A stretch of DNA of 64,000 nt, taken from Cognatitamlana onchidii. Lineage in GTDB: Bacteria > Bacteroidota > Bacteroidia > Flavobacteriales > Flavobacteriaceae. A model generated the notes under the pieces. It was not told the origin of the DNA. It did not search any database and worked only from the letters and a program-made list of their open reading frames with translations. The translations under genes were made by a program, and so were the position numbers. Below are positions 1-64,000 of the stretch, piece after piece (position 1 is the first letter of the stretch; each line of letters starts with the position of its first letter). The stretch is taken from the NCBI RefSeq assembly GCF_004804355.1, contig NZ_SRWZ01000005.1:1-64000 (forward strand). The letters are read 5' to 3'.

Positions 1-3000
1 TATTAGTTACTGTCAAAGTATATACCCCTGCTGCACTTACTACTGGACTTAATGTTGTTGATCCACTATCTATTGTGCCTCCCGTCCATAAATATGTGAC
101 TCCTCCTATTGTAGTTCCTGTGCCATCTAAAGTTACTGTTGGGTTATTACAGTTAATCTCTGAGCTTGGACCTGCTTCTGCTGTGGGTAAAGCATTGTAT
201 GTCACACTTACCGTAGAAGTATCATCAACTGTACATGCTCCTGATGCAGCTACAGTATAAGTGTAAGTTGTTACCCCTGTTGCTAAAGCAGGACTCCACA
301 CTCCACCAGTATCTTCACCTGATATTGCAGCATTCAACTGAGCTAATGTTGCAGTTTCTCCAGAACATAAAGATAACACTCCATCAGTACCTGCATTAGG
401 TAAAGGGCTTACAGTAACATCAAAAGATATATTGGAAACACAACCTTCTGGACTTGTATAAACACCTGTATATGTACCAGCATCATCTATTCCTATATTA
501 TCAAATCGCACAATTTCATCCACTTCAGAATCCACATTTCCATCTTCATCAGTCCAAACCCACCCAGTATTAATATTAGGACCCCCATCGAATTGAATAT
601 CCTGAAAACCCCCATCATCACAAAGTGGAATGTTACAACTTCCACCTGAAAATGCTACCCAAGGGCCCCAAGTATTAGAAGCATCACGAACTCGATATCT
701 TTCGCAAAAAATATTAACAGGTGTTGAAACGGTCACTACAATTTCTGACCTTGCACTTTCACATCCAGCGCCATTAGTTTGACTTACGTAATAAGATGTA
801 CTACCAGCTACTACGGTATTTGGTGTTGGAGCCGAACTACTTCCAGTACCTCCAGATGGTAGTGTATACCACAATAAATTAGTACCTGTAGCTGTTAAAG
901 CTGAGGCGGTATCTCCTACGCAATACTCTACCGGAGTAGTCACCACTGGAGCACTTGGAGCTGCATCAACGGTAAGGTTAACGGCGCTACTATTGGGACA
1001 ACTCCCAGATGTTGTATAAGTAATAGAGTATAGACCTGGTGTAGACAAACTCAAATCTACAACTCCCGAGCTAGCATTTATTGACAATCCAGCTGCAGAA
1101 CTAAAAGTACCTCCTGCTAAACCTGTTATTGTTGGTGAAGGATTTGAAGCATTAGCACAATAATTTGCAGCACTATAACTAAAAGTTGCATCGTCTAATG
1201 TATCTATATTGAGCGTTCCTGCATTTGAGGTAACCGTTCCACAAGTATATGCACTGCTTGAAATAACCACTCTATATTCGTAATTATTCATACTTTGAGT
1301 AGCTCCAGTAATATTTAGAGTATTCGTGGTAACTCCAGAATATACACCCCCATTGCTTAAGTCAGAAAACCCTGCACCAGTATCAACCTGCCACTGATAA
1401 GATAATCCTGAACCAGAAACTCCTACGGAAAAACTAATATTATCATTATCACAAACTGTTTCATCTGCTGGCTGGGTATTAATTACGACATCATTTGCTT
1501 GTTGAAAATCAAAAGTCCCATTAGAATCACCATCATCTGGTGTTGTATAGCCATCTGTTCCACTTGTAACTAAACCATTTCCATCAATTGTTAATCCCGA
1601 TCCAAATGTTCCAGTACCTAACAAGCCGTTAGAATCTCCATCGGTATATCCTGCTTCTAATACATCATTACACGAATCATCATCAGCATCTAATTCATAT
1701 GGATCATATAGTCCATCTGAATCTGTATCTGCAATAGTATATGTTAAATTAGCATAAACAAAATCATTATCTTCAATACTACTGAATAAACCATTAGCTC
1801 CAGAACCTCCTGCGGCACCATCAATTATACCATCATTATTTGCATCATTAACCCCGGCAATATTTAAAACTCCAGATTCCACAATATCATAAATACCATC
1901 ATTATCAGAATCTAAGTCTAAACTATTGATTATACCATCTCCATCATCATCACAAAGTGCACTAGCAAACAACTCTCCTGTAAACCCTTCTGGTCCTGGA
2001 CCAGATTGATTTATTACAGTGAACGTATTATTTGCCCCTGAAACCCAATTAATTGTGTTAAACGATGTACCCGCTTGCGCTTGCATAAGCTCCAACGATG
2101 TTGAACTTGTTGTTCTAGTTCCATAAAGTGCTGCATTTCCAGAATCATCAATAATAAGTCGAAGACGTGGAAGTCCATTTGAATTTGCAAGCCAAGGACT
2201 ACTTATAAAGGCATTATCTGACGCGAATAAAAAATATTCTTCTCCAGCACCTAAAGCTCCATTTTCAAACTCTAAAACTGAAGGATGTACTGTTGTTCCA
2301 TTAATATCCAATTGAAACGAATTATCCATTGAAGAAAAATCGAGTCTCAAGTACCCCGTATCCGTATGGTTAACAACAACAGATCTTGTACCCACATCTT
2401 GTGATAATAAAAATGTGGTGTTAGCGGTTGTACAATATTCCTCTTCATCAGTCATTCCATCATTATCATCATCAATATCGATGGTGTCATCAATTCCATC
2501 CCCATCAGTGTCTGTTCCTGGACCAGGGCCTGAACTTGCTACAGCAATTGATTCACTTAAATCATCTGCAGTTGCATTGCTATCTGTTTGATCTGCATTA
2601 ACAGCTGTTATGGTATTAGTAATATTTGATCCACCTGTACCAGCATCAACAGTAGCAGTAATATTAAGTGTAGCAGTAGCTCCATTATTTAAAGTACCAA
2701 TAGTCCAAACTCCTGTACCCGCGACATAAGCCCCATCATCACTAACATAGGTAACTCCTGAAGGCAACACATCCGTAATACTCACATTTGTTGCTTGAAT
2801 GGGACCATTATTTGTAACAGACAACGTGTACGTGATTGTATCTCCTTCATTTGGTGTACTATTACTTACCGTTTTTGATACTGCCAAATCTGCGGCAGCC
2901 GAAGCCGTACACACCTCTACAGAAAAGCTATTTAGTGTTCCTACATCCCCCCCTGCATCGTCTACTACCGTAAGCGTCCAAGTACCGCTAGGATTTTCTC

Positions 3001-3409
3001 CATTAAAATTACTCAAAGGTTGTTCTGGACTGAACGTTCCAGTAAATGGAGGAAACCCTGCTGTTATCGCTGTGGCAGCAGCATCATCAAAAACTGTATT
3101 CGTATAATCATCAAAGAAAAAACCATTGTTACTGGAAAGGTCTATAACAGTTCCTGCCGGACTTGTAAGAGAGATACTCAGATCCCCATCCCAAGTATGT
3201 GTTATATCGAGTGTTACATTTACATCTGTAACGGCACTGGTTGTAGTGAAGGAAACGGTTCGAGAAACTCCGCCCAGTGTATTATCTGGAATTGTAGCTG
3301 CCGGACCACTAAACGACTGAGTGGTACATTGCCCAAATACATTATCAGAATAGAAAGAAACTAAAAAAATTAAAAAAAGACCAGAGAACCCTTTTAATAA
3401 TTTATTCAT
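1..3409 (-). CDS. Large secreted modular protein (P-domain, DUF11, Ig/PKD-like), partial, 3' end outside window
   Basis: The reading frame stays open on the minus strand from an ATG at 3409 to base 1, giving 1136 residues of a longer protein. Residues 1-26 form a signal peptide (MNKLLKGFSGLFLIFLVSFY, then VFGQ). Residues about 29-155 resemble a proprotein convertase P-domain (TWDGDLSISLTSPAGT, NPSGTWTLTVVDDAGGD). A DUF11 repeat follows at about 165-275 (DLAVSKTVSNSTPNEGDTIT). Two DxDxDG calcium-binding stretches of thrombospondin type 3 kind lie near 298-320 and 485-507. The rest is Ig-like/PKD-like modules, including a CVGDTASALTATG module near 825. Proteins of this build in Flavobacteriaceae are usually exported by the type IX system and end in a sorting domain; that end is not in the window, so export route is inference. 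Adhesion or gliding-related function is likely but unproven. Confidence 0.85.
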   Translation of the reverse strand, partial: MNKLLKGFSGLFLIFLVSFYSDNVFGQCTTQSFSGPAATIPDNTLGGVSRTVSFTTTSAVTDVNVTLDITHTWDGDLSISLTSPAGTVIDLSSNNGFFFDDYTNTVFDDAAATAITAGFPPFTGTFSPEQPLSNFNGENPSGTWTLTVVDDAGGDVGTLNSFSVEVCTASAAADLAVSKTVSNSTPNEGDTITYTLSVTNNGPIQATNVSITDVLPSGVTYVSDDGAYVAGTGVWTIGTLNNGATATLNITATVDAGTGGSNITNTITAVNADQTDSNATADDLSESIAVASSGPGPGTDTDGDGIDDTIDIDDDNDGMTDEEEYCTTANTTFLLSQDVGTRSVVVNHTDTGYLRLDFSSMDNSFQLDINGTTVHPSVLEFENGALGAGEEYFLFASDNAFISSPWLANSNGLPRLRLIIDDSGNAALYGTRTTSSTSLELMQAQAGTSFNTINWVSGANNTFTVINQSGPGPEGFTGELFASALCDDDGDGIINSLDLDSDNDGIYDIVESGVLNIAGVNDANNDGIIDGAAGGSGANGLFSSIEDNDFVYANLTYTIADTDSDGLYDPYELDADDDSCNDVLEAGYTDGDSNGLLGTGTFGSGLTIDGNGLVTSGTDGYTTPDDGDSNGTFDFQQANDVVINTQPADETVCDNDNISFSVGVSGSGLSYQWQVDTGAGFSDLSNGGVYSGVTTNTLNITGATQSMNNYEYRVVISSSAYTCGTVTSNAGTLNIDTLDDATFSYSAANYCANASNPSPTITGLAGGTFSSAAGLSINASSGVVDLSLSTPGLYSITYTTSGSCPNSSAVNLTVDAAPSAPVVTTPVEYCVGDTASALTATGTNLLWYTLPSGGTGSSSAPTPNTVVAGSTSYYVSQTNGAGCESARSEIVVTVSTPVNIFCERYRVRDASNTWGPWVAFSGGSCNIPLCDDGGFQDIQFDGGPNINTGWVWTDEDGNVDSEVDEIVRFDNIGIDDAGTYTGVYTSPEGCVSNISFDVTVSPLPNAGTDGVLSLCSGETATLAQLNAAISGEDTGGVWSPALATGVTTYTYTVAASGACTVDDTSTVSVTYNALPTAEAGPSSEINCNNPTVTLDGTGTTIGGVTYLWTGGTIDSGSTTLSPVVSAAGVYTLTVTN

Positions 3410-3919
3410 TAATAAATCTATCGTCATACAGAGAGAAATGTTGATGTTTGATGTATTTTTACTCTAACTTTAATATATAAAAATATGGACATAATAGGTC
3501 CATAATACAAACGATACGAAGAATTTATTAAAAATCATAGTTAATAACTTTATACAGATCAAATGAGTCTTTACAAAGTATTACCCCTATTAATTATAGT
3601 ATAAATTAGTGATTAAAGAAATCCCTCAAATTTCAAGCCTTAACTCAACCAAAATATATCGTTTTACAAATAAATATTATGCGTGAATATATAATTTAGC
3701 AATGATTAATTTTCATTTTTTTTAACATTTGTTGTCGATATTAGATGAACTACAAATTCTTACTATAAATCGCTATTTAGAACCTTTAACTGAACATTAA
3801 ATAAATTCGTCCCTTTTTTGAACAACAATGAGCTTATGTCTTTTTTTTAGATCATGTTTTAAGCATAAAAGAAGTTCCAATAGCCAACAATATAATTTAT
3901 CTTTGCCAAAATTTATTTT
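3410..3919. other. 510-bp AT-rich divergent intergenic region
   Basis: No gene is visible. It separates the divergent secreted-protein gene and prfC. It contains a perfect inverted repeat TATGGAC-N7-GTCCATA at 3484-3504, which could be an operator or RNA hairpin for the secreted-protein gene, and the prfC -7 box at its right end. No TAnnTTTG box was found in front of the minus-strand gene. Confidence 0.6.
3898..3905 (+). promoter_or_regulatory. prfC promoter -7 box (TATCTTTG)
   Basis: The 8-mer matches the Bacteroidota sigma-A -7 consensus TAnnTTTG exactly and ends 14 bp before the prfC ATG. No clear -33 TTTG was seen at the usual distance. Confidence 0.55.
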
Positions 3920-5509
3920 ATGTCATTTTTAGAAGAAATACAGCGAAGACGAACTTTTGGGATTATTTCTCACCCAGATGCTGGTAAAACCACGCTTACC
4001 GAAAAACTACTTCTTTTTGGTGGTGCGATTCAAGAAGCCGGAGCTGTAAAGAGTAATAAGATAAAAAAAGGCGCAACTAGTGATTTTATGGAAATTGAAC
4101 GCCAGCGTGGTATTTCTGTAGCGACATCGGTATTAGCTTTTGAATACAATGGTATTAAAATTAATATTCTAGATACTCCAGGCCACAAAGACTTTGCAGA
4201 AGACACGTTTAGAACCTTAACTGCTGTAGACAGCGTTATCGTAGTTATAGATGTAGCCAAAGGTGTTGAGGAGCAAACAGAAAAACTAGTTGAAGTTTGT
4301 AGAATGCGGAACATACCAATGATTGTTTTTATTAATAAAATGGATCGTGAAGGTAAAGATGCTTTTGATTTATTAGACGAGGTTGAGCAAAAATTAGGCC
4401 TTAAAGTTACTCCTTTAAGTTTCCCTATTGGAATGGGATATGATTTTAAAGGTATTTATAACATTTGGGAGAAAAACGTGAACCTCTTTTCTGGAGACAG
4501 CAGAAAAGACATTGAGGAAACAGTAGAAATCTCAGATTTATCCTCACCAAAACTAGACGAATTGGTTGGCGAAGATTCGGCAAATACGCTTCGTGAAGAA
4601 ATTGAATTGGTTGATGGTATTTATCCCTCTTTTGATAAAGAAGATTATTTAAACGGGGTGTTGCAACCTGTATTTTTTGGATCAGCCCTTAATAATTTTG
4701 GGGTTAGAGAATTACTTGACTGCTTTGTGGACATAGCTCCTAAACCCAGAGCTAAACAAAGTGAAGAACGTTTGGTAAAACCAGATGAGAAAAAATTTAG
4801 CGGATTTGTTTTTAAGATTCATGCTAATATGGACCCTAATCATAGAAATCGATTAGCATTTGTTAAAATAGTTTCTGGAGAGTTTAAACGAAACTCACCA
4901 TACCTGCATGTAAGAAACAACAAAAAGTTAAAGTTTTCGAGTCCAAATGCGTTTTTTGCTGAGAAAAAAGAAATTGTTGATATCTCTTATCCTGGAGACA
5001 TTGTTGGGTTGCAAGACACAGGAACTTTTAAAATTGGTGACACTTTAACGGAGGGAGAAGCCCTTAACTATAAAGGTATACCAAGTTTTTCTCCAGAGCA
5101 TTTTAGATATATAAATAATGCTGACCCCTTAAAATCTAAGCAATTATATAAAGGTATAGACCAGCTCATGGACGAAGGGGTAGCGCAATTGTTTACGTTA
5201 GAACTTAACGGAAGAAAAGTAATTGGTACAGTTGGAGCCCTACAGTATGAAGTAATTCAATATAGACTGGAGCATGAATATGGTGCCAAATGTACCTACG
5301 AAAACTTAAATGTTCATAAAGCTTGTTGGATAGACCCATCAAACTCTGCCTCCGATGAGTATAAAGAATTTGTTAGGGTAAAGCAACGGTTTTTAGCTAA
5401 AGATAAGCATGGTCAGCTTGTATTTTTAGCCGATTCCGCATTTTCATTACAAATGACTCAACAAAAATATCCGAACGTAAAACTTCATTTTACATCTGAA
5501 TTTGATTAA
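3920..5509 (+). CDS. prfC: Peptide chain release factor 3 (RF3)
   Basis: A translational GTPase that removes RF1/RF2 from the ribosome after peptide release. It has 529 residues, the usual RF3 length. Visible GTPase motifs are the RF3-type P-loop SHPDAGKT (17-24), the switch-I RQRGIS (61-66), DTPGHKDF (85-92) and NKMD (139-142). The SHPDAGKT variant, in place of the GHVDHGKT of EF-Tu, is typical of RF3. It is monocistronic or followed at a distance by the small Fe-S gene. The ATG sits 14 bp after a TAnnTTTG box, so the 5' leader is very short. Confidence 0.96.
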   Translation: MSFLEEIQRRRTFGIISHPDAGKTTLTEKLLLFGGAIQEAGAVKSNKIKKGATSDFMEIERQRGISVATSVLAFEYNGIKINILDTPGHKDFAEDTFRTLTAVDSVIVVIDVAKGVEEQTEKLVEVCRMRNIPMIVFINKMDREGKDAFDLLDEVEQKLGLKVTPLSFPIGMGYDFKGIYNIWEKNVNLFSGDSRKDIEETVEISDLSSPKLDELVGEDSANTLREEIELVDGIYPSFDKEDYLNGVLQPVFFGSALNNFGVRELLDCFVDIAPKPRAKQSEERLVKPDEKKFSGFVFKIHANMDPNHRNRLAFVKIVSGEFKRNSPYLHVRNNKKLKFSSPNAFFAEKKEIVDISYPGDIVGLQDTGTFKIGDTLTEGEALNYKGIPSFSPEHFRYINNADPLKSKQLYKGIDQLMDEGVAQLFTLELNGRKVIGTVGALQYEVIQYRLEHEYGAKCTYENLNVHKACWIDPSNSASDEYKEFVRVKQRFLAKDKHGQLVFLADSAFSLQMTQQKYPNVKLHFTSEFD

Positions 5510-5511
5510 AA

Positions 5512-5557
5512 ATTGTGCATTTCGTCGAATAAATGGCCAGAAATTGTATTTCGTCGA
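5512..5557. repeat. Direct repeat of ATTTCGTCGA, candidate regulator site
   Basis: ATTTCGTCGA occurs at 5519-5528 and 5548-5557, 29 bp apart (near three helical turns), each preceded by ATTGT (with an extra GC in the first copy). It lies between the prfC stop and the small Fe-S gene at 5627, so it most likely controls the latter. Direct repeats of about 9-10 bp are the usual architecture of LytTR-type response-regulator sites; that assignment is inference. Confidence 0.5.
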
Positions 5558-5626
5558 GTATAATACTCAAAAAAAAGTCATAATTTTAATTTTAAGATAG
5601 AATCATAACCCAAAAAATGATTAGTC

Positions 5627-5854
5627 ATGAAAATTAATTTTAGAGAATTTAGTAATGACAATATTACTATAACCTACGACCCTTGTGTATGTCAACAATC
5701 AGATACTTGTGCAAAACAACTATCTAATGTCTTTAGAAATTCTGTTATCCCGTGGATAGATATTGATGGAGCTCCTCCTGAAAAAATTAATAGTCAGGTA
5801 AAAAAATGTCCATCTGGAGCACTTAAATTTTCGTTTAAAAATAAGGTTGCTTAG
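5627..5854 (+). CDS. Small (4Fe-4S)-binding protein, Fer4_19 / divergent 4Fe-4S mono-cluster type
   Basis: A 75-residue soluble protein. Four cysteines are placed as in the divergent 4Fe-4S mono-cluster family (Pfam Fer4_19): Cys20, Cys22, Cys28 and Cys61, the last in the motif CPSGAL (61-66). The family is commonly found alone or fused to CDGSH or N-acetyltransferase domains; its physiological role is not settled, electron transfer or iron-sulfur sensing being possible. The gene stands alone after prfC, preceded by the ATTTCGTCGA direct repeat. Confidence 0.85.
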   Translation: MKINFREFSNDNITITYDPCVCQQSDTCAKQLSNVFRNSVIPWIDIDGAPPEKINSQVKKCPSGALKFSFKNKVA

Positions 5855-6033
5855 AGAAAATTGTAATAGATGTTTTTTGAGACATTTTTGACTAGTGTTT
5901 AATATTCTACCATCAAAACTTAGTTTAAGGCCAAAAAACAACACTTAAATTTAATCGAATTTCAAGGTGCATAAATAAAAGTTATTACAAAACCATTAAA
6001 TAATATTTTTCAATTATCATCTTATCTAAAAAT

Positions 6034-6064
6034 AAAGCCTTTTGAGTTTTCTTCAAAAGGCTTT
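6034..6064. terminator. Bidirectional intrinsic terminator after the DUF3467 gene
   Basis: Arms AAAGCCTTTTGA (6034-6045) and TCAAAAGGCTTT (6053-6064) are perfectly complementary around a 7-nt loop. T-rich tracts follow on both strands. It lies just past the stop of the minus-strand DUF3467 gene and may also stop transcription coming from the Fe-S gene on the plus strand. Confidence 0.85.
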
Positions 6065-6068
6065 TATT

Positions 6069-6386
6069 TTATGCCTGACCTGTTGGTCCAAAATTTAAAG
6101 GAATTGGAGGCTGCTCGTAATCCTTAATTTCGCCGTGGGCATTTTCGAATCTTGCGACATTATCTCCTAAAGCTTTAAGTAATCTTTTTGCATGTTGCGG
6201 TGTTAAAATAATTCTAGATTTCACCTTGTTTTTTGGAACTCCAGGCATAATATTAACAAAATCTACCACAAACTCTGAAACTGAATGATTAATAATAGCT
6301 AGGTTTGAATAGGTACCTTCCGCCACCTTTTCATCAAGTTCGATATTTATCTGCCCTTGTTTTTGATTATCTTTTTCTTCTGCCAT
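6069..6386 (-). CDS. DUF3467 domain protein
   Basis: A 105-residue soluble protein whose whole length fits DUF3467: GTYSNLAIINHSVSEFVVDF near the start, then VKSRIILTPQHAKRLLKAL, and NIMPGVPK between them. The family is widespread in Bacteroidota, often beside rpoC, with unknown function. Here it lies directly downstream of rpoC, separated from it by a terminator hairpin, and is followed by its own terminator. Confidence 0.9.
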   Translation of the reverse strand: MAEEKDNQKQGQINIELDEKVAEGTYSNLAIINHSVSEFVVDFVNIMPGVPKNKVKSRIILTPQHAKRLLKALGDNVARFENAHGEIKDYEQPPIPLNFGPTGQA

Positions 6387-6401
6387 AATATTTAAAAATT
6401 A

Positions 6402-6436
6402 AAAAGCCTTCAGGTATAATATACATGAAGGCTTTT
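6402..6436. terminator. Intrinsic terminator between rpoC and the DUF3467 gene
   Basis: Eleven-bp arms AAAAGCCTTCA (6402-6412) and TGAAGGCTTTT (6426-6436) around a 13-nt loop. On the minus strand the hairpin is followed by TTTTT, so it can terminate the rpoBC transcript; the downstream gene may then depend on read-through or its own promoter. Confidence 0.75.
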
Positions 6437-6446
6437 ATTTTATAAG

Positions 6447-6468
6447 ACACTTCGACTTCGCTCAGTGT
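6447..6468. repeat. Short dispersed-type repeat with ACAC...GTGT ends
   Basis: The stretch ACACTTCGACTTCGCTCAGT plus GT lies in the short spacer between the rpoC stop and its terminator. Its reverse complement, beginning ACACTGAGCGAAGTCGAAGT, resembles a short repeat I recall as common between genes in Bacteroidota. Only one copy is seen here, so repeat status is from memory, not shown by this window. Confidence 0.35.
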
Positions 6469-6522
6469 AAATTTGACTAACAACATTCTCTACACCTTCG
6501 GCTTGTGAATGCTGAGTCTCTT

Positions 6523-9500
6523 TTAATTATAATTCAATTCTTGCTTCACTTGCATCATTTCGTCAAATTCTTCTTTAGAGCCTACAATGATATCAGAATA
6601 ACTTCTCATACCGGTACCCGCTGGAATTCTATGACCAACAATAACATTTTCTTTTAAGCCTTCTAACGAATCTACTTTACCAGCAACTGCTGCTTCGTTT
6701 AATACCTTAGTAGTCTCTTGGAAAGAGGCCGCTGAGATAAAGGATTTCGTTTGAAGTGATGCTCTAGTAATACCTTGAAGTATTGGTGTGGCTGTTGCTG
6801 GCTGTGCATCTCTAGCAACTACAAGTTGTTTATCCTCACGACGCAAAATTGAATTTTCATCTCTTAATTCACGAGGTGTAACAATTTGTCCAGCTTTAAG
6901 ATTTACTGAATCTCCGGCATCTTCAATTACTTTCTTACCAAAGATATCATCATTCTCTTTAATAAAGTCAGCTTTATGAGCCAATTGATCTTCGAGGAAA
7001 ATAGTATCACCAGAATCAATGATCCTTACTTTACGCATCATCTGTCTAACAACAACTTCAAAGTGCTTATCATTAATTTTCACACCTTGTAAACGATATA
7101 CTTCTTGTACCTCATTTACTAAGTATTGTTGCACTGCTGAAGGTCCTTTAATATTTAAGATATCATTTGGCGTAATAGATCCATCCGATAATGGCATCCC
7201 AGCTTTTACATAATCATTTTCTTGAACTAGAATTTGATTTGATAACTTCACTAAGTACTTCTTAACGTCCCCTAATTTAGACTCCACTATAATCTCACGG
7301 TTACCTCTTTTGATTTTTCCGAAAGATACGACACCATCAATAGCACTCACTACTGCCGGATTAGATGGGTTACGCGCTTCAAATAACTCTGTAACACGAG
7401 GTAGACCACCAGTAATATCACCTGCTTTAGCAGACTTACGAGGAATCTTAACTAAGATCTTTCCAACGTTGATCTTCTCTCCATCATCAATCATTAAGTG
7501 AGCCCCAACTGGTAAGTTGTAAGAACGTATCGTTTCTCCACTTGCATCTTCAATATGAAGTGTTGGGATTAATTTCTTATTTCTAGATTCAGAAATTACT
7601 TTTTCTTGGAAACCAGTTTGCTCATCTATTTCTACCTGATAAGTTACCCCCTGCTCAATGTTTTCATACTTAACCTTACCAGCAAATTCTGAAATAATCA
7701 CACCATTGTAAGGGTCCCAAGTACAAACGACATCATCTTTTAATAGTTCTTGACCATTCTTAACATAAATGGTTGAACCATAAGGAATGTTATTATTACT
7801 TAGAACAATACCTGTTTTCTTATCTGTAAGCTTAAGTTCAGATGTTCTGGAAATAACGATATCAACCTCATTTCCTTCACTATCTTGACCTTTAACAGTT
7901 TTTAAATCTTCTATTTCAGCAATACCATCAAATTTAACGGCTAACTTGTTATCTTCAGAAATGTTACCAGCAATACCACCTACGTGGAATGTACGTAATG
8001 TAAGCTGAGTACCTGGTTCTCCAATAGACTGTGCTGCAACAACACCAACAGCCTCACCACGTTGTACCATTTTACCAGTAGCTAAATTACGTCCGTAACA
8101 CTTAGCACAAATACCTTGCAAAGCCTCACAGGTTAATGCTGAACGCACTTCTAAACTCTCGATTGGAGACTCTTGAATTGCCTTAGCGATGTCGTCTTCT
8201 ATCAACTGACCTGCAGCCACTAACAATTCATCTGTTAATGGGTTATGCACATCATTGAGTGATACACGACCAACTATTCTTTCTTCTAACGTTTCTACAA
8301 CCTCATCATTCTTCTTTAATGGCTCTACTTCAACACCTCTTAACGTACCACAATCTTCTGTATTGATGATAACATCTTGAGATACATCCACTAATCTTCT
8401 AGTTAAGTAACCTGCATCCGCTGTTTTAAGAGCTGTATCTGCAAGACCTTTACGAGCACCGTGTGTAGAAATAAAGTATTCTAAAATTGAAAGACCTTCT
8501 TTAAAGTTGGAAAGAATTGGATTTTCAATAATCTCACCTCCTCCAGCATTAGATTTTTTAGGTTTTGCCATCAATCCACGCATACCGGTAAGCTGACGAA
8601 TCTGTTCTTTAGATCCACGAGCTCCAGAATCAAGCATCATAAACACCGAGTTAAACCCTTGCTGGTCTTCTCTAATACGTTTCATGGATAACTCTGTCAA
8701 CTCCGCATTGGTAGAAGTCCAAATATCAATAACCTGATTATAACGTTCGTTATTTGTTATAAGTCCCATGTTGTAGTTTCCAGTAATTCCATCAACTAAA
8801 CCATTGGCCTTATCAATCATACCTTGCTTTTCTGGCGGAATGATAATATCACCTAAACTAAAGGATAATCCACCTTGGAATGCGAATTTAAAACCTAAAG
8901 TTCTAATAGCATCTAAGAAATCTGCCGTTTCCGGAACAGAAGTTACTTTAAGAATATCACCAATAATATCTCTTAAAGACTTTTTAGTTAATACCGTATT
9001 AATGAAACCTGCCGCTTGAGGAACATGCTGGTTGAATAATACGCGACCAACAGTCGTATCAACAATCATTCTATCTAATTTCCCATCTTCATTGATATCG
9101 ATAGTTCTTACTTTGATACCAGCATTCAAATCTACACGCTTCTCATTGAAAGCGATTTCCACTTCCTCTGGAGAATAGAATGTTAAGCCTTCACCTTTAA
9201 TTTGTAATTCAGGCGTTGATTTACGGTGCTTAGTCATGTAGTAAAGACCAAGTACCATATCCTGAGAAGGTACCGTTACGGGTGAACCATTTGCTGGATT
9301 TAAGATATTATGAGACGCCAACATTAATAATTGACATTCTAATATAGCCTCTGGACCAAGTGGTAAGTGCACCGCCATTTGATCTCCATCAAAATCGGCA
9401 TTAAATGCCGTACACACTAATGGGTGCAATTGGATTGCTTTTCCTTCAATTAACTTTGGTTGAAACGCTTGTATTCCTAATCTATGCAGCGTAGGCGCAC

Positions 9501-10824
9501 GGTTTAGCAATACTGGATGTCCTTTAAGAACATTCTCCAAGATATCCCAAACCACTGGCTCTCTTTTATCTATAATTTTCTTTGCAGACTTTACCGTTTT
9601 TACAATTCCTCTTTCAATTAGTTTTCTAATTACAAAAGGCTTGTAAAGCTCTGCAGCCATATTTTTAGGCAATCCACATTCGTATAATTTCAATTCTGGA
9701 CCTACAACAATTACAGAACGTGCAGAATAATCAACACGCTTACCTAAAAGGTTTTGACGGAAACGTCCTTGTTTCCCTTTTAATGAATCTGATAATGATT
9801 TTAAAGGTCTGTTAGAATCTGTTTTTACAGCTGATGATTTACGCGTGTTATCAAATAATGAATCTACAGATTCTTGTAACATACGCTTTTCATTACGCAA
9901 AATCACCTCTGGAGCTTTGATTTCAACCAATCTCTTAAGACGGTTATTTCTGATAATTACACGACGGTATAAATCATTTAAATCAGAAGTTGCAAAACGC
10001 CCTCCATCTAGCGGTACTAATGGACGTAATTCTGGTGGAATGATAGGAATTACCTTCATAATCATCCACTCTGGTCTATTCTCTCTGTTCTGATTAGATT
10101 CACGTAAAGACTCTACTACTTGCAAACGTTTTAAAGCCTCCGTTTTACGTTGTTTTGACGTTTCGGTATTTGCTTTGTGTCTTAGCTCATAAGAAAGTGA
10201 TTCTAAATCAATTCTTGCCAACAACTCAATTAAACACTCAGCTCCCATTTTAGCTAAAAACTTATTTGGGTCTGAATCATCTAGATACTGATTATCTTGA
10301 GGAAGCGTTTCTAAAATATTTAAATATTCTTCCTCAGTTAAGAAATCCATTTTCTGTAATGGTTCTCCTTCTTCATTCTTGGCATTACCAGGTTGAATTA
10401 CTACATAACGTTCGTAGTAAATAATCATATCTAATTTCTTGGATGGTAAACCTAATAAATAACCTATTTTATTTGGTAAAGAACGGAAGTACCAGATGTG
10501 CGCTACAGGAACTACTAAATTGATATGTCCTACTCTATCACGACGTACTTTCTTCTCAGTTACCTCAACACCACAACGGTCACAAACAATACCTTTGTAG
10601 CGAATTCTTTTATATTTTCCACAAGCACATTCATAATCCTTAACAGGACCAAAAATACGTTCACAGAACAAACCATCACGTTCTGGTTTGTGAGTTCGAT
10701 AATTGATAGTTTCAGGTTTTAAAACCTCACCTCTAGATTCTGCTAAAATAGACTCTGGTGAAGCCAAACCAATTGAGATTTTATTAAATCTCTTAACTGT
10801 ATTTTTATCTTGTTTTCTTGCCAT
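6523..10824 (-). CDS. rpoC: DNA-directed RNA polymerase subunit beta'
   Basis: The catalytic beta' subunit, 1433 residues, normal for Bacteroidota. The N-terminal zinc site is visible ([20 protein letters not shown]), the catalytic NADFDGD magnesium loop is intact, and the second zinc site appears as [13 protein letters not shown]. It is the last gene of the secE-nusG-rplKAJL-rpoBC block and starts 32 bp after the rpoB stop, so it is co-transcribed with rpoB. A terminator follows. Confidence 0.98.
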
Positions 10825-10856
10825 AATATATGGGTGAAATGAATTTAATTAATTAA

Positions 10857-13800
10857 CTACTCTTCTAATCTGATGTCTAATCCTAAACCTTTCAGTTCAT
10901 GCATTAATACATTGAAAGATTCTGGTAAACCTGGATCTGGCATTGGTTCACCTTTAACAATACTTTCATAAGTTTTGGCTCTACCAATAACATCATCAGA
11001 TTTTACAGTTAAGATCTCACGTAAGGTACTTGATGCTCCATATGCCTCAAGTGCCCAAACTTCCATCTCACCAAAACGCTGACCACCAAATTGTGCTTTA
11101 CCACCAAGCGGTTGTTGTGTAATTAATGAGTAAGGTCCAATAGAACGCGCGTGCATCTTATCATCAACCATGTGACCAAGTTTAAGCATGTAAATCACAC
11201 CTACTGTTGCCGGTTGATCAAAGCGATCTCCTGTTCCACCGTCATATAAATATGTATGACCGTATCTTGGGATACCTGCTTCATCAGTCAATTCATTTAT
11301 TTGATCAATATTAGCACCATCAAAAATAGGTGTCGCATATTTACGACCTAATTTTTGACCAGCCCATCCTAATACGGTTTCATAAATCTGACCAATGTTC
11401 ATACGAGATGGTACACCAAGTGGATTTAATACGATATCTACAGGCGTTCCATCTTCTAGGAATGGCATATCTTCTTGACGAACAATACGCGCTACAATAC
11501 CCTTATTTCCATGACGTCCTGCCATTTTATCACCAACCTTAAGCTTACGTTTTTTAGCAATATAAACTTTGGCTAGCTTAATAATACCTGCTGGTAATTC
11601 ATCTCCAACAGAAATGGTGAACTTCTCACGACGTAAAGACCCTTGTAGATCGTTTTCCTTTATCTTATAGTTATGAATTAAATCAGCTACTAGTTGATTT
11701 GTATGATCATCTGTTGTCCATTTTCCAGAAACCAAATGCGCATAATCATCAACAGCATTTAACATTTTTAAAGTGAACTTCTTACCTTTTGGTAATACTT
11801 CTTCTCCTAAATCATTATAAATACCTTGAGCTGTTTTTCCATTTACAATAGCAAAAAGTTTTTCAACTAAAACATCTTTTAATTCATCAAACTTTCTGTC
11901 ATATTGCGCTTCTAATGCAAGGATATCATCTTTATCTTGAGCTCTTTTTCGCTTGTCTTTTACAGCTCTAGCAAATAACTTCTTCTCAATTACAACACCA
12001 TTTAACGATGGTGACGCCTTTAGTGAAGCATCCTTAACATCTCCAGCTTTATCACCAAAGATAGCACGTAATAATTTTTCCTCTGGAGTTGGATCAGATT
12101 CTCCTTTAGGCGTAATCTTACCAATTAAAATATCCCCAGGTTTTACTTCAGCCCCAACACGAATCATACCATGCTCATCAAGGTCTTTGGTAGCCTCTTC
12201 AGAAACATTTGGAATATCGTTAGTTAACTCTTCGTTTCCTAATTTCGTATCTCTAACTTCAAGAGAATACTCATCAATGTGGATAGAGGTAAATATATCT
12301 TCTCGAACTACTTTCTCAGAAATCACAATCGCATCCTCAAAGTTATACCCTTTCCAAGGCATAAAGGCTACTTTCATATTTCTACCAAGTGCTAATTCTC
12401 CTTTCTGAGTTGCATAACCCTCACATAAAACTTGACCCTTAGTTACTTTATCTCCTTTAGTAACAATTGGTTTCAAGTTAATTGAAGTTCCTTGATTCGT
12501 TTTTCTGAATTTTACTAAAGGATATGTTTTAACATCACTATCAAAACTTACTTTAGCTTCATCTTCAGTACGCTCGTATCTTATTTTAATTTCGTTTGCA
12601 TCAACATAAAGTACTTCTCCTGTTCCTTCCGCATTAATTAAAACTCTAGAGTCTGAAGCGACTTGACGTTCTAAACCTGTTCCAACAATTGGAGCATCCA
12701 CTCTTAATAACGGTACTGCCTGACGCATCATGTTCGACCCCATTAATGCACGGTTTGCATCATCATGCTCTAAGAATGGAATTAAAGATGCCGATATTGA
12801 AGAAATTTGGTTTGGAGCCACATCTGTATAATGCAACTCATTAGGGTCTATTACAGGGAAGTCTCCTTCCATTCTTGCAATAACTTTATCATGTAAAATT
12901 TTACCACTATCATCAACTTCAACAGTTGCCTGAGCAATTAATTTTTCCTCTTCTTCTTCGGCACTTAAATAAGTAGGTGCATTTTTAATATCAACAATAC
13001 CTTCTTCTACTTTTCTATAAGGGGTCTCTATGAATCCCATGGAATTCACTTTTGCATATACCGAAAGTGAAGATATCAAACCAATATTTGGTCCTTCTGG
13101 TGTTTCAATAGGACATAAACGTCCGTAGTGCGTGTAGTGAACATCACGAACCTCGAAACCTGCTCTTTCTCTAGATAAACCTCCAGGTCCTAATGCTGAT
13201 AAACGACGCTTGTGTGTAATCTCCGCCAATGGATTAGTTTGATCCATAAACTGAGACAACTGGTTGGTTCCAAAGAACGAGTTGATAACAGAAGACAAAG
13301 TCTTGGCATTAATCAAATCTATTGGAGTAAAGACTTCGTTATCGCGAACGTTCATACGCTCACGAATGGTACGTGCCATACGTGCTAAACCAACACCAAA
13401 CTGTGATGATAACTGCTCACCTACTGTACGTACACGACGGTTAGATAAGTGATCTATATCATCAATCTCAGCTTTTGAATTAATTAACTCGATTAAATAT
13501 TTTATAATGGTTATGATATCTTCTTTGGTAAGCACTTGCTTATCCATTCCAATATCTAAACCTAATTTTTTATTCATTCTGTAACGACCTACCTCTCCTA
13601 AAGAGTAACGTTGGTCACTAAAGAATAATTTATCTATGATACCACGTGCTGTTTCCTCATCTGGCGGCTCAGCATTACGTAATTGTCTGTAGATATGTTC
13701 AACAGCCTCTTTTTCGGAGTTTGTTGGGTCTTTTTGAAGGGTATTATGGATAATTGCATAATCACCTTGTTCAGAGGTTTCTTTGTGCAAAAGAATTGTT

Positions 13801-14669
13801 TTAACTTCTGCTTCAAGAATCTCTTCAATATTTTCTTTATCAAGAATGGTGTCACGATCAAGCACAATTTCGTTACGCTCGATAGATACAACCTCTCCTG
13901 TATCTTCATCAACAAAATCTTCATGCCATGTATTAAGCACACGAGCAGCTAATTTTCTACCCAAGTATTTTTTCAAGCCTGTTTTAGAAACTTTTGCTTC
14001 CTCTGCCAGATCAAAGATCTCTAAGATATCTTTATCTCTTTCGAAGCCAATAGCACGGAAAAGTGTTGTAACAGGTAATTTTTTCTTTCTATCAATGTAC
14101 GCATACATCACTTGATTGATGTCTGTAGCAAACTCTATCCAAGAACCTTTAAATGGAATAACTCTTGCTGAATACAGCTTGGTTCCATTAGCATGGAACG
14201 ACTGACCAAAGAATACACCTGGTGAACGATGTAATTGAGAAACTACTACACGCTCTGCTCCATTAATACAAAATGTACCAGAAGGCGTCATGTAAGGTAT
14301 TGTTCCTAAGTAAACATCTTGAACAATGGTTTCAAAATCTTCATGTTCAGGATCTGTACAATATAACTTTAACCTAGCCTTTAGCGGCACGCTATATGTT
14401 AATCCTCTTTCAATACACTCTTCAATGGCATATCTTGGTGGATCTACAAAGTAATCTAAAAACTCTAATACGAATTGATTACGAGAATCTGTAATTGGAA
14501 AGTTTTCCATGAAGGTATTATATAAACCTTCATCACCTCTTTCTTCAGACTTAGTTTCTAATTGGAAAAAATCTTGGAAGGATTTAATCTGAATATCCAA
14601 AAAATCAGGATACTCTGTTCTATTTACAATAGAGGAGAAATTTAATCTTTCAGCTTGTGTTGATAACAT
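10857..14669 (-). CDS. rpoB: DNA-directed RNA polymerase subunit beta
   Basis: The beta subunit, 1270 residues. The rifampicin-binding region is visible ([20 protein letters not shown] and [13 protein letters not shown]), as is the conserved C-terminal [21 protein letters not shown] place the start at the ATG at 14669 ([13 protein letters not shown]); the preceding in-frame TTG at 14672 would add one residue only. The rifampicin-cluster residues look wild-type. About 190 bp separate it from rplL, containing a hairpin that could set the RNAP/ribosomal-protein ratio. Confidence 0.98.
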
Positions 14670-14802
14670 CAATGGACGAAATTTTGATTAAAAAAATAGT
14701 GAGAGTGCTTTTAAACACAAATAAAATGGTTGAAATATTCTTTAATATTTATGTGCCATTTGCAATATTCTTTTGGTATATATTATATACGCAAAATGGT
14801 CT

Positions 14803-14834
14803 AGGTGTTATCCCGCATATAGCGGGACAAACCT
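14803..14834. promoter_or_regulatory. Hairpin in the rplL-rpoB spacer, possible attenuator
   Basis: TCCCGC (14811-14816) pairs with GCGGGA (14822-14827) around ATATA, and outer AGGT/ACCT arms (14803-14806, 14831-14834) can extend it. No T-tract follows on the minus strand, so it is not a classic terminator. In other bacteria the rplL-rpoB gap carries a partial attenuator; the same role here is inference. Confidence 0.45.
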
Positions 14835-14862
14835 AAACCTTTGTATTGTTGAGTTGTTAAGC

Positions 14863-15240
14863 TTATTTAAGCTCAACCTCAGCTCCTGCCTCTTCTAAAG
14901 ATGCTTTTAAAGCCTCAGCTTCATCTTTAGTTACAGCTTCTTTGATAGCACTTGGTGCTTCGTCAACTAAACCTTTAGCTTCTTTTAATCCTAAACCAGT
15001 TAATTCCTTAACTAATTTTACAACTGCTAATTTAGAACCACCAGCCGCTTTTAAGATTACATCAAATTCAGTTTGAGCTTCACCAGCGTCATCACCACCA
15101 GCAGCAGGACCAGCAACAGCAACTGCAGCAGCAGCAGCAGGCTCGATACCGTACTCATCTTTTAATATAGTTGCTAACTCATTTACTTCTTTTACAGTAA
15201 GGTTAACTAATTGTTCTGCGAAATCTTTTAAATCTGCCAT
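14863..15240 (-). CDS. rplL: 50S ribosomal protein L7/L12 (bL12)
   Basis: The stalk protein that recruits translational GTPases, 125 residues. It shows the N-terminal dimerisation helices ([20 protein letters not shown]), an Ala/Gly-rich hinge ([19 protein letters not shown], about 36-54) and the C-terminal domain with [20 protein letters not shown]. It lies 65 bp after rplJ, its stalk partner, in the usual order. Confidence 0.97.
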
Positions 15241-15305
15241 TTTTCTATCGTTTTAATAATTTTGTAATAATAATATAATTGTAATAAGTGCGTACTATTT
15301 TAATA

Positions 15306-15827
15306 CTATCCTTCTTTTTCAGATAGTGTTTTAATAATACCAGCTATTGTACCGCCACCTGATTTAAGTGCTGAAATAACATTTTTAGCAGGAGATTGTA
15401 ATAACCCAACAATTTCTCCAAGCAACTCTTCCTTAGACTTGATATCTACTAACATGTCTAATTGTTCGTCACCAATGTAAACAGCTTCCTCAATGAAAGC
15501 ACCTTTTAATAAAGGCTTTTCAGATTTTTTACGGAAGTTTTTAATTAATTTAGCTGGTGCATTACCTGTTTCAGAATACATCACAGATGTATTTCCTTTT
15601 AATACAGAAGGAAGATCTCCAAACTCCTTGTCTGAAGCTTCCATTGCCTTTTCAAGTAATGTATTTTTAACAACTGCCATTCTTACGTTTGCCTTGAACG
15701 CAGCACGACGTAAATCTGAGGTAGTTCCTGCGTTTAATCCAGAAATATCTGTTAAATAGATATTTGCACTGTTGGCCAATTCTGCAGTTAACTCCTCAAT
15801 TACCAATGATTTTTCTTCTCTTGTCAT
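15306..15827 (-). CDS. rplJ: 50S ribosomal protein L10 (uL10)
   Basis: The base of the ribosomal stalk that binds 23S rRNA and bL12 dimers, 173 residues. The N-terminal MTREEKSLVIEELTAELAN, the central RMAVVKNTLLEKAM and the C-terminal bL12-binding helix ending in TLSEKEG are recognisable. It sits 19 bp after rplA and upstream of rplL. Confidence 0.96.
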   Translation of the reverse strand: MTREEKSLVIEELTAELANSANIYLTDISGLNAGTTSDLRRAAFKANVRMAVVKNTLLEKAMEASDKEFGDLPSVLKGNTSVMYSETGNAPAKLIKNFRKKSEKPLLKGAFIEEAVYIGDEQLDMLVDIKSKEELLGEIVGLLQSPAKNVISALKSGGGTIAGIIKTLSEKEG

Positions 15828-15846
15828 AATAAAAGTTTTAACTTAA

Positions 15847-16536
15847 TTAACCAATCTTAGGATCAACAGCTATACTAGGACTCATTGTAGAAGACATAAA
15901 AATGCTTTTTACATAAGTTCCCTTTGCAGTTGTTGGTTTTAATTTAATTAACGTTTGTAATAATTCATTTGCATTACCTGCAATTTTATCAGCACTAAAT
16001 GATGCTTTTCCTATAGCAGCGTGTACAATACCAGTTTTATCGACTTTAAAGTCAATTTTACCAGCTTTTACTTCTGTTACAGCTTTAGCAACATCCATAG
16101 TTACTGTACCAGTTTTAGGGTTTGGCATTAAACCACGAGGACCTAACACACGTCCTAGAGGACCTAATTTACCCATTACACTTGGCATAGTAATAATAAC
16201 ATCAACATCGGTCCATCCGCTCTTGATTTTATCAAGATACTCGTCTAAACCAACATAATCAGCACCAGCTTCTTTAGCTTCTGCTTCTTTATCTGGTGTT
16301 ACTAATGCTAATACTTTCATATCCTTACCAGTACCGTGAGGAAGCGATACAACCCCTCTCACCATCTGATTTGCTTTACGAGGATCTACGCCTAAACGTA
16401 CCGCCAAATCAACTGATGCATCAAACTTTGTATTGGTAATTTCTTTAACTAAGGCAGATGCTTCATCTAATGAATACACCTTTCCTTTTTCAATTTTCGC
16501 TAAAGCCTCTTTTTGCTTTTTTGTTAATCTTGCCAT
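15847..16536 (-). CDS. rplA: 50S ribosomal protein L1 (uL1)
   Basis: The L1-stalk protein that helps E-site tRNA release, 229 residues. Signature stretches include [20 protein letters not shown] and [19 protein letters not shown]. It lies 19 bp after rplK. In many bacteria L1 represses its own operon; no L1 target structure was looked for in detail here. Confidence 0.97.
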
Positions 16537-16555
16537 TTTCTAATGCTTTAATAGA

Positions 16556-16993
16556 TTAAGAAGGAAATTTCCCTGTTACAGTAATTCCCATCGATCTTGC
16601 TGTACCAGCAACCATTTTCATAGCAGACTCTGGAGTAAATGCGTTTAAATCTACCATTTTGTCTTCTGCAATAGTTCTAATCTGATCCCAAGATACTTTA
16701 GCTACTTTTTTTCGGTTTGGCTCACCCGAACCTTTTTTCACCTTGGCCGCTTCTAATAATTGTACTGCAGCTGGAGGAGTTTTGATTACAAAATCAAATG
16801 ATTTGTCTTTGTAAACAGAGATAACCACTGGTAATACTTTTCCAGGTTTATCTTGAGTTCTTGCATTAAATTGCTTACAGAACTCCATAATGTTAACTCC
16901 AGCAGCACCTAAAGCGGGTCCAACCGGTGGCGATGGATTCGCAGCACCTCCCCGAACTTGTAACTTAACTACTTTACCTAATTCTTTTGCCAT
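16556..16993 (-). CDS. rplK: 50S ribosomal protein L11 (uL11)
   Basis: A 145-residue protein of the GTPase-associated centre. It shows the conserved [29 protein letters not shown] and the C-terminal ARSMGITV segment. It is the first ribosomal protein of the block after nusG, 77 bp downstream of it. Confidence 0.97.
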
Positions 16994-17070
16994 TTTTAAT
17001 AATTTAATTTGATGCTGTTCTTATGTTTTGGAAGCGAAAGAACGCATCAATTTATATAGTGTAACAATTA

Positions 17071-17625
17071 TTATACTTTTTCTACTTGCATGTAGCTTAA
17101 CTCCAATGGTGTCTTTCTTCCAAAAATCTTAACCATTACCTCAAGCTTACGCTTTTCTTCATTTATCTTTTCAATAGTACCATCAAATCCGTTAAATGGC
17201 CCATCAATTACTTTAACCGTTTCTCCTTTAGTGTAAGGAATCGCTACATTAGCCGATTCTTCAACAGCCAACTCATCAACCTTACCTAACATTCTGTTTA
17301 CTTCAGATTGTCTTAACGGCACAGGATCTCCGCCTTTGGTCTCTCCTAAAAAACCAATAACATTAGTTACAGATCTTATAATATGAGGGACCTCTCCAGT
17401 TAAATTAGCTTGCACCATGATGTATCCAGGAAAAAACACTTTTTCCTTATGTATTTTCTTCCCATTACGTATTTGTATCACACGCTCTGTAGGCACCAAT
17501 ACTTGATCTACATAATCTTGCATACCTAAACGAGCAATCTCGTTTTCGATATAGGTTTTTATTTTATTTTCTTGTCCGCTTACCGCGCGAACTACATACC
17601 ATTTTTTTTCACTTACTTCAGACAT
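17071..17625 (-). CDS. nusG: Transcription termination/antitermination protein NusG
   Basis: It binds RNA polymerase and couples it to Rho or the ribosome; 184 residues. The NGN domain begins KKWYVVRAVSGQENKIKTYI and contains FFPGYIMVQ; the C-terminal KOW domain contains GETVKVIDGPFNGFDGTIEK. The gene is 17 bp downstream of secE, a conserved pair. Confidence 0.97.
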   Translation of the reverse strand: MSEVSEKKWYVVRAVSGQENKIKTYIENEIARLGMQDYVDQVLVPTERVIQIRNGKKIHKEKVFFPGYIMVQANLTGEVPHIIRSVTNVIGFLGETKGGDPVPLRQSEVNRMLGKVDELAVEESANVAIPYTKGETVKVIDGPFNGFDGTIEKINEEKRKLEVMVKIFGRKTPLELSYMQVEKV

Positions 17626-17642
17626 AATTCTTCCTTTACCTA

Positions 17643-17837
17643 TTAGCTAATCCATTGAAAGTAAGTTGTGATAACTTTACTGAATACCGTATCTACACCC
17701 CAAATAGCAAGGGAAAATATAATAGAAAACACAGCAACCAAAACTGTTAAACTTTGTGCTTCTGCCCATGTTGGCCACGTCACATTATTTTTTAGTTCTC
17801 CGAATGATTCTTTTATATAATTTACAATTCCAGCCAT
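17643..17837 (-). CDS. secE: Preprotein translocase subunit SecE
   Basis: A 64-residue single-span membrane subunit of SecYEG. It has the short amphipathic start (IVNYIKESFGELKNNVTWPT), then the W-E-A-Q motif and one transmembrane segment (SLTVLVAVFSIIFSLAIWGV). The single-span short form is normal for this phylum. It lies between tRNA-Trp and nusG. Confidence 0.95.
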   Translation of the reverse strand: MAGIVNYIKESFGELKNNVTWPTWAEAQSLTVLVAVFSIIFSLAIWGVDTVFSKVITTYFQWIS

Positions 17838-17912
17838 TTTGTTATTCTTTATAATTTAAATTGATTGATCTCAATTTTTAAATTAATTAATAGGTTCCCC
17901 TATTTTAGATTG

Positions 17913-17985
17913 CACGGGTTGAGAGACTCGAACTCCCGACACCTGGTTTTGGAGACCAGTGCTCTACCAACTGAGCTAAACCCGT
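17913..17985 (-). tRNA. tRNA-Trp (CCA)
   Basis: Seventy-three nt with acceptor arms ACGGGTT/AACCCGT, D and T arms intact, and anticodon loop CTCCAAA giving anticodon CCA. The 3' CCA tail is not encoded. It lies between tuf and secE, a common position in Bacteroidota. Confidence 0.95.
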
Positions 17986-17996
17986 AAATATAAGTC

Positions 17997-18022
17997 AAGG
18001 TATTCCGAAAACGGAATACCTT
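17997..18022 (-). terminator. Hairpin downstream of tuf
   Basis: Perfect 11-bp arms AAGGTATTCCG/CGGAATACCTT around an AAAA (plus strand) loop, starting 26 bp past the tuf stop. The following sequence towards tRNA-Trp lacks a strong T-run, so it may act as a partial terminator or as an RNA processing/3'-end protection stem. Confidence 0.65.
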
Positions 18023-18047
18023 AACTCAATATTTGTTTAAACTATAA

Positions 18048-19235
18048 TTAGTCTAATATCTCAGTTACCTGACCAGCACCAACTGTTCTACCACCTTCAC
18101 GGATAGCGAAACGTAAACCTACGTTCATTGCAATTGGTTGAATTAACTCAACAGTAATTGTTAGGTTATCTCCAGGCATTACCATTTCAACTCCATCAGG
18201 TAAAGCAATGTTACCAGTTACGTCAGTTGTACGCACGTAGAACTGTGGACGGTAGTTATTATGGAATGGTGTGTGACGTCCACCTTCTTCTTTTTTCAAG
18301 ATATAAACCTCGGCTTTGAAGTTTTTGTGTGGCGTTACAGAACCTGGCTTAGTAATTACCATACCTCTTGAGATTTGAGTTTTCTCAATACCTCTTAATA
18401 AGATACCAGCATTATCACCAGCTTCACCTCTATCTAATATTTGACGGAACATTTCGATACCTGTAATAGTAGATGTTAATTTCTCAGCACCCATACCAAT
18501 AATCTCTACAGGATCTCCAGTATTAGCAACACCAGTTTCAATTCTACCAGTTGCTACAGTACCACGACCAGTAATTGAGAATACATCTTCGATAGGCATT
18601 AAGAAAGGCTTATCCATATCACGCACAGGCTCTTCGATCCAATCATCACAAGCTTGCATTAATTCCATTACAGTATCAACCCATTTAGCCTCACCATTAA
18701 GAGCACCTAAAGCAGAACCAGAAATAACAGGACCATTGTCACCATCATACTCGTAGAAGTTTAATAAATCTCTAACTTCCATATCTACTAATTCTAAAAG
18801 CTCTTCATCATCAACCATATCAACTTTGTTTAAGAAAACAACGATACGAGGAATACCTACTTGACGACCTAATAAGATGTGCTCACGAGTTTGTGGCATA
18901 GGACCATCTGTAGCAGCTACTACTAAAATAGCACCATCCATTTGAGCAGCACCAGTTACCATGTTCTTAACGTAATCGGCGTGACCTGGACAATCTACGT
19001 GCGCGTAGTGACGGTTTTGCGTTTGATATTCTACGTGAGATGTATTAATTGTAATACCTCTTTCCTTCTCTTCTGGAGCGTTATCAATTTGATCGAAATC
19101 TCTTGCTTCAGATAAACCTGCATCAGCTAATACTTTAGTAATAGCAGCAGTTAAAGTTGTTTTACCGTGATCTACGTGTCCAATTGTACCAATATTTAAG
19201 TGTGGTTTTGAACGATCGAAAGTTGCCTTTGCCAT
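18048..19235 (-). CDS. tuf: Elongation factor Tu
   Basis: Delivers aminoacyl-tRNA to the ribosome; 395 residues, full length. GHVDHGKT (19-26), DCPGHADY and NKVDMVD GTPase motifs are intact, followed by the beta-barrel domains with the C-terminal [15 protein letters not shown]. No TAnnTTTG box lies in the short gap to the upstream tRNA-Thr, so it is likely transcribed with the tRNA cluster. Confidence 0.98.
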
Positions 19236-19309
19236 GTTTTTTAAATAATTTTAATCTTAGTTATATAATAATATTAGTGTATTCTAATTTTTTAACTCTA
19301 ATATTTTAG

Positions 19310-19381
19310 AGCCAATGACGAGATTTGAACTCGTGACCTCTTCCTTACCAAGGAAACGCTCTACCCCTGAGCTACACCGGC
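19310..19381 (-). tRNA. tRNA-Thr (GGT)
   Basis: Seventy-two nt; acceptor arms GCCGGTG/CATTGGC pair with two G-U wobbles; anticodon loop TTGGTAA gives GGT. No CCA is encoded. First tRNA upstream of tuf. Confidence 0.93.
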
Positions 19382-19436
19382 GTAAAGTTTTTATTTCCTT
19401 TTCTTTCAATTAATTATATTTATAATGAAAGAAGAG

Positions 19437-19456
19437 ATTCCTGCCTTCGCAGGAAT
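19437..19456. repeat. Hairpin ATTCCTGC-CTTC-GCAGGAAT between two tRNA genes
   Basis: A perfect 8-bp stem with a 4-nt loop in the spacer between tRNA-Gly and tRNA-Thr(GGT). It has no T-run. Similar CCTGC/GCAGG palindromes are, from memory, dispersed between genes in flavobacteria; alternatively it is a processing stem in the tRNA precursor. Confidence 0.45.
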
Positions 19457-19461
19457 TTTAG

Positions 19462-19534
19462 AGCGGGAGACCGGGTTCGAACCGGCGACATTCAGCTTGG
19501 AAGGCTGACGCTCTACCAACTGAGCTACTCCCGC
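19462..19534 (-). tRNA. tRNA-Gly (TCC)
   Basis: Seventy-three nt with acceptor arms GCGGGAG/CTCCCGC and anticodon loop CTTCCAA, giving TCC. No encoded CCA. Part of the Thr-Tyr-Gly-Thr-tuf-Trp transcription unit. Confidence 0.95.
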
Positions 19535-19607
19535 GTTTTTAATAAGCTTTTGCTTATTTTGGTATTCAATATTTCAAAAATCTCATATCCAGAAAACCTG
19601 AATTTTG

Positions 19608-19689
<82 letters not shown>

Positions 19690-19737
19690 GGACCACTTTT
19701 AAACAAAAATTTAAAAGTTATTTTCAATTTTTCAAAG

Positions 19738-19811
19738 AGCCGATGGAGGGACTCGAACCCACGACCTGCTGATTACAAATCAGCTGCTCTAGCCAGCTGA
19801 GCTACATCGGC
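19738..19811 (-). tRNA. tRNA-Thr (TGT)
   Basis: Seventy-four nt; acceptor arms GCCGATG/CATCGGC; anticodon loop TTTGTAA gives TGT. It is the first gene of the tRNA-tuf cluster in transcription order. Confidence 0.94.
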
Positions 19812-19832
19812 ATTTTCTACACTTTTTGCGCA

Positions 19833-19860
19833 TAAAAAAAGCCCGTTATTTCTAACGGAC
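19833..19860 (-). terminator. Intrinsic terminator of hpf
   Basis: On the minus strand GTCCGTTA-GAAA-TAACGGGC (one G-U pair) is followed by TTTTTTT. It lies between the hpf stop and the tRNA cluster and separates the two units. Confidence 0.88.
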
Positions 19861-19912
19861 TGCAAATGTATAGATTTTTTACTTTATTCAAAACATTTTT
19901 AGAAAAATTTTA

Positions 19913-20215
19913 CTATAAATGTGCTCTTAATTTTTCTTTTCTTTTTTTAAGCTGTCTTTCTAACGAGGCCACCGCCATATCTGTACCCTCCTCAAAAGTC
20001 TTGCACTGCTTTTTTACAATAAAACTATCACCTGGAACACTTACTCTGGCTTCAAAAATTTTATTCTCTTTATCACTAGTATTTTCAACTTTTAAAAAAA
20101 CATCAGATTTTATAACTTTATCATAAAACATATCTAATTTATCCATACGCTTTTGGATAAAATCTATTAATTTCTGGTCTGCATTAAAATTTACTGATTG
20201 TGTGTTTACCTTCAT
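19913..20215 (-). CDS. hpf: Ribosome hibernation-promoting factor, short form (HPF/YfiA family)
   Basis: One hundred residues, the short single-domain form. It begins MKVNTQSVNFNADQKLIDFI, followed by KRMDKLDMFYD and a basic C-terminal tail (SLERQLKKRKEKLRAHL). It binds the decoding region of idle 30S subunits. The gene follows the recombinase gene by 34 bp and is closed by a strong terminator, so the two are probably one transcript. Confidence 0.93.
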   Translation of the reverse strand: MKVNTQSVNFNADQKLIDFIQKRMDKLDMFYDKVIKSDVFLKVENTSDKENKIFEARVSVPGDSFIVKKQCKTFEEGTDMAVASLERQLKKRKEKLRAHL

Positions 20216-20249
20216 AATACTCGTTTTGGTTTAACAATAATACTAAATA

Positions 20250-21140
20250 CTACTTCTTACTTCTTGGATGCGCCTTAACATGCACTTTTTTAAGTTCGGC
20301 AATACTATTATGGGTATAAATTTGAGTGGCCGCCAAACTGGAATGTCCTAGAAGTTCTTTTACAGCATTTAAATCGGCACCTTGGTTTAACAAATGCGTA
20401 GCGAAGGAGTGCCTAAGAATATGCGGACTCTTCTTTACCTTTGAAGATGCAAAACTAAAATAATCATTTATTATTCTGTATACAAGTGTTTCATAAATTT
20501 TAACCCCTCTTTTTGTTAAAAAAAGATATTCTGCACTTGAAATACGTTCTAATTCCTGCCTCTTAATCAAATACTTACGTCCAATATTAACAACAGATCC
20601 TAACAAAGGGATGAGGCGCTCCTTGTTTCGTTTCCCTAAAACTTTTAGTATTTTACTTTCTAAATCGAAATCAACTAATTTAAGCTCTACTAATTCTATT
20701 CTTCTAATACCTGTAGAGTAGAACAACTCTATAATAAACCTATTGCGAATACTTTCAAAATCATTATTATCACCAAAATCATTCAAAACCTTTTTAACTT
20801 CATCCTCTGAAAAAGGAACCTGAACTTTTTTACTCATTTTTAATGCTTTATGTTTAGCAAGCGGGTTAACCTCAATATCGCCAATTTTAAGCAAGAATTT
20901 ATAATATGAGTTTAAAGCCGATATTTTTCTATTGATGCTTCTATTCGAAATATGGTTTTCAACCAATACCACTATCCAACTCCTAATTTGAGCATAATTA
21001 ACATCTACTATAGTTGCAGTCTCATACTCTTCTTCAATAAATTCTGAAAAGGTATTTAAATCATTTTGATAAGCCTTTACCGTTAGCCCCGAGTATTTTT
21101 TTTCAAGAAGCAAATAATCTATAAAGGGTTTAAAAGACAT
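20250..21140 (-). CDS. Tyrosine recombinase, Xer-type (XerC/XerD-like)
   Basis: A 296-residue two-domain recombinase. The N-terminal SAM-like core-binding domain spans about 1-95 and the catalytic domain about 105-296. Catalytic residues are visible: Arg146 (TGIRRIEL), a beta-hairpin Lys near 172 (KRNKER), His240 and Arg243 (HILRHS), His266 (LLGHSS) and nucleophile Tyr275. Length and the lack of phage genes indicate a chromosome-dimer-resolution Xer enzyme rather than an element integrase. It sits between rpsU and hpf. XerC versus XerD cannot be decided here. Confidence 0.9.
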   Translation of the reverse strand: MSFKPFIDYLLLEKKYSGLTVKAYQNDLNTFSEFIEEEYETATIVDVNYAQIRSWIVVLVENHISNRSINRKISALNSYYKFLLKIGDIEVNPLAKHKALKMSKKVQVPFSEDEVKKVLNDFGDNNDFESIRNRFIIELFYSTGIRRIELVELKLVDFDLESKILKVLGKRNKERLIPLLGSVVNIGRKYLIKRQELERISSAEYLFLTKRGVKIYETLVYRIINDYFSFASSKVKKSPHILRHSFATHLLNQGADLNAVKELLGHSSLAATQIYTHNSIAELKKVHVKAHPRSKK

Positions 21141-21205
21141 AACATAGCAAGATTGAATTGATATGTTAAAAATAAAGAAATATGTTGATATCTTACTTGT
21201 TTAAA

Positions 21206-21219
21206 CCTCTATATAGAGG
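21206..21219. repeat. Perfect 14-bp palindrome CCTCTATATAGAGG
   Basis: A perfect palindrome just upstream of the recombinase start region, 8 bp from the rpsU terminator hairpin. It could be a protein-binding site or the top of an RNA stem. No function can be assigned. Confidence 0.5.
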
Positions 21220-21224
21220 CAAAC

Positions 21225-21253
21225 AAAAAATCCCGCAAAAAGCGGGATTTTTT
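21225..21253 (-). terminator. Intrinsic terminator of rpsU
   Basis: Stem AAATCCCGC/GCGGGATTT with an A5 (plus-strand) loop and long A/T tracts on both sides, 22 bp after the rpsU stop. It could partly insulate the recombinase gene from the rpsU promoter. Confidence 0.88.
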
Positions 21254-21275
21254 TATTCAATAAAACGCATAGATA

Positions 21276-21470
21276 CTATACGTTTTCTGCATCTCTTAAT
21301 GTTTGAATGTATTGCGCTTTTTGAATCTGAGCACGGCGCTCTACAGAAGGCTTTTTATACTCCTTACGATCTTGAAGCTGATTTTTAATAGTCGTTCTTA
21401 CAAACTTACGTTTATAACGCTTTAACGCTCTATCTATATTTTCACCTTCTTTTACCGGAATTATTAACAT
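21276..21470 (-). CDS. rpsU: 30S ribosomal protein S21 (bS21)
   Basis: Sixty-four residues: MLIIPVKEGENIDRALKRYK, then RRAQIQKAQYIQTL. bS21 lies at the 3' end of 16S rRNA; in Flavobacteriia it helps to hide the anti-Shine-Dalgarno. This gene has an exact TAnnTTTG promoter, a strong AGGAGG ribosome-binding site and its own terminator. The strong SD, unusual in this window, fits the published model in Flavobacterium johnsoniae in which ribosomes lacking bS21 expose the anti-SD and translate rpsU preferentially. Confidence 0.95.
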   Translation of the reverse strand: MLIIPVKEGENIDRALKRYKRKFVRTTIKNQLQDRKEYKKPSVERRAQIQKAQYIQTLRDAENV

Positions 21471-21480
21471 AGTGTCTTAA

Positions 21481-21486
21481 CCTCCT
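21481..21486 (-). promoter_or_regulatory. Strong Shine-Dalgarno (AGGAGG) of rpsU
   Basis: The mRNA reads AGGAGG, then 10 nt, then ATG. Other starts I inspected, for example tuf and rpoC, have no such motif. The spacing is at the long end of the useful range. Confidence 0.85.
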
Positions 21487-21508
21487 CTCTTTTAAAATTT
21501 TTCGGCTG

Positions 21509-21538
21509 CAAATATAAAAAGTAATTTAAGAATTACAA
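21509..21538 (-). promoter_or_regulatory. rpsU promoter (TATATTTG, with -33 TTG)
   Basis: On the minus strand TATATTTG (21516 down to 21509) matches TAnnTTTG exactly, and a TTG (21538-21536) lies 19 bp upstream, the normal Bacteroidota spacing. The predicted transcript starts near 21503, giving a leader of about 33 nt that includes the SD. Confidence 0.75.
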
Positions 21539-21588
21539 TTGCATAAATCAAAAAACTTTTTTCTAAAAACCGCTTTTATTATATCCTA

Positions 21589-22755
21589 TTAAGTTACCGG
21601 TTTATATGCTTTTTTATCAATAATTATTTTTGACAATATTTCACGGAGTACTTCTGAGGTTCCGCCTCCTATTGGTCCTAACCTACTATCTCTTAATAAT
21701 CTAGCTAAAGGATATTCTTCCATATAACCATAGCCTCCTAAAAACTGAAGACATTCATAGATTACCTCATCAGCCATTTTAGTAGATTTAAGTTTCGACA
21801 TGGTTGCTTCTTTAACCACATACTCTCCTTTATTTAGTCTAAAGGCCACCGAATAATTAAATTGCTTACAAAGCTCCATGTCTGAATAAAGCTCCACAAA
21901 CTTATGTCTTAAGGCCTGGTATGTATCGAGAGATTTCCCAAAAGTAGTTCTTTCAGACATGTAATTAAGAGCATACTCCAAGGCATATTCTGCTCGAGCA
22001 TGCGCGTTTATTCCCATTACCAATCTTTCTAATGAAAAATGCTGCATAATATAAGCGAAGCCTTCCCCCTCATTACCTAAAAGATTTCCAACTGGAATCT
22101 TTACATTATCAAACGCTATTTCTGCAGTATCGGATGCTCTCCAACCAAGCTTATCCAGTTTTGTAGACGAAATACCTTCTGTTTCTCTGTCTACCACAAA
22201 AATACTCATTCCTTTATTCCCCAATTCTGGACTAGTTTTGGCCGCAACAACCAAATAATCACTATACATGCCATTAGTAATAAAGGTTTTAGACCCATTA
22301 ACCACATAAAAATCTCCTTCCTTAACTGCCATTGTTCTAATACCAGCAACGTCGCTTCCTCCAGACGGCTCTGTGATACATAAACAACCTATTTTTTCTC
22401 CAGATATACTTGGCACTAAGTACTTTTGTTTTATGCTTTCGTCCCCTTCTGCATTAAGATGCGTCATAGCCAAATATACATGCGCCCAAATTGCTGCTGC
22501 AAAACCTCCTGAATTTATTTTTTGAAGTTCTTCCTGTAAAATAACAGTGTAAAAAAGATCTAGATTTAAACCTCCATATGCCTCAGGATAGTTGATTCCA
22601 AAAAAACCCATATCACCAAATTTTTCCCAAATAAAGCGATCAATAGTTCCGGATTTTTCCCACTTGTCAATATGTGGAACAACTTCTTTTTGTAAAAAAT
22701 CTTGAAGGCTAGCTCTAAAAAGATTATGCTCTTCAGTGAAGTACATGTTATTCAT
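21589..22755 (-). CDS. Acyl-CoA dehydrogenase
   Basis: An FAD flavoenzyme of fatty or branched acyl-CoA beta-oxidation, 388 residues. Recognised: the CITEPSGGSD flavin/substrate motif (126-135), FITNGMYSDYLVV, the RTTFGKSL region and a C-terminal LGGYGYMEEYPLARLLRD. The usual YEGT motif carrying the catalytic Glu reads GGGT at 363-366, so that Glu is absent. Glu256 aligns with the helix-G glutamate used by long-chain and isovaleryl-CoA dehydrogenases, so activity is probably kept. It starts immediately after the TAG of the HhH protein gene, with no gap. Confidence 0.92.
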   Translation of the reverse strand: MNNMYFTEEHNLFRASLQDFLQKEVVPHIDKWEKSGTIDRFIWEKFGDMGFFGINYPEAYGGLNLDLFYTVILQEELQKINSGGFAAAIWAHVYLAMTHLNAEGDESIKQKYLVPSISGEKIGCLCITEPSGGSDVAGIRTMAVKEGDFYVVNGSKTFITNGMYSDYLVVAAKTSPELGNKGMSIFVVDRETEGISSTKLDKLGWRASDTAEIAFDNVKIPVGNLLGNEGEGFAYIMQHFSLERLVMGINAHARAEYALEYALNYMSERTTFGKSLDTYQALRHKFVELYSDMELCKQFNYSVAFRLNKGEYVVKEATMSKLKSTKMADEVIYECLQFLGGYGYMEEYPLARLLRDSRLGPIGGGTSEVLREILSKIIIDKKAYKPVT

Positions 22756-23637
22756 CTAGTTTTCTTTTTCAATGTGCAAATATAATTCAATTATATTGAT
22801 TTTATTTACGGGGAAGTCTTTAACTTTTGTTAATTCATTTAAGCTTTTGTAACCTTCTCTTAATTGCCTCCTCTCAATAATATTATGGGCTACGTCATAG
22901 TCAATATGAGGAATAGTAACTAAATCATCTACCGATGCCGTGTTTAAATTGATTTTATTTATGTGTCGAGGTGTTTTAACAGCAAACAAGTATGTTATAT
23001 TTTTAAAAACTTCCGGAGTTAAACCGTAAACATCCGTTAACTCCTCGATAGAATTAAAACCTCCTTTCCTCTTGTTTCTTAATTTGATTATGCGCTCGGA
23101 TAGAACCTTGCCTACTCCGTTAACTATTTGAAGCTCTTTCGCCGTGACCGTATTTAAATCTTGTTTTTCACCAAAATTCTTTTTGATATCTCCATTTAAC
23201 CTAAGCCCTTTATGCTCATTTGACTGATCCAACCAATCCGGAAACCTAAAATAGGGTGACATGTTTTGAAGTAGACTGTCTGAAACTCCGGTAACCCTCT
23301 GAAATTGTTTTGTTGAATTAATCCATTTGTTTTCCTTCCTGTAGGCTAAAAGTTTATCTATTTCCTCGTTTGTCATTCCCAATATAGAACCTTTATAATC
23401 ATCTATAAAATTAGGATTAAAAGGATAAGTTTTAGGCGCTTGCTTCTTTAGCTCTATTCTTTTTAATGAATCCATCTCATTAATAAAAACCTTTAATTCT
23501 TCTTGGTTTACAGCCACCGGCGATTGAGAAAAGTCAATAAAAAAATAAATTGATTGAAGTATAATAATGAGTGCCAAAAATAAAAAAATCCCATTTCGCT
23601 GTTTTCTTGTAAACATAAAATGGGATTTAAAACTCAT
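22756..23637 (-). CDS. Helix-hairpin-helix domain protein, membrane anchored
   Basis: A 293-residue protein with an N-terminal transmembrane helix (about 17-33) and three ComEA-like helix-hairpin-helix units near 75-135, 155-220 and 225-290; clearest motifs are LNTVTAKELQIVNGVGKVLS and INLNTASVDDLVTIPHIDYD. HhH pairs bind DNA non-specifically, so an envelope DNA-binding role resembling ComEA is possible; there is no other competence gene nearby. It abuts the acyl-CoA dehydrogenase gene. Confidence 0.85.
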   Translation of the reverse strand: MSFKSHFMFTRKQRNGIFLFLALIIILQSIYFFIDFSQSPVAVNQEELKVFINEMDSLKRIELKKQAPKTYPFNPNFIDDYKGSILGMTNEEIDKLLAYRKENKWINSTKQFQRVTGVSDSLLQNMSPYFRFPDWLDQSNEHKGLRLNGDIKKNFGEKQDLNTVTAKELQIVNGVGKVLSERIIKLRNKRKGGFNSIEELTDVYGLTPEVFKNITYLFAVKTPRHINKINLNTASVDDLVTIPHIDYDVAHNIIERRQLREGYKSLNELTKVKDFPVNKINIIELYLHIEKEN

Positions 23638-23649
23638 TATAAGTTTGTA

Positions 23650-25236
23650 TTATTTATTCGCCCTAATGGCTGCAATATATTTTTGTAATTCCTCTCTAAC
23701 TTTTGGAAACAATATAAAGCATCCTATAATATTAGGAACTGCCATAGCAAATATCATAGCATCCGAAAAGTCCGTTACCGCTCCCAAACTTACTGCAGAA
23801 CCTATAACGATAAATAGGCAGAATATAATTTTATATGAATAATCTGAGGTCTTTGATCTTCCAAACAAAAACATCCAAGATTGCAAACCATAATATGACC
23901 ATGACAGCATAGTGGACAAAGCAAACAGCACTACAGCTAGAGTAAGTACGTATGGAAACCAAGGCAAAACAGAAGCAAAGGCTTTTGATGTTGCCAAAAC
24001 CCCATCTGGAGCTTTAACTCCGTATTCCATAATACTACCATCGCCATTTGTGATTATAATAACCAAAGCCGTCATAGTACACACGACTACTGTATCTATG
24101 AATGGTTCAAGCAAAGCAACCAAACCTTCGGAAGCTGGGAACTTTGTTTTAACAGCTGAATGTGCAATAGCCGCAGAACCTACTCCTGCTTCATTTGAAA
24201 AAGCAGCCCTTTGAAACCCAATAATCAGAACTCCCAGAACACCTCCTGTTATGCCTTTTGCATTAAATGCTCCATCAAATATTTGTCCAAAGGCAGAACC
24301 TATTAGGCCAAAATTAGATACCAAAATAATGATAGCTGCTACGAAATAAATACCAACCATAAAAGGCACTATCTTCTCTGTAATACTGCCTATTCTTTTA
24401 ATACCTCCAATAATTACAATTGCAACAACAGCAGCCATAACAACACCAAAAACAACACCCGCAGAAGTTGAGTTTGCACCAATCATGGTATTAAACTGTT
24501 GAGCCGCTTGGTTAGCCTGAAACATGTTACCACCACCAAAAGATCCACCTACACACATAATTGCAAAAATAACAGCGAGCACTTTTCCTAAAGTTCCTTT
24601 ACCTACATCTGCAAGCCCCTTTTTTAGATAATACATAGGTCCGCCAAAAACGGTTCCGTCTTCCCCAATATCTCTATATTTTACACCCAAAGTACATTCC
24701 ACAAATTTCGAAGACATACCTAATAGCCCCGCTAAAATCATCCAAAACGTGGCGCCAGGCCCACCCAAAGAAATCGCTATGGCCACCCCAGCAATATTCC
24801 CTAAACCAACCGTACCAGATAACGCCGCTGTTAAGGCTTGAAAATGAGACACCTCTCCTTCCTTACCCTCTATAGCAATAGTATCTACAATGTCGCCATC
24901 AACTACATTTACCATAGACTTTTGCTCTACTTCATGATGGTCTACATCATCATATTTACCTCTCACAATGTTTATTGAAACAGGAAATAATCTAATATTA
25001 ACAAGCTTGAATAAAACAGTAAATAGCAATCCTGCTGTTAAAAGCATGATTATTACAATAGGCATCCCAACATCTTCTGTAAACTGAATAGGATAAAAAA
25101 CAATGGAACCCCATGCATCTGAAATTGGCTTAAAAGCTTCATTAAATTTTTCATCCATACCTTTTTCAGCAACTTCTTGCGCAAAAAACAAAAAAGGTGA
25201 CAATAGTGTAGTTATAGAAAGAAGATATTTCTTCAT
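23650..25236 (-). CDS. Sodium:alanine (AGCS family) amino-acid symporter
   Basis: A 528-residue inner-membrane symporter of the alanine-or-glycine:cation family. It has a cleavable-looking N-terminus (FLFFAQ), and family blocks GTVGLGNIAGVAIAISLGGP, FQRAAFSNEAGVGSAAIAHS and about ten hydrophobic helices. The insertion after the second helix (about 85-130) is typical of the Bacteroidota members. The next gene in the same direction starts 12 bp downstream, so it may be co-transcribed with the HhH gene. Confidence 0.92.
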   Translation of the reverse strand: MKKYLLSITTLLSPFLFFAQEVAEKGMDEKFNEAFKPISDAWGSIVFYPIQFTEDVGMPIVIIMLLTAGLLFTVLFKLVNIRLFPVSINIVRGKYDDVDHHEVEQKSMVNVVDGDIVDTIAIEGKEGEVSHFQALTAALSGTVGLGNIAGVAIAISLGGPGATFWMILAGLLGMSSKFVECTLGVKYRDIGEDGTVFGGPMYYLKKGLADVGKGTLGKVLAVIFAIMCVGGSFGGGNMFQANQAAQQFNTMIGANSTSAGVVFGVVMAAVVAIVIIGGIKRIGSITEKIVPFMVGIYFVAAIIILVSNFGLIGSAFGQIFDGAFNAKGITGGVLGVLIIGFQRAAFSNEAGVGSAAIAHSAVKTKFPASEGLVALLEPFIDTVVVCTMTALVIIITNGDGSIMEYGVKAPDGVLATSKAFASVLPWFPYVLTLAVVLFALSTMLSWSYYGLQSWMFLFGRSKTSDYSYKIIFCLFIVIGSAVSLGAVTDFSDAMIFAMAVPNIIGCFILFPKVREELQKYIAAIRANK

Positions 25237-25336
25237 AATGGTGTTATAGATTAATAAATTTCATTGAAAATTTCTTACTGAAAAGAAAGCAAGATGCTAA
25301 AAATAAATGAAATTCTAAAACATCGGCAGTTAAAAC

Positions 25337-26368
25337 TTACTGATCTTCAATTTCAATATCGAATTTAGAATTAAGTTTTTCGATTTGTTCTGGACGTCCC
25401 AAAACAATAATTTTAGAATTTGGTTCCAGTTTCATTTCTGCTTCTGGATTTACTGTATATTCCCCCTGACTATCCTTGTACCCAATAACTGTACAACCCG
25501 TTTTTTTTCTTAAATCAAGATCTTTAATAGTCCTTGCTTTTTTAGAATTATATAGTTTTTCTACAGCGACTTCTTCAATATTAATATTAGACTTGCCAAC
25601 AATGGCGAGATTATCTATAAACTCCATTAAACCAGGCACTACTACAAGAGATGCCATATGATCGCCACCAATTTTGTCCGGTAATATCACATTGTTAGCC
25701 CCTGCAAACTTGAGTTTTTTATAAGACGACTCATTAGATGCCCTGCTTATAATATTAATCTTACTGTTTAGCTGCCTAGTTGATAGCACCACAAATAAAT
25801 TATCGGCGTCATTTGGCAAAGCCGAAATAAAACACGCAGCTCTGTCAATACCAGCGCTAACAAGCACCTCATCTTCATTCGCATTACCAATTACATAAGG
25901 TACGTCGTCCATTTGTAAACGCTCTTCCATTTCTTTGTTTTTATCAACAACCACAAACTGCTTTTTGTAGGCCATTAACTTTCTTGCCGCCTGCTTACCA
26001 TTTCTACCGTACCCACAAATAACGATGTGGCCTTTAAAACTATCAATTAATTTTTGCATCTTTTTGTGTTTTAATTCTTCAACATCATTTTTACTCAATA
26101 TATATTCAGTGATTACGGAAAGTGCATAACCCACGATAACAACACTTCCAAGTATTAAGAATATTGTAAAAATTTTTGATTCTGTATCCAAAGGCACTAC
26201 TTCGCTAAAACCAACAGTAGTCATTGTAATTACAGTCATGTATAGCGCGTCAATCCAGGAGTAACCAGACAAAAACTTATAACCAACCACCCCTATTAAT
26301 AAAATAACACAAAGCAGGAATACCGCGGTGTATATTTTGGTTCTAAAAAACTTAATAAGTGGATTCAT
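25337..26368 (-). CDS. Two-TM potassium channel with RCK (TrkA-N/TrkA-C) domains
   Basis: A 343-residue MthK-like channel. Two transmembrane helices (about 12-32 and 67-90) flank a selectivity filter TTVGF (50-54). The RCK Rossmann domain begins with GYGRNG (119-124) and includes LPNDADNLFVVLSTRQLN; a TrkA-C domain ends the protein (about 255-340). The filter TVGF instead of TVGY is common in bacterial channels. The PspC gene lies 3 bp upstream, so they form one transcript. Confidence 0.92.
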   Translation of the reverse strand: MNPLIKFFRTKIYTAVFLLCVILLIGVVGYKFLSGYSWIDALYMTVITMTTVGFSEVVPLDTESKIFTIFLILGSVVIVGYALSVITEYILSKNDVEELKHKKMQKLIDSFKGHIVICGYGRNGKQAARKLMAYKKQFVVVDKNKEMEERLQMDDVPYVIGNANEDEVLVSAGIDRAACFISALPNDADNLFVVLSTRQLNSKINIISRASNESSYKKLKFAGANNVILPDKIGGDHMASLVVVPGLMEFIDNLAIVGKSNINIEEVAVEKLYNSKKARTIKDLDLRKKTGCTVIGYKDSQGEYTVNPEAEMKLEPNSKIIVLGRPEQIEKLNSKFDIEIEDQ

Positions 26369-26371
26369 AGG

Positions 26372-26599
26372 TTACAAATCAAATACAGAAGAACGCTTAG
26401 TATAAACCAAATCTTTTATACGCATCCAAAAAGCTAAAAATAAGTACAAAGCAAAACCGAACCCAACAGTAACAAAAGTAAGATACATAAATGTGGTTCT
26501 AACCACTTTGGCCCGAATCCCTAACCTATCGGCTATACGCTGACAAACATAGTATCCATGCTTCTGAAAAAAGAGTAATGGTTTATAAATAACGTTCAT
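26372..26599 (-). CDS. PspC domain protein
   Basis: A small 75-residue membrane protein. The N-terminal half has GYYVCQRIADRLGIRAKVVR and the C-terminal half one hydrophobic helix (FMYLTFVTVGFGFALYLFL) as in PspC. The family acts in phage-shock or envelope stress systems, but Bacteroidota stand-alone copies are not characterised. It precedes the channel gene by 3 bp. Confidence 0.85.
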   Translation of the reverse strand: MNVIYKPLLFFQKHGYYVCQRIADRLGIRAKVVRTTFMYLTFVTVGFGFALYLFLAFWMRIKDLVYTKRSSVFDL

Positions 26600-26635
26600 G
26601 CCGCAATTTAATACTTACTTTAGTTGTTTAAAAGT

Positions 26636-27907
26636 TTAATGGCTTAAAAGTTGATTCCCAATAGCACATTTTAGGCAATTATTTTTGTCGCAATATTCTG
26701 CTTTAAGCTGAAGCAAGGCTTGTGACTTCAATGAGGAATCGGACACTATTTTTAAATCGTTATAAGCACTAACAATACTATTCTTCTCCGATTTTAGTTT
26801 ACTAGCTAAAGCCACAATAGTAGCATCCATTCCTTGTCCTTTCTGCCTTACATAACAAAATTTTAAGGGAAGGATTGTATTGATTAAAATCAGATCTATA
26901 AATGATTTTGACAACTTCTTAATTGATGGTTTTGATACTTTCTTAAACGTATAGTGTGTTTTCCAATAAGTTGCTGCTGACACATTAAACAAACTATAAA
27001 AATCTTCCAATTCATTCAAACTCATTACTTTCGAAAATAAGTTTTGATTTTCATGATATAAACTCGCCAATTGAGATAAACGAATAGTTGGGAAATTGGC
27101 AGGTCTTAACCTAAAAAAATCTGGAGCTATAACCTGAAAATTTTCTAATCTAAACTTCTGTGTTAAAAATTTATATTCTTTAGTTAACTCATTGTAATAT
27201 GCATCTTCAAACTTTTTGTCTAATAATTTGGCCTGTCCAAAAAGCAGCGCTTCCAAAGCTATTTTTTTAGATTGCACCTTTCTTATTATTGCGAAATCTA
27301 TTGACTGAGACAAGCTAAAAAATGATTCGCCGTTAACTTTTAATCCAAAATTTTTGGCAAGCATTTTAAACAGTACAGCTTCCCAATCGTTTTGCGATTT
27401 TCTTAAAAGATCTTCAATAGTCTTAGATTTTCGCTCTAAACGTTCAAAATAAAGTCGTTCTAGCCAATTATTGAGAACGATATTTTTAGTTTGATGAAAT
27501 TCATTTTCACAATTAATCCACCTCATTTCGCGAGAAAACAGCTTTTGGTAGTTATGAATAATAAAATCATCAACAAAATCTTTTAACTGTAAAGTAGGTA
27601 TTTCAGAATTGTCGCTCCTAAAAATATGGGTGTCGTCTTCCCAAACCACATGTAAAATAACATTGTTATAAGCATTATCTTGTTCATGATTATGAAGAAA
27701 CCAGTCTGATGATTTTACATGAACCTCAACATTACCAGCCCAAAGTTGCCCTCCTATTTTAATGGACGCATTAAAAAAATCGGGGCCAGAGTTTAAATTA
27801 TGTCGGCCCACCGAAATTACAACAAGTTCTTCTCCTTGCGTTGTTTCTAAGTTGTTAAGCCTAATTTTTTTATATTTCCAGATATAATGTAAAAAGTCTT
27901 CTCGCAT
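26636..27907 (-). CDS. DUF2851 family protein
   Basis: A 423-residue soluble protein. The N-terminus has MREDFLHYIWKYKKI and a characteristic ISVGRHNLNSGPDFFNASIK, and the C-terminus ends in a cysteine motif CDKNNCLKCAIG. This matches DUF2851, a Bacteroidota-restricted family of unknown function; the N-terminal N-x-G-PDF resembles nuclease-like folds but I cannot confirm catalysis. It is divergent from the DUF2721 gene. Confidence 0.88.
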   Translation of the reverse strand: MREDFLHYIWKYKKIRLNNLETTQGEELVVISVGRHNLNSGPDFFNASIKIGGQLWAGNVEVHVKSSDWFLHNHEQDNAYNNVILHVVWEDDTHIFRSDNSEIPTLQLKDFVDDFIIHNYQKLFSREMRWINCENEFHQTKNIVLNNWLERLYFERLERKSKTIEDLLRKSQNDWEAVLFKMLAKNFGLKVNGESFFSLSQSIDFAIIRKVQSKKIALEALLFGQAKLLDKKFEDAYYNELTKEYKFLTQKFRLENFQVIAPDFFRLRPANFPTIRLSQLASLYHENQNLFSKVMSLNELEDFYSLFNVSAATYWKTHYTFKKVSKPSIKKLSKSFIDLILINTILPLKFCYVRQKGQGMDATIVALASKLKSEKNSIVSAYNDLKIVSDSSLKSQALLQLKAEYCDKNNCLKCAIGNQLLSH

Positions 27908-27972
27908 CTGTTAAATATAAAATTCTTACAGAAAAGAACCAAAACGACTTTTTAAATTATTTGTAATGTGTC

Positions 27973-27980
27973 TAAGTTTG
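27973..27980 (+). promoter_or_regulatory. -7 box (TAAGTTTG) of the DUF2721 gene
   Basis: An exact TAnnTTTG match ending 22 bp before the ATG at 28003. No convincing -33 TTTG at 19-21 bp upstream. Confidence 0.5.
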
Positions 27981-28002
27981 TAATTTCGCTTAAAACCAAA
28001 AA

Positions 28003-28398
28003 ATGGAACAACTCACCCTCACAACACCAGCCCTATTATTCTCTGCTATTTCCTTGATTATGCTAGCCTATACAAATAGGTTTTTAGCCTATGCAGCCAC
28101 CATAAGGAGCTTACACGACAAGTACATTCAAAACAAAGATTCAATATTAATTGCCCAAATTGATAACATTAAAAAGCGGTTGTATTTAACAAGATCTATG
28201 CAGATATTGGGAATTAGCAGCCTCTTGCTCTGTGTACTAACTATGTTTTTAATCTATATTGAACAGCAGTATATTGCCATATGGGTGTTTGGCTTAGCAC
28301 TTATTTTACTTATTCTCTCTTTATCGTTACTAATTGTGGAAATTCAAATTTCAGTAAAGGCTCTTGAGCATCATATTAGTGATATTGAAAACGGTTAA
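28003..28398 (+). CDS. DUF2721 family membrane protein
   Basis: A 131-residue protein with an N-terminal hydrophobic segment (LLFSAISLIMLAYTNRFLAY), a charged stretch (about 45-63), and two transmembrane helices near 68-88 and 92-115. This fits DUF2721, of unknown function. It ends 26 bp before the convergent permease gene. Confidence 0.85.
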   Translation: MEQLTLTTPALLFSAISLIMLAYTNRFLAYAATIRSLHDKYIQNKDSILIAQIDNIKKRLYLTRSMQILGISSLLLCVLTMFLIYIEQQYIAIWVFGLALILLILSLSLLIVEIQISVKALEHHISDIENG

Positions 28399-28424
28399 CC
28401 TAAAAAGGCAAAAAAGTACTTTAC

Positions 28425-29660
28425 CTATTGAAACCTGATCGCTTTTACTGGAGATATTTTTGTTATGATATAAGAGGGCACCAATAACATCAATAAACAC
28501 AAAACGAGTGTGCCAAGATTTAAGGCCAATATATACCCAAAACTAATGAAAACAGGGGCTTCGGTAACATAGTAAACACTTGGATCAAGAGGAAATAACT
28601 TAAAGTACTTTTGCGCGAACAGGAGCCCTAAGCCAATAAGATTACCCCAAAACAAACCCAGTATAATAAGGTAACCGGCGTTATAAATAAACAATTTCCT
28701 GATACTCCAGTTACTACTTCCTAAAGCTTTCAAAATGCCAATCATTTGTGTGCGCTCTAAAATTAGGACTAACAGAGCGGTAATCATATTTATTCCTGCA
28801 ATAAGAATCATAATACCTATAATTCCAAAGATATTTTTATCAAATATCTTGATCCATTCAAAAATGGAAAAGTATTTCCCAGTTATGGTTATGGTATTGA
28901 ACGTAGAAGGCGTGTTATGATAAATTTCAAGTCCTTTCTCCTCTAATTCACTATAGTCGTCAATAAACACTTCAAAGCTACCAACTTGGTCAGGCTTCCA
29001 TCTATTGATACGTTGCAAATGTCTTATATCGCCTATTACATATGTTGCATCTAATTCTTGAAACCCAGAATTAAAGAGACCCACAACATTGTAAGTTATA
29101 ATATTAGGTAGTTTTTCTGGATCATCTTTAGCGAACACCATCTGGAAGGTATCGCCCACATTAAAACCAAGCCTGTTCGCCAAATATTCCGAAATTAAAA
29201 CCTCTTCGTTTCGTTTGCCAGAATAATCGGGCAATCTACCTGAAACTAGAAACTCCTTAAAATACCCCCAATTGTAATCTGCTCCAACCCCTTTAAGATA
29301 AGCTCCCTCAAAATCGGTTTCTGTTCTAATCACACCAAATTTTGATGCTACAGCTTGAACATGAGTTACCCCTTTTACTGCGTCAAAATTTGGATAGAAC
29401 TCCTGATTTATCGAAATAGGGGTTCCACTTTCTTGAGAATTATTACTATCGTAGTTTGTAATGGTAACATGGCCATTAAAAGCAACTACTTTATCACGTA
29501 TTTTTTGTTGTAAGCCAATACCCGTGGCTATAGCAATCATCATTACCACAATACCTATAGCAATGGCCGCTATACCAATTTTTATAATTGGTGCTGATAT
29601 GCTACTTTTATACGCTTTACTACCAATAATGCGTTTAGCTATAAAAAACTCGTAATTCAA
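28425..29660 (-). CDS. FtsX-like ABC transporter permease (LolC/LolE or MacB type)
   Basis: A 411-residue permease with one N-terminal TM helix (about 24-50), a large periplasmic domain (about 55-270) and three C-terminal TM helices (about 275-400), the FtsX/MacB-PCD layout. The length and ERTQMIGILKALGSSNWSIR are like LolC/LolE, which extract lipoproteins from the inner membrane; no ATPase gene is adjacent, so the partner is elsewhere. Its start is only 8 bp from the divergent namZ start. Confidence 0.85.
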   Translation of the reverse strand: MNYEFFIAKRIIGSKAYKSSISAPIIKIGIAAIAIGIVVMMIAIATGIGLQQKIRDKVVAFNGHVTITNYDSNNSQESGTPISINQEFYPNFDAVKGVTHVQAVASKFGVIRTETDFEGAYLKGVGADYNWGYFKEFLVSGRLPDYSGKRNEEVLISEYLANRLGFNVGDTFQMVFAKDDPEKLPNIITYNVVGLFNSGFQELDATYVIGDIRHLQRINRWKPDQVGSFEVFIDDYSELEEKGLEIYHNTPSTFNTITITGKYFSIFEWIKIFDKNIFGIIGIMILIAGINMITALLVLILERTQMIGILKALGSSNWSIRKLFIYNAGYLIILGLFWGNLIGLGLLFAQKYFKLFPLDPSVYYVTEAPVFISFGYILALNLGTLVLCLLMLLVPSYIITKISPVKAIRFQ

Positions 29661-29668
29661 TTTACCTT

Positions 29669-30937
29669 ATGACCTTAAATGTGTTCAAAAATACAGTTTT
29701 ATTCTTTGTTTTAGCCATGATTTCTTGTGCTTCTAAAATGAAAACAAATAACCATACCAATGATAAAAACGCATCTGTTTATCTTGTAAATAAAACTATA
29801 AACGTTGATAGTACTAGGATACTGGTTGGGGCGAACCAAACGGAATTGTATTTACCCCTATTAAAAGGTAAACACGTTGGTATTGTAGCTAATCAAACAT
29901 CGGTTATTTTTAAAAACCATAGTTCTGAGACCAAAAAGACACTTTACACTCATTTAGTTGACTCCCTTTTAAGCTTAAACATAAACGTTAGGAAAGTATT
30001 CGCACCGGAACACGGTTTTCGAGGAACTGCTGATGCAGGTGCCAATGTTTCCGACGGTATAGATAAGAAAACAAAGCTTCCACTAATTTCTCTACATGGA
30101 AAACATCGAAAACCAACTCCAAAAGCTTTAAAAGAATTAGATATTGTTGTTTTTGACATTCAAGATGTTGGTGTAAGATTTTATACATACATTTCAACAT
30201 TACATAATGTTATGGAGGCTTGTGCCGAAGCTGGAATTCCAGTAATAGTATTAGACAGGCCAAACCCTAATGGGCACTATGTGGACGGACCAACTCTTAA
30301 AATTGAAAACCAGAGTTTTCTCGGAATGCACCCCATACCTTTAGTGCATGGTTTGACAATTGGCGAATATGCTAAAATGATTAATGGAGAGCAATGGTTA
30401 GCTAATGGAGTACCATGTGACATTAAAATAATCCCTGTAAAAAACTATACACATTACACCCCTTACAGTTTACCGATTAGACCCTCTCCTAACTTGCCCA
30501 ACGACCAATCGATTAAACTTTATCCAAGTCTTGGTTTGTTTGAGGGCACTAATATTAACGCTGGAAGGGGTACTGAATTTCAGTTTCAACGGTATGGCGC
30601 ACCCTTTTTAAACAATAAAACTATGACTTTTAAATATACGCCTATCCCTAATTTTGGAGCCAAACACCCAAAACACAAAAACATCTTGTGCTATGGAGAA
30701 GATTTAAAAGATGTTAGTGTTAAAGGCATGTCCTTAAAATGGGTTATTAAAGCCTATCAAAACACTACAGATACCTCTAAGTTTTTTAACACTAGTAACT
30801 TCACAAAACATGCTGGCACAGACCTTTTACAGAAACAAATCATGTCCGGTTTATCTGAGGCAGAAATAAAAGCATCTTGGAAAAAAGAATTGGAAAAATT
30901 CAAATCCACCAGAGCAAAATACCTGATGTATCCATGA
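29669..30937 (+). CDS. namZ: DUF1343 lipoprotein, NamZ-type exo-beta-N-acetylmuramidase
   Basis: A 422-residue protein with a lipoprotein-like signal (VLFFVLAMISCAS). The DUF1343 body shows GKHVGIVANQTS (about 70-81), VFAPEHGFRGTADAGA, FDIQDVGVRFYTY and the RPSPNLPNDQSIKLYPSLGL block. NamZ enzymes release MurNAc from non-reducing ends of peptidoglycan fragments; the family was defined in Bacillus and studied in the Bacteroidota Tannerella. It overlaps the next gene by ATGA, so the two are translationally coupled. Confidence 0.9.
   Translation: MTLNVFKNTVLFFVLAMISCASKMKTNNHTNDKNASVYLVNKTINVDSTRILVGANQTELYLPLLKGKHVGIVANQTSVIFKNHSSETKKTLYTHLVDSLLSLNINVRKVFAPEHGFRGTADAGANVSDGIDKKTKLPLISLHGKHRKPTPKALKELDIVVFDIQDVGVRFYTYISTLHNVMEACAEAGIPVIVLDRPNPNGHYVDGPTLKIENQSFLGMHPIPLVHGLTIGEYAKMINGEQWLANGVPCDIKIIPVKNYTHYTPYSLPIRPSPNLPNDQSIKLYPSLGLFEGTNINAGRGTEFQFQRYGAPFLNNKTMTFKYTPIPNFGAKHPKHKNILCYGEDLKDVSVKGMSLKWVIKAYQNTTDTSKFFNTSNFTKHAGTDLLQKQIMSGLSEAEIKASWKKELEKFKSTRAKYLMYP
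29686..29693 (-). promoter_or_regulatory. -7 box (TATTTTTG) of the LolE-like gene, inside namZ
   Basis: On the minus strand an exact TAnnTTTG match lies 26 bp before the permease ATG, within the first codons of the divergent gene. This would place the promoter inside a neighbouring coding region. Confidence 0.4.
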
Positions 30938-31998
30938 TACGTTTTTTTATTGTGATATCATTTTTATTGACCTCTTTGGGATTTAGTCAGAATTCTCAGC
31001 TAAACAAAACTGAAGAAACGAAAAAAGCAAAGAAGCTTGCTAAAAGGTTTATGCGCAAACAGAAGGTTCCGGGTATGTCAATTTCTATTTCGTATCAGAA
31101 ACAACTTATCTGGTCGGAAGGTTTTGGCTATGCTTCACGTAATCCAAAAGTAAAGGTCGATCCTAGCAGAACATTATTTAGAATTGCAAGCATTTCTAAA
31201 TCGATAACCGCCTTAATATTAGCTAAACTTGTTGACGATATGCTCATTAATTTAAATGAAAGTATCTATACCTACATTCCAGATTACCCGAAAAAGAAAC
31301 ATGATTTCACCGTAAGGGAATTGGCAGGTCACCTTGCGGGTATACGATCGTATCGAGGCAACGAATTTACGCTTAACAAAAACCTATCGATTTCTGGAGG
31401 TGTAGCCTTATTTGCCAACGACTCTCTTCTTTTTGAACCATCTACACAATTTTCATATAATACTTTTGGTTATGTACTGTTGAGTGACATTATGCAAAAA
31501 GCTGCTCGAAAAAACTTTGAAGATTTAGCTTTTGAGACTATCATCTCCCCGTTACAGATGACTCATACTACAGTAGATGCTCCTGACAAAAATCTGCCCT
31601 TTCAATCAAAATTTTATAAAACTAAATGGGAACTGTCTACGCCTGTTAACAATGAATACAAAATAGCTGGTGGAGGTTATTTATCAACTTCGGAAGATTT
31701 AATAAAACTGGGACAGGAGGTTATAAATCCTTCAATTATTTCTAAAGCTTCTTTATTGGAGCTTATAACCTCTCAAAAATTAAAGAATGGCCATTCAACA
31801 GGTTATGGTATTGGGTTTTCTGTTGAATACACCAAAAGTAAAAAACTGAAATACTACCATACTGGTGGTGGTGTGGGCGCCTCCACAGCACTTATTATCT
31901 ACCCGGAAGACGCCTTAGTTATTTGCATACTAACTAACAAGTCTAACGTCAAAATTGCGTCATTTATCGAAGGCTTAGAGGCTATTTTTTTTAACTAA
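30934..31998 (+). CDS. Serine hydrolase, class C beta-lactamase/LACTB-like
   Basis: A 354-residue exported enzyme; the ATG at 30934 gives a clean signal peptide (MIRFFIVISFLLTSLGFSQN) and overlaps the namZ stop. Active-site motifs: SISK (86-89), Tyr175 in FSYNTFGY and HTG (309-311). The tyrosine motif is Y-N-T, like the Y-S-T of LACTB, rather than Y-S-N of AmpC, so a peptidase-like role is more likely than antibiotic resistance. The operon with namZ suggests work on peptidoglycan peptides (inference). Its stop overlaps the convergent next gene. Confidence 0.88.
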   Translation: MIRFFIVISFLLTSLGFSQNSQLNKTEETKKAKKLAKRFMRKQKVPGMSISISYQKQLIWSEGFGYASRNPKVKVDPSRTLFRIASISKSITALILAKLVDDMLINLNESIYTYIPDYPKKKHDFTVRELAGHLAGIRSYRGNEFTLNKNLSISGGVALFANDSLLFEPSTQFSYNTFGYVLLSDIMQKAARKNFEDLAFETIISPLQMTHTTVDAPDKNLPFQSKFYKTKWELSTPVNNEYKIAGGGYLSTSEDLIKLGQEVINPSIISKASLLELITSQKLKNGHSTGYGIGFSVEYTKSKKLKYYHTGGGVGASTALIIYPEDALVICILTNKSNVKIASFIEGLEAIFFN

Positions 31999-32825
31999 TC
32001 CTTAATAGTTGAGCGTCGATACTTTTGGAAAGGTTGTTTGAGTAAATTAATAATGCTACTATTTTCTTTTTCATCAGGAAATACATCAACTCCATAAATG
32101 ATTTTATCTGGATCTAAATCCATATATGTTCCAAATAGCCTATCCCACACCGAAAAAATATTACCATAGTTTGAATCGGTATAAGGCAAAACATAATGGT
32201 GATGTACTTTATGCATATTAGGCGAAACAATCACATAACTTAAAATCTTATCCACTCGTTTTGGTAGCTTTATATTGGCATGACTAAACTGGGTAGCAAT
32301 TACAGATAGTGTTTGATATAGCATAACTAACCCTATTGGGGTACCAACAATTATAACGCCAAAAGCCGTAAAGAAAAACCGAATAACACTTTCTATTGGA
32401 TGATGCCTATTGGCTGTGGTAGTATCTACGTTATGATCTGTATGGTGTACCAAATGAATCATCCATAGTGGTTTTATTTTATGCTCAATGAGGTGAGGTA
32501 GGTAAGCACCAAAAAAATCTAAAAACAACAAACCTAAAAACACATAAATTCCCAGTGGCATTTCTGGTAGCCAATTAATAATTCCAAAATTATTAGCTAC
32601 GGTCCAATCTGCTGATTTTAATAGTAGGAAGGCCAGAGGTAAATTCACCAATAATAAGGTGAGGTTAAAAAACAAATTAGGTATGGCGTGCTTCCATTTT
32701 TTATAACTGAAATGAAATAGGGGTATAAAGCCTTCAATAATCCAAAAAAACGTTAACCCTCCAATAATTAAAATGGCGCGATGATGAGATGGAATGATTT
32801 CGAAGTAATGTATTATAGTTTCCAG
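31995..32825 (-). CDS. Sterol desaturase/fatty acid hydroxylase family membrane enzyme, non-ATG start
   Basis: A diiron membrane oxygenase. The histidine boxes are HLIEH, HLVHH, NRHH and HKVHHHY, and there are four or more transmembrane helices. The first TTG (32675) would cut off a well-formed N-terminus; the frame is open upstream and reads LETIIHYFEIIPSHHRAILI, then a TM helix. No ATG, GTG or TTG is present between 32676 and the in-frame stop at 32856. The CTG at 32825 is my best guess for the start; an ATT at 32843 is the alternative. This gives 276 residues, normal for the family. The product in the cell is not known. Confidence 0.8.
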   Translation of the reverse strand: METIIHYFEIIPSHHRAILIIGGLTFFWIIEGFIPLFHFSYKKWKHAIPNLFFNLTLLLVNLPLAFLLLKSADWTVANNFGIINWLPEMPLGIYVFLGLLFLDFFGAYLPHLIEHKIKPLWMIHLVHHTDHNVDTTTANRHHPIESVIRFFFTAFGVIIVGTPIGLVMLYQTLSVIATQFSHANIKLPKRVDKILSYVIVSPNMHKVHHHYVLPYTDSNYGNIFSVWDRLFGTYMDLDPDKIIYGVDVFPDEKENSSIINLLKQPFQKYRRSTIKD

Positions 32826-32851
32826 AGCACAAGTATTTGCAATAAATATAC

Positions 32852-33343
32852 TTATTTAATTTTTTCTTTCATAGCTTCAACAATGTTAAAGGCTGCTGGG
32901 CAAATGGCTACATTTTTTAAAGTGAGATTAGAAATTTGCTGAAACTTTTTTCTGTCTGTATGCGGAAACTCTCTACATGCCTTCGGTCTAACATCATATA
33001 TAGAGCAGTAATTATCTGCGCCTAAAAATGTACACGGTACACTTTGCAAAACAAAATCATTGTCCTCATCGACTCTTAAATATTGCTCTATAAAATGCTG
33101 AGACTTCATTCTAAAATGTTTTGCAATTCTATCGACATCTTTATCTGTAAATAATGGACCTGTTGTTTTACAACAATTAGCACATTCCAAACAATTGGTA
33201 CGCTCAAACTCTAGGTCATGCAAGTCCTGCATGATATAGTCTAAATTTTTAGGCGGTTTCTTTTTAAGCTTAGCAAAGAATTTTTTGTTCTGGTTATGCT
33301 TATCTTTGGCATGCTTTGGAAGATTGTTTATTTGGTCTTGCAT
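32852..33343 (-). CDS. YkgJ-family cysteine cluster protein (zinc/iron chelation)
   Basis: A 163-residue soluble protein. Cysteines at CLECANCC (about 56-63), then VPCTFL, NYCSIYDVRPKACREFPH and ICPAAF fit the CxxCxxCC-type YkgJ/Fli-B cluster family, thought to bind a metal or Fe-S cluster. Function is unknown. It ends 27 bp before the proposed CTG start of the desaturase gene, so the two are likely one unit. It is divergent from the methyltransferase gene. Confidence 0.87.
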   Translation of the reverse strand: MQDQINNLPKHAKDKHNQNKKFFAKLKKKPPKNLDYIMQDLHDLEFERTNCLECANCCKTTGPLFTDKDVDRIAKHFRMKSQHFIEQYLRVDEDNDFVLQSVPCTFLGADNYCSIYDVRPKACREFPHTDRKKFQQISNLTLKNVAICPAAFNIVEAMKEKIK

Positions 33344-33347
33344 ACAG

Positions 33348-33355
33348 CAAAAATA
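33348..33355 (-). promoter_or_regulatory. -7 box (TATTTTTG) of the YkgJ-family gene
   Basis: An exact TAnnTTTG match on the minus strand ends 4 bp before the ATG at 33343. If used, transcription starts at or next to the start codon, giving a leaderless or nearly leaderless mRNA. Confidence 0.5.
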
Positions 33356-33411
33356 ATCAAAGTTCTATAGATTGCATCTTGTATCTAAAACATAAAAAGA
33401 ACACCGCAACC

Positions 33412-34113
33412 ATGAAAGACCTTTTTGGAAAAGCCCTACTAGACTACTACAACGGAAACTATATACAGGATATAATCACCGAAACCAGTATCTCTGAAAA
33501 GGACATATTACCATTACCTTATTTATTTAGAGATTATAGTGACATGCCTAAAATAGAACAAAAGGCCCTAAATATTTGTAATGGTAAAATTCTAGATGTG
33601 GGCTGTGGAAGTGGAAGCCATAGTCTATATCTTCAAAACAATGGTTTTGAGGTAAAAGCTATTGATATTTCTGAAGGCGCTATTGAAGTAAGTAAAAAAC
33701 GAGGGGTTAAACAAGCTCAAGTTAAAGCGCTCTTAGAAGAAAACGCATGTTTTGATACCATATTACTGCTAATGAATGGTACTGGAATTTTTCAAGAAAT
33801 TAAACAAGTGTCTAAATACCTTAGTCATTTAAAAAAGCTATTAAATCCCAACGGACAGATTTTAATCGACTCCTCAGATATTAAATACATGTACCAGGAT
33901 GAAGATGGAGGTTATTGGATGGACGTGAACGCCGGTTACTACGGAGAATTGGATTATTACCTGTCTTATAAAGATGATAAAGAAACACCTATGAAATGGC
34001 TTTATCTCGATTTTGAAACATTGAGATTAGCGTGTAAAACTGTTGGTTTACAGTGTGAGCTTATTTTAGAAGGCAATCACTTTGACTACTTGGCTAAACT
34101 GAGTGAACCATAA
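33412..34113 (+). CDS. Class I SAM-dependent methyltransferase
   Basis: A 233-residue methyltransferase. I use the ATG at 33412; the longer frame from 33316 lies over the divergent gene and adds no domain. SAM-binding motif I is ILDVGCGSGSHSLYL (60-74), motif II includes VKAIDISEGA, and the acidic loop after the first strand is present. The substrate cannot be told. A conserved structured element (34140-34237) follows its stop. Confidence 0.88.
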   Translation: MKDLFGKALLDYYNGNYIQDIITETSISEKDILPLPYLFRDYSDMPKIEQKALNICNGKILDVGCGSGSHSLYLQNNGFEVKAIDISEGAIEVSKKRGVKQAQVKALLEENACFDTILLLMNGTGIFQEIKQVSKYLSHLKKLLNPNGQILIDSSDIKYMYQDEDGGYWMDVNAGYYGELDYYLSYKDDKETPMKWLYLDFETLRLACKTVGLQCELILEGNHFDYLAKLSEP

Positions 34114-34139
34114 AGAAATAGGATCCTTTTGGCTAGCCT

Positions 34140-34237
34140 GCGTTAAGGATTGTAGTGAAAAGCCCGCAGTGGTGCCAAATGGTATATTTGGCATTGCGAA
34201 GACTTGCAACGCAAAGTCTGCCCCAAGTGGGAACGCC
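34140..34237 (+). ncRNA. 98-nt structured repeat element, copy 1
   Basis: The unit starts GCGTTAAGGATTGTAGTG, contains AAAGCCCG and ends GGGAACGCC, so the ends GCGTT/AACGC pair. Inside, TGCCAAAT-N5-ATTTGGCA forms a perfect hairpin and AGACTT/AAGTCT another. The same blocks in the same order and the same total length occur at 53479-53576. It lies between two convergent genes. I recall similar GGATTG...AAAGCCCG...GGAACGCC elements between flavobacterial genes; whether this is a known Rfam family (for example Flavo-1) cannot be checked here. Transcription strand is inferred. Confidence 0.55.
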
Positions 34238-34260
34238 CTTAAACCAAGTACAACATACGT

Positions 34261-36000
34261 TTATCTGAAATCGAACTTGTAAATTGCGCCTGCCATAAAT
34301 TGTAAACCTTGAACAGGGTAATTAGTCCATTTTTGATATTGTTGGTTTGCTATATTATTAACCTTCGCAAAAAATGAAAACTGTTCATTAATATGATAAC
34401 CAACGTGTGCATTAGCATCGAAGAAACTATCTAAACTAACTGTTTGAACTGCATTGTCTGGCATTAAGGTTGCTTCTATGCTTTGCTGATCCTTGCGCTC
34501 TCCTACAAAAAATAGGCTAGCACCAGTAAACCAATGTTCATCAATTTGATAGTCGAAAAACATGGAAGCCTTCATATTTGGTAAATTCCAAGCCTCGGCT
34601 TCAACATTTGAACTATAAATAAAATACTCCCCTTTAACACCGAGTTTGAAATCCCTGTTAACATCGGCATTCAACTCCCCCGTAAATTTAAAGGTATCAA
34701 CATCGTCGTATACAATGCCATATGAATTACCAAATTCATAACTTCTTTCGGCTGAAACATTTTTAATAATGTTTGATTTAAAAAGTGCCTTGTCTTTATC
34801 TGCCATGTAACTACCGCTAACATTATAACTCATAGTGCTAGAAATCTTTCCTTTTAACCCTACAAAAACGTTATAAACTTGGTCTGTAGGCATGATTAAC
34901 AAGGTTGGAGACACGAATTGGTTTTCGTTTGCAAAGCCATGATAGCTATTTTGGAATAAACCGCCCTTAATACCACCGTAAGCTATAAGAACTTCATGAA
35001 CCAACCTATAAGAGGCGTCAATATTTGGGTATATATAAAACTTATTTTTACTATTTTCAAAATCATTTAGATAATAAAGCGACACCCCTAAATTAACGGT
35101 TAAATCGTCTTGCCTCAATTGAAATGTTGGCGATACACCGATCTGAAAATTACCATATTTTAGTTCGGCGTTATCCAAATAATTTCTATCAAAACTCCCA
35201 CCAAGATACTCCGCTTTAAAATCTGTTGAAATTTCTAAGTCGTTTATTGGAATGTCTACCCTAGCCTTGGCAATAAACCTATTTTCTCCAGATCCTTGGT
35301 TATCGGAAAAATGACGAAAAAACACACTCCCAGAATTAATATACGTATCCTCGAAAGTAAGTTCACCTCCCACATGAGCATCAAAAAATGAATGTCCTAC
35401 GTTTAAATTATTTATTAAATTAGAATCATCTTTAAACAGGTCATTAATACCATACCAATTGTAATGTTGAAACTGAAATCCACCATCTATATCCCAGGTC
35501 AGATCGCGCTCCTTAAAAGCATAATTCACTTCCAATTTTGAGTTTATAAAATCATCGTCTAAAACCACCTCGTCTATACCTCCTCCCGAGGAATGATGAC
35601 TTACATATCCCCCAATATTCTCATGTCTATTTAAGGCATGGTTTAAATAAACTTCTCCCAAAATTGTATTGTAAGTACCTAAACCCAATGAGGCATAATT
35701 ATCATAGAGTTTTGCTGGTTTCTTTTTTTCTACCAATGCTGCTTTTCCTTTTGCTGGCGTAAATGTTGAAGCTACGGGAAATGAATTTATATTATACTTA
35801 ATATCCTTTTTGGTTTCGGTAGTCTCATCATCAAGAACTGGTACTTCCTTAATTTTAAAAGCATCTGAAATGGTTGGTGTATAAGGTTTTACCACATCTA
35901 TTACTCCTGTAGTAAGTGTATCGCCTTTTTTTTGAGCGCTCACCGCTGCAACACTTAACAACCATATGAATACGACAAATATATTTTTGTGCTTATGCAT
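34261..36000 (-). CDS. TonB-dependent receptor-like outer-membrane beta-barrel
   Basis: A 579-residue protein with a signal peptide (HKNIFVVFIWLLSVAAVSAQ). There is no plug domain: after a linker (about 25-95) come alternating beta-strands, ending in the aromatic strand LQFMAGAIYKFDFR as in outer-membrane barrels. The start VIDVVKPYTPTISDAFKIKE is typical of Bacteroidota proteins annotated as TonB-dependent receptors. It lies 22 bp after the TPR gene and belongs to the same transcript. Ligand unknown. Confidence 0.82.
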   Translation of the reverse strand: MHKHKNIFVVFIWLLSVAAVSAQKKGDTLTTGVIDVVKPYTPTISDAFKIKEVPVLDDETTETKKDIKYNINSFPVASTFTPAKGKAALVEKKKPAKLYDNYASLGLGTYNTILGEVYLNHALNRHENIGGYVSHHSSGGGIDEVVLDDDFINSKLEVNYAFKERDLTWDIDGGFQFQHYNWYGINDLFKDDSNLINNLNVGHSFFDAHVGGELTFEDTYINSGSVFFRHFSDNQGSGENRFIAKARVDIPINDLEISTDFKAEYLGGSFDRNYLDNAELKYGNFQIGVSPTFQLRQDDLTVNLGVSLYYLNDFENSKNKFYIYPNIDASYRLVHEVLIAYGGIKGGLFQNSYHGFANENQFVSPTLLIMPTDQVYNVFVGLKGKISSTMSYNVSGSYMADKDKALFKSNIIKNVSAERSYEFGNSYGIVYDDVDTFKFTGELNADVNRDFKLGVKGEYFIYSSNVEAEAWNLPNMKASMFFDYQIDEHWFTGASLFFVGERKDQQSIEATLMPDNAVQTVSLDSFFDANAHVGYHINEQFSFFAKVNNIANQQYQKWTNYPVQGLQFMAGAIYKFDFR

Positions 36001-36022
36001 CTCTTAATTTTTATAGATAATG

Positions 36023-39000
36023 TTAATCTTCTGATTGGACTGAAGTGTTAGTTTTCGATTCGTTCTTCTTAATTTTTGATAGCTCTTCTTTTGCTTCTGC
36101 AACCACGTCTTCAAACTCAGTAAAATTTTGAATAACACTTTCTAAAATATAAGTCGCTTGAAACGCATCATTTAAAGCATAGAAATTCTTAGCCATAAGA
36201 ACAAGCCCTTTGGCACTATATACTTTATACCCTGAAAAGTCTTTAGCTAGCCTTTGAACAGATTCGTTTGACGCTTCATGTTTTTCTTCCTTATTTTGAA
36301 AATAAGCTCTATAGTATAATGCTTCGGCGGCCATTTCTCCCGTAGCTGTTTTTTCTACTTCAGCATAAGCAGATTGGGCCTTTTTTTCATTACCAGTATT
36401 AATTGCTGATCTTGCAATAATAATTTGGGCATCACTCAAAATTTTATTGTCAATGTTAGAGTTTTTTAAAACATCTTCTGCATAAGAAACCGCGACTTCA
36501 TATTCCTTTATTTGATAATTTGCCTTCATTAAGTTTGATAAAGCAAACACAACATTATGCTGAAAACTGGCCTCATCCTCCAGTCTTTTTAACAATGGCA
36601 TGGCCAAATCCCAGCTTTTATTTTCCAAATAATACTGAGATAATTTAACTAGAGCCTCTTCGGTAAATTCGCTTTGCGATGCTTCCACTACATACTTGTA
36701 ATGAGGCGCTGCATTCTCCTTTAAATTTTTATTATCGTATAACTGAGCGATGTAAAAATGTGACTTTAAGGCATGTAATCCTTTTGGAAACTCATTAAGA
36801 TAATCATTAAACTCCCTTATGGCTTTATCTACATTATTATCTAAATACTGCTTCTCTGCCGATTCGTAAGTTGCATTATCTAGTTCAACGTTTGTAACCT
36901 CAACATAGTCTAAGGTATTCACCCATACCGCATACTCATTAACCTCCCCCATATCGATATAAATTAAGCGCGCCGTTGAAACCGCTTGAACCGCTTCTGG
37001 TGAACCTGGATAATCTTTTGCTACTTTCTTAAACTGCGTTAGTGCTTCAACATTTTTATTTTCGTTATAGTATACCAAACCTTTACGAAGCAGAGCCTTT
37101 GGAACGAAAGAACTCATTCTGTACTCATCTACTAACTGGTTATACTTTATCATAGCTCTATCGGACTCGTTTTCTTTAACATAAGAATTGCCAAGTTCGT
37201 ACAACGCATCATCACGTAACTTTGATTTTTTATAGGTAACAATGAATTGTTCTAACTCACTTATTTTTTTCGAAGAATTACCTAAGTAACCAACGCTTAA
37301 GGCCTTCTGAAAAGCGGGATAGTCTGATTCAATTTCACTTAAATTTATGGCTTTTTCGTAGGCTTTAATTGCGTTACCATAATCACTAGACACAAAATAA
37401 GCATCTCCCAACCTTAGATACGCATCATTCAACCTTACCTTATCATTTACTGAAGACTCTACAAAAGCACTAAAAGCCTTGGAAGCCTGATTATACTTTT
37501 TAAGCTTAAAATAGGTGTAAGCTAAATGATAGTTTAAACTTTTATACTCTGGCGTATCAGATGATTCTGTCTGATTTTCAAACTGCTTAAACCCAACAAA
37601 AGCTTCGTCGTAATTGGACAAGTTGTAATCTGATTCTGCTTTCCAGAATGTTGCTCTAGACGTATAAATAGGGTTAACAGCCAATTTTAAAGAAGAACCA
37701 AAAAGAGCTGCTGCCTCCAAATATTGACTTTCATTAAAAAGCTCTAAGCCCCTGTAAAATGTGACTTTTTGATACGCTAGCTTATTCTCAAAACTCTTCT
37801 TACCCTCCAACAAAACCAAAGCCTCTTTATAGTTCTTTGATGTTATATAAGAGTCTATTAAAAGTGTTTCTATTTCTTCCTTATAGGCAGATTCTGGATA
37901 TTTATCTAAATAAGCCGATAACACCTGAGGGGCCGATTGGTAGGGGTTCCCAATCTCGTAACTAATTTTAGCGTAGTTTAACCAAGCATCTTCTTGAATT
38001 TTTACATCGAAACTCATTTCTGAAGCATTTTTAAAAGCATTCAAGGCTTCTTGCTTCTTGTTTAAATGTATGTAACTTTCACCTAAATGATAATAGGCAT
38101 TTTGGGCTATGCCATTGTTACCTTCAATAATTTTATTAAACTCAGAAATGGCGTTTTCATAATCTTCTTGTTTATAATACGCGTAACCAAGTTGATAATA
38201 ATCTGTATTATTCCATTTTCCGTTTTTACCGTTATAGTCTTTCAAATAAGGAACAGCTTCGCTGTATTTACCCAAATTAAAATAACTCTCTCCAATAATT
38301 TTAGACAACTCAGACACCTCATCCTCATCACTGGAGTCCATTTTACTTTTGGCCAACGCAATAGCTTTATCAAATTTACCTAATTTAAAATTTAAGTCCG
38401 CTTGATAATAAGACAGCTTTTCTTTGTAACGATCCTGATCTTGAACCTGATCGAAGTATTGATTTGCTCTATCATAATCATTACCTTGATAAGCCATGAA
38501 GCCGATATAATATTTCGCTTGAGAACCATATACAGGAGAGTTCTCTACTTTGCTTAAATACTTTTTAGCCTCTTTAAAATCTTTGGTTAAAAAGGCTGTG
38601 TAACCATTATTAAAATAAAATTTTTGCAACTCGTTATAGCCCAAGGCCGTTTCGTCCACACGACTATACCACTTCCTAGCATAGGCGTATTTTGACTTAC
38701 TAAAATAATAATCGGCCACATCTAAAAAAGCTGTATTGCGCTTTGTACTTGTAGGGTATTCATCGACAAAATCTGTTATCAATTGGTCGGCATTTTGTTG
38801 ATTTAACCTTACGGCACAATTCGCAATATAATAAGCACAATCAGATTGTAAAACGAGCTCGTCTGTGGTTTGTCTAACTTTATAAAATAAAGATTGTGCA
38901 GCTTGGAATTGTTGATTGTTATATAGTGAAAGTGCTTTTTGATACTTCACCAAATTACTTGTAAAAATTGCCGATTGTTGCGCCGAAACAAGGTGGCATA

Positions 39001-39043
39001 TAGCTATAATAAATAGCGTGGCGACAATACTTTTTTTAATCAT
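36023..39043 (-). CDS. Exported tetratricopeptide-repeat protein
   Basis: A 1006-residue protein with a signal peptide (MIKKSIVATLFIIAICHLVS, then AQQ) and TPRs throughout, for example YYQLGYAYYKQEDYENAISE, YYHLGESYIHLNKKQEALNA and LYELGNSYVKENESDRAMIK. I chose ATG 39043: the frame is open to a TTG at 39070, but that TTG is part of the -7 box TATATTTG. The pair TPR protein plus barrel is conserved in Bacteroidota; a periplasmic or outer-membrane scaffold role is inference. Confidence 0.88.
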   Translation of the reverse strand: MIKKSIVATLFIIAICHLVSAQQSAIFTSNLVKYQKALSLYNNQQFQAAQSLFYKVRQTTDELVLQSDCAYYIANCAVRLNQQNADQLITDFVDEYPTSTKRNTAFLDVADYYFSKSKYAYARKWYSRVDETALGYNELQKFYFNNGYTAFLTKDFKEAKKYLSKVENSPVYGSQAKYYIGFMAYQGNDYDRANQYFDQVQDQDRYKEKLSYYQADLNFKLGKFDKAIALAKSKMDSSDEDEVSELSKIIGESYFNLGKYSEAVPYLKDYNGKNGKWNNTDYYQLGYAYYKQEDYENAISEFNKIIEGNNGIAQNAYYHLGESYIHLNKKQEALNAFKNASEMSFDVKIQEDAWLNYAKISYEIGNPYQSAPQVLSAYLDKYPESAYKEEIETLLIDSYITSKNYKEALVLLEGKKSFENKLAYQKVTFYRGLELFNESQYLEAAALFGSSLKLAVNPIYTSRATFWKAESDYNLSNYDEAFVGFKQFENQTESSDTPEYKSLNYHLAYTYFKLKKYNQASKAFSAFVESSVNDKVRLNDAYLRLGDAYFVSSDYGNAIKAYEKAINLSEIESDYPAFQKALSVGYLGNSSKKISELEQFIVTYKKSKLRDDALYELGNSYVKENESDRAMIKYNQLVDEYRMSSFVPKALLRKGLVYYNENKNVEALTQFKKVAKDYPGSPEAVQAVSTARLIYIDMGEVNEYAVWVNTLDYVEVTNVELDNATYESAEKQYLDNNVDKAIREFNDYLNEFPKGLHALKSHFYIAQLYDNKNLKENAAPHYKYVVEASQSEFTEEALVKLSQYYLENKSWDLAMPLLKRLEDEASFQHNVVFALSNLMKANYQIKEYEVAVSYAEDVLKNSNIDNKILSDAQIIIARSAINTGNEKKAQSAYAEVEKTATGEMAAEALYYRAYFQNKEEKHEASNESVQRLAKDFSGYKVYSAKGLVLMAKNFYALNDAFQATYILESVIQNFTEFEDVVAEAKEELSKIKKNESKTNTSVQSED

Positions 39044-39067
39044 TAAGCGTTTGGTTTTAATTTGAAT

Positions 39068-39075
39068 CAAATATA
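39068..39075 (-). promoter_or_regulatory. -7 box (TATATTTG) of the TPR-barrel operon
   Basis: An exact TAnnTTTG match on the minus strand, 24 bp before ATG 39043. It overlaps the upstream TTG that would otherwise extend the gene, and so decides the start. Confidence 0.6.
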
Positions 39076-39240
39076 ATTTAATCTAAAATGTATAACGAAA
39101 TAATCGTTCCTTAATTATAAACGGAATTATTAAATATCCTTTTAGCCTTGGCTTTTAATTTAAACTTTTAGCCCTTACTTTTTAAGAATTAACATTTTAG
39201 TAATACATTTACAGCAAGACAAACAAGCGCAAACCTTTAT

Positions 39241-39924
39241 ATGAACAACTCTATATTACAATTAAAAGATGCCTCTATTTACCAAGGTAATAGCCTTGTC
39301 CTTTCAAAAGTTAGTGTAGAAATTAATAAAGGAGATTTTGTTTATTTAATTGGAAAAACAGGTACAGGAAAAAGCAGTTTCATGAAAACGCTTTATGGGG
39401 ACTTGCCTTTAAAAGAAGGAGATGGCCTTATTGTAGACTTTAACCTAAAAACACTTAAGGAAAAAGACATTCCTTTTTTAAGGCGAAAGCTTGGCGTTGT
39501 ATTTCAAGATTTCAAACTATTAATCGATAGAACTGTTCATGACAATTTACGTTTTGTCCTAAAGGCCACAGGTTGGAAAGATAAAGATAAGATGATCGCG
39601 AGAATCAATGAAGTTCTGAGCAAGGTTGGAATGAAATCTAAAGGACATAAATATCCACATGAATTATCTGGAGGAGAGCAACAGCGCGTGGCCATAGCAA
39701 GGGCTTTACTTAATAATCCTGAGCTCATTCTTGCAGACGAACCTACGGGTAACTTAGATCCGCAAACCAGTATAGAAGTTATGGAGGTGCTTCAGGAAAT
39801 CAATAAAAATGGGAACACTATTTTAATGGCGACGCATGATTATGCTTTACTGCTAAAATACCCAAGTAAAACCTTAAAATGTGATGAAAATAAGGTTTTT
39901 GAGGTAGTGCAAAAAAGAAGTTGA
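39241..39924 (+). CDS. ftsE: Cell-division ABC transporter ATPase FtsE-like
   Basis: A 227-residue ABC ATPase with Walker A GKTGTGKS (38-45), signature LSGGEQQR (142-149), Walker B LILADEP (162-168) and H-loop ATHDY. Length and similarity are like FtsE, which with FtsX activates peptidoglycan hydrolases at the septum. There is no ftsX next to it; the neighbour is a glycosyltransferase starting 2 bp after the stop. An ABC transporter for another substrate is the alternative. Confidence 0.82.
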
Positions 39925-39926
39925 TT

Positions 39927-40787
39927 ATGCTTTCGGTACTAATCCCCGTTTATAGTTATAATATTGTTCCCCTTGTAGAAAATTTACACCATCAGTTATC
40001 TTTGTCTAAGATTAATTTTGAGATTATCGCCTTAGATGACGGATCTAAATCACCACACAACAAAGTAAATTCATCTATTAACCAACTCGAGTATTGTAAA
40101 TTCACAGAGCTTCCTAATAATCTTGGTCGCAGTGCTATTCGAAATTTACTTAGTACCCATGCGAGATTCGAGAATCTTTTATTCGTGGATGCAGGTACGT
40201 ACCCTAAATCCGATGACTTCATTAACACATACCTAAGAGAATTGACCTCTTATGAAATACTTATAGGTGGCATGAGTTATTTGAACACTGCTCCTAAAAA
40301 ACCTTATACACTTCGATGGCTTTACACTAAAAAAAGAGAAAGTAAAAAGGGGCTACACTCGTGTAACTTTTTAATCAAAAAAAGTATTATACAAAAGCAT
40401 CCTTTTAATGAATCCTTAAAAGGATATGGCTATGAAGATGTTCTTTTTTTTGATAGTTTAATACAACTAAATTACAAAACGAAAAAAATAAATAACCCGG
40501 TAGTACATAGCGCAGATGATAATGCTGATACGTTTATCAAAAAAAATGAAACTGCTATAAAAAACCTTATTTATTTAATTGAAAACAAAGAGTTTTCTAT
40601 AGAAAAAATAGGTGTTTCCAGATGCTACGCCTTTTTAGAAAGGTTTAAAGTAAATTATCTAGTATTTCGATTCTACATTCTTATTAAACCGTTAATAAGA
40701 AAAAACCTAAATTCGTCATATCCAGTGCTATTTCTATATGATTTTTATCGTTTAGGGTACTACTGTTCTTTAAAAAACAACTCATGA
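39927..40787 (+). CDS. Glycosyltransferase family 2
   Basis: A 286-residue GT-A enzyme. Start set at ATG 39927 (MLSVLIPVYSYNIVPLVENL), as the frame start at 39921 is a TTG overlapping ftsE. The nucleotide-sugar motif ALDDGSKSP and a D-x-D-like FVDAGTYP are visible, followed by GYGYEDVLFF near 195. Sugar unknown. It overlaps the next gene by ATGA and follows ftsE by 2 bp. Confidence 0.88.
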   Translation: MLSVLIPVYSYNIVPLVENLHHQLSLSKINFEIIALDDGSKSPHNKVNSSINQLEYCKFTELPNNLGRSAIRNLLSTHARFENLLFVDAGTYPKSDDFINTYLRELTSYEILIGGMSYLNTAPKKPYTLRWLYTKKRESKKGLHSCNFLIKKSIIQKHPFNESLKGYGYEDVLFFDSLIQLNYKTKKINNPVVHSADDNADTFIKKNETAIKNLIYLIENKEFSIEKIGVSRCYAFLERFKVNYLVFRFYILIKPLIRKNLNSSYPVLFLYDFYRLGYYCSLKNNS

Positions 40788-41722
40788 ATCCCTTTTTCTC
40801 TGTAGTCATTCCGCTTTATAACAAAGAAAATTACATTGAAGCCACGCTCAATAGTGTTTTAAATCAAACCTTTCAAGATTTTGAGGTGGTTATTGTCAAT
40901 GATGGGAGTACCGATAAAGGAGTAGAAATTGTTTCCTCATTTCATGATGACAGAATAAGACTAATTAATCAAAAAAATCAAGGAGCCTCTGCCGCGAGAA
41001 ATAAAGGGATCATACTATCGGCAGGACAATTCATTGCCTTACTGGATGGCGATGATTTATGGTATAAAAATCATCTGAATGAATTACTATTTCTTACAAA
41101 AAAATTTCCAAATGCAGGTTTGTTTTGTAACAACTACGAAATTGTCTTAGAAAATGGATTTATAAGAAAAACAAAATTTAATTTTAAGCATAATGATAAT
41201 TCTCTAATTGTAACCAATTATTTTGACGCAAGTTTAATTGATCCCGTTGCTTGGACATCAGCGGTATGTTTTTCTCGAAATGACTATTTAGACTTGGGTG
41301 GTTTCGATTTGAAACTTTTGTCAGGACAAGATACAGATTTATGGATTAGGTTTGCCTTAAGTTTTAAGGTGGCATTTAATCCTAAAATAACCGCTTGTTA
41401 CAATAATCACATAGAAAATAGCTTATCTAAAAATGACTTAAACACAATACGAAAAAATATATTTAACAAGTATAAACAAATTGAAAAAACCAATCCTCAG
41501 CTAAAAAAATATTTGGATATAATTCGATATTCCTTAGCTATATCTAGTATATTAAAAAATGACATGGTCCTATTCAATGAGTTAAAGAAGAATATTGTAT
41601 TATCTAATTTAAACATTAAACAAAAGCTATTATTATCGCTTCCTAGACCTATGCTCTCGTGTTTGTTTAGGATTCAAAAAAAACTTATCAGCTATAATAT
41701 CTATATTACTGCCTACAAATAA
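40784..41722 (+). CDS. Glycosyltransferase family 2
   Basis: A 312-residue enzyme. The classic GT2 start FFSVVIPLYNKENYIEATLN is followed by VVIVNDGSTDKG and the DxD-like motif LLDGDDLWYKNH near 89. The acceptor-side D/E-x-D-W-like region reads GQDTDLWIRFAL. ATGA overlap with the previous gene means translational coupling. It ends 1 bp from the convergent GT4 gene. Confidence 0.92.
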   Translation: MNPFFSVVIPLYNKENYIEATLNSVLNQTFQDFEVVIVNDGSTDKGVEIVSSFHDDRIRLINQKNQGASAARNKGIILSAGQFIALLDGDDLWYKNHLNELLFLTKKFPNAGLFCNNYEIVLENGFIRKTKFNFKHNDNSLIVTNYFDASLIDPVAWTSAVCFSRNDYLDLGGFDLKLLSGQDTDLWIRFALSFKVAFNPKITACYNNHIENSLSKNDLNTIRKNIFNKYKQIEKTNPQLKKYLDIIRYSLAISSILKNDMVLFNELKKNIVLSNLNIKQKLLLSLPRPMLSCLFRIQKKLISYNIYITAYK

Positions 41723-41723
41723 A

Positions 41724-42821
41724 TTATGATAACAATTCTTTCCAATCATTTGTAATCTTTTCTACCGTGAATTTAGAAACACTAGACACAGAATTACCCA
41801 AACACTTGTTGTACAGCTCTTTATCTTCTACAAACATATTAAAACCAGCTGCTAATTGTTTAGGATCAAAGTTCTTTACAAGTAATCCGTTATAACGATT
41901 CTTTATAATTTCTTTTGGACCAGCATTACAATCAACAGAAACCACAGGAGTACTTAAGCTTAATGCCTCTGGAATAACCATTGCAAAGCCCTCTGACCTG
42001 CTGGACAAGGTTAAAAACATGGCCTTTCTTATATATGGATAAGGGTTTTTTGTAAATGATTTAAAAACAACATTATTAGAAATCCCCAAAACTTCGGAAT
42101 AATTTTTCAAAACATCTAAATCTTCTCCATCACCTAATAAAAGTAGTTTAATACTATTCTCTTTTAATTGAGATATCTTATAACTCTCTAAGAGTAACCT
42201 TAAATTTTTCGCGCGATCATTTAGCCTACCACAATAAATAATATACTTTTCTTTATCTAATACGTCACTTCCGTTTTGAGACAACCTATTAATTTCCTTA
42301 AAATCAAATGCGTTATAAATCGTTTTTATATTAGATAAACCATAAAGCTTTTCAAACTTTTGCCTTCCTAGCCTAGAAACACAAACCATAATTTCGTTTT
42401 TATAGAGCCATTTATTAATAGTTCTATACTTGGTAAAAGCGGTAGATTCTTCAAAAGAATGAATCACATAAATTGTAGGAGAGGTATATATAAACTTTGT
42501 AATTATAATTTCTCGATAAGTTTGATTCCTTGGCCTATTATCAACGATATATTGAAAGTTATTTTTGTTTAAAAACCTTTTAAGCTTAACCAAGCGCGAT
42601 ATTCTTCTAATAGGCGTGTCTTTTTTATTTTTAAACTGCCCAAGGTCGAAGACTTTACCTTTATAATTAAATGAAACTCCAGAGTCGACCGTTACAATGG
42701 TTACCTCATAACCCAAATTATGAAACATAATGGATTGCATTGCGGAAGCTTTCTCAGCTCCTCCTCCATTTAGTTTAGAGCATACAATACATATTTTTTT
42801 TCTATTTGAATAATCCTCCAT
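41724..42821 (-). CDS. Glycosyltransferase family 4
   Basis: A 365-residue GT-B enzyme. The N-terminus has the acceptor-side GGGAEKASAMQSIMFHNLGY and the C-terminal domain the donor motif EGFAMVIPEALSLSTPVVSV with IIKNRYNGLLV; the glutamates of the E-x7-E motif are present. It starts 5 bp after the EptA-like gene in the same direction. It is likely to build a surface oligosaccharide. Confidence 0.92.
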   Translation of the reverse strand: MEDYSNRKKICIVCSKLNGGGAEKASAMQSIMFHNLGYEVTIVTVDSGVSFNYKGKVFDLGQFKNKKDTPIRRISRLVKLKRFLNKNNFQYIVDNRPRNQTYREIIITKFIYTSPTIYVIHSFEESTAFTKYRTINKWLYKNEIMVCVSRLGRQKFEKLYGLSNIKTIYNAFDFKEINRLSQNGSDVLDKEKYIIYCGRLNDRAKNLRLLLESYKISQLKENSIKLLLLGDGEDLDVLKNYSEVLGISNNVVFKSFTKNPYPYIRKAMFLTLSSRSEGFAMVIPEALSLSTPVVSVDCNAGPKEIIKNRYNGLLVKNFDPKQLAAGFNMFVEDKELYNKCLGNSVSSVSKFTVEKITNDWKELLS

Positions 42822-42826
42822 TCCTT

Positions 42827-44434
42827 TTAGTCAAAATAAGTATCAAAATCTATACTATCTTTAATAAACCGTGTTCTATCTTTAAATTTTGAATTAAAAA
42901 TACTTCTAGAAAGGTCTATCTCGTCACTCGATACATTGCATAAATCGGCAATTGTGTGTATCATATCGTCTATCATATATTTTCTTTTAGAATTATCTAT
43001 TAACTGCCTATTAGCTTGATAGTTTTCACTACTCCATAAAAACAATGGTATTTTAAACATATTCTTAGTCACCATTTGATCAACAGAATGACCAAAAAAA
43101 TCAATATCATCGTAAACTTCTTGTCCGTGATCTGAAAAATAGAGCATGAAACTTTTTACTTGTTGTTTCCTAGTCTTTACTATCACTTCATTAAGAATGC
43201 TATCTGTATATCTCATAACATTATCATAAGCATTTATAGTTTCGTATACCTCCTGTCTTTCAAACTTGGTCTTAGGTTTTGTTCTAAAATATTTAAATTT
43301 AGGAGGAAAACGCTTCTCGTAAGCAAAATGAGCCCCAATCATATGCATAAAAACAACCTTCTTATTTCCTTCCTCCAATAGAACAGAATCAAGCTCATCG
43401 AGCAATAATTCATCATAAGGCGTACGCTCGCTTGTATGATTTACGTTAAGAAATTTAATAACATCTGCGCCTTTCGCTATTTTCGTTATGTGGGTATCTG
43501 AAATACCTACTGGTCTTTGATTAGAAATCCAATACGTTTTAAATCCTGCTTGATTTAATAATTGCAATATTGATCCCTTTGATTGGGCTAATGGGTTTTC
43601 GTAATTCCCTAAAGTTAAAGCTTTAGATAAAGAGCCAATAGTATAAGCATGTGGGCTAATAGCATCCTCGATTATACATAATTCATTTTTAATTTTGTTC
43701 AGTAAAGGGGTGGTTTCTCTATAATATTCACTGTGTAAATTAAAATGTAATTCACTCGTTGATTCTCCTAATACTATAACATATAACTCCTTGTTCTTAT
43801 CTGTTCCTAAATGCTTTACATTATTGAAACTGCCAAATGGGTTTTCCTCACCATATAGCTTTAACCTCTGTATCTCCTTATAGTAGGAAATAGGTGTTCT
43901 AATTACTAAATATGGTACATTGTACATGATAAGCTTTGTTATTTTTAAAAAAGCCATAATTAGAAAAACAGTCAATATTAAAACCACTTTTCTATTTATA
44001 GATTGTTTTAGAGCTATTGTATACCTAGAAATGAGAACTAAACCTATACTATTTGCGAAAACTAATATTATGAGTAATATTAAAATAGGTTTGTTAAAAT
44101 AAGACGATAAGAACTCACTAGACTCTGCCATATTTGTTTCTAAAATCACAAAAATTGCTGAATCATTTAAAACACCTTTAAAATGATAATTGTAAAAGCT
44201 TTCGAAGAACAAGCTTAAATTAAAAATAGTGAAAGCAACAAAGAAATACCATTTCCTATATTGTTGTCTACCAAAAAATAATGATAGAATGATAATGACT
44301 ATTAAAAAAAGTAGGTTTTCAATAAGATTAAAGCTTCTGTTAAAAGTAAAATCGTCTGTAATAATCTCAAAAAGAAAAACAATCAAAACTGGTACTAAAA
44401 AAATCGTACTAATTTTTATATTTTTTTTGAACAT
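42827..44434 (-). CDS. Phosphoethanolamine transferase-like (EptA/sulfatase fold)
   Basis: A 535-residue inner-membrane protein: five N-terminal transmembrane helices (to about 170), then a periplasmic alkaline-phosphatase-like domain with VLGESTSELHFNLHSEYYRE, the nucleophile region around AYTIGSLSKAL, MHMIGAHFAY and FSDHGQEVYDD with following FFGHS. These fit EptA/CptA/OpgE-type enzymes, which add phosphoethanolamine to lipid A or glycans. The GT4 gene next to it suggests a glycan substrate (inference). Confidence 0.85.
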   Translation of the reverse strand: MFKKNIKISTIFLVPVLIVFLFEIITDDFTFNRSFNLIENLLFLIVIIILSLFFGRQQYRKWYFFVAFTIFNLSLFFESFYNYHFKGVLNDSAIFVILETNMAESSEFLSSYFNKPILILLIILVFANSIGLVLISRYTIALKQSINRKVVLILTVFLIMAFLKITKLIMYNVPYLVIRTPISYYKEIQRLKLYGEENPFGSFNNVKHLGTDKNKELYVIVLGESTSELHFNLHSEYYRETTPLLNKIKNELCIIEDAISPHAYTIGSLSKALTLGNYENPLAQSKGSILQLLNQAGFKTYWISNQRPVGISDTHITKIAKGADVIKFLNVNHTSERTPYDELLLDELDSVLLEEGNKKVVFMHMIGAHFAYEKRFPPKFKYFRTKPKTKFERQEVYETINAYDNVMRYTDSILNEVIVKTRKQQVKSFMLYFSDHGQEVYDDIDFFGHSVDQMVTKNMFKIPLFLWSSENYQANRQLIDNSKRKYMIDDMIHTIADLCNVSSDEIDLSRSIFNSKFKDRTRFIKDSIDFDTYFD

Positions 44435-44465
44435 ATTATTATTTCGCCTTTTATAATGAATAGCC

Positions 44466-45770
44466 TTAAATTTTCAAGAATGTCGTTACACGTTTAGTAA
44501 ATAGTTTCTTTCTAAAATAACCAAGCAACAATAAAAAATACAAAAAATAGGTTAAAAAATAAGCGAAAGCCCCTCCTTCCAAACCTATCCTTTCAATAAA
44601 AAACATAGAAGAAACATACAACACAGCTGCAAGAAACATATCTGTAATAATATATCCTTTTATGTCACGTGTTGCAAAAAAATTGGCCGCAATAACCAGT
44701 CCTAAAACTCTAAACAAATCTCCTATTTCATGCCATTTGAATAAAATGGTGGTCGTCATAAACTCTTCAGAGTAAAAGGCTAAGACAATATATTTTCTTA
44801 AAAAAAAAAGAATGAATAACCCCAAAATGAAAACAGGTATTATTGACCCATAAAAACTTAAAACTGCGCTTTTTAAACTTTTTTTTCCACTGGATAACTC
44901 TGGTAGAACAGATAACACGACTAAGGAAGATGCAAAAAACAAATAATTATCTGATATCCGTTTCATTGCTTCCCAGTATCCGGCAGCATCCTCACCCAAG
45001 TAATCAATAATTTCAGTTCTTATTAAAATAGATATGAACGGAAATAGGCACAACGAAATTATGGTCATTAATGCATAACCAGATAACTTTTTAAATACTT
45101 CTATTGAAAACTTTGGGATTCTTAAAAGCTGAAACAAAGTTGCCCTTGGCTTAAAAACTAAAATAGCAATTGATTGGGTAATAAAAAAAAAAACAATCCC
45201 TAATAATGCTCCAGCAACACCAAAATAATAAGTGAAAATTATAATACATATTGCATTAAATATGCTGACACTTGCATTAATCTTAACAATAGAACTAGTA
45301 TAACCTAACCCATTAATAAAAGATATATAAAACCCCGTAAAAACACTTAGTGGGATACCAAGAGCCAAGATTTTAATTACAAAAACAAAATCGTAATTTG
45401 GGAATAAGGCCCCGTTAATAGCTTTAGAAAAAGAAAACAAGATAATAGCCATAACTAAACTTATTACAGTTCCTATAATTATTAACGTATCTACTAAAGC
45501 TTGTCTATTCTTTTTTTCATTTTTAAACTTCGCTGAATAATTAATTATGCCTTTTTGTAAACCTAAGGACGATACATTTACCGTCATAAAAAAAAACTCC
45601 CGAAACACCCCACATACAGCCAAACCTGCGGGACCAATAAAATAAGCTAAGGCTTTAGAAGATATTAAACCAGCAATAAATTTTATAAAGAGCGAAAAAG
45701 AATTAAAAACACCTATCTTCAATAAGTTATTATCAACAATATTTTTAAACTTTTTAAAATAATTATTCAC
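44466..45770 (-). CDS. Oligosaccharide flippase (Wzx/MATE-like)
   Basis: A 434-residue polytopic inner-membrane protein with about 12 hydrophobic helices. It starts with the family pattern GVFNSFSLFIKFIAGLISSK, then YFIGPAGLAVCGVFREFF and contains AAGYWEAMKRISDNYL near 265. It would move lipid-linked oligosaccharide across the membrane. It lies 36 bp from a second similar flippase; the two share these motifs and look like paralogues. Confidence 0.88.
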   Translation of the reverse strand: MNNYFKKFKNIVDNNLLKIGVFNSFSLFIKFIAGLISSKALAYFIGPAGLAVCGVFREFFFMTVNVSSLGLQKGIINYSAKFKNEKKNRQALVDTLIIIGTVISLVMAIILFSFSKAINGALFPNYDFVFVIKILALGIPLSVFTGFYISFINGLGYTSSIVKINASVSIFNAICIIIFTYYFGVAGALLGIVFFFITQSIAILVFKPRATLFQLLRIPKFSIEVFKKLSGYALMTIISLCLFPFISILIRTEIIDYLGEDAAGYWEAMKRISDNYLFFASSLVVLSVLPELSSGKKSLKSAVLSFYGSIIPVFILGLFILFFLRKYIVLAFYSEEFMTTTILFKWHEIGDLFRVLGLVIAANFFATRDIKGYIITDMFLAAVLYVSSMFFIERIGLEGGAFAYFLTYFLYFLLLLGYFRKKLFTKRVTTFLKI

Positions 45771-45806
45771 CTAAATAGTTTTTACATTTTTGAACATATT
45801 CCATTC

Positions 45807-47114
45807 CTAATCTTCCAAAACTCCTTTATCTAGATTAAACACAGAACTTCCAAAAATAAATAAAATGATAGCGTAATACATACTATAGCTAACTAAGTGC
45901 GCAACTACTGCTCCTTTAACACCTTCATACATATCAATAAAATAAATACTTGATATATATATCATAACAATGAGAAAAGCTTCTGTTAAAACATAGTGCC
46001 AAAACATTTTTTTCGCTAAAAACTGATAGGCTATAACTATAGACAAGACTTTAACAAAGTCACCCATTAGTTGCCATAAGAACAACTCTTCTATAACACT
46101 AAACTCTTCCGAAAAAATCAATAGAATTATATAGTCCCTTAGAATATATATTAAAACCAAACCAACAAATAAAATAGGTAAGACAGTTTTGTAAAAACTA
46201 ATCACTTCCTTTTTAAACTCTCGTACATCGGTAATTTCAGAAAACCTTGGGAGCAAATAAAAAACTATTAAAGAGCTAACAAGCATTAAATAATATTTTG
46301 AAACCCTAGTCATAGCCTCCCAAAAACCGGCTTCTTTATAACCAATATTATCAATAATATGTGACCTAATCGCTAAATAAACTAAAGGTAGCAAAACTGC
46401 AGTAAAAAGAGCCATTAAAGCATAAGGCCCTAGTTTTTTTAAGTAGCTAGTATCTACATTAGCAACCCTTATATATGACACCAAACTTCTTCGATTAATA
46501 ATCCCCACAAGGGTAATTAAAAATATTAATGATTCTGCTATAACCACAGATATTAAGGCCCCGTCAATCTTATTTTGATATATTAATAAGAGGGCAATGG
46601 AAACACTAAGAATCTGACCTATTATATTGATTATTATCAATATTTTATACTTTGAAAACCCATTCATAATGGAAAAGGAAAACATATTTAAAGCATAAAA
46701 TGGTAGAACAATAGCGAATATTCGAATTACGTAAGCGTAATCGTTATAGGTTGGAAAAATAATATCGTTTATCCATTCTGACTTAAAATAACAGAAAAAT
46801 GACACGAGAACCGTAAGTATAAAACCAATATAATAAGCTGTTGATAAGGTTTTGCTCAGCTTTAAAGTATCCTCTTTTATCTCGGACACCAATTTAACGA
46901 CACCTTTGTAAAACCCGCCAGTTGCAACCGTTTGAAATGCATTTACAAAATTTTGTAAATTTCCTATCAGAGCAAGTCCCTCGGCTCCAATAAATATAGC
47001 AATAGCTTTTGAAGTTAAAAGCCCACCTATGATTCTAGTTAACACAGAAGCCATTTGTAGTGAGGCGATTCTAACTAAAACCTTATTATTTATGTAATCT
47101 AGTAGTTTTCTCAA
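45807..47114 (-). CDS. Oligosaccharide flippase, second paralogue
   Basis: A 435-residue polytopic protein with the same layout as the preceding flippase: LQMASVLTRIIGGLLTSKAI, FIGAEGLALIGNLQNFVNAF and EAGFWEAMTRVSKYYLMLVS. It is the first gene of the minus-strand glycan set, and has no obvious TAnnTTTG box in the 163 bp upstream. Tandem Wzx paralogues may serve two glycans or act in sequence. Confidence 0.88.
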   Translation of the reverse strand: MRKLLDYINNKVLVRIASLQMASVLTRIIGGLLTSKAIAIFIGAEGLALIGNLQNFVNAFQTVATGGFYKGVVKLVSEIKEDTLKLSKTLSTAYYIGFILTVLVSFFCYFKSEWINDIIFPTYNDYAYVIRIFAIVLPFYALNMFSFSIMNGFSKYKILIIINIIGQILSVSIALLLIYQNKIDGALISVVIAESLIFLITLVGIINRRSLVSYIRVANVDTSYLKKLGPYALMALFTAVLLPLVYLAIRSHIIDNIGYKEAGFWEAMTRVSKYYLMLVSSLIVFYLLPRFSEITDVREFKKEVISFYKTVLPILFVGLVLIYILRDYIILLIFSEEFSVIEELFLWQLMGDFVKVLSIVIAYQFLAKKMFWHYVLTEAFLIVMIYISSIYFIDMYEGVKGAVVAHLVSYSMYYAIILFIFGSSVFNLDKGVLED

Positions 47115-47277
47115 TTAATTAGAAGGTTCTTTATTTAATTGGGCTATTATGAAAGACAATCTTTTTAACGCATAAAAGAACAAAATATTCTTTGCTTAAA
47201 AAAAGAAAACATTCAATAAATACAAATAACGCAGCTTAATTACACCTTACAACGTAATTCCATACCGGTAAATAAAA

Positions 47278-47511
47278 CTATGTTTTCTTAAAAAGAACAT
47301 AGTACAAATTGACACATAAAATTGCCGTATTTGTTAAGACTATGGGTAATGAGATGGGGTTCAATAAAAAGCCATAAAACACAAATAGTAAACAGCCCAA
47401 GCTATTTACTATTCTTAATGTTTTTATTGATTTCATTAAAAACGAAATCACTACTGTAAACATGGCTATATAACCTAACCACTCTGTTTGTGAAATTCCG
47501 AAGAATTCCAT
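47278..47511 (-). CDS. Small YgjV-like membrane protein
   Basis: A 77-residue protein with three hydrophobic segments: LGYIAMFTVVISFLM, LGCLLFVFYGFLL and PIVLTNTAILCVNLYYVLF. The pattern N-x-L-G-x-x-x-F-x-x-Y-G with an N-terminal helix fits the YgjV / inner-membrane small protein family, sometimes also compared with SemiSWEET. No function can be given. It starts 3 bp after the typA stop, so it is co-transcribed. Confidence 0.7.
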   Translation of the reverse strand: MEFFGISQTEWLGYIAMFTVVISFLMKSIKTLRIVNSLGCLLFVFYGFLLNPISLPIVLTNTAILCVNLYYVLFKKT

Positions 47512-47514
47512 AAA

Positions 47515-49314
47515 CTAAATTGATTTGTTTCGTTTCCGTTCTACTTCTGTTAAGAAAATTTTTCTTAATCTTAAGTGATTTGGAGTTACCTCAACATATT
47601 CATCTTTTTGAATGTACTCCAATGCTTCTTCCAATGAAAACTTAATCGCTGGAACAATTTTAGCCTTATCATCGGCACCAGCTGAACGTACGTTACTCAA
47701 CTTTTTCGTTTTAGTAACATTTACCGTCATATCATCACCCCGCGAATTCTCACCAATTACCTGACCTTCGTAAATCTCTTCTCCTGGGTCGATAAAAAAC
47801 TTACCTCTATCTTGCAATTTATCAATTGAATAAGGAATGGCCGTGCCTTTTTCCATAGAAACCAATGATCCGTTTTGACGTTCTGGAATTCCGCCTTTTA
47901 ATGGCTGATATTCTTTAAAACGATGCGCCATAATAGCCTCTCCAGCAGTAGCGGTTAATAATTGATTACGAAGTCCTATTATACCTCTTGAAGGCACTAT
48001 AAACTCACAGACCATCCTATCTCCCTTTGCCTCCATGCTTAGCATTTCACCTTTTCTTAAAGTTACCATTTCAATAGCTTTACCTGAAACTTCCTCTGGT
48101 AAATCAATGGTCATTTCTTCTACTGGTTCACACTTTACACCATCGACTTCTTTTATAATAACCTGTGGCTGACCAATTTGCAATTCGTAACCTTCTCTTC
48201 TCATGGTTTCAATTAAAACCGATAGGTGAAGCACTCCACGCCCAAAGACCATAAATTTATCTGCACTATCTGTTTCTTCAACTCTCAGCGCCAAGTTCTT
48301 TTCTAACTCTTTAGTAAGGCGTTCCTTAATATGGCGAGAGGTAACATATTTACCATCTTTCCCAAAAAATGGCGAATCATTAATAGTAAATAGCATACTC
48401 ATGGTTGGTTCGTCAATGGCAATCGTTTTTAAACCTTCTGGATTTTCTCCATCTGCAACCGTATCACCAATTTCAAAACCTTCTAACCCCACAATAGCAC
48501 AAATATCTCCGGCCAATACCTCTTCAACTTTCTTCCGTCCTAAACCTTCAAAAGTATGTAATTCCTTTATCTTAGATTTTACAATACTACCATCGCGTTT
48601 CACAAGCGATATATTTTGCCCTACTTTAAGCTCTCCTCGTGTTAGGCGTCCTATGGCAATACGTCCGGTAAAGGATGAAAAATCTAAAGACGTAATTAAC
48701 ATTTGGGTTGTTCCTTTTTCAATTTTTGGTTCTGGAATATGATCTATTACCATATCCAACAGGGGCTCTATATTTTCGGTTTGCTTCTGCCAATCATCGC
48801 TCATCCAGTTGTTCTTTGCGGAACCATAAACTGTTGGAAAATCCAATTGCCATTCTTCAGCACCTAATTCAAACATTAAATCAAACACCTTTTCATGAAC
48901 CTCATCAGGCGTACAATTTTCCTTATCTACCTTATTAACAACAACACAGGGTTTTAAACCTAGATCAATAGCTTTTTGAAGCACAAAACGTGTTTGAGGC
49001 ATAGGGCCTTCAAAGGCATCAACCAATAATAAAACACCATCAGCCATATTTAGCACACGTTCTACTTCGCCTCCAAAATCGGCATGACCGGGCGTATCGA
49101 TAATATTGATTTTGGTCTCTTTATAGGTTACAGAAACATTTTTAGACGTAATTGTTATACCTCTTTCTCTTTCTAAGTCATTATTATCTAGAATTAAATC
49201 TCCTGTATTTTCGTTTTCACGGAATAATTGACAATGGTACATGATTTTATCAACCAAAGTAGTTTTACCATGATCTACGTGAGCAATAATTGCAATGTTT
49301 TTAATATTAGCCAT
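47515..49314 (-). CDS. typA: Ribosome-associated GTPase TypA/BipA
   Basis: A 599-residue translational GTPase that helps 50S assembly and stress responses. GTPase motifs AHVDHGKTT (11-19), DTPGHADF and NKVDKE are present, followed by EF-G-like domains III and V and the BipA-specific C-terminal domain (SAGADDKAKIVPAIKFSLEE). Full length. An exact -7 box lies 25 bp upstream. Confidence 0.97.
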   Translation of the reverse strand: MANIKNIAIIAHVDHGKTTLVDKIMYHCQLFRENENTGDLILDNNDLERERGITITSKNVSVTYKETKINIIDTPGHADFGGEVERVLNMADGVLLLVDAFEGPMPQTRFVLQKAIDLGLKPCVVVNKVDKENCTPDEVHEKVFDLMFELGAEEWQLDFPTVYGSAKNNWMSDDWQKQTENIEPLLDMVIDHIPEPKIEKGTTQMLITSLDFSSFTGRIAIGRLTRGELKVGQNISLVKRDGSIVKSKIKELHTFEGLGRKKVEEVLAGDICAIVGLEGFEIGDTVADGENPEGLKTIAIDEPTMSMLFTINDSPFFGKDGKYVTSRHIKERLTKELEKNLALRVEETDSADKFMVFGRGVLHLSVLIETMRREGYELQIGQPQVIIKEVDGVKCEPVEEMTIDLPEEVSGKAIEMVTLRKGEMLSMEAKGDRMVCEFIVPSRGIIGLRNQLLTATAGEAIMAHRFKEYQPLKGGIPERQNGSLVSMEKGTAIPYSIDKLQDRGKFFIDPGEEIYEGQVIGENSRGDDMTVNVTKTKKLSNVRSAGADDKAKIVPAIKFSLEEALEYIQKDEYVEVTPNHLRLRKIFLTEVERKRNKSI

Positions 49315-49338
49315 AATGAGTGCCTTATTTTAAGCGTG

Positions 49339-49346
49339 CAAAGGTA
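49339..49346 (-). promoter_or_regulatory. -7 box (TACCTTTG) of typA
   Basis: An exact TAnnTTTG match on the minus strand, 24 bp upstream of the typA ATG at 49314. The -33 element is not clear. Confidence 0.55.
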
Positions 49347-49539
49347 CTTATAATTAATGGATAAATAATACTATTATATAGTTTTACCGCACGAAGCTTG
49401 TTTAGGTTTCCTTTTTAAATTAAAGGTAAACATCCAATTCGTTCAATTTACTAATAAACAACAAGATACACATAAAAACACGCTATTATTCGTTAATCCA
49501 TAAATTAGCAAAAGTTCTATGTTTGAAACTTCAGAATTG

Positions 49540-49547
49540 TATATTTG
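49540..49547 (+). promoter_or_regulatory. -7 box (TATATTTG) of kdsA
   Basis: An exact TAnnTTTG match, 28 bp before the ATG at 49576. It lies inside the frame from 49519 and so argues for the downstream start. Confidence 0.55.
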
Positions 49548-49575
49548 TCATCATAAATACAAAGACGCAGCAGAT

Positions 49576-50394
49576 ATGAATCTTCAAGAAATTCCTAAAT
49601 TAAAACACATAAAGTCTAATAATTTCTTTTTATTATGCGGTCCATGTGCTATTGAAGGAGAAGACATGGCGCTTCGAATTGCCGAAAAAGTAGTAGCTAT
49701 AACCGATAAATTGGAAATTCCTTATATTTTCAAAGGGAGTTTCAAAAAAGCTAATCGAAGTAGAATTGATAGTTTCACAGGTATTGGAGACGAAAAAGCT
49801 TTAAAAATTTTAAAAAAAGTTTCCGATACTTTTCACATTCCAACTGTTACCGACATCCATGAGGTAAGTGATGCCGAAAAAGCTGCGGAATACGTGGATG
49901 TTTTGCAGATTCCTGCGTTTTTGGTTCGTCAAACAGACTTGGTGGTTGCTGCCGCTAAAACAGGTAAAGTTGTTAACTTAAAAAAAGGCCAGTTTATGAG
50001 TCCTGAAGCTATGAAGCACGCTGTACAAAAGGTTAAAGATGCAGGAAGCAACAAAGCTTGGATTACAGATAGAGGCACTATGTTTGGTTATCAAGATATG
50101 ATTGTTGATTTTAGAGGTATTCCTACCATGCGAGCATTTGCTCCAACAGTGCTAGATGTTACACACTCCTTACAACAACCTAATCAATCTGCTGGTGTTA
50201 CTGGTGGTAGACCAGATATGATTGAAACCATTGCCCGTGCAGGTATTGTAAATAATGTTGACGGCTTATTTATTGAAACTCATTTTGACCCCGCTAATGC
50301 GAAAAGTGATGGAGCCAATATGCTCCATTTAGACAACCTAGAACAGTTACTGGCGAATTTAACAGCCATTAGAAAAACCATCAAAAGTCTTTAA
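49576..50394 (+). CDS. kdsA: 3-deoxy-8-phosphooctulonate synthase (KDO-8-P synthase)
   Basis: Condenses arabinose-5-phosphate and phosphoenolpyruvate to KDO-8-phosphate for LPS core. With start 49576 (MNLQEIPKLKHIKSNNFFLL) it has 272 residues, the normal KdsA length; the frame is open to 49519 but a -7 box lies in that stretch. Family blocks: CGPCAIE, KGSFKKANRSRIDSF, TDIHEVSDAEKAAEYVDVLQ, AFLVRQTDL and THSLQQPNQSAGVTGG. It is alone, convergent with the DUF1801 gene. Confidence 0.96.
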   Translation: MNLQEIPKLKHIKSNNFFLLCGPCAIEGEDMALRIAEKVVAITDKLEIPYIFKGSFKKANRSRIDSFTGIGDEKALKILKKVSDTFHIPTVTDIHEVSDAEKAAEYVDVLQIPAFLVRQTDLVVAAAKTGKVVNLKKGQFMSPEAMKHAVQKVKDAGSNKAWITDRGTMFGYQDMIVDFRGIPTMRAFAPTVLDVTHSLQQPNQSAGVTGGRPDMIETIARAGIVNNVDGLFIETHFDPANAKSDGANMLHLDNLEQLLANLTAIRKTIKSL

Positions 50395-50398
50395 ATAT

Positions 50399-50776
50399 TT
50401 AAATAAACCAAGCCTTTTTACTTTCTCTTAATCGACTGGCAGCAGCACGTAATAATTCAACAAAGTTGTCATGATCTAAATCTTCAATAGTCTTTAATTG
50501 AATTGATCTTACCTGCTTCCTGTTATTATCATTTTTTAATATCGAAAAGTCTTTTTCTAACAAAACACCTTGAACAAAAGCTACGTCTACAAAGTCTTTT
50601 CCTTTTAAGATGTTTATATATAGTAAAGGTTTTTTACCAATATTATAAAAGGGAATTTTATAACTATACCGTTCTGAAATATCTGGGATGGTACTTAGAA
50701 CAATACCTCTTACATATAACATTATAGACCGATAGGGTTCTTTTTGGTTGATAAAGTATTCGTCTACTGGTTTCAT
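50399..50776 (-). CDS. DUF1801 domain protein
   Basis: A 125-residue soluble protein. It has the family start MKPVDEYFINQKEPYRSIML and the region ERYSYKIPFYNIGKKPLLYI, as in the YdhG/DUF1801 fold. The family has been linked to frataxin-like iron handling but the role is not known. A second, only distantly similar DUF1801 protein lies at 52959-53393. Confidence 0.85.
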   Translation of the reverse strand: MKPVDEYFINQKEPYRSIMLYVRGIVLSTIPDISERYSYKIPFYNIGKKPLLYINILKGKDFVDVAFVQGVLLEKDFSILKNDNNRKQVRSIQLKTIEDLDHDNFVELLRAAASRLRESKKAWFI

Positions 50777-50885
50777 TAACTCTAAATATAATTAAGTATA
50801 AAATTAGTTGATTGTTTTGTAACACTTATTATCCTGTTTCAAAAAAAAAATTTATACCTTTATATATAACCAAACTAGAACCAAA

Positions 50886-51728
50886 ATGACTAATAATTTT
50901 AGAAGCAAAGGACTTGGTTACTTTATTTTATTAATGATAACCTTATTTGGGACCGCAAAAGTATTTGCTCAAAGTTACGAAACTAAGGAAGGGGACTCTA
51001 TTAATCCAAGACTTTATGTAACTGCGGGGTACTATTTTCCTTCTATTAACACATCCCTTAGAATAGATGGCAGACTTGGCTTAGGAACCGAAATAGGTCT
51101 TGAAGACTTGGGGCTAGAGGAAGACAAGAGTGTTTTTAAATTAGGAACTGTGTTGCGTGTATCACCTAAATCGCAATTAGCTATCGCTTATACAAGTATA
51201 AACAGAGATGCCAGCGCTGTTCTTGAAAGAGACATTGTAATTGGAAATACTACGTTTGAAGCAGGATCGGGTTTGGGTTTTGAATTTAATGTAGATTATT
51301 ACGCTTTAACTTGGCGCTACTCCTTTTTTAATGAAAAAAACTGGAATGCAGGTCTTTCCTTAGGAGCTAGAGCTGTATCCATAAAAACAGGATTCAGAGC
51401 TCGAGTAAATGATAGGCTATTTAACGAAAATACGTCGGTAACCGCGCCTGCAATACTTTTTGGAGTTCATGGAGGGGCTTACTTAACGCCTAAGCTTTTA
51501 GCAAGATATTCGTTAGAGTATTTTTACCTTAGTGTTAATGGTATTGATATTAGTGTGATTGAATCCAACGCTTCGGTCGAATATTTTTTCTTTAAAAAAT
51601 TTGGACTTGGACTTGCTTATTCCACGAATGATTATTTAGTTAGGGATGTGCCCATAGGCGAGGATTTTAGTGGTAAAATTGATTTTAATTTTGGAGGCTT
51701 CAATTTATTCCTTTCCGCAAGGTTTTGA
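50886..51728 (+). CDS. Outer-membrane beta-barrel protein
   Basis: A 280-residue exported protein: signal peptide (YFILLMITLFGTAKVFAQ) and then amphipathic beta-strands through to a C-terminal FGGFNLFLSARF ending in Phe. It resembles OmpW/OmpA-like small barrels but I see no specific family match. A near -7 box (TACCTTTA) lies about 30 bp upstream. It is convergent with the next gene. Confidence 0.75.
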   Translation: MTNNFRSKGLGYFILLMITLFGTAKVFAQSYETKEGDSINPRLYVTAGYYFPSINTSLRIDGRLGLGTEIGLEDLGLEEDKSVFKLGTVLRVSPKSQLAIAYTSINRDASAVLERDIVIGNTTFEAGSGLGFEFNVDYYALTWRYSFFNEKNWNAGLSLGARAVSIKTGFRARVNDRLFNENTSVTAPAILFGVHGGAYLTPKLLARYSLEYFYLSVNGIDISVIESNASVEYFFFKKFGLGLAYSTNDYLVRDVPIGEDFSGKIDFNFGGFNLFLSARF

Positions 51729-51733
51729 GTTAC

Positions 51734-52942
51734 TTATTCAATACCATCTACATAGTCCTGTAAATACCTGAAACTCGGAGTCAACTTCCCATTTTCAGTT
51801 ATTTTCGCACGCGCTAAAACCCCATGTTCATCGCCATTAAAAAACGCAGGGATTACATGTTCTAAAAACATGTCACCAAAACCTTCACTAGCATCTTGAG
51901 GCAATTCACATGGTAAATTATCAACCGCCATAACTGTGATAGCTTTTTCATTCCTATAGTCAGTTTCTGATTCTGTTTCGGGATCATATCCATAAATAGG
52001 GTCTGCTATTGTTGAAGCCCTTAATGTGGTAGCCACAGGTCCGTCTACATCACAGCTAATATCTGCAACAACTTGTATATTAAAATCAGAAGATTTAACA
52101 TCTTCTCGGGTATATAAATATGGTGATCCATCTCCATAAAAATGACCTGCAATGTAATAATCGGTTACCCTAGCAAATCTCATAAAATTAGATTCGTACT
52201 TCTCTGGATGATTAAAAAAATCGAAAACATCGGTGACTACTTTACCATCTAATCGCTTATTATATTCTAAAACATCTATTTTACAATATACTGGCTGATC
52301 GAAATTCTTACTTAAATACGCTTCAACTGAAACTGATTTAATTGCCATAGCATCGAGCATTTCTTGAGCGCCATTGGATACTTTTCCACTACCTGTTAGG
52401 AGAATTTTGATATTGGGGAGTTTTATTTTATTTAACTCATCTATTAAAGCATCTTGATTGGGTAAGGGTCCTGCTTTGGGTAATTCCCAAGATCTAAACT
52501 TTAAACCCCAAGCCCTAAATCCATTATAGGCGCCAACGATTCCTGCATATCTACCAAACCCTATAAGTCGAAACCCTTTGTCGTTTACTATAGTTTCATG
52601 ATCGTATAATTCTATATTCTTTTTTAAAACAGCTTGTAATAATTTCCTATTGTAAGGTTGCTTTTTTATAGTATGCGAGAAGAAAAAATACTTTTTGTTC
52701 GGGATAAGGTTCTCAATTGGCACTTCTTTTACTCCCAACATAACATCACAATCAGATACATTATGCACCACATCAAACCCTTTATTTTGATATTGTTCAT
52801 CATCAAAAACTCGTATATCGGATGATTCCACAACAAAATCTGCCATGGGAAATTTTTCCTTGGCCTCGGCTAACTTTTCTGGTGAAAAAACGACGCGGCG
52901 GTCTGGTGGATTTTTACATTCTTTTATAATGGCAAATTTCAT
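51734..52942 (-). CDS. NAD(P)-dependent oxidoreductase, saccharopine/alanine dehydrogenase-like
   Basis: A 402-residue enzyme of the alanine dehydrogenase/PNT superfamily. The N-terminal domain has KFAIIKECKNPPDRRVVFSP and FFSHTIKKQPYNRKLL; the Rossmann domain has IKILLTGSGKVSNGAQEMLD (GSGKVS in place of GxGxxG); conserved IQVVADISCDVDGPVATTLR follows. This is closest to lysine-forming saccharopine dehydrogenases (LYS1-like), but the biological substrate in Flavobacteriia is not certain. Operon with the DUF1801 gene 16 bp upstream. Confidence 0.82.
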   Translation of the reverse strand: MKFAIIKECKNPPDRRVVFSPEKLAEAKEKFPMADFVVESSDIRVFDDEQYQNKGFDVVHNVSDCDVMLGVKEVPIENLIPNKKYFFFSHTIKKQPYNRKLLQAVLKKNIELYDHETIVNDKGFRLIGFGRYAGIVGAYNGFRAWGLKFRSWELPKAGPLPNQDALIDELNKIKLPNIKILLTGSGKVSNGAQEMLDAMAIKSVSVEAYLSKNFDQPVYCKIDVLEYNKRLDGKVVTDVFDFFNHPEKYESNFMRFARVTDYYIAGHFYGDGSPYLYTREDVKSSDFNIQVVADISCDVDGPVATTLRASTIADPIYGYDPETESETDYRNEKAITVMAVDNLPCELPQDASEGFGDMFLEHVIPAFFNGDEHGVLARAKITENGKLTPSFRYLQDYVDGIE

Positions 52943-52958
52943 GGTATTAAATTTTCAT

Positions 52959-53393
52959 TTATGCGCCTAACAAAGGCAAGTGTTTTATTTTATGATAAGT
53001 TAGAGCCATTTTAATACAATGCTTTACTGCTCTTTTGGGTAAGCTGTCATTGTATTTAAAAATTATAGCTCTATTTCCTTCAAAGCTTAACTCACTCTTG
53101 TAAATAACTTTAAAAGTTGAAACTAATCTGGATGAGCATTGAAAATATAAGGCATACTGATTGGGGGTTTTTGGTTTCCAATCCATTCTAATAGTACTTC
53201 CATACTTAGCTAAATAACTTGGTTCTCCCCATTTTAGTGTTTCTTCTAACTTATTTAGACCATCAATTTCGGACGCTGCTTCCAATACCAAGTCTCTTAA
53301 ATTAAGCATGAGGGGTTTTACAGCTCTGGGGTAATTATTAAAAACCTCCTTAACTTTTGGCTGTGTAACTAATTCAAAATTTCTGTTTTTCAT
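52959..53393 (-). CDS. DUF1801 domain protein
   Basis: A 144-residue soluble protein of the DUF1801 fold: LRDLVLEAASEIDGLNKLEE, then TLKWGEPSYLAKYGSTIRMD and a C-terminal RAVKHCIKMALTYHK. It is a distant paralogue of the protein at 50399 and precedes the dehydrogenase gene by 16 bp. Confidence 0.82.
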   Translation of the reverse strand: MKNRNFELVTQPKVKEVFNNYPRAVKPLMLNLRDLVLEAASEIDGLNKLEETLKWGEPSYLAKYGSTIRMDWKPKTPNQYALYFQCSSRLVSTFKVIYKSELSFEGNRAIIFKYNDSLPKRAVKHCIKMALTYHKIKHLPLLGA

Positions 53394-53478
53394 GATATGA
53401 CTACCAGATGGAATAAGTTTTGCTCTAATTTACTTGGATTTGGCAGGATTAGCAAAGTTTTTGGTAAATTTGCCTTCC

Positions 53479-53576
53479 GCGTTAGGGATTGAAGCGGCAT
53501 CCTTTTGCTTTTTTACAAAAGATATAGCGTAAAGCCCGACGTACTTTTGCCTTAAAAAGCAAATGTGCGGAACGCC
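53479..53576 (+). ncRNA. 98-nt structured repeat element, copy 2
   Basis: Starts GCGTTAGGGATTGAAGCGG, contains GTAAAGCCCGAC and ends GCGGAACGCC; same blocks and same 98-nt length as the unit at 34140-34237. Here an extra hairpin (CTTTTG/CAAAAG) lies before the AAAGCCCG block and a second (TTTTGC/GCAAA) after it. It is 50 bp upstream of the tmRNA, so read-through into ssrA or a role in its expression is possible. Identity with an Rfam family cannot be checked here. Confidence 0.55.
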
Positions 53577-53605
53577 TAAATGATAATTACAGTTTTTTAA
53601 CAACG

Positions 53606-53623
53606 TTACTGCCTTGGCAGTAA
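53606..53623. promoter_or_regulatory. 18-bp inverted repeat before the tmRNA 5' end
   Basis: TTACTGCC-TT-GGCAGTAA has perfect 8-nt arms, 3 bp before the mature tmRNA 5' end. It might be an operator overlapping the ssrA promoter or a stem in the tmRNA precursor guiding 5' processing. No TAnnTTTG box is seen next to it. Confidence 0.5.
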
Positions 53624-53626
53624 ATA

Positions 53627-54020
53627 GGGGTCGACTGGTTTTGACAGCGAGATTAATTGAACGGTAAGCACGTGGTGTAATGATTTTGAAACACCTAAAA
53701 GGCTAAATCAAACTTTAAACGGCGAAAATAATTACGCTTTAGCTGCTTAATAACTGAATTATAGTAAGTTCAAGCCCCGGCACACAAGGTGTGCAAGCTA
53801 AATGTCTCCAGAAAGCCTTGGTTAGTGGCGTTCTTTTTAGAGGCATCGTAAATATTAACTAAGATAGTGTAGCGCTTTGATACACCTTCGAGATTTAGAA
53901 GCTAAGTTGTAAGTGGGTTGTCTTTAACCAGCTTACAATCGAAAACCCAAGAATAGACTAAACGTGTAGAAAGCCCTTTGGTTACTTGTTTGGACGAGAG
54001 TTCGATTCTCTCCGACTCCA
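53627..54020 (+). ncRNA. ssrA: Transfer-messenger RNA (tmRNA)
   Basis: The tRNA-like ends pair as GGGGTCG/CGACTCC, with T-arm GAGTTCGATTCTC near the 3' end; 394 nt, CCA not encoded. The tag frame is 53721-53750, coding GENNYALAA and then TAA, the Bacteroidota form of the proteolysis tag ending in ALAA. It rescues stalled ribosomes together with SmpB. Confidence 0.95.
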
Positions 54021-54027
54021 CTTAAAC

Positions 54028-54060
54028 GCCTCATAAATACCCCTTTGTGAGGCTTTTAAT
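54028..54060 (+). terminator. Intrinsic terminator of ssrA
   Basis: GCCTCA (54028-54033) pairs with TGAGGC (54048-54053), followed by TTTTAATTTTTATTT. It is 8 nt after the tmRNA end. Confidence 0.8.
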
Positions 54061-54070
54061 TTTTATTTGA

Positions 54071-54427
54071 ATGACCATAGAAAATTTAATTGGCAATTAC
54101 CGTTTGAGTGGCACCAACCAAGATAACAGTGGAAACACCTATACTGGTACGCTTAAATTAAGTATAGATTCAAATAATAGAATTTTGGCTGAATGGATTA
54201 TAAATAAAGAACAAAAACAAAAAGGAATAGGCTTTTTTAAGGATGATATCTTGGTGATTAATTTTAGTTATTGGGGTGAAGACAGATTAAAGTATTATGG
54301 TGTTGTTGTTTACAGGTGTCTAAACAATAATATTCTAGACGGATTTTGGTCTGAAGATTTAGGCGATCCTAACTTTTTGGGAACTGAAAGATGTTTTAAA
54401 GCTGATAGTTTTCAATTACTAGACTAA
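54071..54427 (+). CDS. Hypothetical protein, 118 residues
   Basis: A soluble protein without signal peptide. The pattern is short beta-strands with G-T-x-x-Y-T-G-T-L-x-L (about 23-30) and later LNNNILDGFWSEDLGDPNFL, suggesting a small beta-barrel, lipocalin- or FABP-like fold; I do not recognise a family. It starts 18 bp after the tmRNA terminator and is convergent with the repeat-protein gene. Confidence 0.6.
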   Translation: MTIENLIGNYRLSGTNQDNSGNTYTGTLKLSIDSNNRILAEWIINKEQKQKGIGFFKDDILVINFSYWGEDRLKYYGVVVYRCLNNNILDGFWSEDLGDPNFLGTERCFKADSFQLLD

Positions 54428-54429
54428 TA

Positions 54430-56154
54430 CTATTCTTCTAGGCACTTAAGTTTATCAATGAAAAAAGTTTTATACATAATTTCAGTTATTTCTAATCGAC
54501 CTTTGGTTCCTCGAAGAATAATTGACTTTATTGGCGAACTACTCAAAATATTTCTTTGTGATTGGGATAAATTACCTTTAAACAGATACTCACCACATTC
54601 CATATCCCAAGAGTGGTAAAAAGATACTTTTTGTCCACTCTCAAGTTTAACTTTTACCGATGAGCGGTTATGTGAAAAATAGCTAACACATCCCAAATCG
54701 ACTTGCGCACTTACAAAAATATTGGTTTTTCTTCCCTGCATATATAACTCCATAGAAAGCGACTCTGCCACTTCGTAAGGTTCTGTGCGAATTGTTTTAA
54801 CGTTATAAAAAGGATCAAATTCGTTAATACTAAAATGACAAGTATTTCTATACTCCAAAGAATAAACTTCCTCCTTAACTTTTTCGGGTGTTATAGCAGG
54901 GGCTCTTTTAGTTTCAAATTCTTTGGCAATGGAGTCTTTAAGAAATTGCTCCCTTTTTAACAATTCTTCTTTGAAACTTCGAGCAATTGAATCCTTAATA
55001 ATTTGTTCTCTGAAACCTTGTAGGTTTCTTATACTTTTAGCAATAGAATCTCTAATGAATAGTTCATTTTCCTCTTTTTGCTTTTCTTGTATTTTTGTCA
55101 TTGAATCCTTTACAAATTGGACGCGTATATTACGTTTCTTTCTTGCTGCATGAGCTATGGAATCATAAACAAATTGCACTCTATTAGCCTTTTTATTTAA
55201 GGTTTCTTGCCTTATAGAATCTCTAACAAATTGCTCTCGTATAGCTCCTGCGTTAGCCTCAACCTTAGCCAAAGAGTCCTTTACAAATTGTGTTCGTAGT
55301 GCCTTTTGCTCTGCTACCTCATTAGCTATAGAATCTCTAACAAATTGCTCTCGTATAGCTCGTGCGTTAGCCTCAACCTTAGCCAAAGAGTCCTTTACAA
55401 ATTGTGTTCGTAGTGCTTTTTGCTCTGCTACCTCATTAGCTATAGAATCTCTAATAAACTGCGCTCGAATAGCTCGTGCTCTAGACTCAACCTCAGCCAA
55501 GGAATCCTTTACAAATTGTGTTCGTAGTGCCTTTTGCTTTGCTACTTCATTAGCAATAGAATCTCTAACATATTGTTCGCGAATAACTCTTTTCCTTTCT
55601 TCAATCTCGGCAATGGAGTCTATAATAAACTTCACTCTTAACGCCTTTCGTTTTGCTACTTCTTTAGCTATAGAGTCCCTAACAAATTGTTCTCGAATAG
55701 CTTTCAATTTCGCTTCGGCATGAGCGACAGAATCTTTTACAAATTTGACTCTTAATGCCTTTTGTTTCTCAACTTCTTTTGCTAGTTCAATTTGACGAAT
55801 TTTATCAATTCGCATTTCTTTATCTGCAATAGCTTTTGCTCTTTGCTTTTCCTGATAAGCATAATAGAGATCCATGATTTCTTCAGTAACCTCAAGGTCC
55901 TCAAGAGTAACTATTCCAACATAATCTTGATACTTTACCTGATAGTTATCTCGACCAATATAGCTTAGGACTACACATGTTTCTGCTTCATTAAATTCTG
56001 CAATTGGTTCTATTAACTCATTTGATTGAACATCTATTTTTTTGAATAAACTACCATCAAAAGAAAACTGCGCAGTGATTCCTTCTTCTTGAGAAAAAAC
56101 TGGCAATGAAATTAAAATAACTATTATGTATTTAATGTATTTAATGTATTTAAT
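54430..56154 (-). CDS. Exported protein with about fifteen 19-residue helical repeats, non-ATG start
   Basis: From the proposed ATT start at 56154 the protein has 574 residues. The N-terminus reads IKYIKYIKYIIVILISLPVF, a signal peptide, which the first TTG (56106) would remove. An SH3-like region (to about 90) is followed by about fifteen repeats of 19 residues with consensus FVxDSIAxEVAxxKAxRxQ (54894-55758). The C-terminal part (ECGEYLFKGNLSQSQ) is unrecognised. No ATG, GTG or in-frame alternative gives the signal peptide. Long alpha-helical repeats suggest a stalk or coiled-coil rod in the periplasm. Confidence in the function is low, in the gene high. Confidence 0.72.
   Translation of the reverse strand: MKYIKYIKYIIVILISLPVFSQEEGITAQFSFDGSLFKKIDVQSNELIEPIAEFNEAETCVVLSYIGRDNYQVKYQDYVGIVTLEDLEVTEEIMDLYYAYQEKQRAKAIADKEMRIDKIRQIELAKEVEKQKALRVKFVKDSVAHAEAKLKAIREQFVRDSIAKEVAKRKALRVKFIIDSIAEIEERKRVIREQYVRDSIANEVAKQKALRTQFVKDSLAEVESRARAIRAQFIRDSIANEVAEQKALRTQFVKDSLAKVEANARAIREQFVRDSIANEVAEQKALRTQFVKDSLAKVEANAGAIREQFVRDSIRQETLNKKANRVQFVYDSIAHAARKKRNIRVQFVKDSMTKIQEKQKEENELFIRDSIAKSIRNLQGFREQIIKDSIARSFKEELLKREQFLKDSIAKEFETKRAPAITPEKVKEEVYSLEYRNTCHFSINEFDPFYNVKTIRTEPYEVAESLSMELYMQGRKTNIFVSAQVDLGCVSYFSHNRSSVKVKLESGQKVSFYHSWDMECGEYLFKGNLSQSQRNILSSSPIKSIILRGTKGRLEITEIMYKTFFIDKLKCLEE
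54894..55758 (-). repeat. Tandem 57-bp / 114-bp coding repeats
   Basis: The gene carries fifteen or so 57-bp units, arranged as alternating pairs of 114 bp. The unit at 55214-55327 and that at 55328-55441 differ at only two of 114 positions, one silent; others are diverged. This indicates recent expansion by slippage or unequal recombination. Confidence 0.85.
56128..56154 (-). repeat. Three tandem copies of ATTAAATAC in the signal peptide
   Basis: On the minus strand ATTAAATAC occurs three times in a row and encodes IKY IKY IKY at the start of the repeat protein. Change in copy number would keep the frame and alter the positive n-region. It may be where the original ATG was lost. Confidence 0.7.
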
Positions 56155-56251
56155 AGCTTAAGACATTGATATTTCGATAAATAAACCCGTGTATAGTTTC
56201 GCAAATTAAAATAAATGAAACAAGAAATCATAAAATATATTAAAATAAAAA

Positions 56252-56277
56252 AGTCTGTATATACTAATATACAGACT
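56252..56277 (-). terminator. Intrinsic terminator of the small coiled protein gene
   Basis: Arms AGTCTGTATAT and ATATACAGACT, 11 bp, loop of 4; on the minus strand a T6 tract follows. It separates the 89-residue gene from the repeat-protein gene. Confidence 0.82.
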
Positions 56278-56309
56278 CAAATGTTATTTAAAAGCTTAGG
56301 CTTCGTCTA

Positions 56310-56579
56310 TTAACTCACCTTTTGCTGTTCTTTCATTTTTTCCAATAATTGCAACTCATGCTGAATTTGAGCCTTTCTTTCGTTAAACTTTCTCACTTTT
56401 TCATCAATTATTTTTTGATGTTTTAATCGTCTTTCACGAATTGACGCCTCCTTTTCCAATTGCCTATTTTTTTCTCTTTTCATTGCCATTTTTTCTCTGG
56501 CAACTGAATAATAAGAGAACCCATACATGCTTATAAACAATAAGGCTATAATCCCCAATATTACGTACCCGTTATCCAT
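56310..56579 (-). CDS. Small membrane-anchored coiled-coil protein
   Basis: Eighty-nine residues: one N-terminal transmembrane helix (YVILGIIALLFISMYGFSYY, about 5-25) and a strongly charged helical tail rich in Lys, Glu and Arg (REKNRQLEKEASIRERRLK). It is not matched to a family I know. The tail points to the cytoplasm by the positive-inside rule. It is followed by a terminator, then the repeat-protein gene; the two may be related in function since both have helical charged segments. Confidence 0.7.
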   Translation of the reverse strand: MDNGYVILGIIALLFISMYGFSYYSVAREKMAMKREKNRQLEKEASIRERRLKHQKIIDEKVRKFNERKAQIQHELQLLEKMKEQQKVS

Positions 56580-56797
56580 TTGTGCTATTAATTATAAAAT
56601 CAGTGTTAGATTTATTAAATATTCAATTTTTATACAAATTTTTATTAAAGATATAATAAATGACTATTAAGGATGAAATAAAAAAGGTGAATTACAAAAA
56701 AACTAGTTAAATGATTACATAATGCTATTTCAACTAGTATTCTCTAGTAGTTTATTATATGTTCCTAGTTAATTACGACACCTAAAACGACACTTTA
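56580..56797. other. 218-bp AT-rich gap
   Basis: I see no gene, no clear hairpin and no TAnnTTTG box that would serve the 56310 gene. Confidence 0.5.
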
Positions 56798-57202
56798 TCA
56801 GAATGGACTAGTACTCTTTAGAACAGGCAGATCTTTTTCTATCCAATTTAAAAAGCCACCGTGAAGATTATAAATTTGCTTGAATCCAACTTCCTTAAAA
56901 TGAACAATACTTTTATCACTTCGTTTTCCAGAACGACAATAAATACCAATTGGCTTTAAGGAATCTAATCCTTTTACCAAGTCTTTAAAATTATCAGAGT
57001 AATAATCGATATTAATCGCATTAGGAATATGTCCATTATTAAATTCTTCTAACGTTCTTACGTCAATTATTACTACGCTATCTGAATCTATAAAAGCACA
57101 AAATTTTTCAGGTTGAAGATGCTTCACTCCTTTCTGAACCACATTTTGATTACAACAAACAAAGAGAAGAATTATGGCACCGAAAATTAGTTTTGCTTTC
57201 AA
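56798..57202 (-). CDS. Rhodanese-like lipoprotein
   Basis: A 134-residue sulfurtransferase-like domain with an N-terminal lipoprotein signal (IFGAIILLFVCCN, lipobox Cys16/17). The rhodanese body shows VIIDVRTLEEFNNGHIPNAI and the active-site loop YCRSGKRSD with Cys89. Its start is 6 bp after the stop of a second rhodanese, with which it is co-transcribed. It is likely periplasmic, handling persulfide; substrate unknown. Confidence 0.87.
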   Translation of the reverse strand: MKAKLIFGAIILLFVCCNQNVVQKGVKHLQPEKFCAFIDSDSVVIIDVRTLEEFNNGHIPNAINIDYYSDNFKDLVKGLDSLKPIGIYCRSGKRSDKSIVHFKEVGFKQIYNLHGGFLNWIEKDLPVLKSTSPF

Positions 57203-57208
57203 TTACCT

Positions 57209-57526
57209 CTATTCTAAGTCAACAACATCGCCAGTCCAATCCAACATACCACCTTCTAGGTTATAGGCGTTTTCGAAACCCAGTTGTTCCATAATCTTAC
57301 AAGCCTGCCCACTTCTGTTACCAGATCTGCAATACACATAATAATTCTTTTCTTTATCTAAATCTTCTAGATCACTTATAAATTCCTGACCTTTATAAAT
57401 ATCTAAATGAATAGCATTAGGAATAATACCATCGGCTACTTCTGCGTCTGTTCTAACATCTAGTATTATAGCGTTTTCATCCTTTGCTAATTGTTCAGCC
57501 CATTCTTCTTGAGTTAAATCTTCCAT
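57209..57526 (-). CDS. Rhodanese-like domain protein, cytoplasmic
   Basis: A 105-residue single-domain rhodanese without signal peptide: AIILDVRTDAEVADGIIPNA, the loop YCRSGNRSGQA with Cys66, and C-terminal GFENAYNLEGGMLDWTGDV. The pair of a cytoplasmic and a lipid-anchored rhodanese 6 bp apart suggests sulfane sulfur transfer on both sides of the membrane. A terminator separates it from the redoxin gene upstream. Confidence 0.9.
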   Translation of the reverse strand: MEDLTQEEWAEQLAKDENAIILDVRTDAEVADGIIPNAIHLDIYKGQEFISDLEDLDKEKNYYVYCRSGNRSGQACKIMEQLGFENAYNLEGGMLDWTGDVVDLE

Positions 57527-57583
57527 ATATTGATTAATCTTTTTTAGAGAATCACAAAATTAAGATATCTGAGACTATAGACG

Positions 57584-57615
57584 AAAAAAAAACCAAAGTA
57601 TTACACCTTGGTTTT
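57584..57615 (-). terminator. Intrinsic terminator of the tlpA-redoxin unit
   Basis: On the minus strand AAAACCAA/TTGGTTTT arms are followed by a run of nine T. It lies 20 bp past the redoxin stop and also defines the start of the rhodanese unit. Confidence 0.88.
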
Positions 57616-57636
57616 AAGTAAATTATTTTCTTTATG

Positions 57637-58242
57637 CTATACTTTTATTGAGCAACCAATTGCCTTAGTTTCTGTTTCCTTAACCGATTCTCCCTTCAAT
57701 AAAGCGTCGACGGCATTTTCAACATATTTTGTAGTAACTGCAGTAGCATCTTTATAATTATTATCTATAGCGCCAATATACTTTACCACATTTCCTTTGT
57801 CAGTTTTTTGAAGCACAAACATATGCGGGGTTTTTGTTGCACCAAATTTTGGGTAAACACTTTGATCTGCATCAATTAAATACGGAAAAGTGAAGTCCTT
57901 CTCCTCTGCTCTCTTTTTCATTTCTGGTAGCGCATCACCAGGTTTTACTTTAACATTATTAGGCATTATGGCAATAACAGGATAGCCTTTCGATTCGTAT
58001 TTGTTGTTTAAAGCAATTATTCGGTCTTCATACATCACCGCATAAGGACACGTATTACAGGTAAATGTCACAATAAAACCCTTGGCATCTTGGTAATCGG
58101 ACAAGGAAACCATTTTCCCATCTATATTTTTTAGCTTAAAATCTTCGGCCACGTCACCAACCTTATAACCATTACCCACTGTAAATGCTGTAATAAAAAT
58201 TATTGCAAGGAACAATGACATTAATGTGATAGTTTTTTTCAT
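57637..58242 (-). CDS. Exported thioredoxin-fold redoxin
   Basis: A 201-residue AhpC/TSA-like protein with a signal peptide (TLMSLFLAIIFITAFTVG). The thioredoxin fold begins VAEDFKLKNIDGKMVSLSDY, with a Cys pair TCNTCPYAVM (Cys62, Cys65) at the active site and TPHMFVLQKTD as the cis-proline region. It is 5 bp downstream of the TlpA-like gene. The redox partner is not clear. Confidence 0.88.
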   Translation of the reverse strand: MKKTITLMSLFLAIIFITAFTVGNGYKVGDVAEDFKLKNIDGKMVSLSDYQDAKGFIVTFTCNTCPYAVMYEDRIIALNNKYESKGYPVIAIMPNNVKVKPGDALPEMKKRAEEKDFTFPYLIDADQSVYPKFGATKTPHMFVLQKTDKGNVVKYIGAIDNNYKDATAVTTKYVENAVDALLKGESVKETETKAIGCSIKV

Positions 58243-58247
58243 AATGT

Positions 58248-58796
58248 TTAATTTAAAAATTTTTTTACTTCATTTTCTAGTTCCTCATAAGTGAAGGACT
58301 GTTCATAGAATTGACTTCTATCCTTATTATAGATAATGGTAGCCGGAATTGAACCCGACCAGTTACTATCTACCCTTGGAATCCAAGAGTTCATATCAAC
58401 ATCGTCTAGAGCTATAACCTTAGACATTAACTTTTTCTCTTTAATAAAGGGCTTTAACTTTTTCTCATATAAATGCGGAAAATCAAGACTTACAAGCATA
58501 ACCTCAACATTAGCAACTGCATATTGTTTATTCAACATTTCAAAATAAGGTAACTCTTTTACACAGGGTGCACACCACGTGGCCCAGAAATTAATTACAT
58601 GGACTTTATCATCTTTTAAACTTAAAAACTTCTTGAATCCCTTAAAGTCATAGACTTCTAGTTCTATTTTTGATGCTTCAGCAGTCTTCTTGCTTTCAAA
58701 TGATTGACTAGGTTCTGCCTGAGCCTTCTCTTTATTTTTACCACAGCTTGCCATTAAAAGAATGGCAACAAATAACGCTTTTAACTTCATATGCAT
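58248..58796 (-). CDS. TlpA/ResA-like thiol-disulfide oxidoreductase, lipoprotein
   Basis: A thioredoxin-fold protein of 182 residues from the ATG at 58796 (MHMKLKALFVAILLMASCGK, lipobox Cys18). The frame is open to 58838 but that adds no signal-like sequence. The active site is WCAPC (74-78) in FWATWCAPCVKELPYF. It keeps periplasmic cysteines reduced, for example for cytochrome c maturation. It lies 5 bp from the redoxin gene. Confidence 0.88.
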   Translation of the reverse strand: MHMKLKALFVAILLMASCGKNKEKAQAEPSQSFESKKTAEASKIELEVYDFKGFKKFLSLKDDKVHVINFWATWCAPCVKELPYFEMLNKQYAVANVEVMLVSLDFPHLYEKKLKPFIKEKKLMSKVIALDDVDMNSWIPRVDSNWSGSIPATIIYNKDRSQFYEQSFTYEELENEVKKFLN

Positions 58797-58865
58797 AAAA
58801 CTAATTAATAGTTCTTTGTATATCTGGCAGTTTAACAAACTTTTATGGAAAAATTGTTTTAAAGT

Positions 58866-58897
58866 TTTGGGGAATTATATTTTCATTTCTATATTTG
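58866..58897 (+). promoter_or_regulatory. trp operon promoter (TTTG-N20-TATATTTG)
   Basis: TTTG at 58866-58869 and an exact -7 box TATATTTG at 58890-58897, 20 bp apart, a full match to the Bacteroidota consensus. The transcript would start near 58902, 12 nt before the leader peptide. Confidence 0.8.
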
Positions 58898-58913
58898 GAG
58901 CACAAAAAATAAT

Positions 58914-58961
58914 ATGAAATCAATTTTAAATAATACATGGTGGTGGTGCTTTCGAAACTAA
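58914..58961 (+). CDS. trpL: trp leader peptide
   Basis: A 15-residue ORF, MKSILNNTWWWCFRN, with three consecutive UGG codons (58938-58946). Position between promoter and terminator, and the Trp run, fit the attenuation leader of the Bacteroid-trp RNA class described for this phylum. Ribosome stalling at the UGGs when Trp-tRNA is low would favour the antiterminator. Confidence 0.9.
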   Translation: MKSILNNTWWWCFRN

Positions 58962-58964
58962 AAT

Positions 58965-59036
58965 TCGTGAAGTAAAACCCTAGTATATTTAAACTTAAAA
59001 TATCGAAAAGGCTTGTCATTCACGACAAGCCTTTTT
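58965..59036 (+). promoter_or_regulatory. trp attenuator: antiterminator and intrinsic terminator
   Basis: Terminator: AAAAGGCTTGTC (59006-59017), loop ATTCAC, GACAAGCCTTTT then T-rich tail. The segment TCGTGAA (58965-58971), just past the leader stop, is complementary to TTCACGA (59019-59025), which spans the loop and the first stem bases; pairing them would break the terminator. This is a compact 2:3 versus 3:4 choice. Confidence 0.82.
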
Positions 59037-59076
59037 CTTTGAATTCTGAGATTGCTCAGAATCTAAACAACAAAAA

Positions 59077-60483
59077 ATGAAAAAATTTAGTCTTTATACG
59101 CATCACAAACGCATTTTAACAGATACCATTACACCCGTAACTGTATATTATAAAATACGTGATAAATACCCGAATAGTATTTTATTAGAAAGTGGTGACT
59201 ACCATAGAAACCATAAAAATTTCTCATATATCTGTTTTAACCCAATAGCCTCTATAAAAATAGAAAATGAAGTTATTTCGCAAACCTTTCCTGATGGAAG
59301 CGAAACAACTCTAGAGATTACTAATGATGTAAATGTGGTTGATGAAGTTTACAACTTTACAAAGCGATTTAACACCGAATCAGAAGAAAACTTCAAGTTT
59401 ATTAACAACGGCATTTTTGGATATACAGCCTATGATGCTGTGAGGTATTTTGAAGACATTGAGATTGGTAAAAAAGACGATTCGGTTGTTATTCCAGATA
59501 TGTATTATGCAGTTTATCAAAATATAATTGCTATCAATCATTTTAAAAACGAAGCCTATATTTTTGCACACTGTTTTAAAGGTATAGACAATAATATTGA
59601 TGAAATTGATAGACTCATTAACGTTCAAAAATTTGCTTCCTACAAATTCAATACCAAAGGAGATATAAAATCTAATCTAACAGATAATGAATTTAAAGAA
59701 CATGTTGAATTAGCGAAAAAACATTGCCAGCGAGGGGATGTTTTTCAGTTGGTTTTATCGAGACGCTTTTCACAAGAATTTACTGGTGATGATTTTAACA
59801 TCTATAGGGCCCTAAGAAGCATCAACCCATCTCCATACCTGTTTTATTTCGATTATGGCGACTTTAAAATATTTGGAAGCTCTCCAGAAGCTCAATTAAT
59901 TGTTACAGAAGGTTTAGCCGAAATACATCCCATTGCTGGTACTTTTAAACGTACCGGCGATGAGCAAAAAGATGAGGCCTTGGCAGAAAAACTTAAGAAC
60001 GACGACAAGGAAAATGCAGAACACGTTATGTTAGTGGATCTTGCACGAAATGACTTAAGCCGTCATGGAAATCAAGTAAAAGTAGAAACTTATAGAGAAG
60101 TCCAGTTTTTTTCTCATGTTATCCATTTAGTGAGTAAAGTAACAGGACAAAAATACGATACAACCTCAACCATGCAAGTAGTTGCCGACACCTTTCCTGC
60201 TGGAACATTAAGCGGTGCCCCAAAACATAGAGCCATGCAACTTATAGAGGATTACGAAAAAACAAGTAGAGGTTATTATGGCGGAGCGATAGGCTTTATG
60301 GATTTTGAAGGCAACTTTAATCATGCCATTATGATACGCACATTTTTAAGCAAGGATTACAGACTTAACTGGCAAGCGGGTGCTGGTCTAGTTTCAAAAT
60401 CAAATAAAGAAGACGAGCTGCAAGAAGTATATAATAAGTTAGGGGCATTAACAAAAGCTATTGAATTAGCGGAAGATATTTAA
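59077..60483 (+). CDS. trpE: Anthranilate synthase component I
   Basis: Makes anthranilate from chorismate and ammonia supplied by TrpG. 468 residues, complete. The chorismate-binding domain is clear: VFQLVLSRRFSQEF, SPEAQLIVTEG, HPIAGTFKRTGDEQKDEALA and MQVVADTFPAGTLSGAPKHR. The feedback-inhibition motif LLESGDYHRNHKNFSY is of the LLES type, so tryptophan inhibition is likely. First structural gene of the operon. Confidence 0.96.
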   Translation: MKKFSLYTHHKRILTDTITPVTVYYKIRDKYPNSILLESGDYHRNHKNFSYICFNPIASIKIENEVISQTFPDGSETTLEITNDVNVVDEVYNFTKRFNTESEENFKFINNGIFGYTAYDAVRYFEDIEIGKKDDSVVIPDMYYAVYQNIIAINHFKNEAYIFAHCFKGIDNNIDEIDRLINVQKFASYKFNTKGDIKSNLTDNEFKEHVELAKKHCQRGDVFQLVLSRRFSQEFTGDDFNIYRALRSINPSPYLFYFDYGDFKIFGSSPEAQLIVTEGLAEIHPIAGTFKRTGDEQKDEALAEKLKNDDKENAEHVMLVDLARNDLSRHGNQVKVETYREVQFFSHVIHLVSKVTGQKYDTTSTMQVVADTFPAGTLSGAPKHRAMQLIEDYEKTSRGYYGGAIGFMDFEGNFNHAIMIRTFLSKDYRLNWQAGAGLVSKSNKEDELQEVYNKLGALTKAIELAEDI

Positions 60484-60485
60484 AT

Positions 60486-61052
60486 ATGAAGAAGGTATTA
60501 GTTATAGATAATTACGACAGTTTTACATACAATCTTGTACACTATTTAGAAGATTTAAACTGTGATGTAACCGTTGTGAGAAACGATAAATTAACACTTG
60601 AAGATGTTGAACCTTTTGATAAAATTGTGTTATCCCCGGGCCCTGGAATTCCAGATGAAGCTGGCCTGTTAAAACCCATTATCAAAAAATACGCATCCAC
60701 TAAAAGCATTTTTGGGGTTTGCCTTGGGCAACAAGCAATAGGCGAAGTATTTGGTGGATTTCTAGATAATTTAGAGGATGTTTATCATGGTGTTGCAACG
60801 AACGTAACCATAAGTGTAGACGATGAATATATATTTAACGGTTTAGATAAAAATATTGAAGTAGGACGTTACCACTCTTGGGTTGTTAGTGCTAATTTAC
60901 CAGATAGCTTGGAAGCTACTTCGTTTGATGCAAACGGACAAATTATGTCTTTAAGGCATAAAGAATATGATGTGAGAGGTGTGCAATACCACCCAGAGTC
61001 TGTATTAACACCAGACGGTAAGAAAATTTTAGAAAATTGGGTAAATAATTAG
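60486..61052 (+). CDS. trpG: Anthranilate synthase component II (glutamine amidotransferase)
   Basis: Hydrolyses glutamine to supply ammonia to TrpE. 188 residues with SPGPGIPDEAG, the nucleophile Cys79 in FGVCLGQQAIGE, and catalytic His in GVQYHPESVLTPDG. It is 2 bp after trpE. In other bacteria such subunits can be shared with PabB; here the position next to trpE marks it as TrpG. Confidence 0.95.
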   Translation: MKKVLVIDNYDSFTYNLVHYLEDLNCDVTVVRNDKLTLEDVEPFDKIVLSPGPGIPDEAGLLKPIIKKYASTKSIFGVCLGQQAIGEVFGGFLDNLEDVYHGVATNVTISVDDEYIFNGLDKNIEVGRYHSWVVSANLPDSLEATSFDANGQIMSLRHKEYDVRGVQYHPESVLTPDGKKILENWVNN

Positions 61053-61112
61053 TAATTAGCCTGTCGTCTCCAGCCATTAGCTAAAAACATATAGCCAAAA
61101 GCCCATAAAAAA

Positions 61113-62108
61113 ATGAAAGACATACTTAATAGACTAATCAACCACGAAACCATCTCAACAGAAGAAGCAAAACAGGTTATTGTTAATATATCCAACGACA
61201 TGTATAACCCAAGCCAAATTGCATGTTTTCTATCGGTTTATATGATGCGCAGTATAACTATTGAAGAACTTACTGGTTTTAGAAATGCGCTTTTAGAACT
61301 GTGTGTTCCAGTAAATTTGAAAGACTTTAATGCTATTGATATTGTTGGTACTGGCGGTGATGGTAAAAACACCTTCAATATTTCAACGCTGTCCTCATTC
61401 ATTACGGCTGGTGCTGGTGTTAACGTTTCAAAGCATGGTAACTATGGGGTGTCATCAACTTCAGGGTCATCTAATGTTATGGAGAATCTGGGTGTTAAAT
61501 TTTCCAATGATGAAGATTTTTTAAAACGTTGCTTAGATCATGCTGGCATATGCATATTGCATGCTCCACTTTTTCATCCTGCCATGAAAAATGTGGCTCC
61601 AATTAGAAAAGAGCTAGGTGTTAAAACGTTTTTCAATATGCTAGGCCCTCTAGTTAACCCGTCATTTCCTAAGAATCATGTTCTTGGTGTTTTTAATTTA
61701 GAAGTTTTAAGGCTTTATAGTTTTATACACCAAAATTCCGGGCATAACTACAATATAGTTTATGCCTTAGATGGATATGATGAAATTTCCCTAACAGGTA
61801 AAGCTAAAATTGTATCCAATCATACTGAAAAATTATTCTCTCCAGAAGACTTAGGAGTCTCAAAAATAAAACAAGAAGCTATTTTTGGAGGTGATACTAT
61901 TAACGATGCAGTAAAAATATTTGAGAATATTATTCGTGGCGAAGGGACAGTTGCGCAAAACAATGTGGTATGTGCCAACGCCGGGTTAGCCATTGCCACA
62001 AGTAAGCAAATTACGCATCAAGAAGGTTTTGAAATGGCTAAAGAATCTTTGTTTTCTGGAAAAGCCAAAGCAAGTTTAGATAAATTGATTGAGTTAAGTA
62101 AATCATGA
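61113..62108 (+). CDS. trpD: Anthranilate phosphoribosyltransferase
   Basis: Adds phosphoribosyl to anthranilate. 331 residues. PRPP motif DIVGTGGDGKNTFNIST, KHGNYGVSSTSGSSNVMENL, MKNVAPIRKELGVKTFFNML and GPLVNPSFP are intact. A 60-bp gap separates it from trpG, without a visible promoter, and its stop overlaps trpC by ATGA. Confidence 0.96.
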   Translation: MKDILNRLINHETISTEEAKQVIVNISNDMYNPSQIACFLSVYMMRSITIEELTGFRNALLELCVPVNLKDFNAIDIVGTGGDGKNTFNISTLSSFITAGAGVNVSKHGNYGVSSTSGSSNVMENLGVKFSNDEDFLKRCLDHAGICILHAPLFHPAMKNVAPIRKELGVKTFFNMLGPLVNPSFPKNHVLGVFNLEVLRLYSFIHQNSGHNYNIVYALDGYDEISLTGKAKIVSNHTEKLFSPEDLGVSKIKQEAIFGGDTINDAVKIFENIIRGEGTVAQNNVVCANAGLAIATSKQITHQEGFEMAKESLFSGKAKASLDKLIELSKS

Positions 62109-62890
62109 ATATTTTAGATAAAATAACATTAGATAAACGTAAAGAAGTAGCTCTTAAAAAGAGCATAATTCCTGTTTCGCAATTAGAGCAATCGGTTTTG
62201 TTTGAAAGACCAACGGTTTCACTTGCTAACAATTTACGTAATAGTAAATCAGGTATTATCGCAGAACACAAACGTAGGTCGCCTTCAAAATCAGTTATCA
62301 ATAACACTTTAACCGTTCAAGACGTCTCTAAAGGTTATGAATCGGCTGGTGTTTGCGGCATGTCTGTATTAACAGATGGCAAGTACTTTGGAGGATCACT
62401 AGACGATTTATTAACAGCTAGGGCAAGTTGTAATTTACCGCTTCTAAGAAAAGAATTCATTATTGATTCATACCAAATACTAGAAGCCAAAGCTTATGGA
62501 GCCGATGTTATTTTGCTAATAGCTGCTATTTTATCAAGAGACGAAATCAAACAATTTTCTGAATTTGCTAAGAGTTTGAATTTAGATGTCCTGTTAGAAG
62601 TACATAATGAAGAAGAGTTACACAAGGCTGTTATGCCAAGCCTAGATATGTTAGGTGTAAACAATAGGAACTTAAAAACCTTTGAAGTGAGTTTAGAAAC
62701 TAGCAAAGGTTTAAGCAATATCATTCCAAATGATTTTGTAAAAGTTTCGGAAAGTGGCATTAGTAACATAGAAGCAATAAAAGAATTACAACCTTACGGA
62801 TACCAAGGGTTTTTAATTGGAGAAAACTTTATGAAGACTGATAATCCTGGCGAAAGTGCAGGTGCATTTATAAAAGAATTAGAGTTATGA
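62105..62890 (+). CDS. trpC: Indole-3-glycerol phosphate synthase
   Basis: Closes the indole ring. 261 residues of a TIM barrel; blocks [62 protein letters not shown] and SESGISN. Stop overlaps trpF start by ATGA, so translation is coupled. Confidence 0.96.
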
Positions 62891-63528
62891 AACTAAAAAT
62901 ATGTGGCATGAAATATCAAGATAATATCGAACAAGTTGCAGCCTTGCAACCCGATTATCTTGGATTTATTTTTTATAAAAAAACCCCTCGTCATTTCGAT
63001 ACTAAAATTCCAGAATTATCTGAAGATATTAAAAAAGTGGGGGTTTTTGTTAATGAGGAGGTTAGTACGGTTATAGAAAAAATCAATGAATTTAAATTAG
63101 ACGCCGTACAACTTCATGGCGAAGAAGCCCCTTACTATTGCAGCATATTGCGCTCAACTCAACTACTGTCAAGACCTGTTGAAATCATTAAAGTATTTTC
63201 TATTAAAGATAACTTTAACTTTAATGTGCTTGAAGCTTATGAAAATGTTTGTGACTATTACCTATTTGATACCAAAGGCAAACTTCCTGGCGGCAACGGT
63301 TATAGATTTGATTGGAGTTTATTGAATAATTATCCCTCCCAGAAACCTTTCTTTTTAAGTGGAGGCATAGGACTAGACGAAGCAGAAGCTATTAAAACAT
63401 TTAAAAATAGTGAGGTTTCAAAGTATTGTTATGCTATCGATGTAAATAGTAAATTTGAAAAAGAACCCGGATTAAAAAATGTTTCCATTTTAAGAGAATT
63501 CATTAATAAATTGAATGATAAAAAAACA
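62887..63528 (+). CDS. trpF: Phosphoribosylanthranilate isomerase, no stop before trpB (apparent TrpF-TrpB fusion)
   Basis: A TIM-barrel isomerase, residues 1-214 of one reading frame which continues into trpB without a stop. Active-site Cys6 (KICGMK), Asp128 ([17 protein letters not shown]) and [10 protein letters not shown] are present. The C-terminus runs [14 protein letters not shown] and then MNYN of TrpB. The junction contains AAAAAAA (63520-63526); with one A fewer, TrpF would end at a TGA overlapping the trpB ATG, as at trpD/trpC and trpC/trpF. The fusion may be real, slippage-dependent, or a sequence error. Confidence 0.9.
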
Positions 63529-64000
63529 ATGAATTATAATGTAGACGAAAAAGGATACTATGGCGAGTTTGGAGGGGCTTTCATCCCTGAAATGCTATAT
63601 CCTAATGTAGAAGAATTGCGCCAAAACTATCTTAAAGTTATGGCTGAACCAGATTTTCAAAAAGAGTTCAACCAACTATTAAAAGATTATGTTGGGCGTC
63701 CCTCTCCTTTGTATTTTGCAAAACGGCTTTCAGAAAAATATAATACCAAAATTTATCTGAAACGTGAAGATTTAAACCACACTGGCGCACATAAAATCAA
63801 CAATACCATCGGACAAATTTTAATGGCAAAACGTTTAGGTAAGACTAGAATTATTGCCGAAACCGGCGCAGGGCAACACGGTGTAGCTACTGCTACGGTA
63901 TGTGCTTTAATGGGATTAGAGTGTATTGTCTATATGGGTGAAATTGATATTGCCAGACAAGCACCAAACGTAGCAAGAATGAAAATGCTAGGTGCCACAG
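63529..64000 (+). CDS. trpB: Tryptophan synthase beta subunit, partial (3' end outside window)
   Basis: The first 157 residues of TrpB, which joins indole and serine with [23 protein letters not shown] is the family start; the PLP lysine is Lys89 in [15 protein letters not shown] and [20 protein letters not shown] follow. It continues in the frame of trpF (see there). trpA is expected next. Confidence 0.93.

Follow-up and report, generated by a model that had tools for sequence, protein, structure and literature searches.

A recurrent trpF-trpB fusion in Flavobacteriaceae that seems to keep a trpB start signal within its linker

The tryptophan operon and its fused trpF-trpB frame

The 64,000-nucleotide stretch of DNA analyzed here (the window) breaks off within a tryptophan operon, whose gene order, taken from family matches, is trpE-G-D-C-FB-A, with trpA as a separate gene 3′ of a trpF-trpB fusion (Table 1). 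Both trpD/trpC (62105-62108) and trpC/trpF (62887-62890) overlap as ATGA, an arrangement that had been correctly described in the first-pass annotation. The frame opened by the trpF ATG (62887) passes through a run of seven A residues (A7, 63520-63526) into the trpB ATG (63529), which lies 642 bases downstream and in frame, and it is free of stops to the window end; on the genome contig it extends to 607 codons (607 amino acids), with the stop ending at C8:64710. Frame reading of window and genome alike confirms the open trpF-A7-trpB frame that had first drawn comment.

Table 1. Features of the tryptophan operon and of the trpF-trpB junction
Feature	Position	Strand	Match or remark
trpE	59077..60483	+	Best NCBIfam match TIGR00564, 428.1 bits, below cut-off 517.7
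trpG	60486..61052	+	TIGR00566, 179.7 bits (cut-off 121.05)
trpD	61113..62108	+	TIGR01245, 313.9 bits (cut-off 199.05)
trpC	62105..62890	+	NF001377, 283.9 bits (cut-off 260)
TrpF (phosphoribosylanthranilate isomerase) domain and short C-terminal linker	62887..63528	+	Residues 1-214 of the fused protein; Pfam PF00697
TrpB (tryptophan synthase beta) domain, in the TrpF frame	63529..64000, continuing outside the window to C8:64710	+	TIGR00263
A7 tract (Lys-Lys and first base of Thr)	63520..63526	+	Not conserved among fused relatives
trpB start region inside the fusion	63511..63531	+	A-rich; A at -3 (63526) and -6 (63523); ATG 63529-63531

Each half of the protein is recognized by its own family. 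PF00697 covers residues 4-207 at 119.3 bits, above the gathering cut-off of 22.7, and the TrpB part reaches 578.9 bits with TIGR00263, above the curated cut-off of 392.45, and also matches PF00291. In addition, residues 1-606 align in a single stretch to positions 5-596 of the 600 in NF010376 (PRK13803.1), a model named for a bifunctional phosphoribosylanthranilate isomerase/tryptophan synthase subunit beta that has both domains in the order seen in the window protein. The window protein has the NF010376 architecture, yet it is no formal member of that model, because its score (784.4 bits; 786.4 in the genome search) lies under the curated cut-off of 819. All 18 fused proteins of one alignment (A1) are matched by NF010376; C6, D130, K305, and E327 (numbering of L033, Algibacter mikhailovii KCTC 12710) are invariant among them, and their equivalents can be read in the window protein. 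We take these residues to be the catalytic Cys and Asp of the isomerase and, in TrpB, the Lys of HKIN and the Glu of AETGAGQHG. Among solved structures, 49 distinct sequences matched at an E value of 1e-10 or better, and in every case the best stretch covered a single domain only; an AlphaFold model of L033 (18 rows) was of poor confidence (mean pLDDT, 56.9; pTM, 0.38).

The fused gene looks like the sole source of TrpF and TrpB in this genome, because a single trpF match was found and no TrpB other than the fused one exceeds the TIGR00263 cut-off.

Fused and separate genes among relatives

With the TrpF protein as query, matches were found in 370 of 397 family genomes; setting the window's own aside, 14 of the 15 best had an open frame of more than 600 amino acids. 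NF010376 as query matched 384 of the 397; among the matches listed, 85 spanned the whole profile, 53 with at least one stop and 32, the window included, without any, which sets a lower bound of at least 32 stop-free fusions in the family set. In all 16 of the checked TrpB-only rows with long apparent open frames, drawn from the family and phylum searches, trpF and trpB were separate; apparent open-frame lengths of such rows were not trusted, and each counted fusion, all 32 of them, was therefore re-read as one frame. G309, at 824.8 bits, was the sole genome over 819 among the NF010376 matches listed from the 397 genomes searched. The fusions in G309 (L153/L185) and G113 (L156/L186), distant ones that belong to one genus, have next to no linker, and the TrpF tail runs directly into TrpB.

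A named collection of 80 loci, which overlaps the family set in many genomes, comprised 25 fused loci, 54 with separate genes, and 1 without TrpB on its piece. The fused loci include Algibacter, Tamlana, Hyunsoonleella, Jejuia, Seonamhaeicola, Flaviramulus, and a Gaetbulibacter, and trpC and trpA are present at all 25. A true bifunctional reading frame, one of the meanings originally considered for the junction, is supported by these counts (at least 32/397 family genomes and 25/80 named loci). After removal of duplicates, 152 distinct loci remained, 44 of them fused; L083, with a truncated TrpB, was left out. Outside the family, a sample of 395 genomes from the phylum gave 38 score-sorted matches, among those listed, that cover the full profile, starting at position 7 or below; of these, only the window's own lacks an internal stop.

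The window falls within a clade of 26 rows, all fused, with support of 100 (FastTree), so that relatives do not uniformly carry a stop at the junction, as the first-pass annotation had allowed they might. Chance or error as the origin of the open frame is excluded, judging by these comparisons, because relatives share the fusion.

Trees were built from TrpF plus TrpB, with the TrpF end and the linker excluded. On the FastTree tree of 152 rows, 13 changes between the fused and separate states are needed, at least 8 of them forced by well-supported branches, and shuffled fused/separate labels required about 38. When 28 far or near-identical rows were left out, an IQ-TREE quick search on the remaining 124 again gave 13 changes with at least 8 forced. 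Both trees carried long-branch warnings, and these counts are of changes of state, gain and loss being indistinguishable from either tree alone.

The linkers of fusions elsewhere on the tree differ. In L117 (G006), the linker IPAFAGMTEI is a translated hairpin repeat, cctgccttcgcaggaatgac, close copies of which stand in the trpF-trpB spacers of relatives with separate genes (L020 and L070, for example). One same-genus pair has both states, with L021 separate by 71 bases and L023 fused.

REP-like hairpins also lie 5′ of trpB in many unfused relatives (e.g., L020, L021, L070, L074, and L094), several of them ending in GGAATGAC. Across the 73 separate loci with spacers of at least 25 bases, a perfect inverted repeat of at least 6 bases occurs in 43, an AATGAC-like motif in 28, and both together in 26, these being raw counts with no shuffled control.

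The trpB start inside the fusion

In 43 of the 44 distinct fused junctions, an in-frame ATG lies no more than six codons upstream or one codon downstream of the position at which the window's TrpB Met aligns. The exception is L120 (G216), whose closest ATG in frame lies 13 codons upstream; L103, a separate relative in the same lineage, is likewise without a near ATG. In this lineage of L120 (fused) and L103 (Ulvibacterium marinum; separate by 40 bases), the TrpB N-terminus is altered and apparently longer, and the usual ATG position is missing.

The Met persists within a linker that changes readily. Changes number 9, 6, and 7 in linker columns 210, 211, and 213 over the 26-row clade and two fused outgroup rows, against a mean of 1.57 and a median of 0 for all columns in the same 28 rows. 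Columns 214 and 215, which hold the Met, change 3 and 7 times. The TrpB Met stands 2, 3, or 4 residues before Tyr-Asn-Val, its position changing five times on the tree, and it is kept in 28 of 28 rows. We read it as a start rather than a structural residue, because a structural residue should not wander, and a start codon may.

The bases around this ATG point the same way. According to Baez et al. (2019, PMC6847099), Shine-Dalgarno signals are missing in Bacteroidetes, initiation in Flavobacterium johnsoniae is tuned by A at -3, which is favorable, and by mRNA structure, and AUG is underrepresented near starts. At the fused trpB starts, A occupies -3 in 36 of 43, compared with 99 of 538 (0.18) ATGs elsewhere in frame within the fused genes; the A fraction over the 18 upstream bases is 0.554 versus 0.290, and the 50-base folding energy is -1.42 versus -7.51 kcal/mol. 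Similar values come from free-standing trpB starts, of which 99 of 108 could be used (the other nine lack a near ATG), with A at -3 in a fraction of 0.80, an A fraction of 0.538, and a folding energy of -2.15 kcal/mol. A Lys/Asn-matched control of 559 codons with equal numbers of Lys and Asn upstream was used because a Lys/Asn-rich linker is A-rich anyway; there, A is found at -3 in 0.65 and at -6 in 0.55, with a folding energy of -4.94 kcal/mol. The clade starts (25 of 26 rows, one near-copy dropped) had A at -3 in 22/25 and at -6 in 25/25, with a folding energy of -1.04 kcal/mol. In all of these start-context statistics the rows are related, so P values overstate independence. Suppression of synonymous change at the junction is weak; windows from residues 210, 212, and 215 rank 5th, 7th, and 17th lowest of 600, and lower windows occur elsewhere in the fused gene. 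The pattern looked for in a dual-output gene with an internal start, namely a start codon and start context kept inside a longer frame, is therefore present, with weak synonymous constraint. Judged by codon and context, the trpB start within the fusion still seems to carry a start signal of its own.

This is a real trpF-trpB fusion, and we propose that its mRNA probably yields both TrpF-TrpB and, by internal initiation, free TrpB. Initiation at the trpF ATG would give the full-length TrpF-TrpB protein, and the buried trpB ATG, with A at -3 and -6 and an unstructured, A-rich leader, would be a working internal start giving free TrpB from the same mRNA. TrpB output could then exceed TrpF output, leaving part of the TrpB to pair with TrpA unencumbered by a TrpF domain. 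The channelling partner of TrpB is TrpA, not TrpF, and in solved structures the TrpB N-terminus is near the TrpA contact face; dual output would fit a TrpB that needs to match TrpA, not TrpF. Extending the proposal across the family, we lean, by a narrower measure, toward the view that Flavobacteriaceae have repeatedly fused trpF and trpB, that selection keeps the buried start, and that TrpF-TrpB and free TrpB may be made in a set ratio. If so, fusion could be nearly cost-free in bacteria without Shine-Dalgarno signals, an A-rich start being able to sit in a linker.

Alternatively, the 607-amino-acid bifunctional protein may be the sole product, the Met then being a remnant of the old trpB start or a residue kept for structure. 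An open frame is conserved across the whole clade, synonymous suppression at the junction is weak, and a leftover ATG is expected without selection in recent fusions, all of which agree with a single product. However, the Met moves yet is never lost while its neighbors turn over, which is not expected of a structural residue, and the start context is on a par with that of free-standing trpB starts and stronger than in the Lys/Asn-matched control. We consider this alternative unlikely, though it is the most serious competitor to dual output.

The A7 tract had suggested a different route to two products. As calculated in the first-pass annotation, six A residues would give a TGA overlapping the trpB ATG, and eight would lead to a nearby stop; we confirm both, the stops falling after residue 214 (ending NDKKQ) and after residue 217 (ending NDKKNNEL), respectively. 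Slippage of RNA polymerase or ribosome at A7 could thus produce the fused protein together with a TrpF ending at the TGA over the trpB ATG, and in favor of this, the window and 14 of 26 clade junctions carry the tract, and loss of one base would give the ATGA overlap. However, A7 is absent from 12 of the 26 clade junctions and from 29 of the 44 fused junctions overall (present in 15); where it is absent, the longest A run is three to six, and the junction is still in frame. The window alone contains 52 exact runs of this length (34 A7 and 18 T7). AAA accounts for 1116 of the 1273 Lys codons in the 26 fused rows of the clade, and a Lys-Lys-Thr linker thus yields A7 almost by default. Judged by this codon usage, the A7 tract is a by-product of the Lys-Lys-Thr codons and has no special role. 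Because some junctions are fused without any A7, slippage need not be invoked, and we regard it as very improbable; a putative internal trpB start offers a simpler way to two products. That the assembly gained a base in a homopolymer, a usual site of indel errors, and that the real sequence has six A residues and separate genes, is the least credible reading of all and is rejected in substance by separately assembled relatives (at least 32/397 family genomes and 25/80 named loci), whose fused junctions are in frame, some identical in bases and some without A7.

Known fusions and the meaning of this one

A TrpF-TrpB fusion is of a known, reportedly rare kind. The earlier remark that it would be odd for TrpF and TrpB to be joined, as they catalyze non-adjacent steps, is fair biochemistry, but a named family model (NF010376) and published examples exist. 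The model's name makes no mention of an internal start, whereas the window fusion keeps the trpB ATG. In fungal tryptophan synthase, TrpA is fused to TrpB, so that a barrel enzyme likewise stands ahead of TrpB; here, by contrast, the partner is TrpF, and trpA is separate and downstream. NF010375 (PRK13802.1) describes a TrpC-TrpB fusion, which has another partner, and the window protein matches its TrpB part only.

The relevant passage of an archaeal fusion-protein survey describes trpF-trpB fusion as rare in bacteria and archaea and names neither a bacterial group nor an internal start (PMC11237513). Coxiella burnetii has a TrpF-TrpB fusion, CBU1155, described in the passage that covers it as being of unknown activity and reported together with a frameshifted trpDG from an organism that cannot make tryptophan (PMC6736304); unlike in C. 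burnetii, each trp gene here has a match, and the genome contains no second TrpB over the TIGR00263 cut-off. The fusions named in the pertinent part of a Sargasso Sea trp survey are E-G, C-F, E-PLPDE_IV, and F-TruA, with F-B not among them (PMC2395257). In the passages returned by our literature search, no report was found naming a TrpF-TrpB fusion in Bacteroidota or its internal start. Within the scope of those passages, the trpB ATG that persists within the fused gene appears to be new; a repeated origin of the fusion in Flavobacteriaceae was also not found described.

What had been suspected as a sequencing error is a real, recurrent gene fusion, and the close relatives form a natural series of fused and separate states that lends itself to tests of why non-consecutive enzymes are fused. 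Should the buried start be in use, it would show how a gene fusion and independent expression can exist side by side in Bacteroidota, and a gene annotated as a single long protein would conceal another product.

The start region of the window also contains an out-of-frame ATG at 63515 that opens a five-codon frame (63515-63532), the TGA of which overlaps the trpB ATG. This frame needs Asn-Asp codons and is absent from relatives with AATAAT at that place, and it is probably due to chance.
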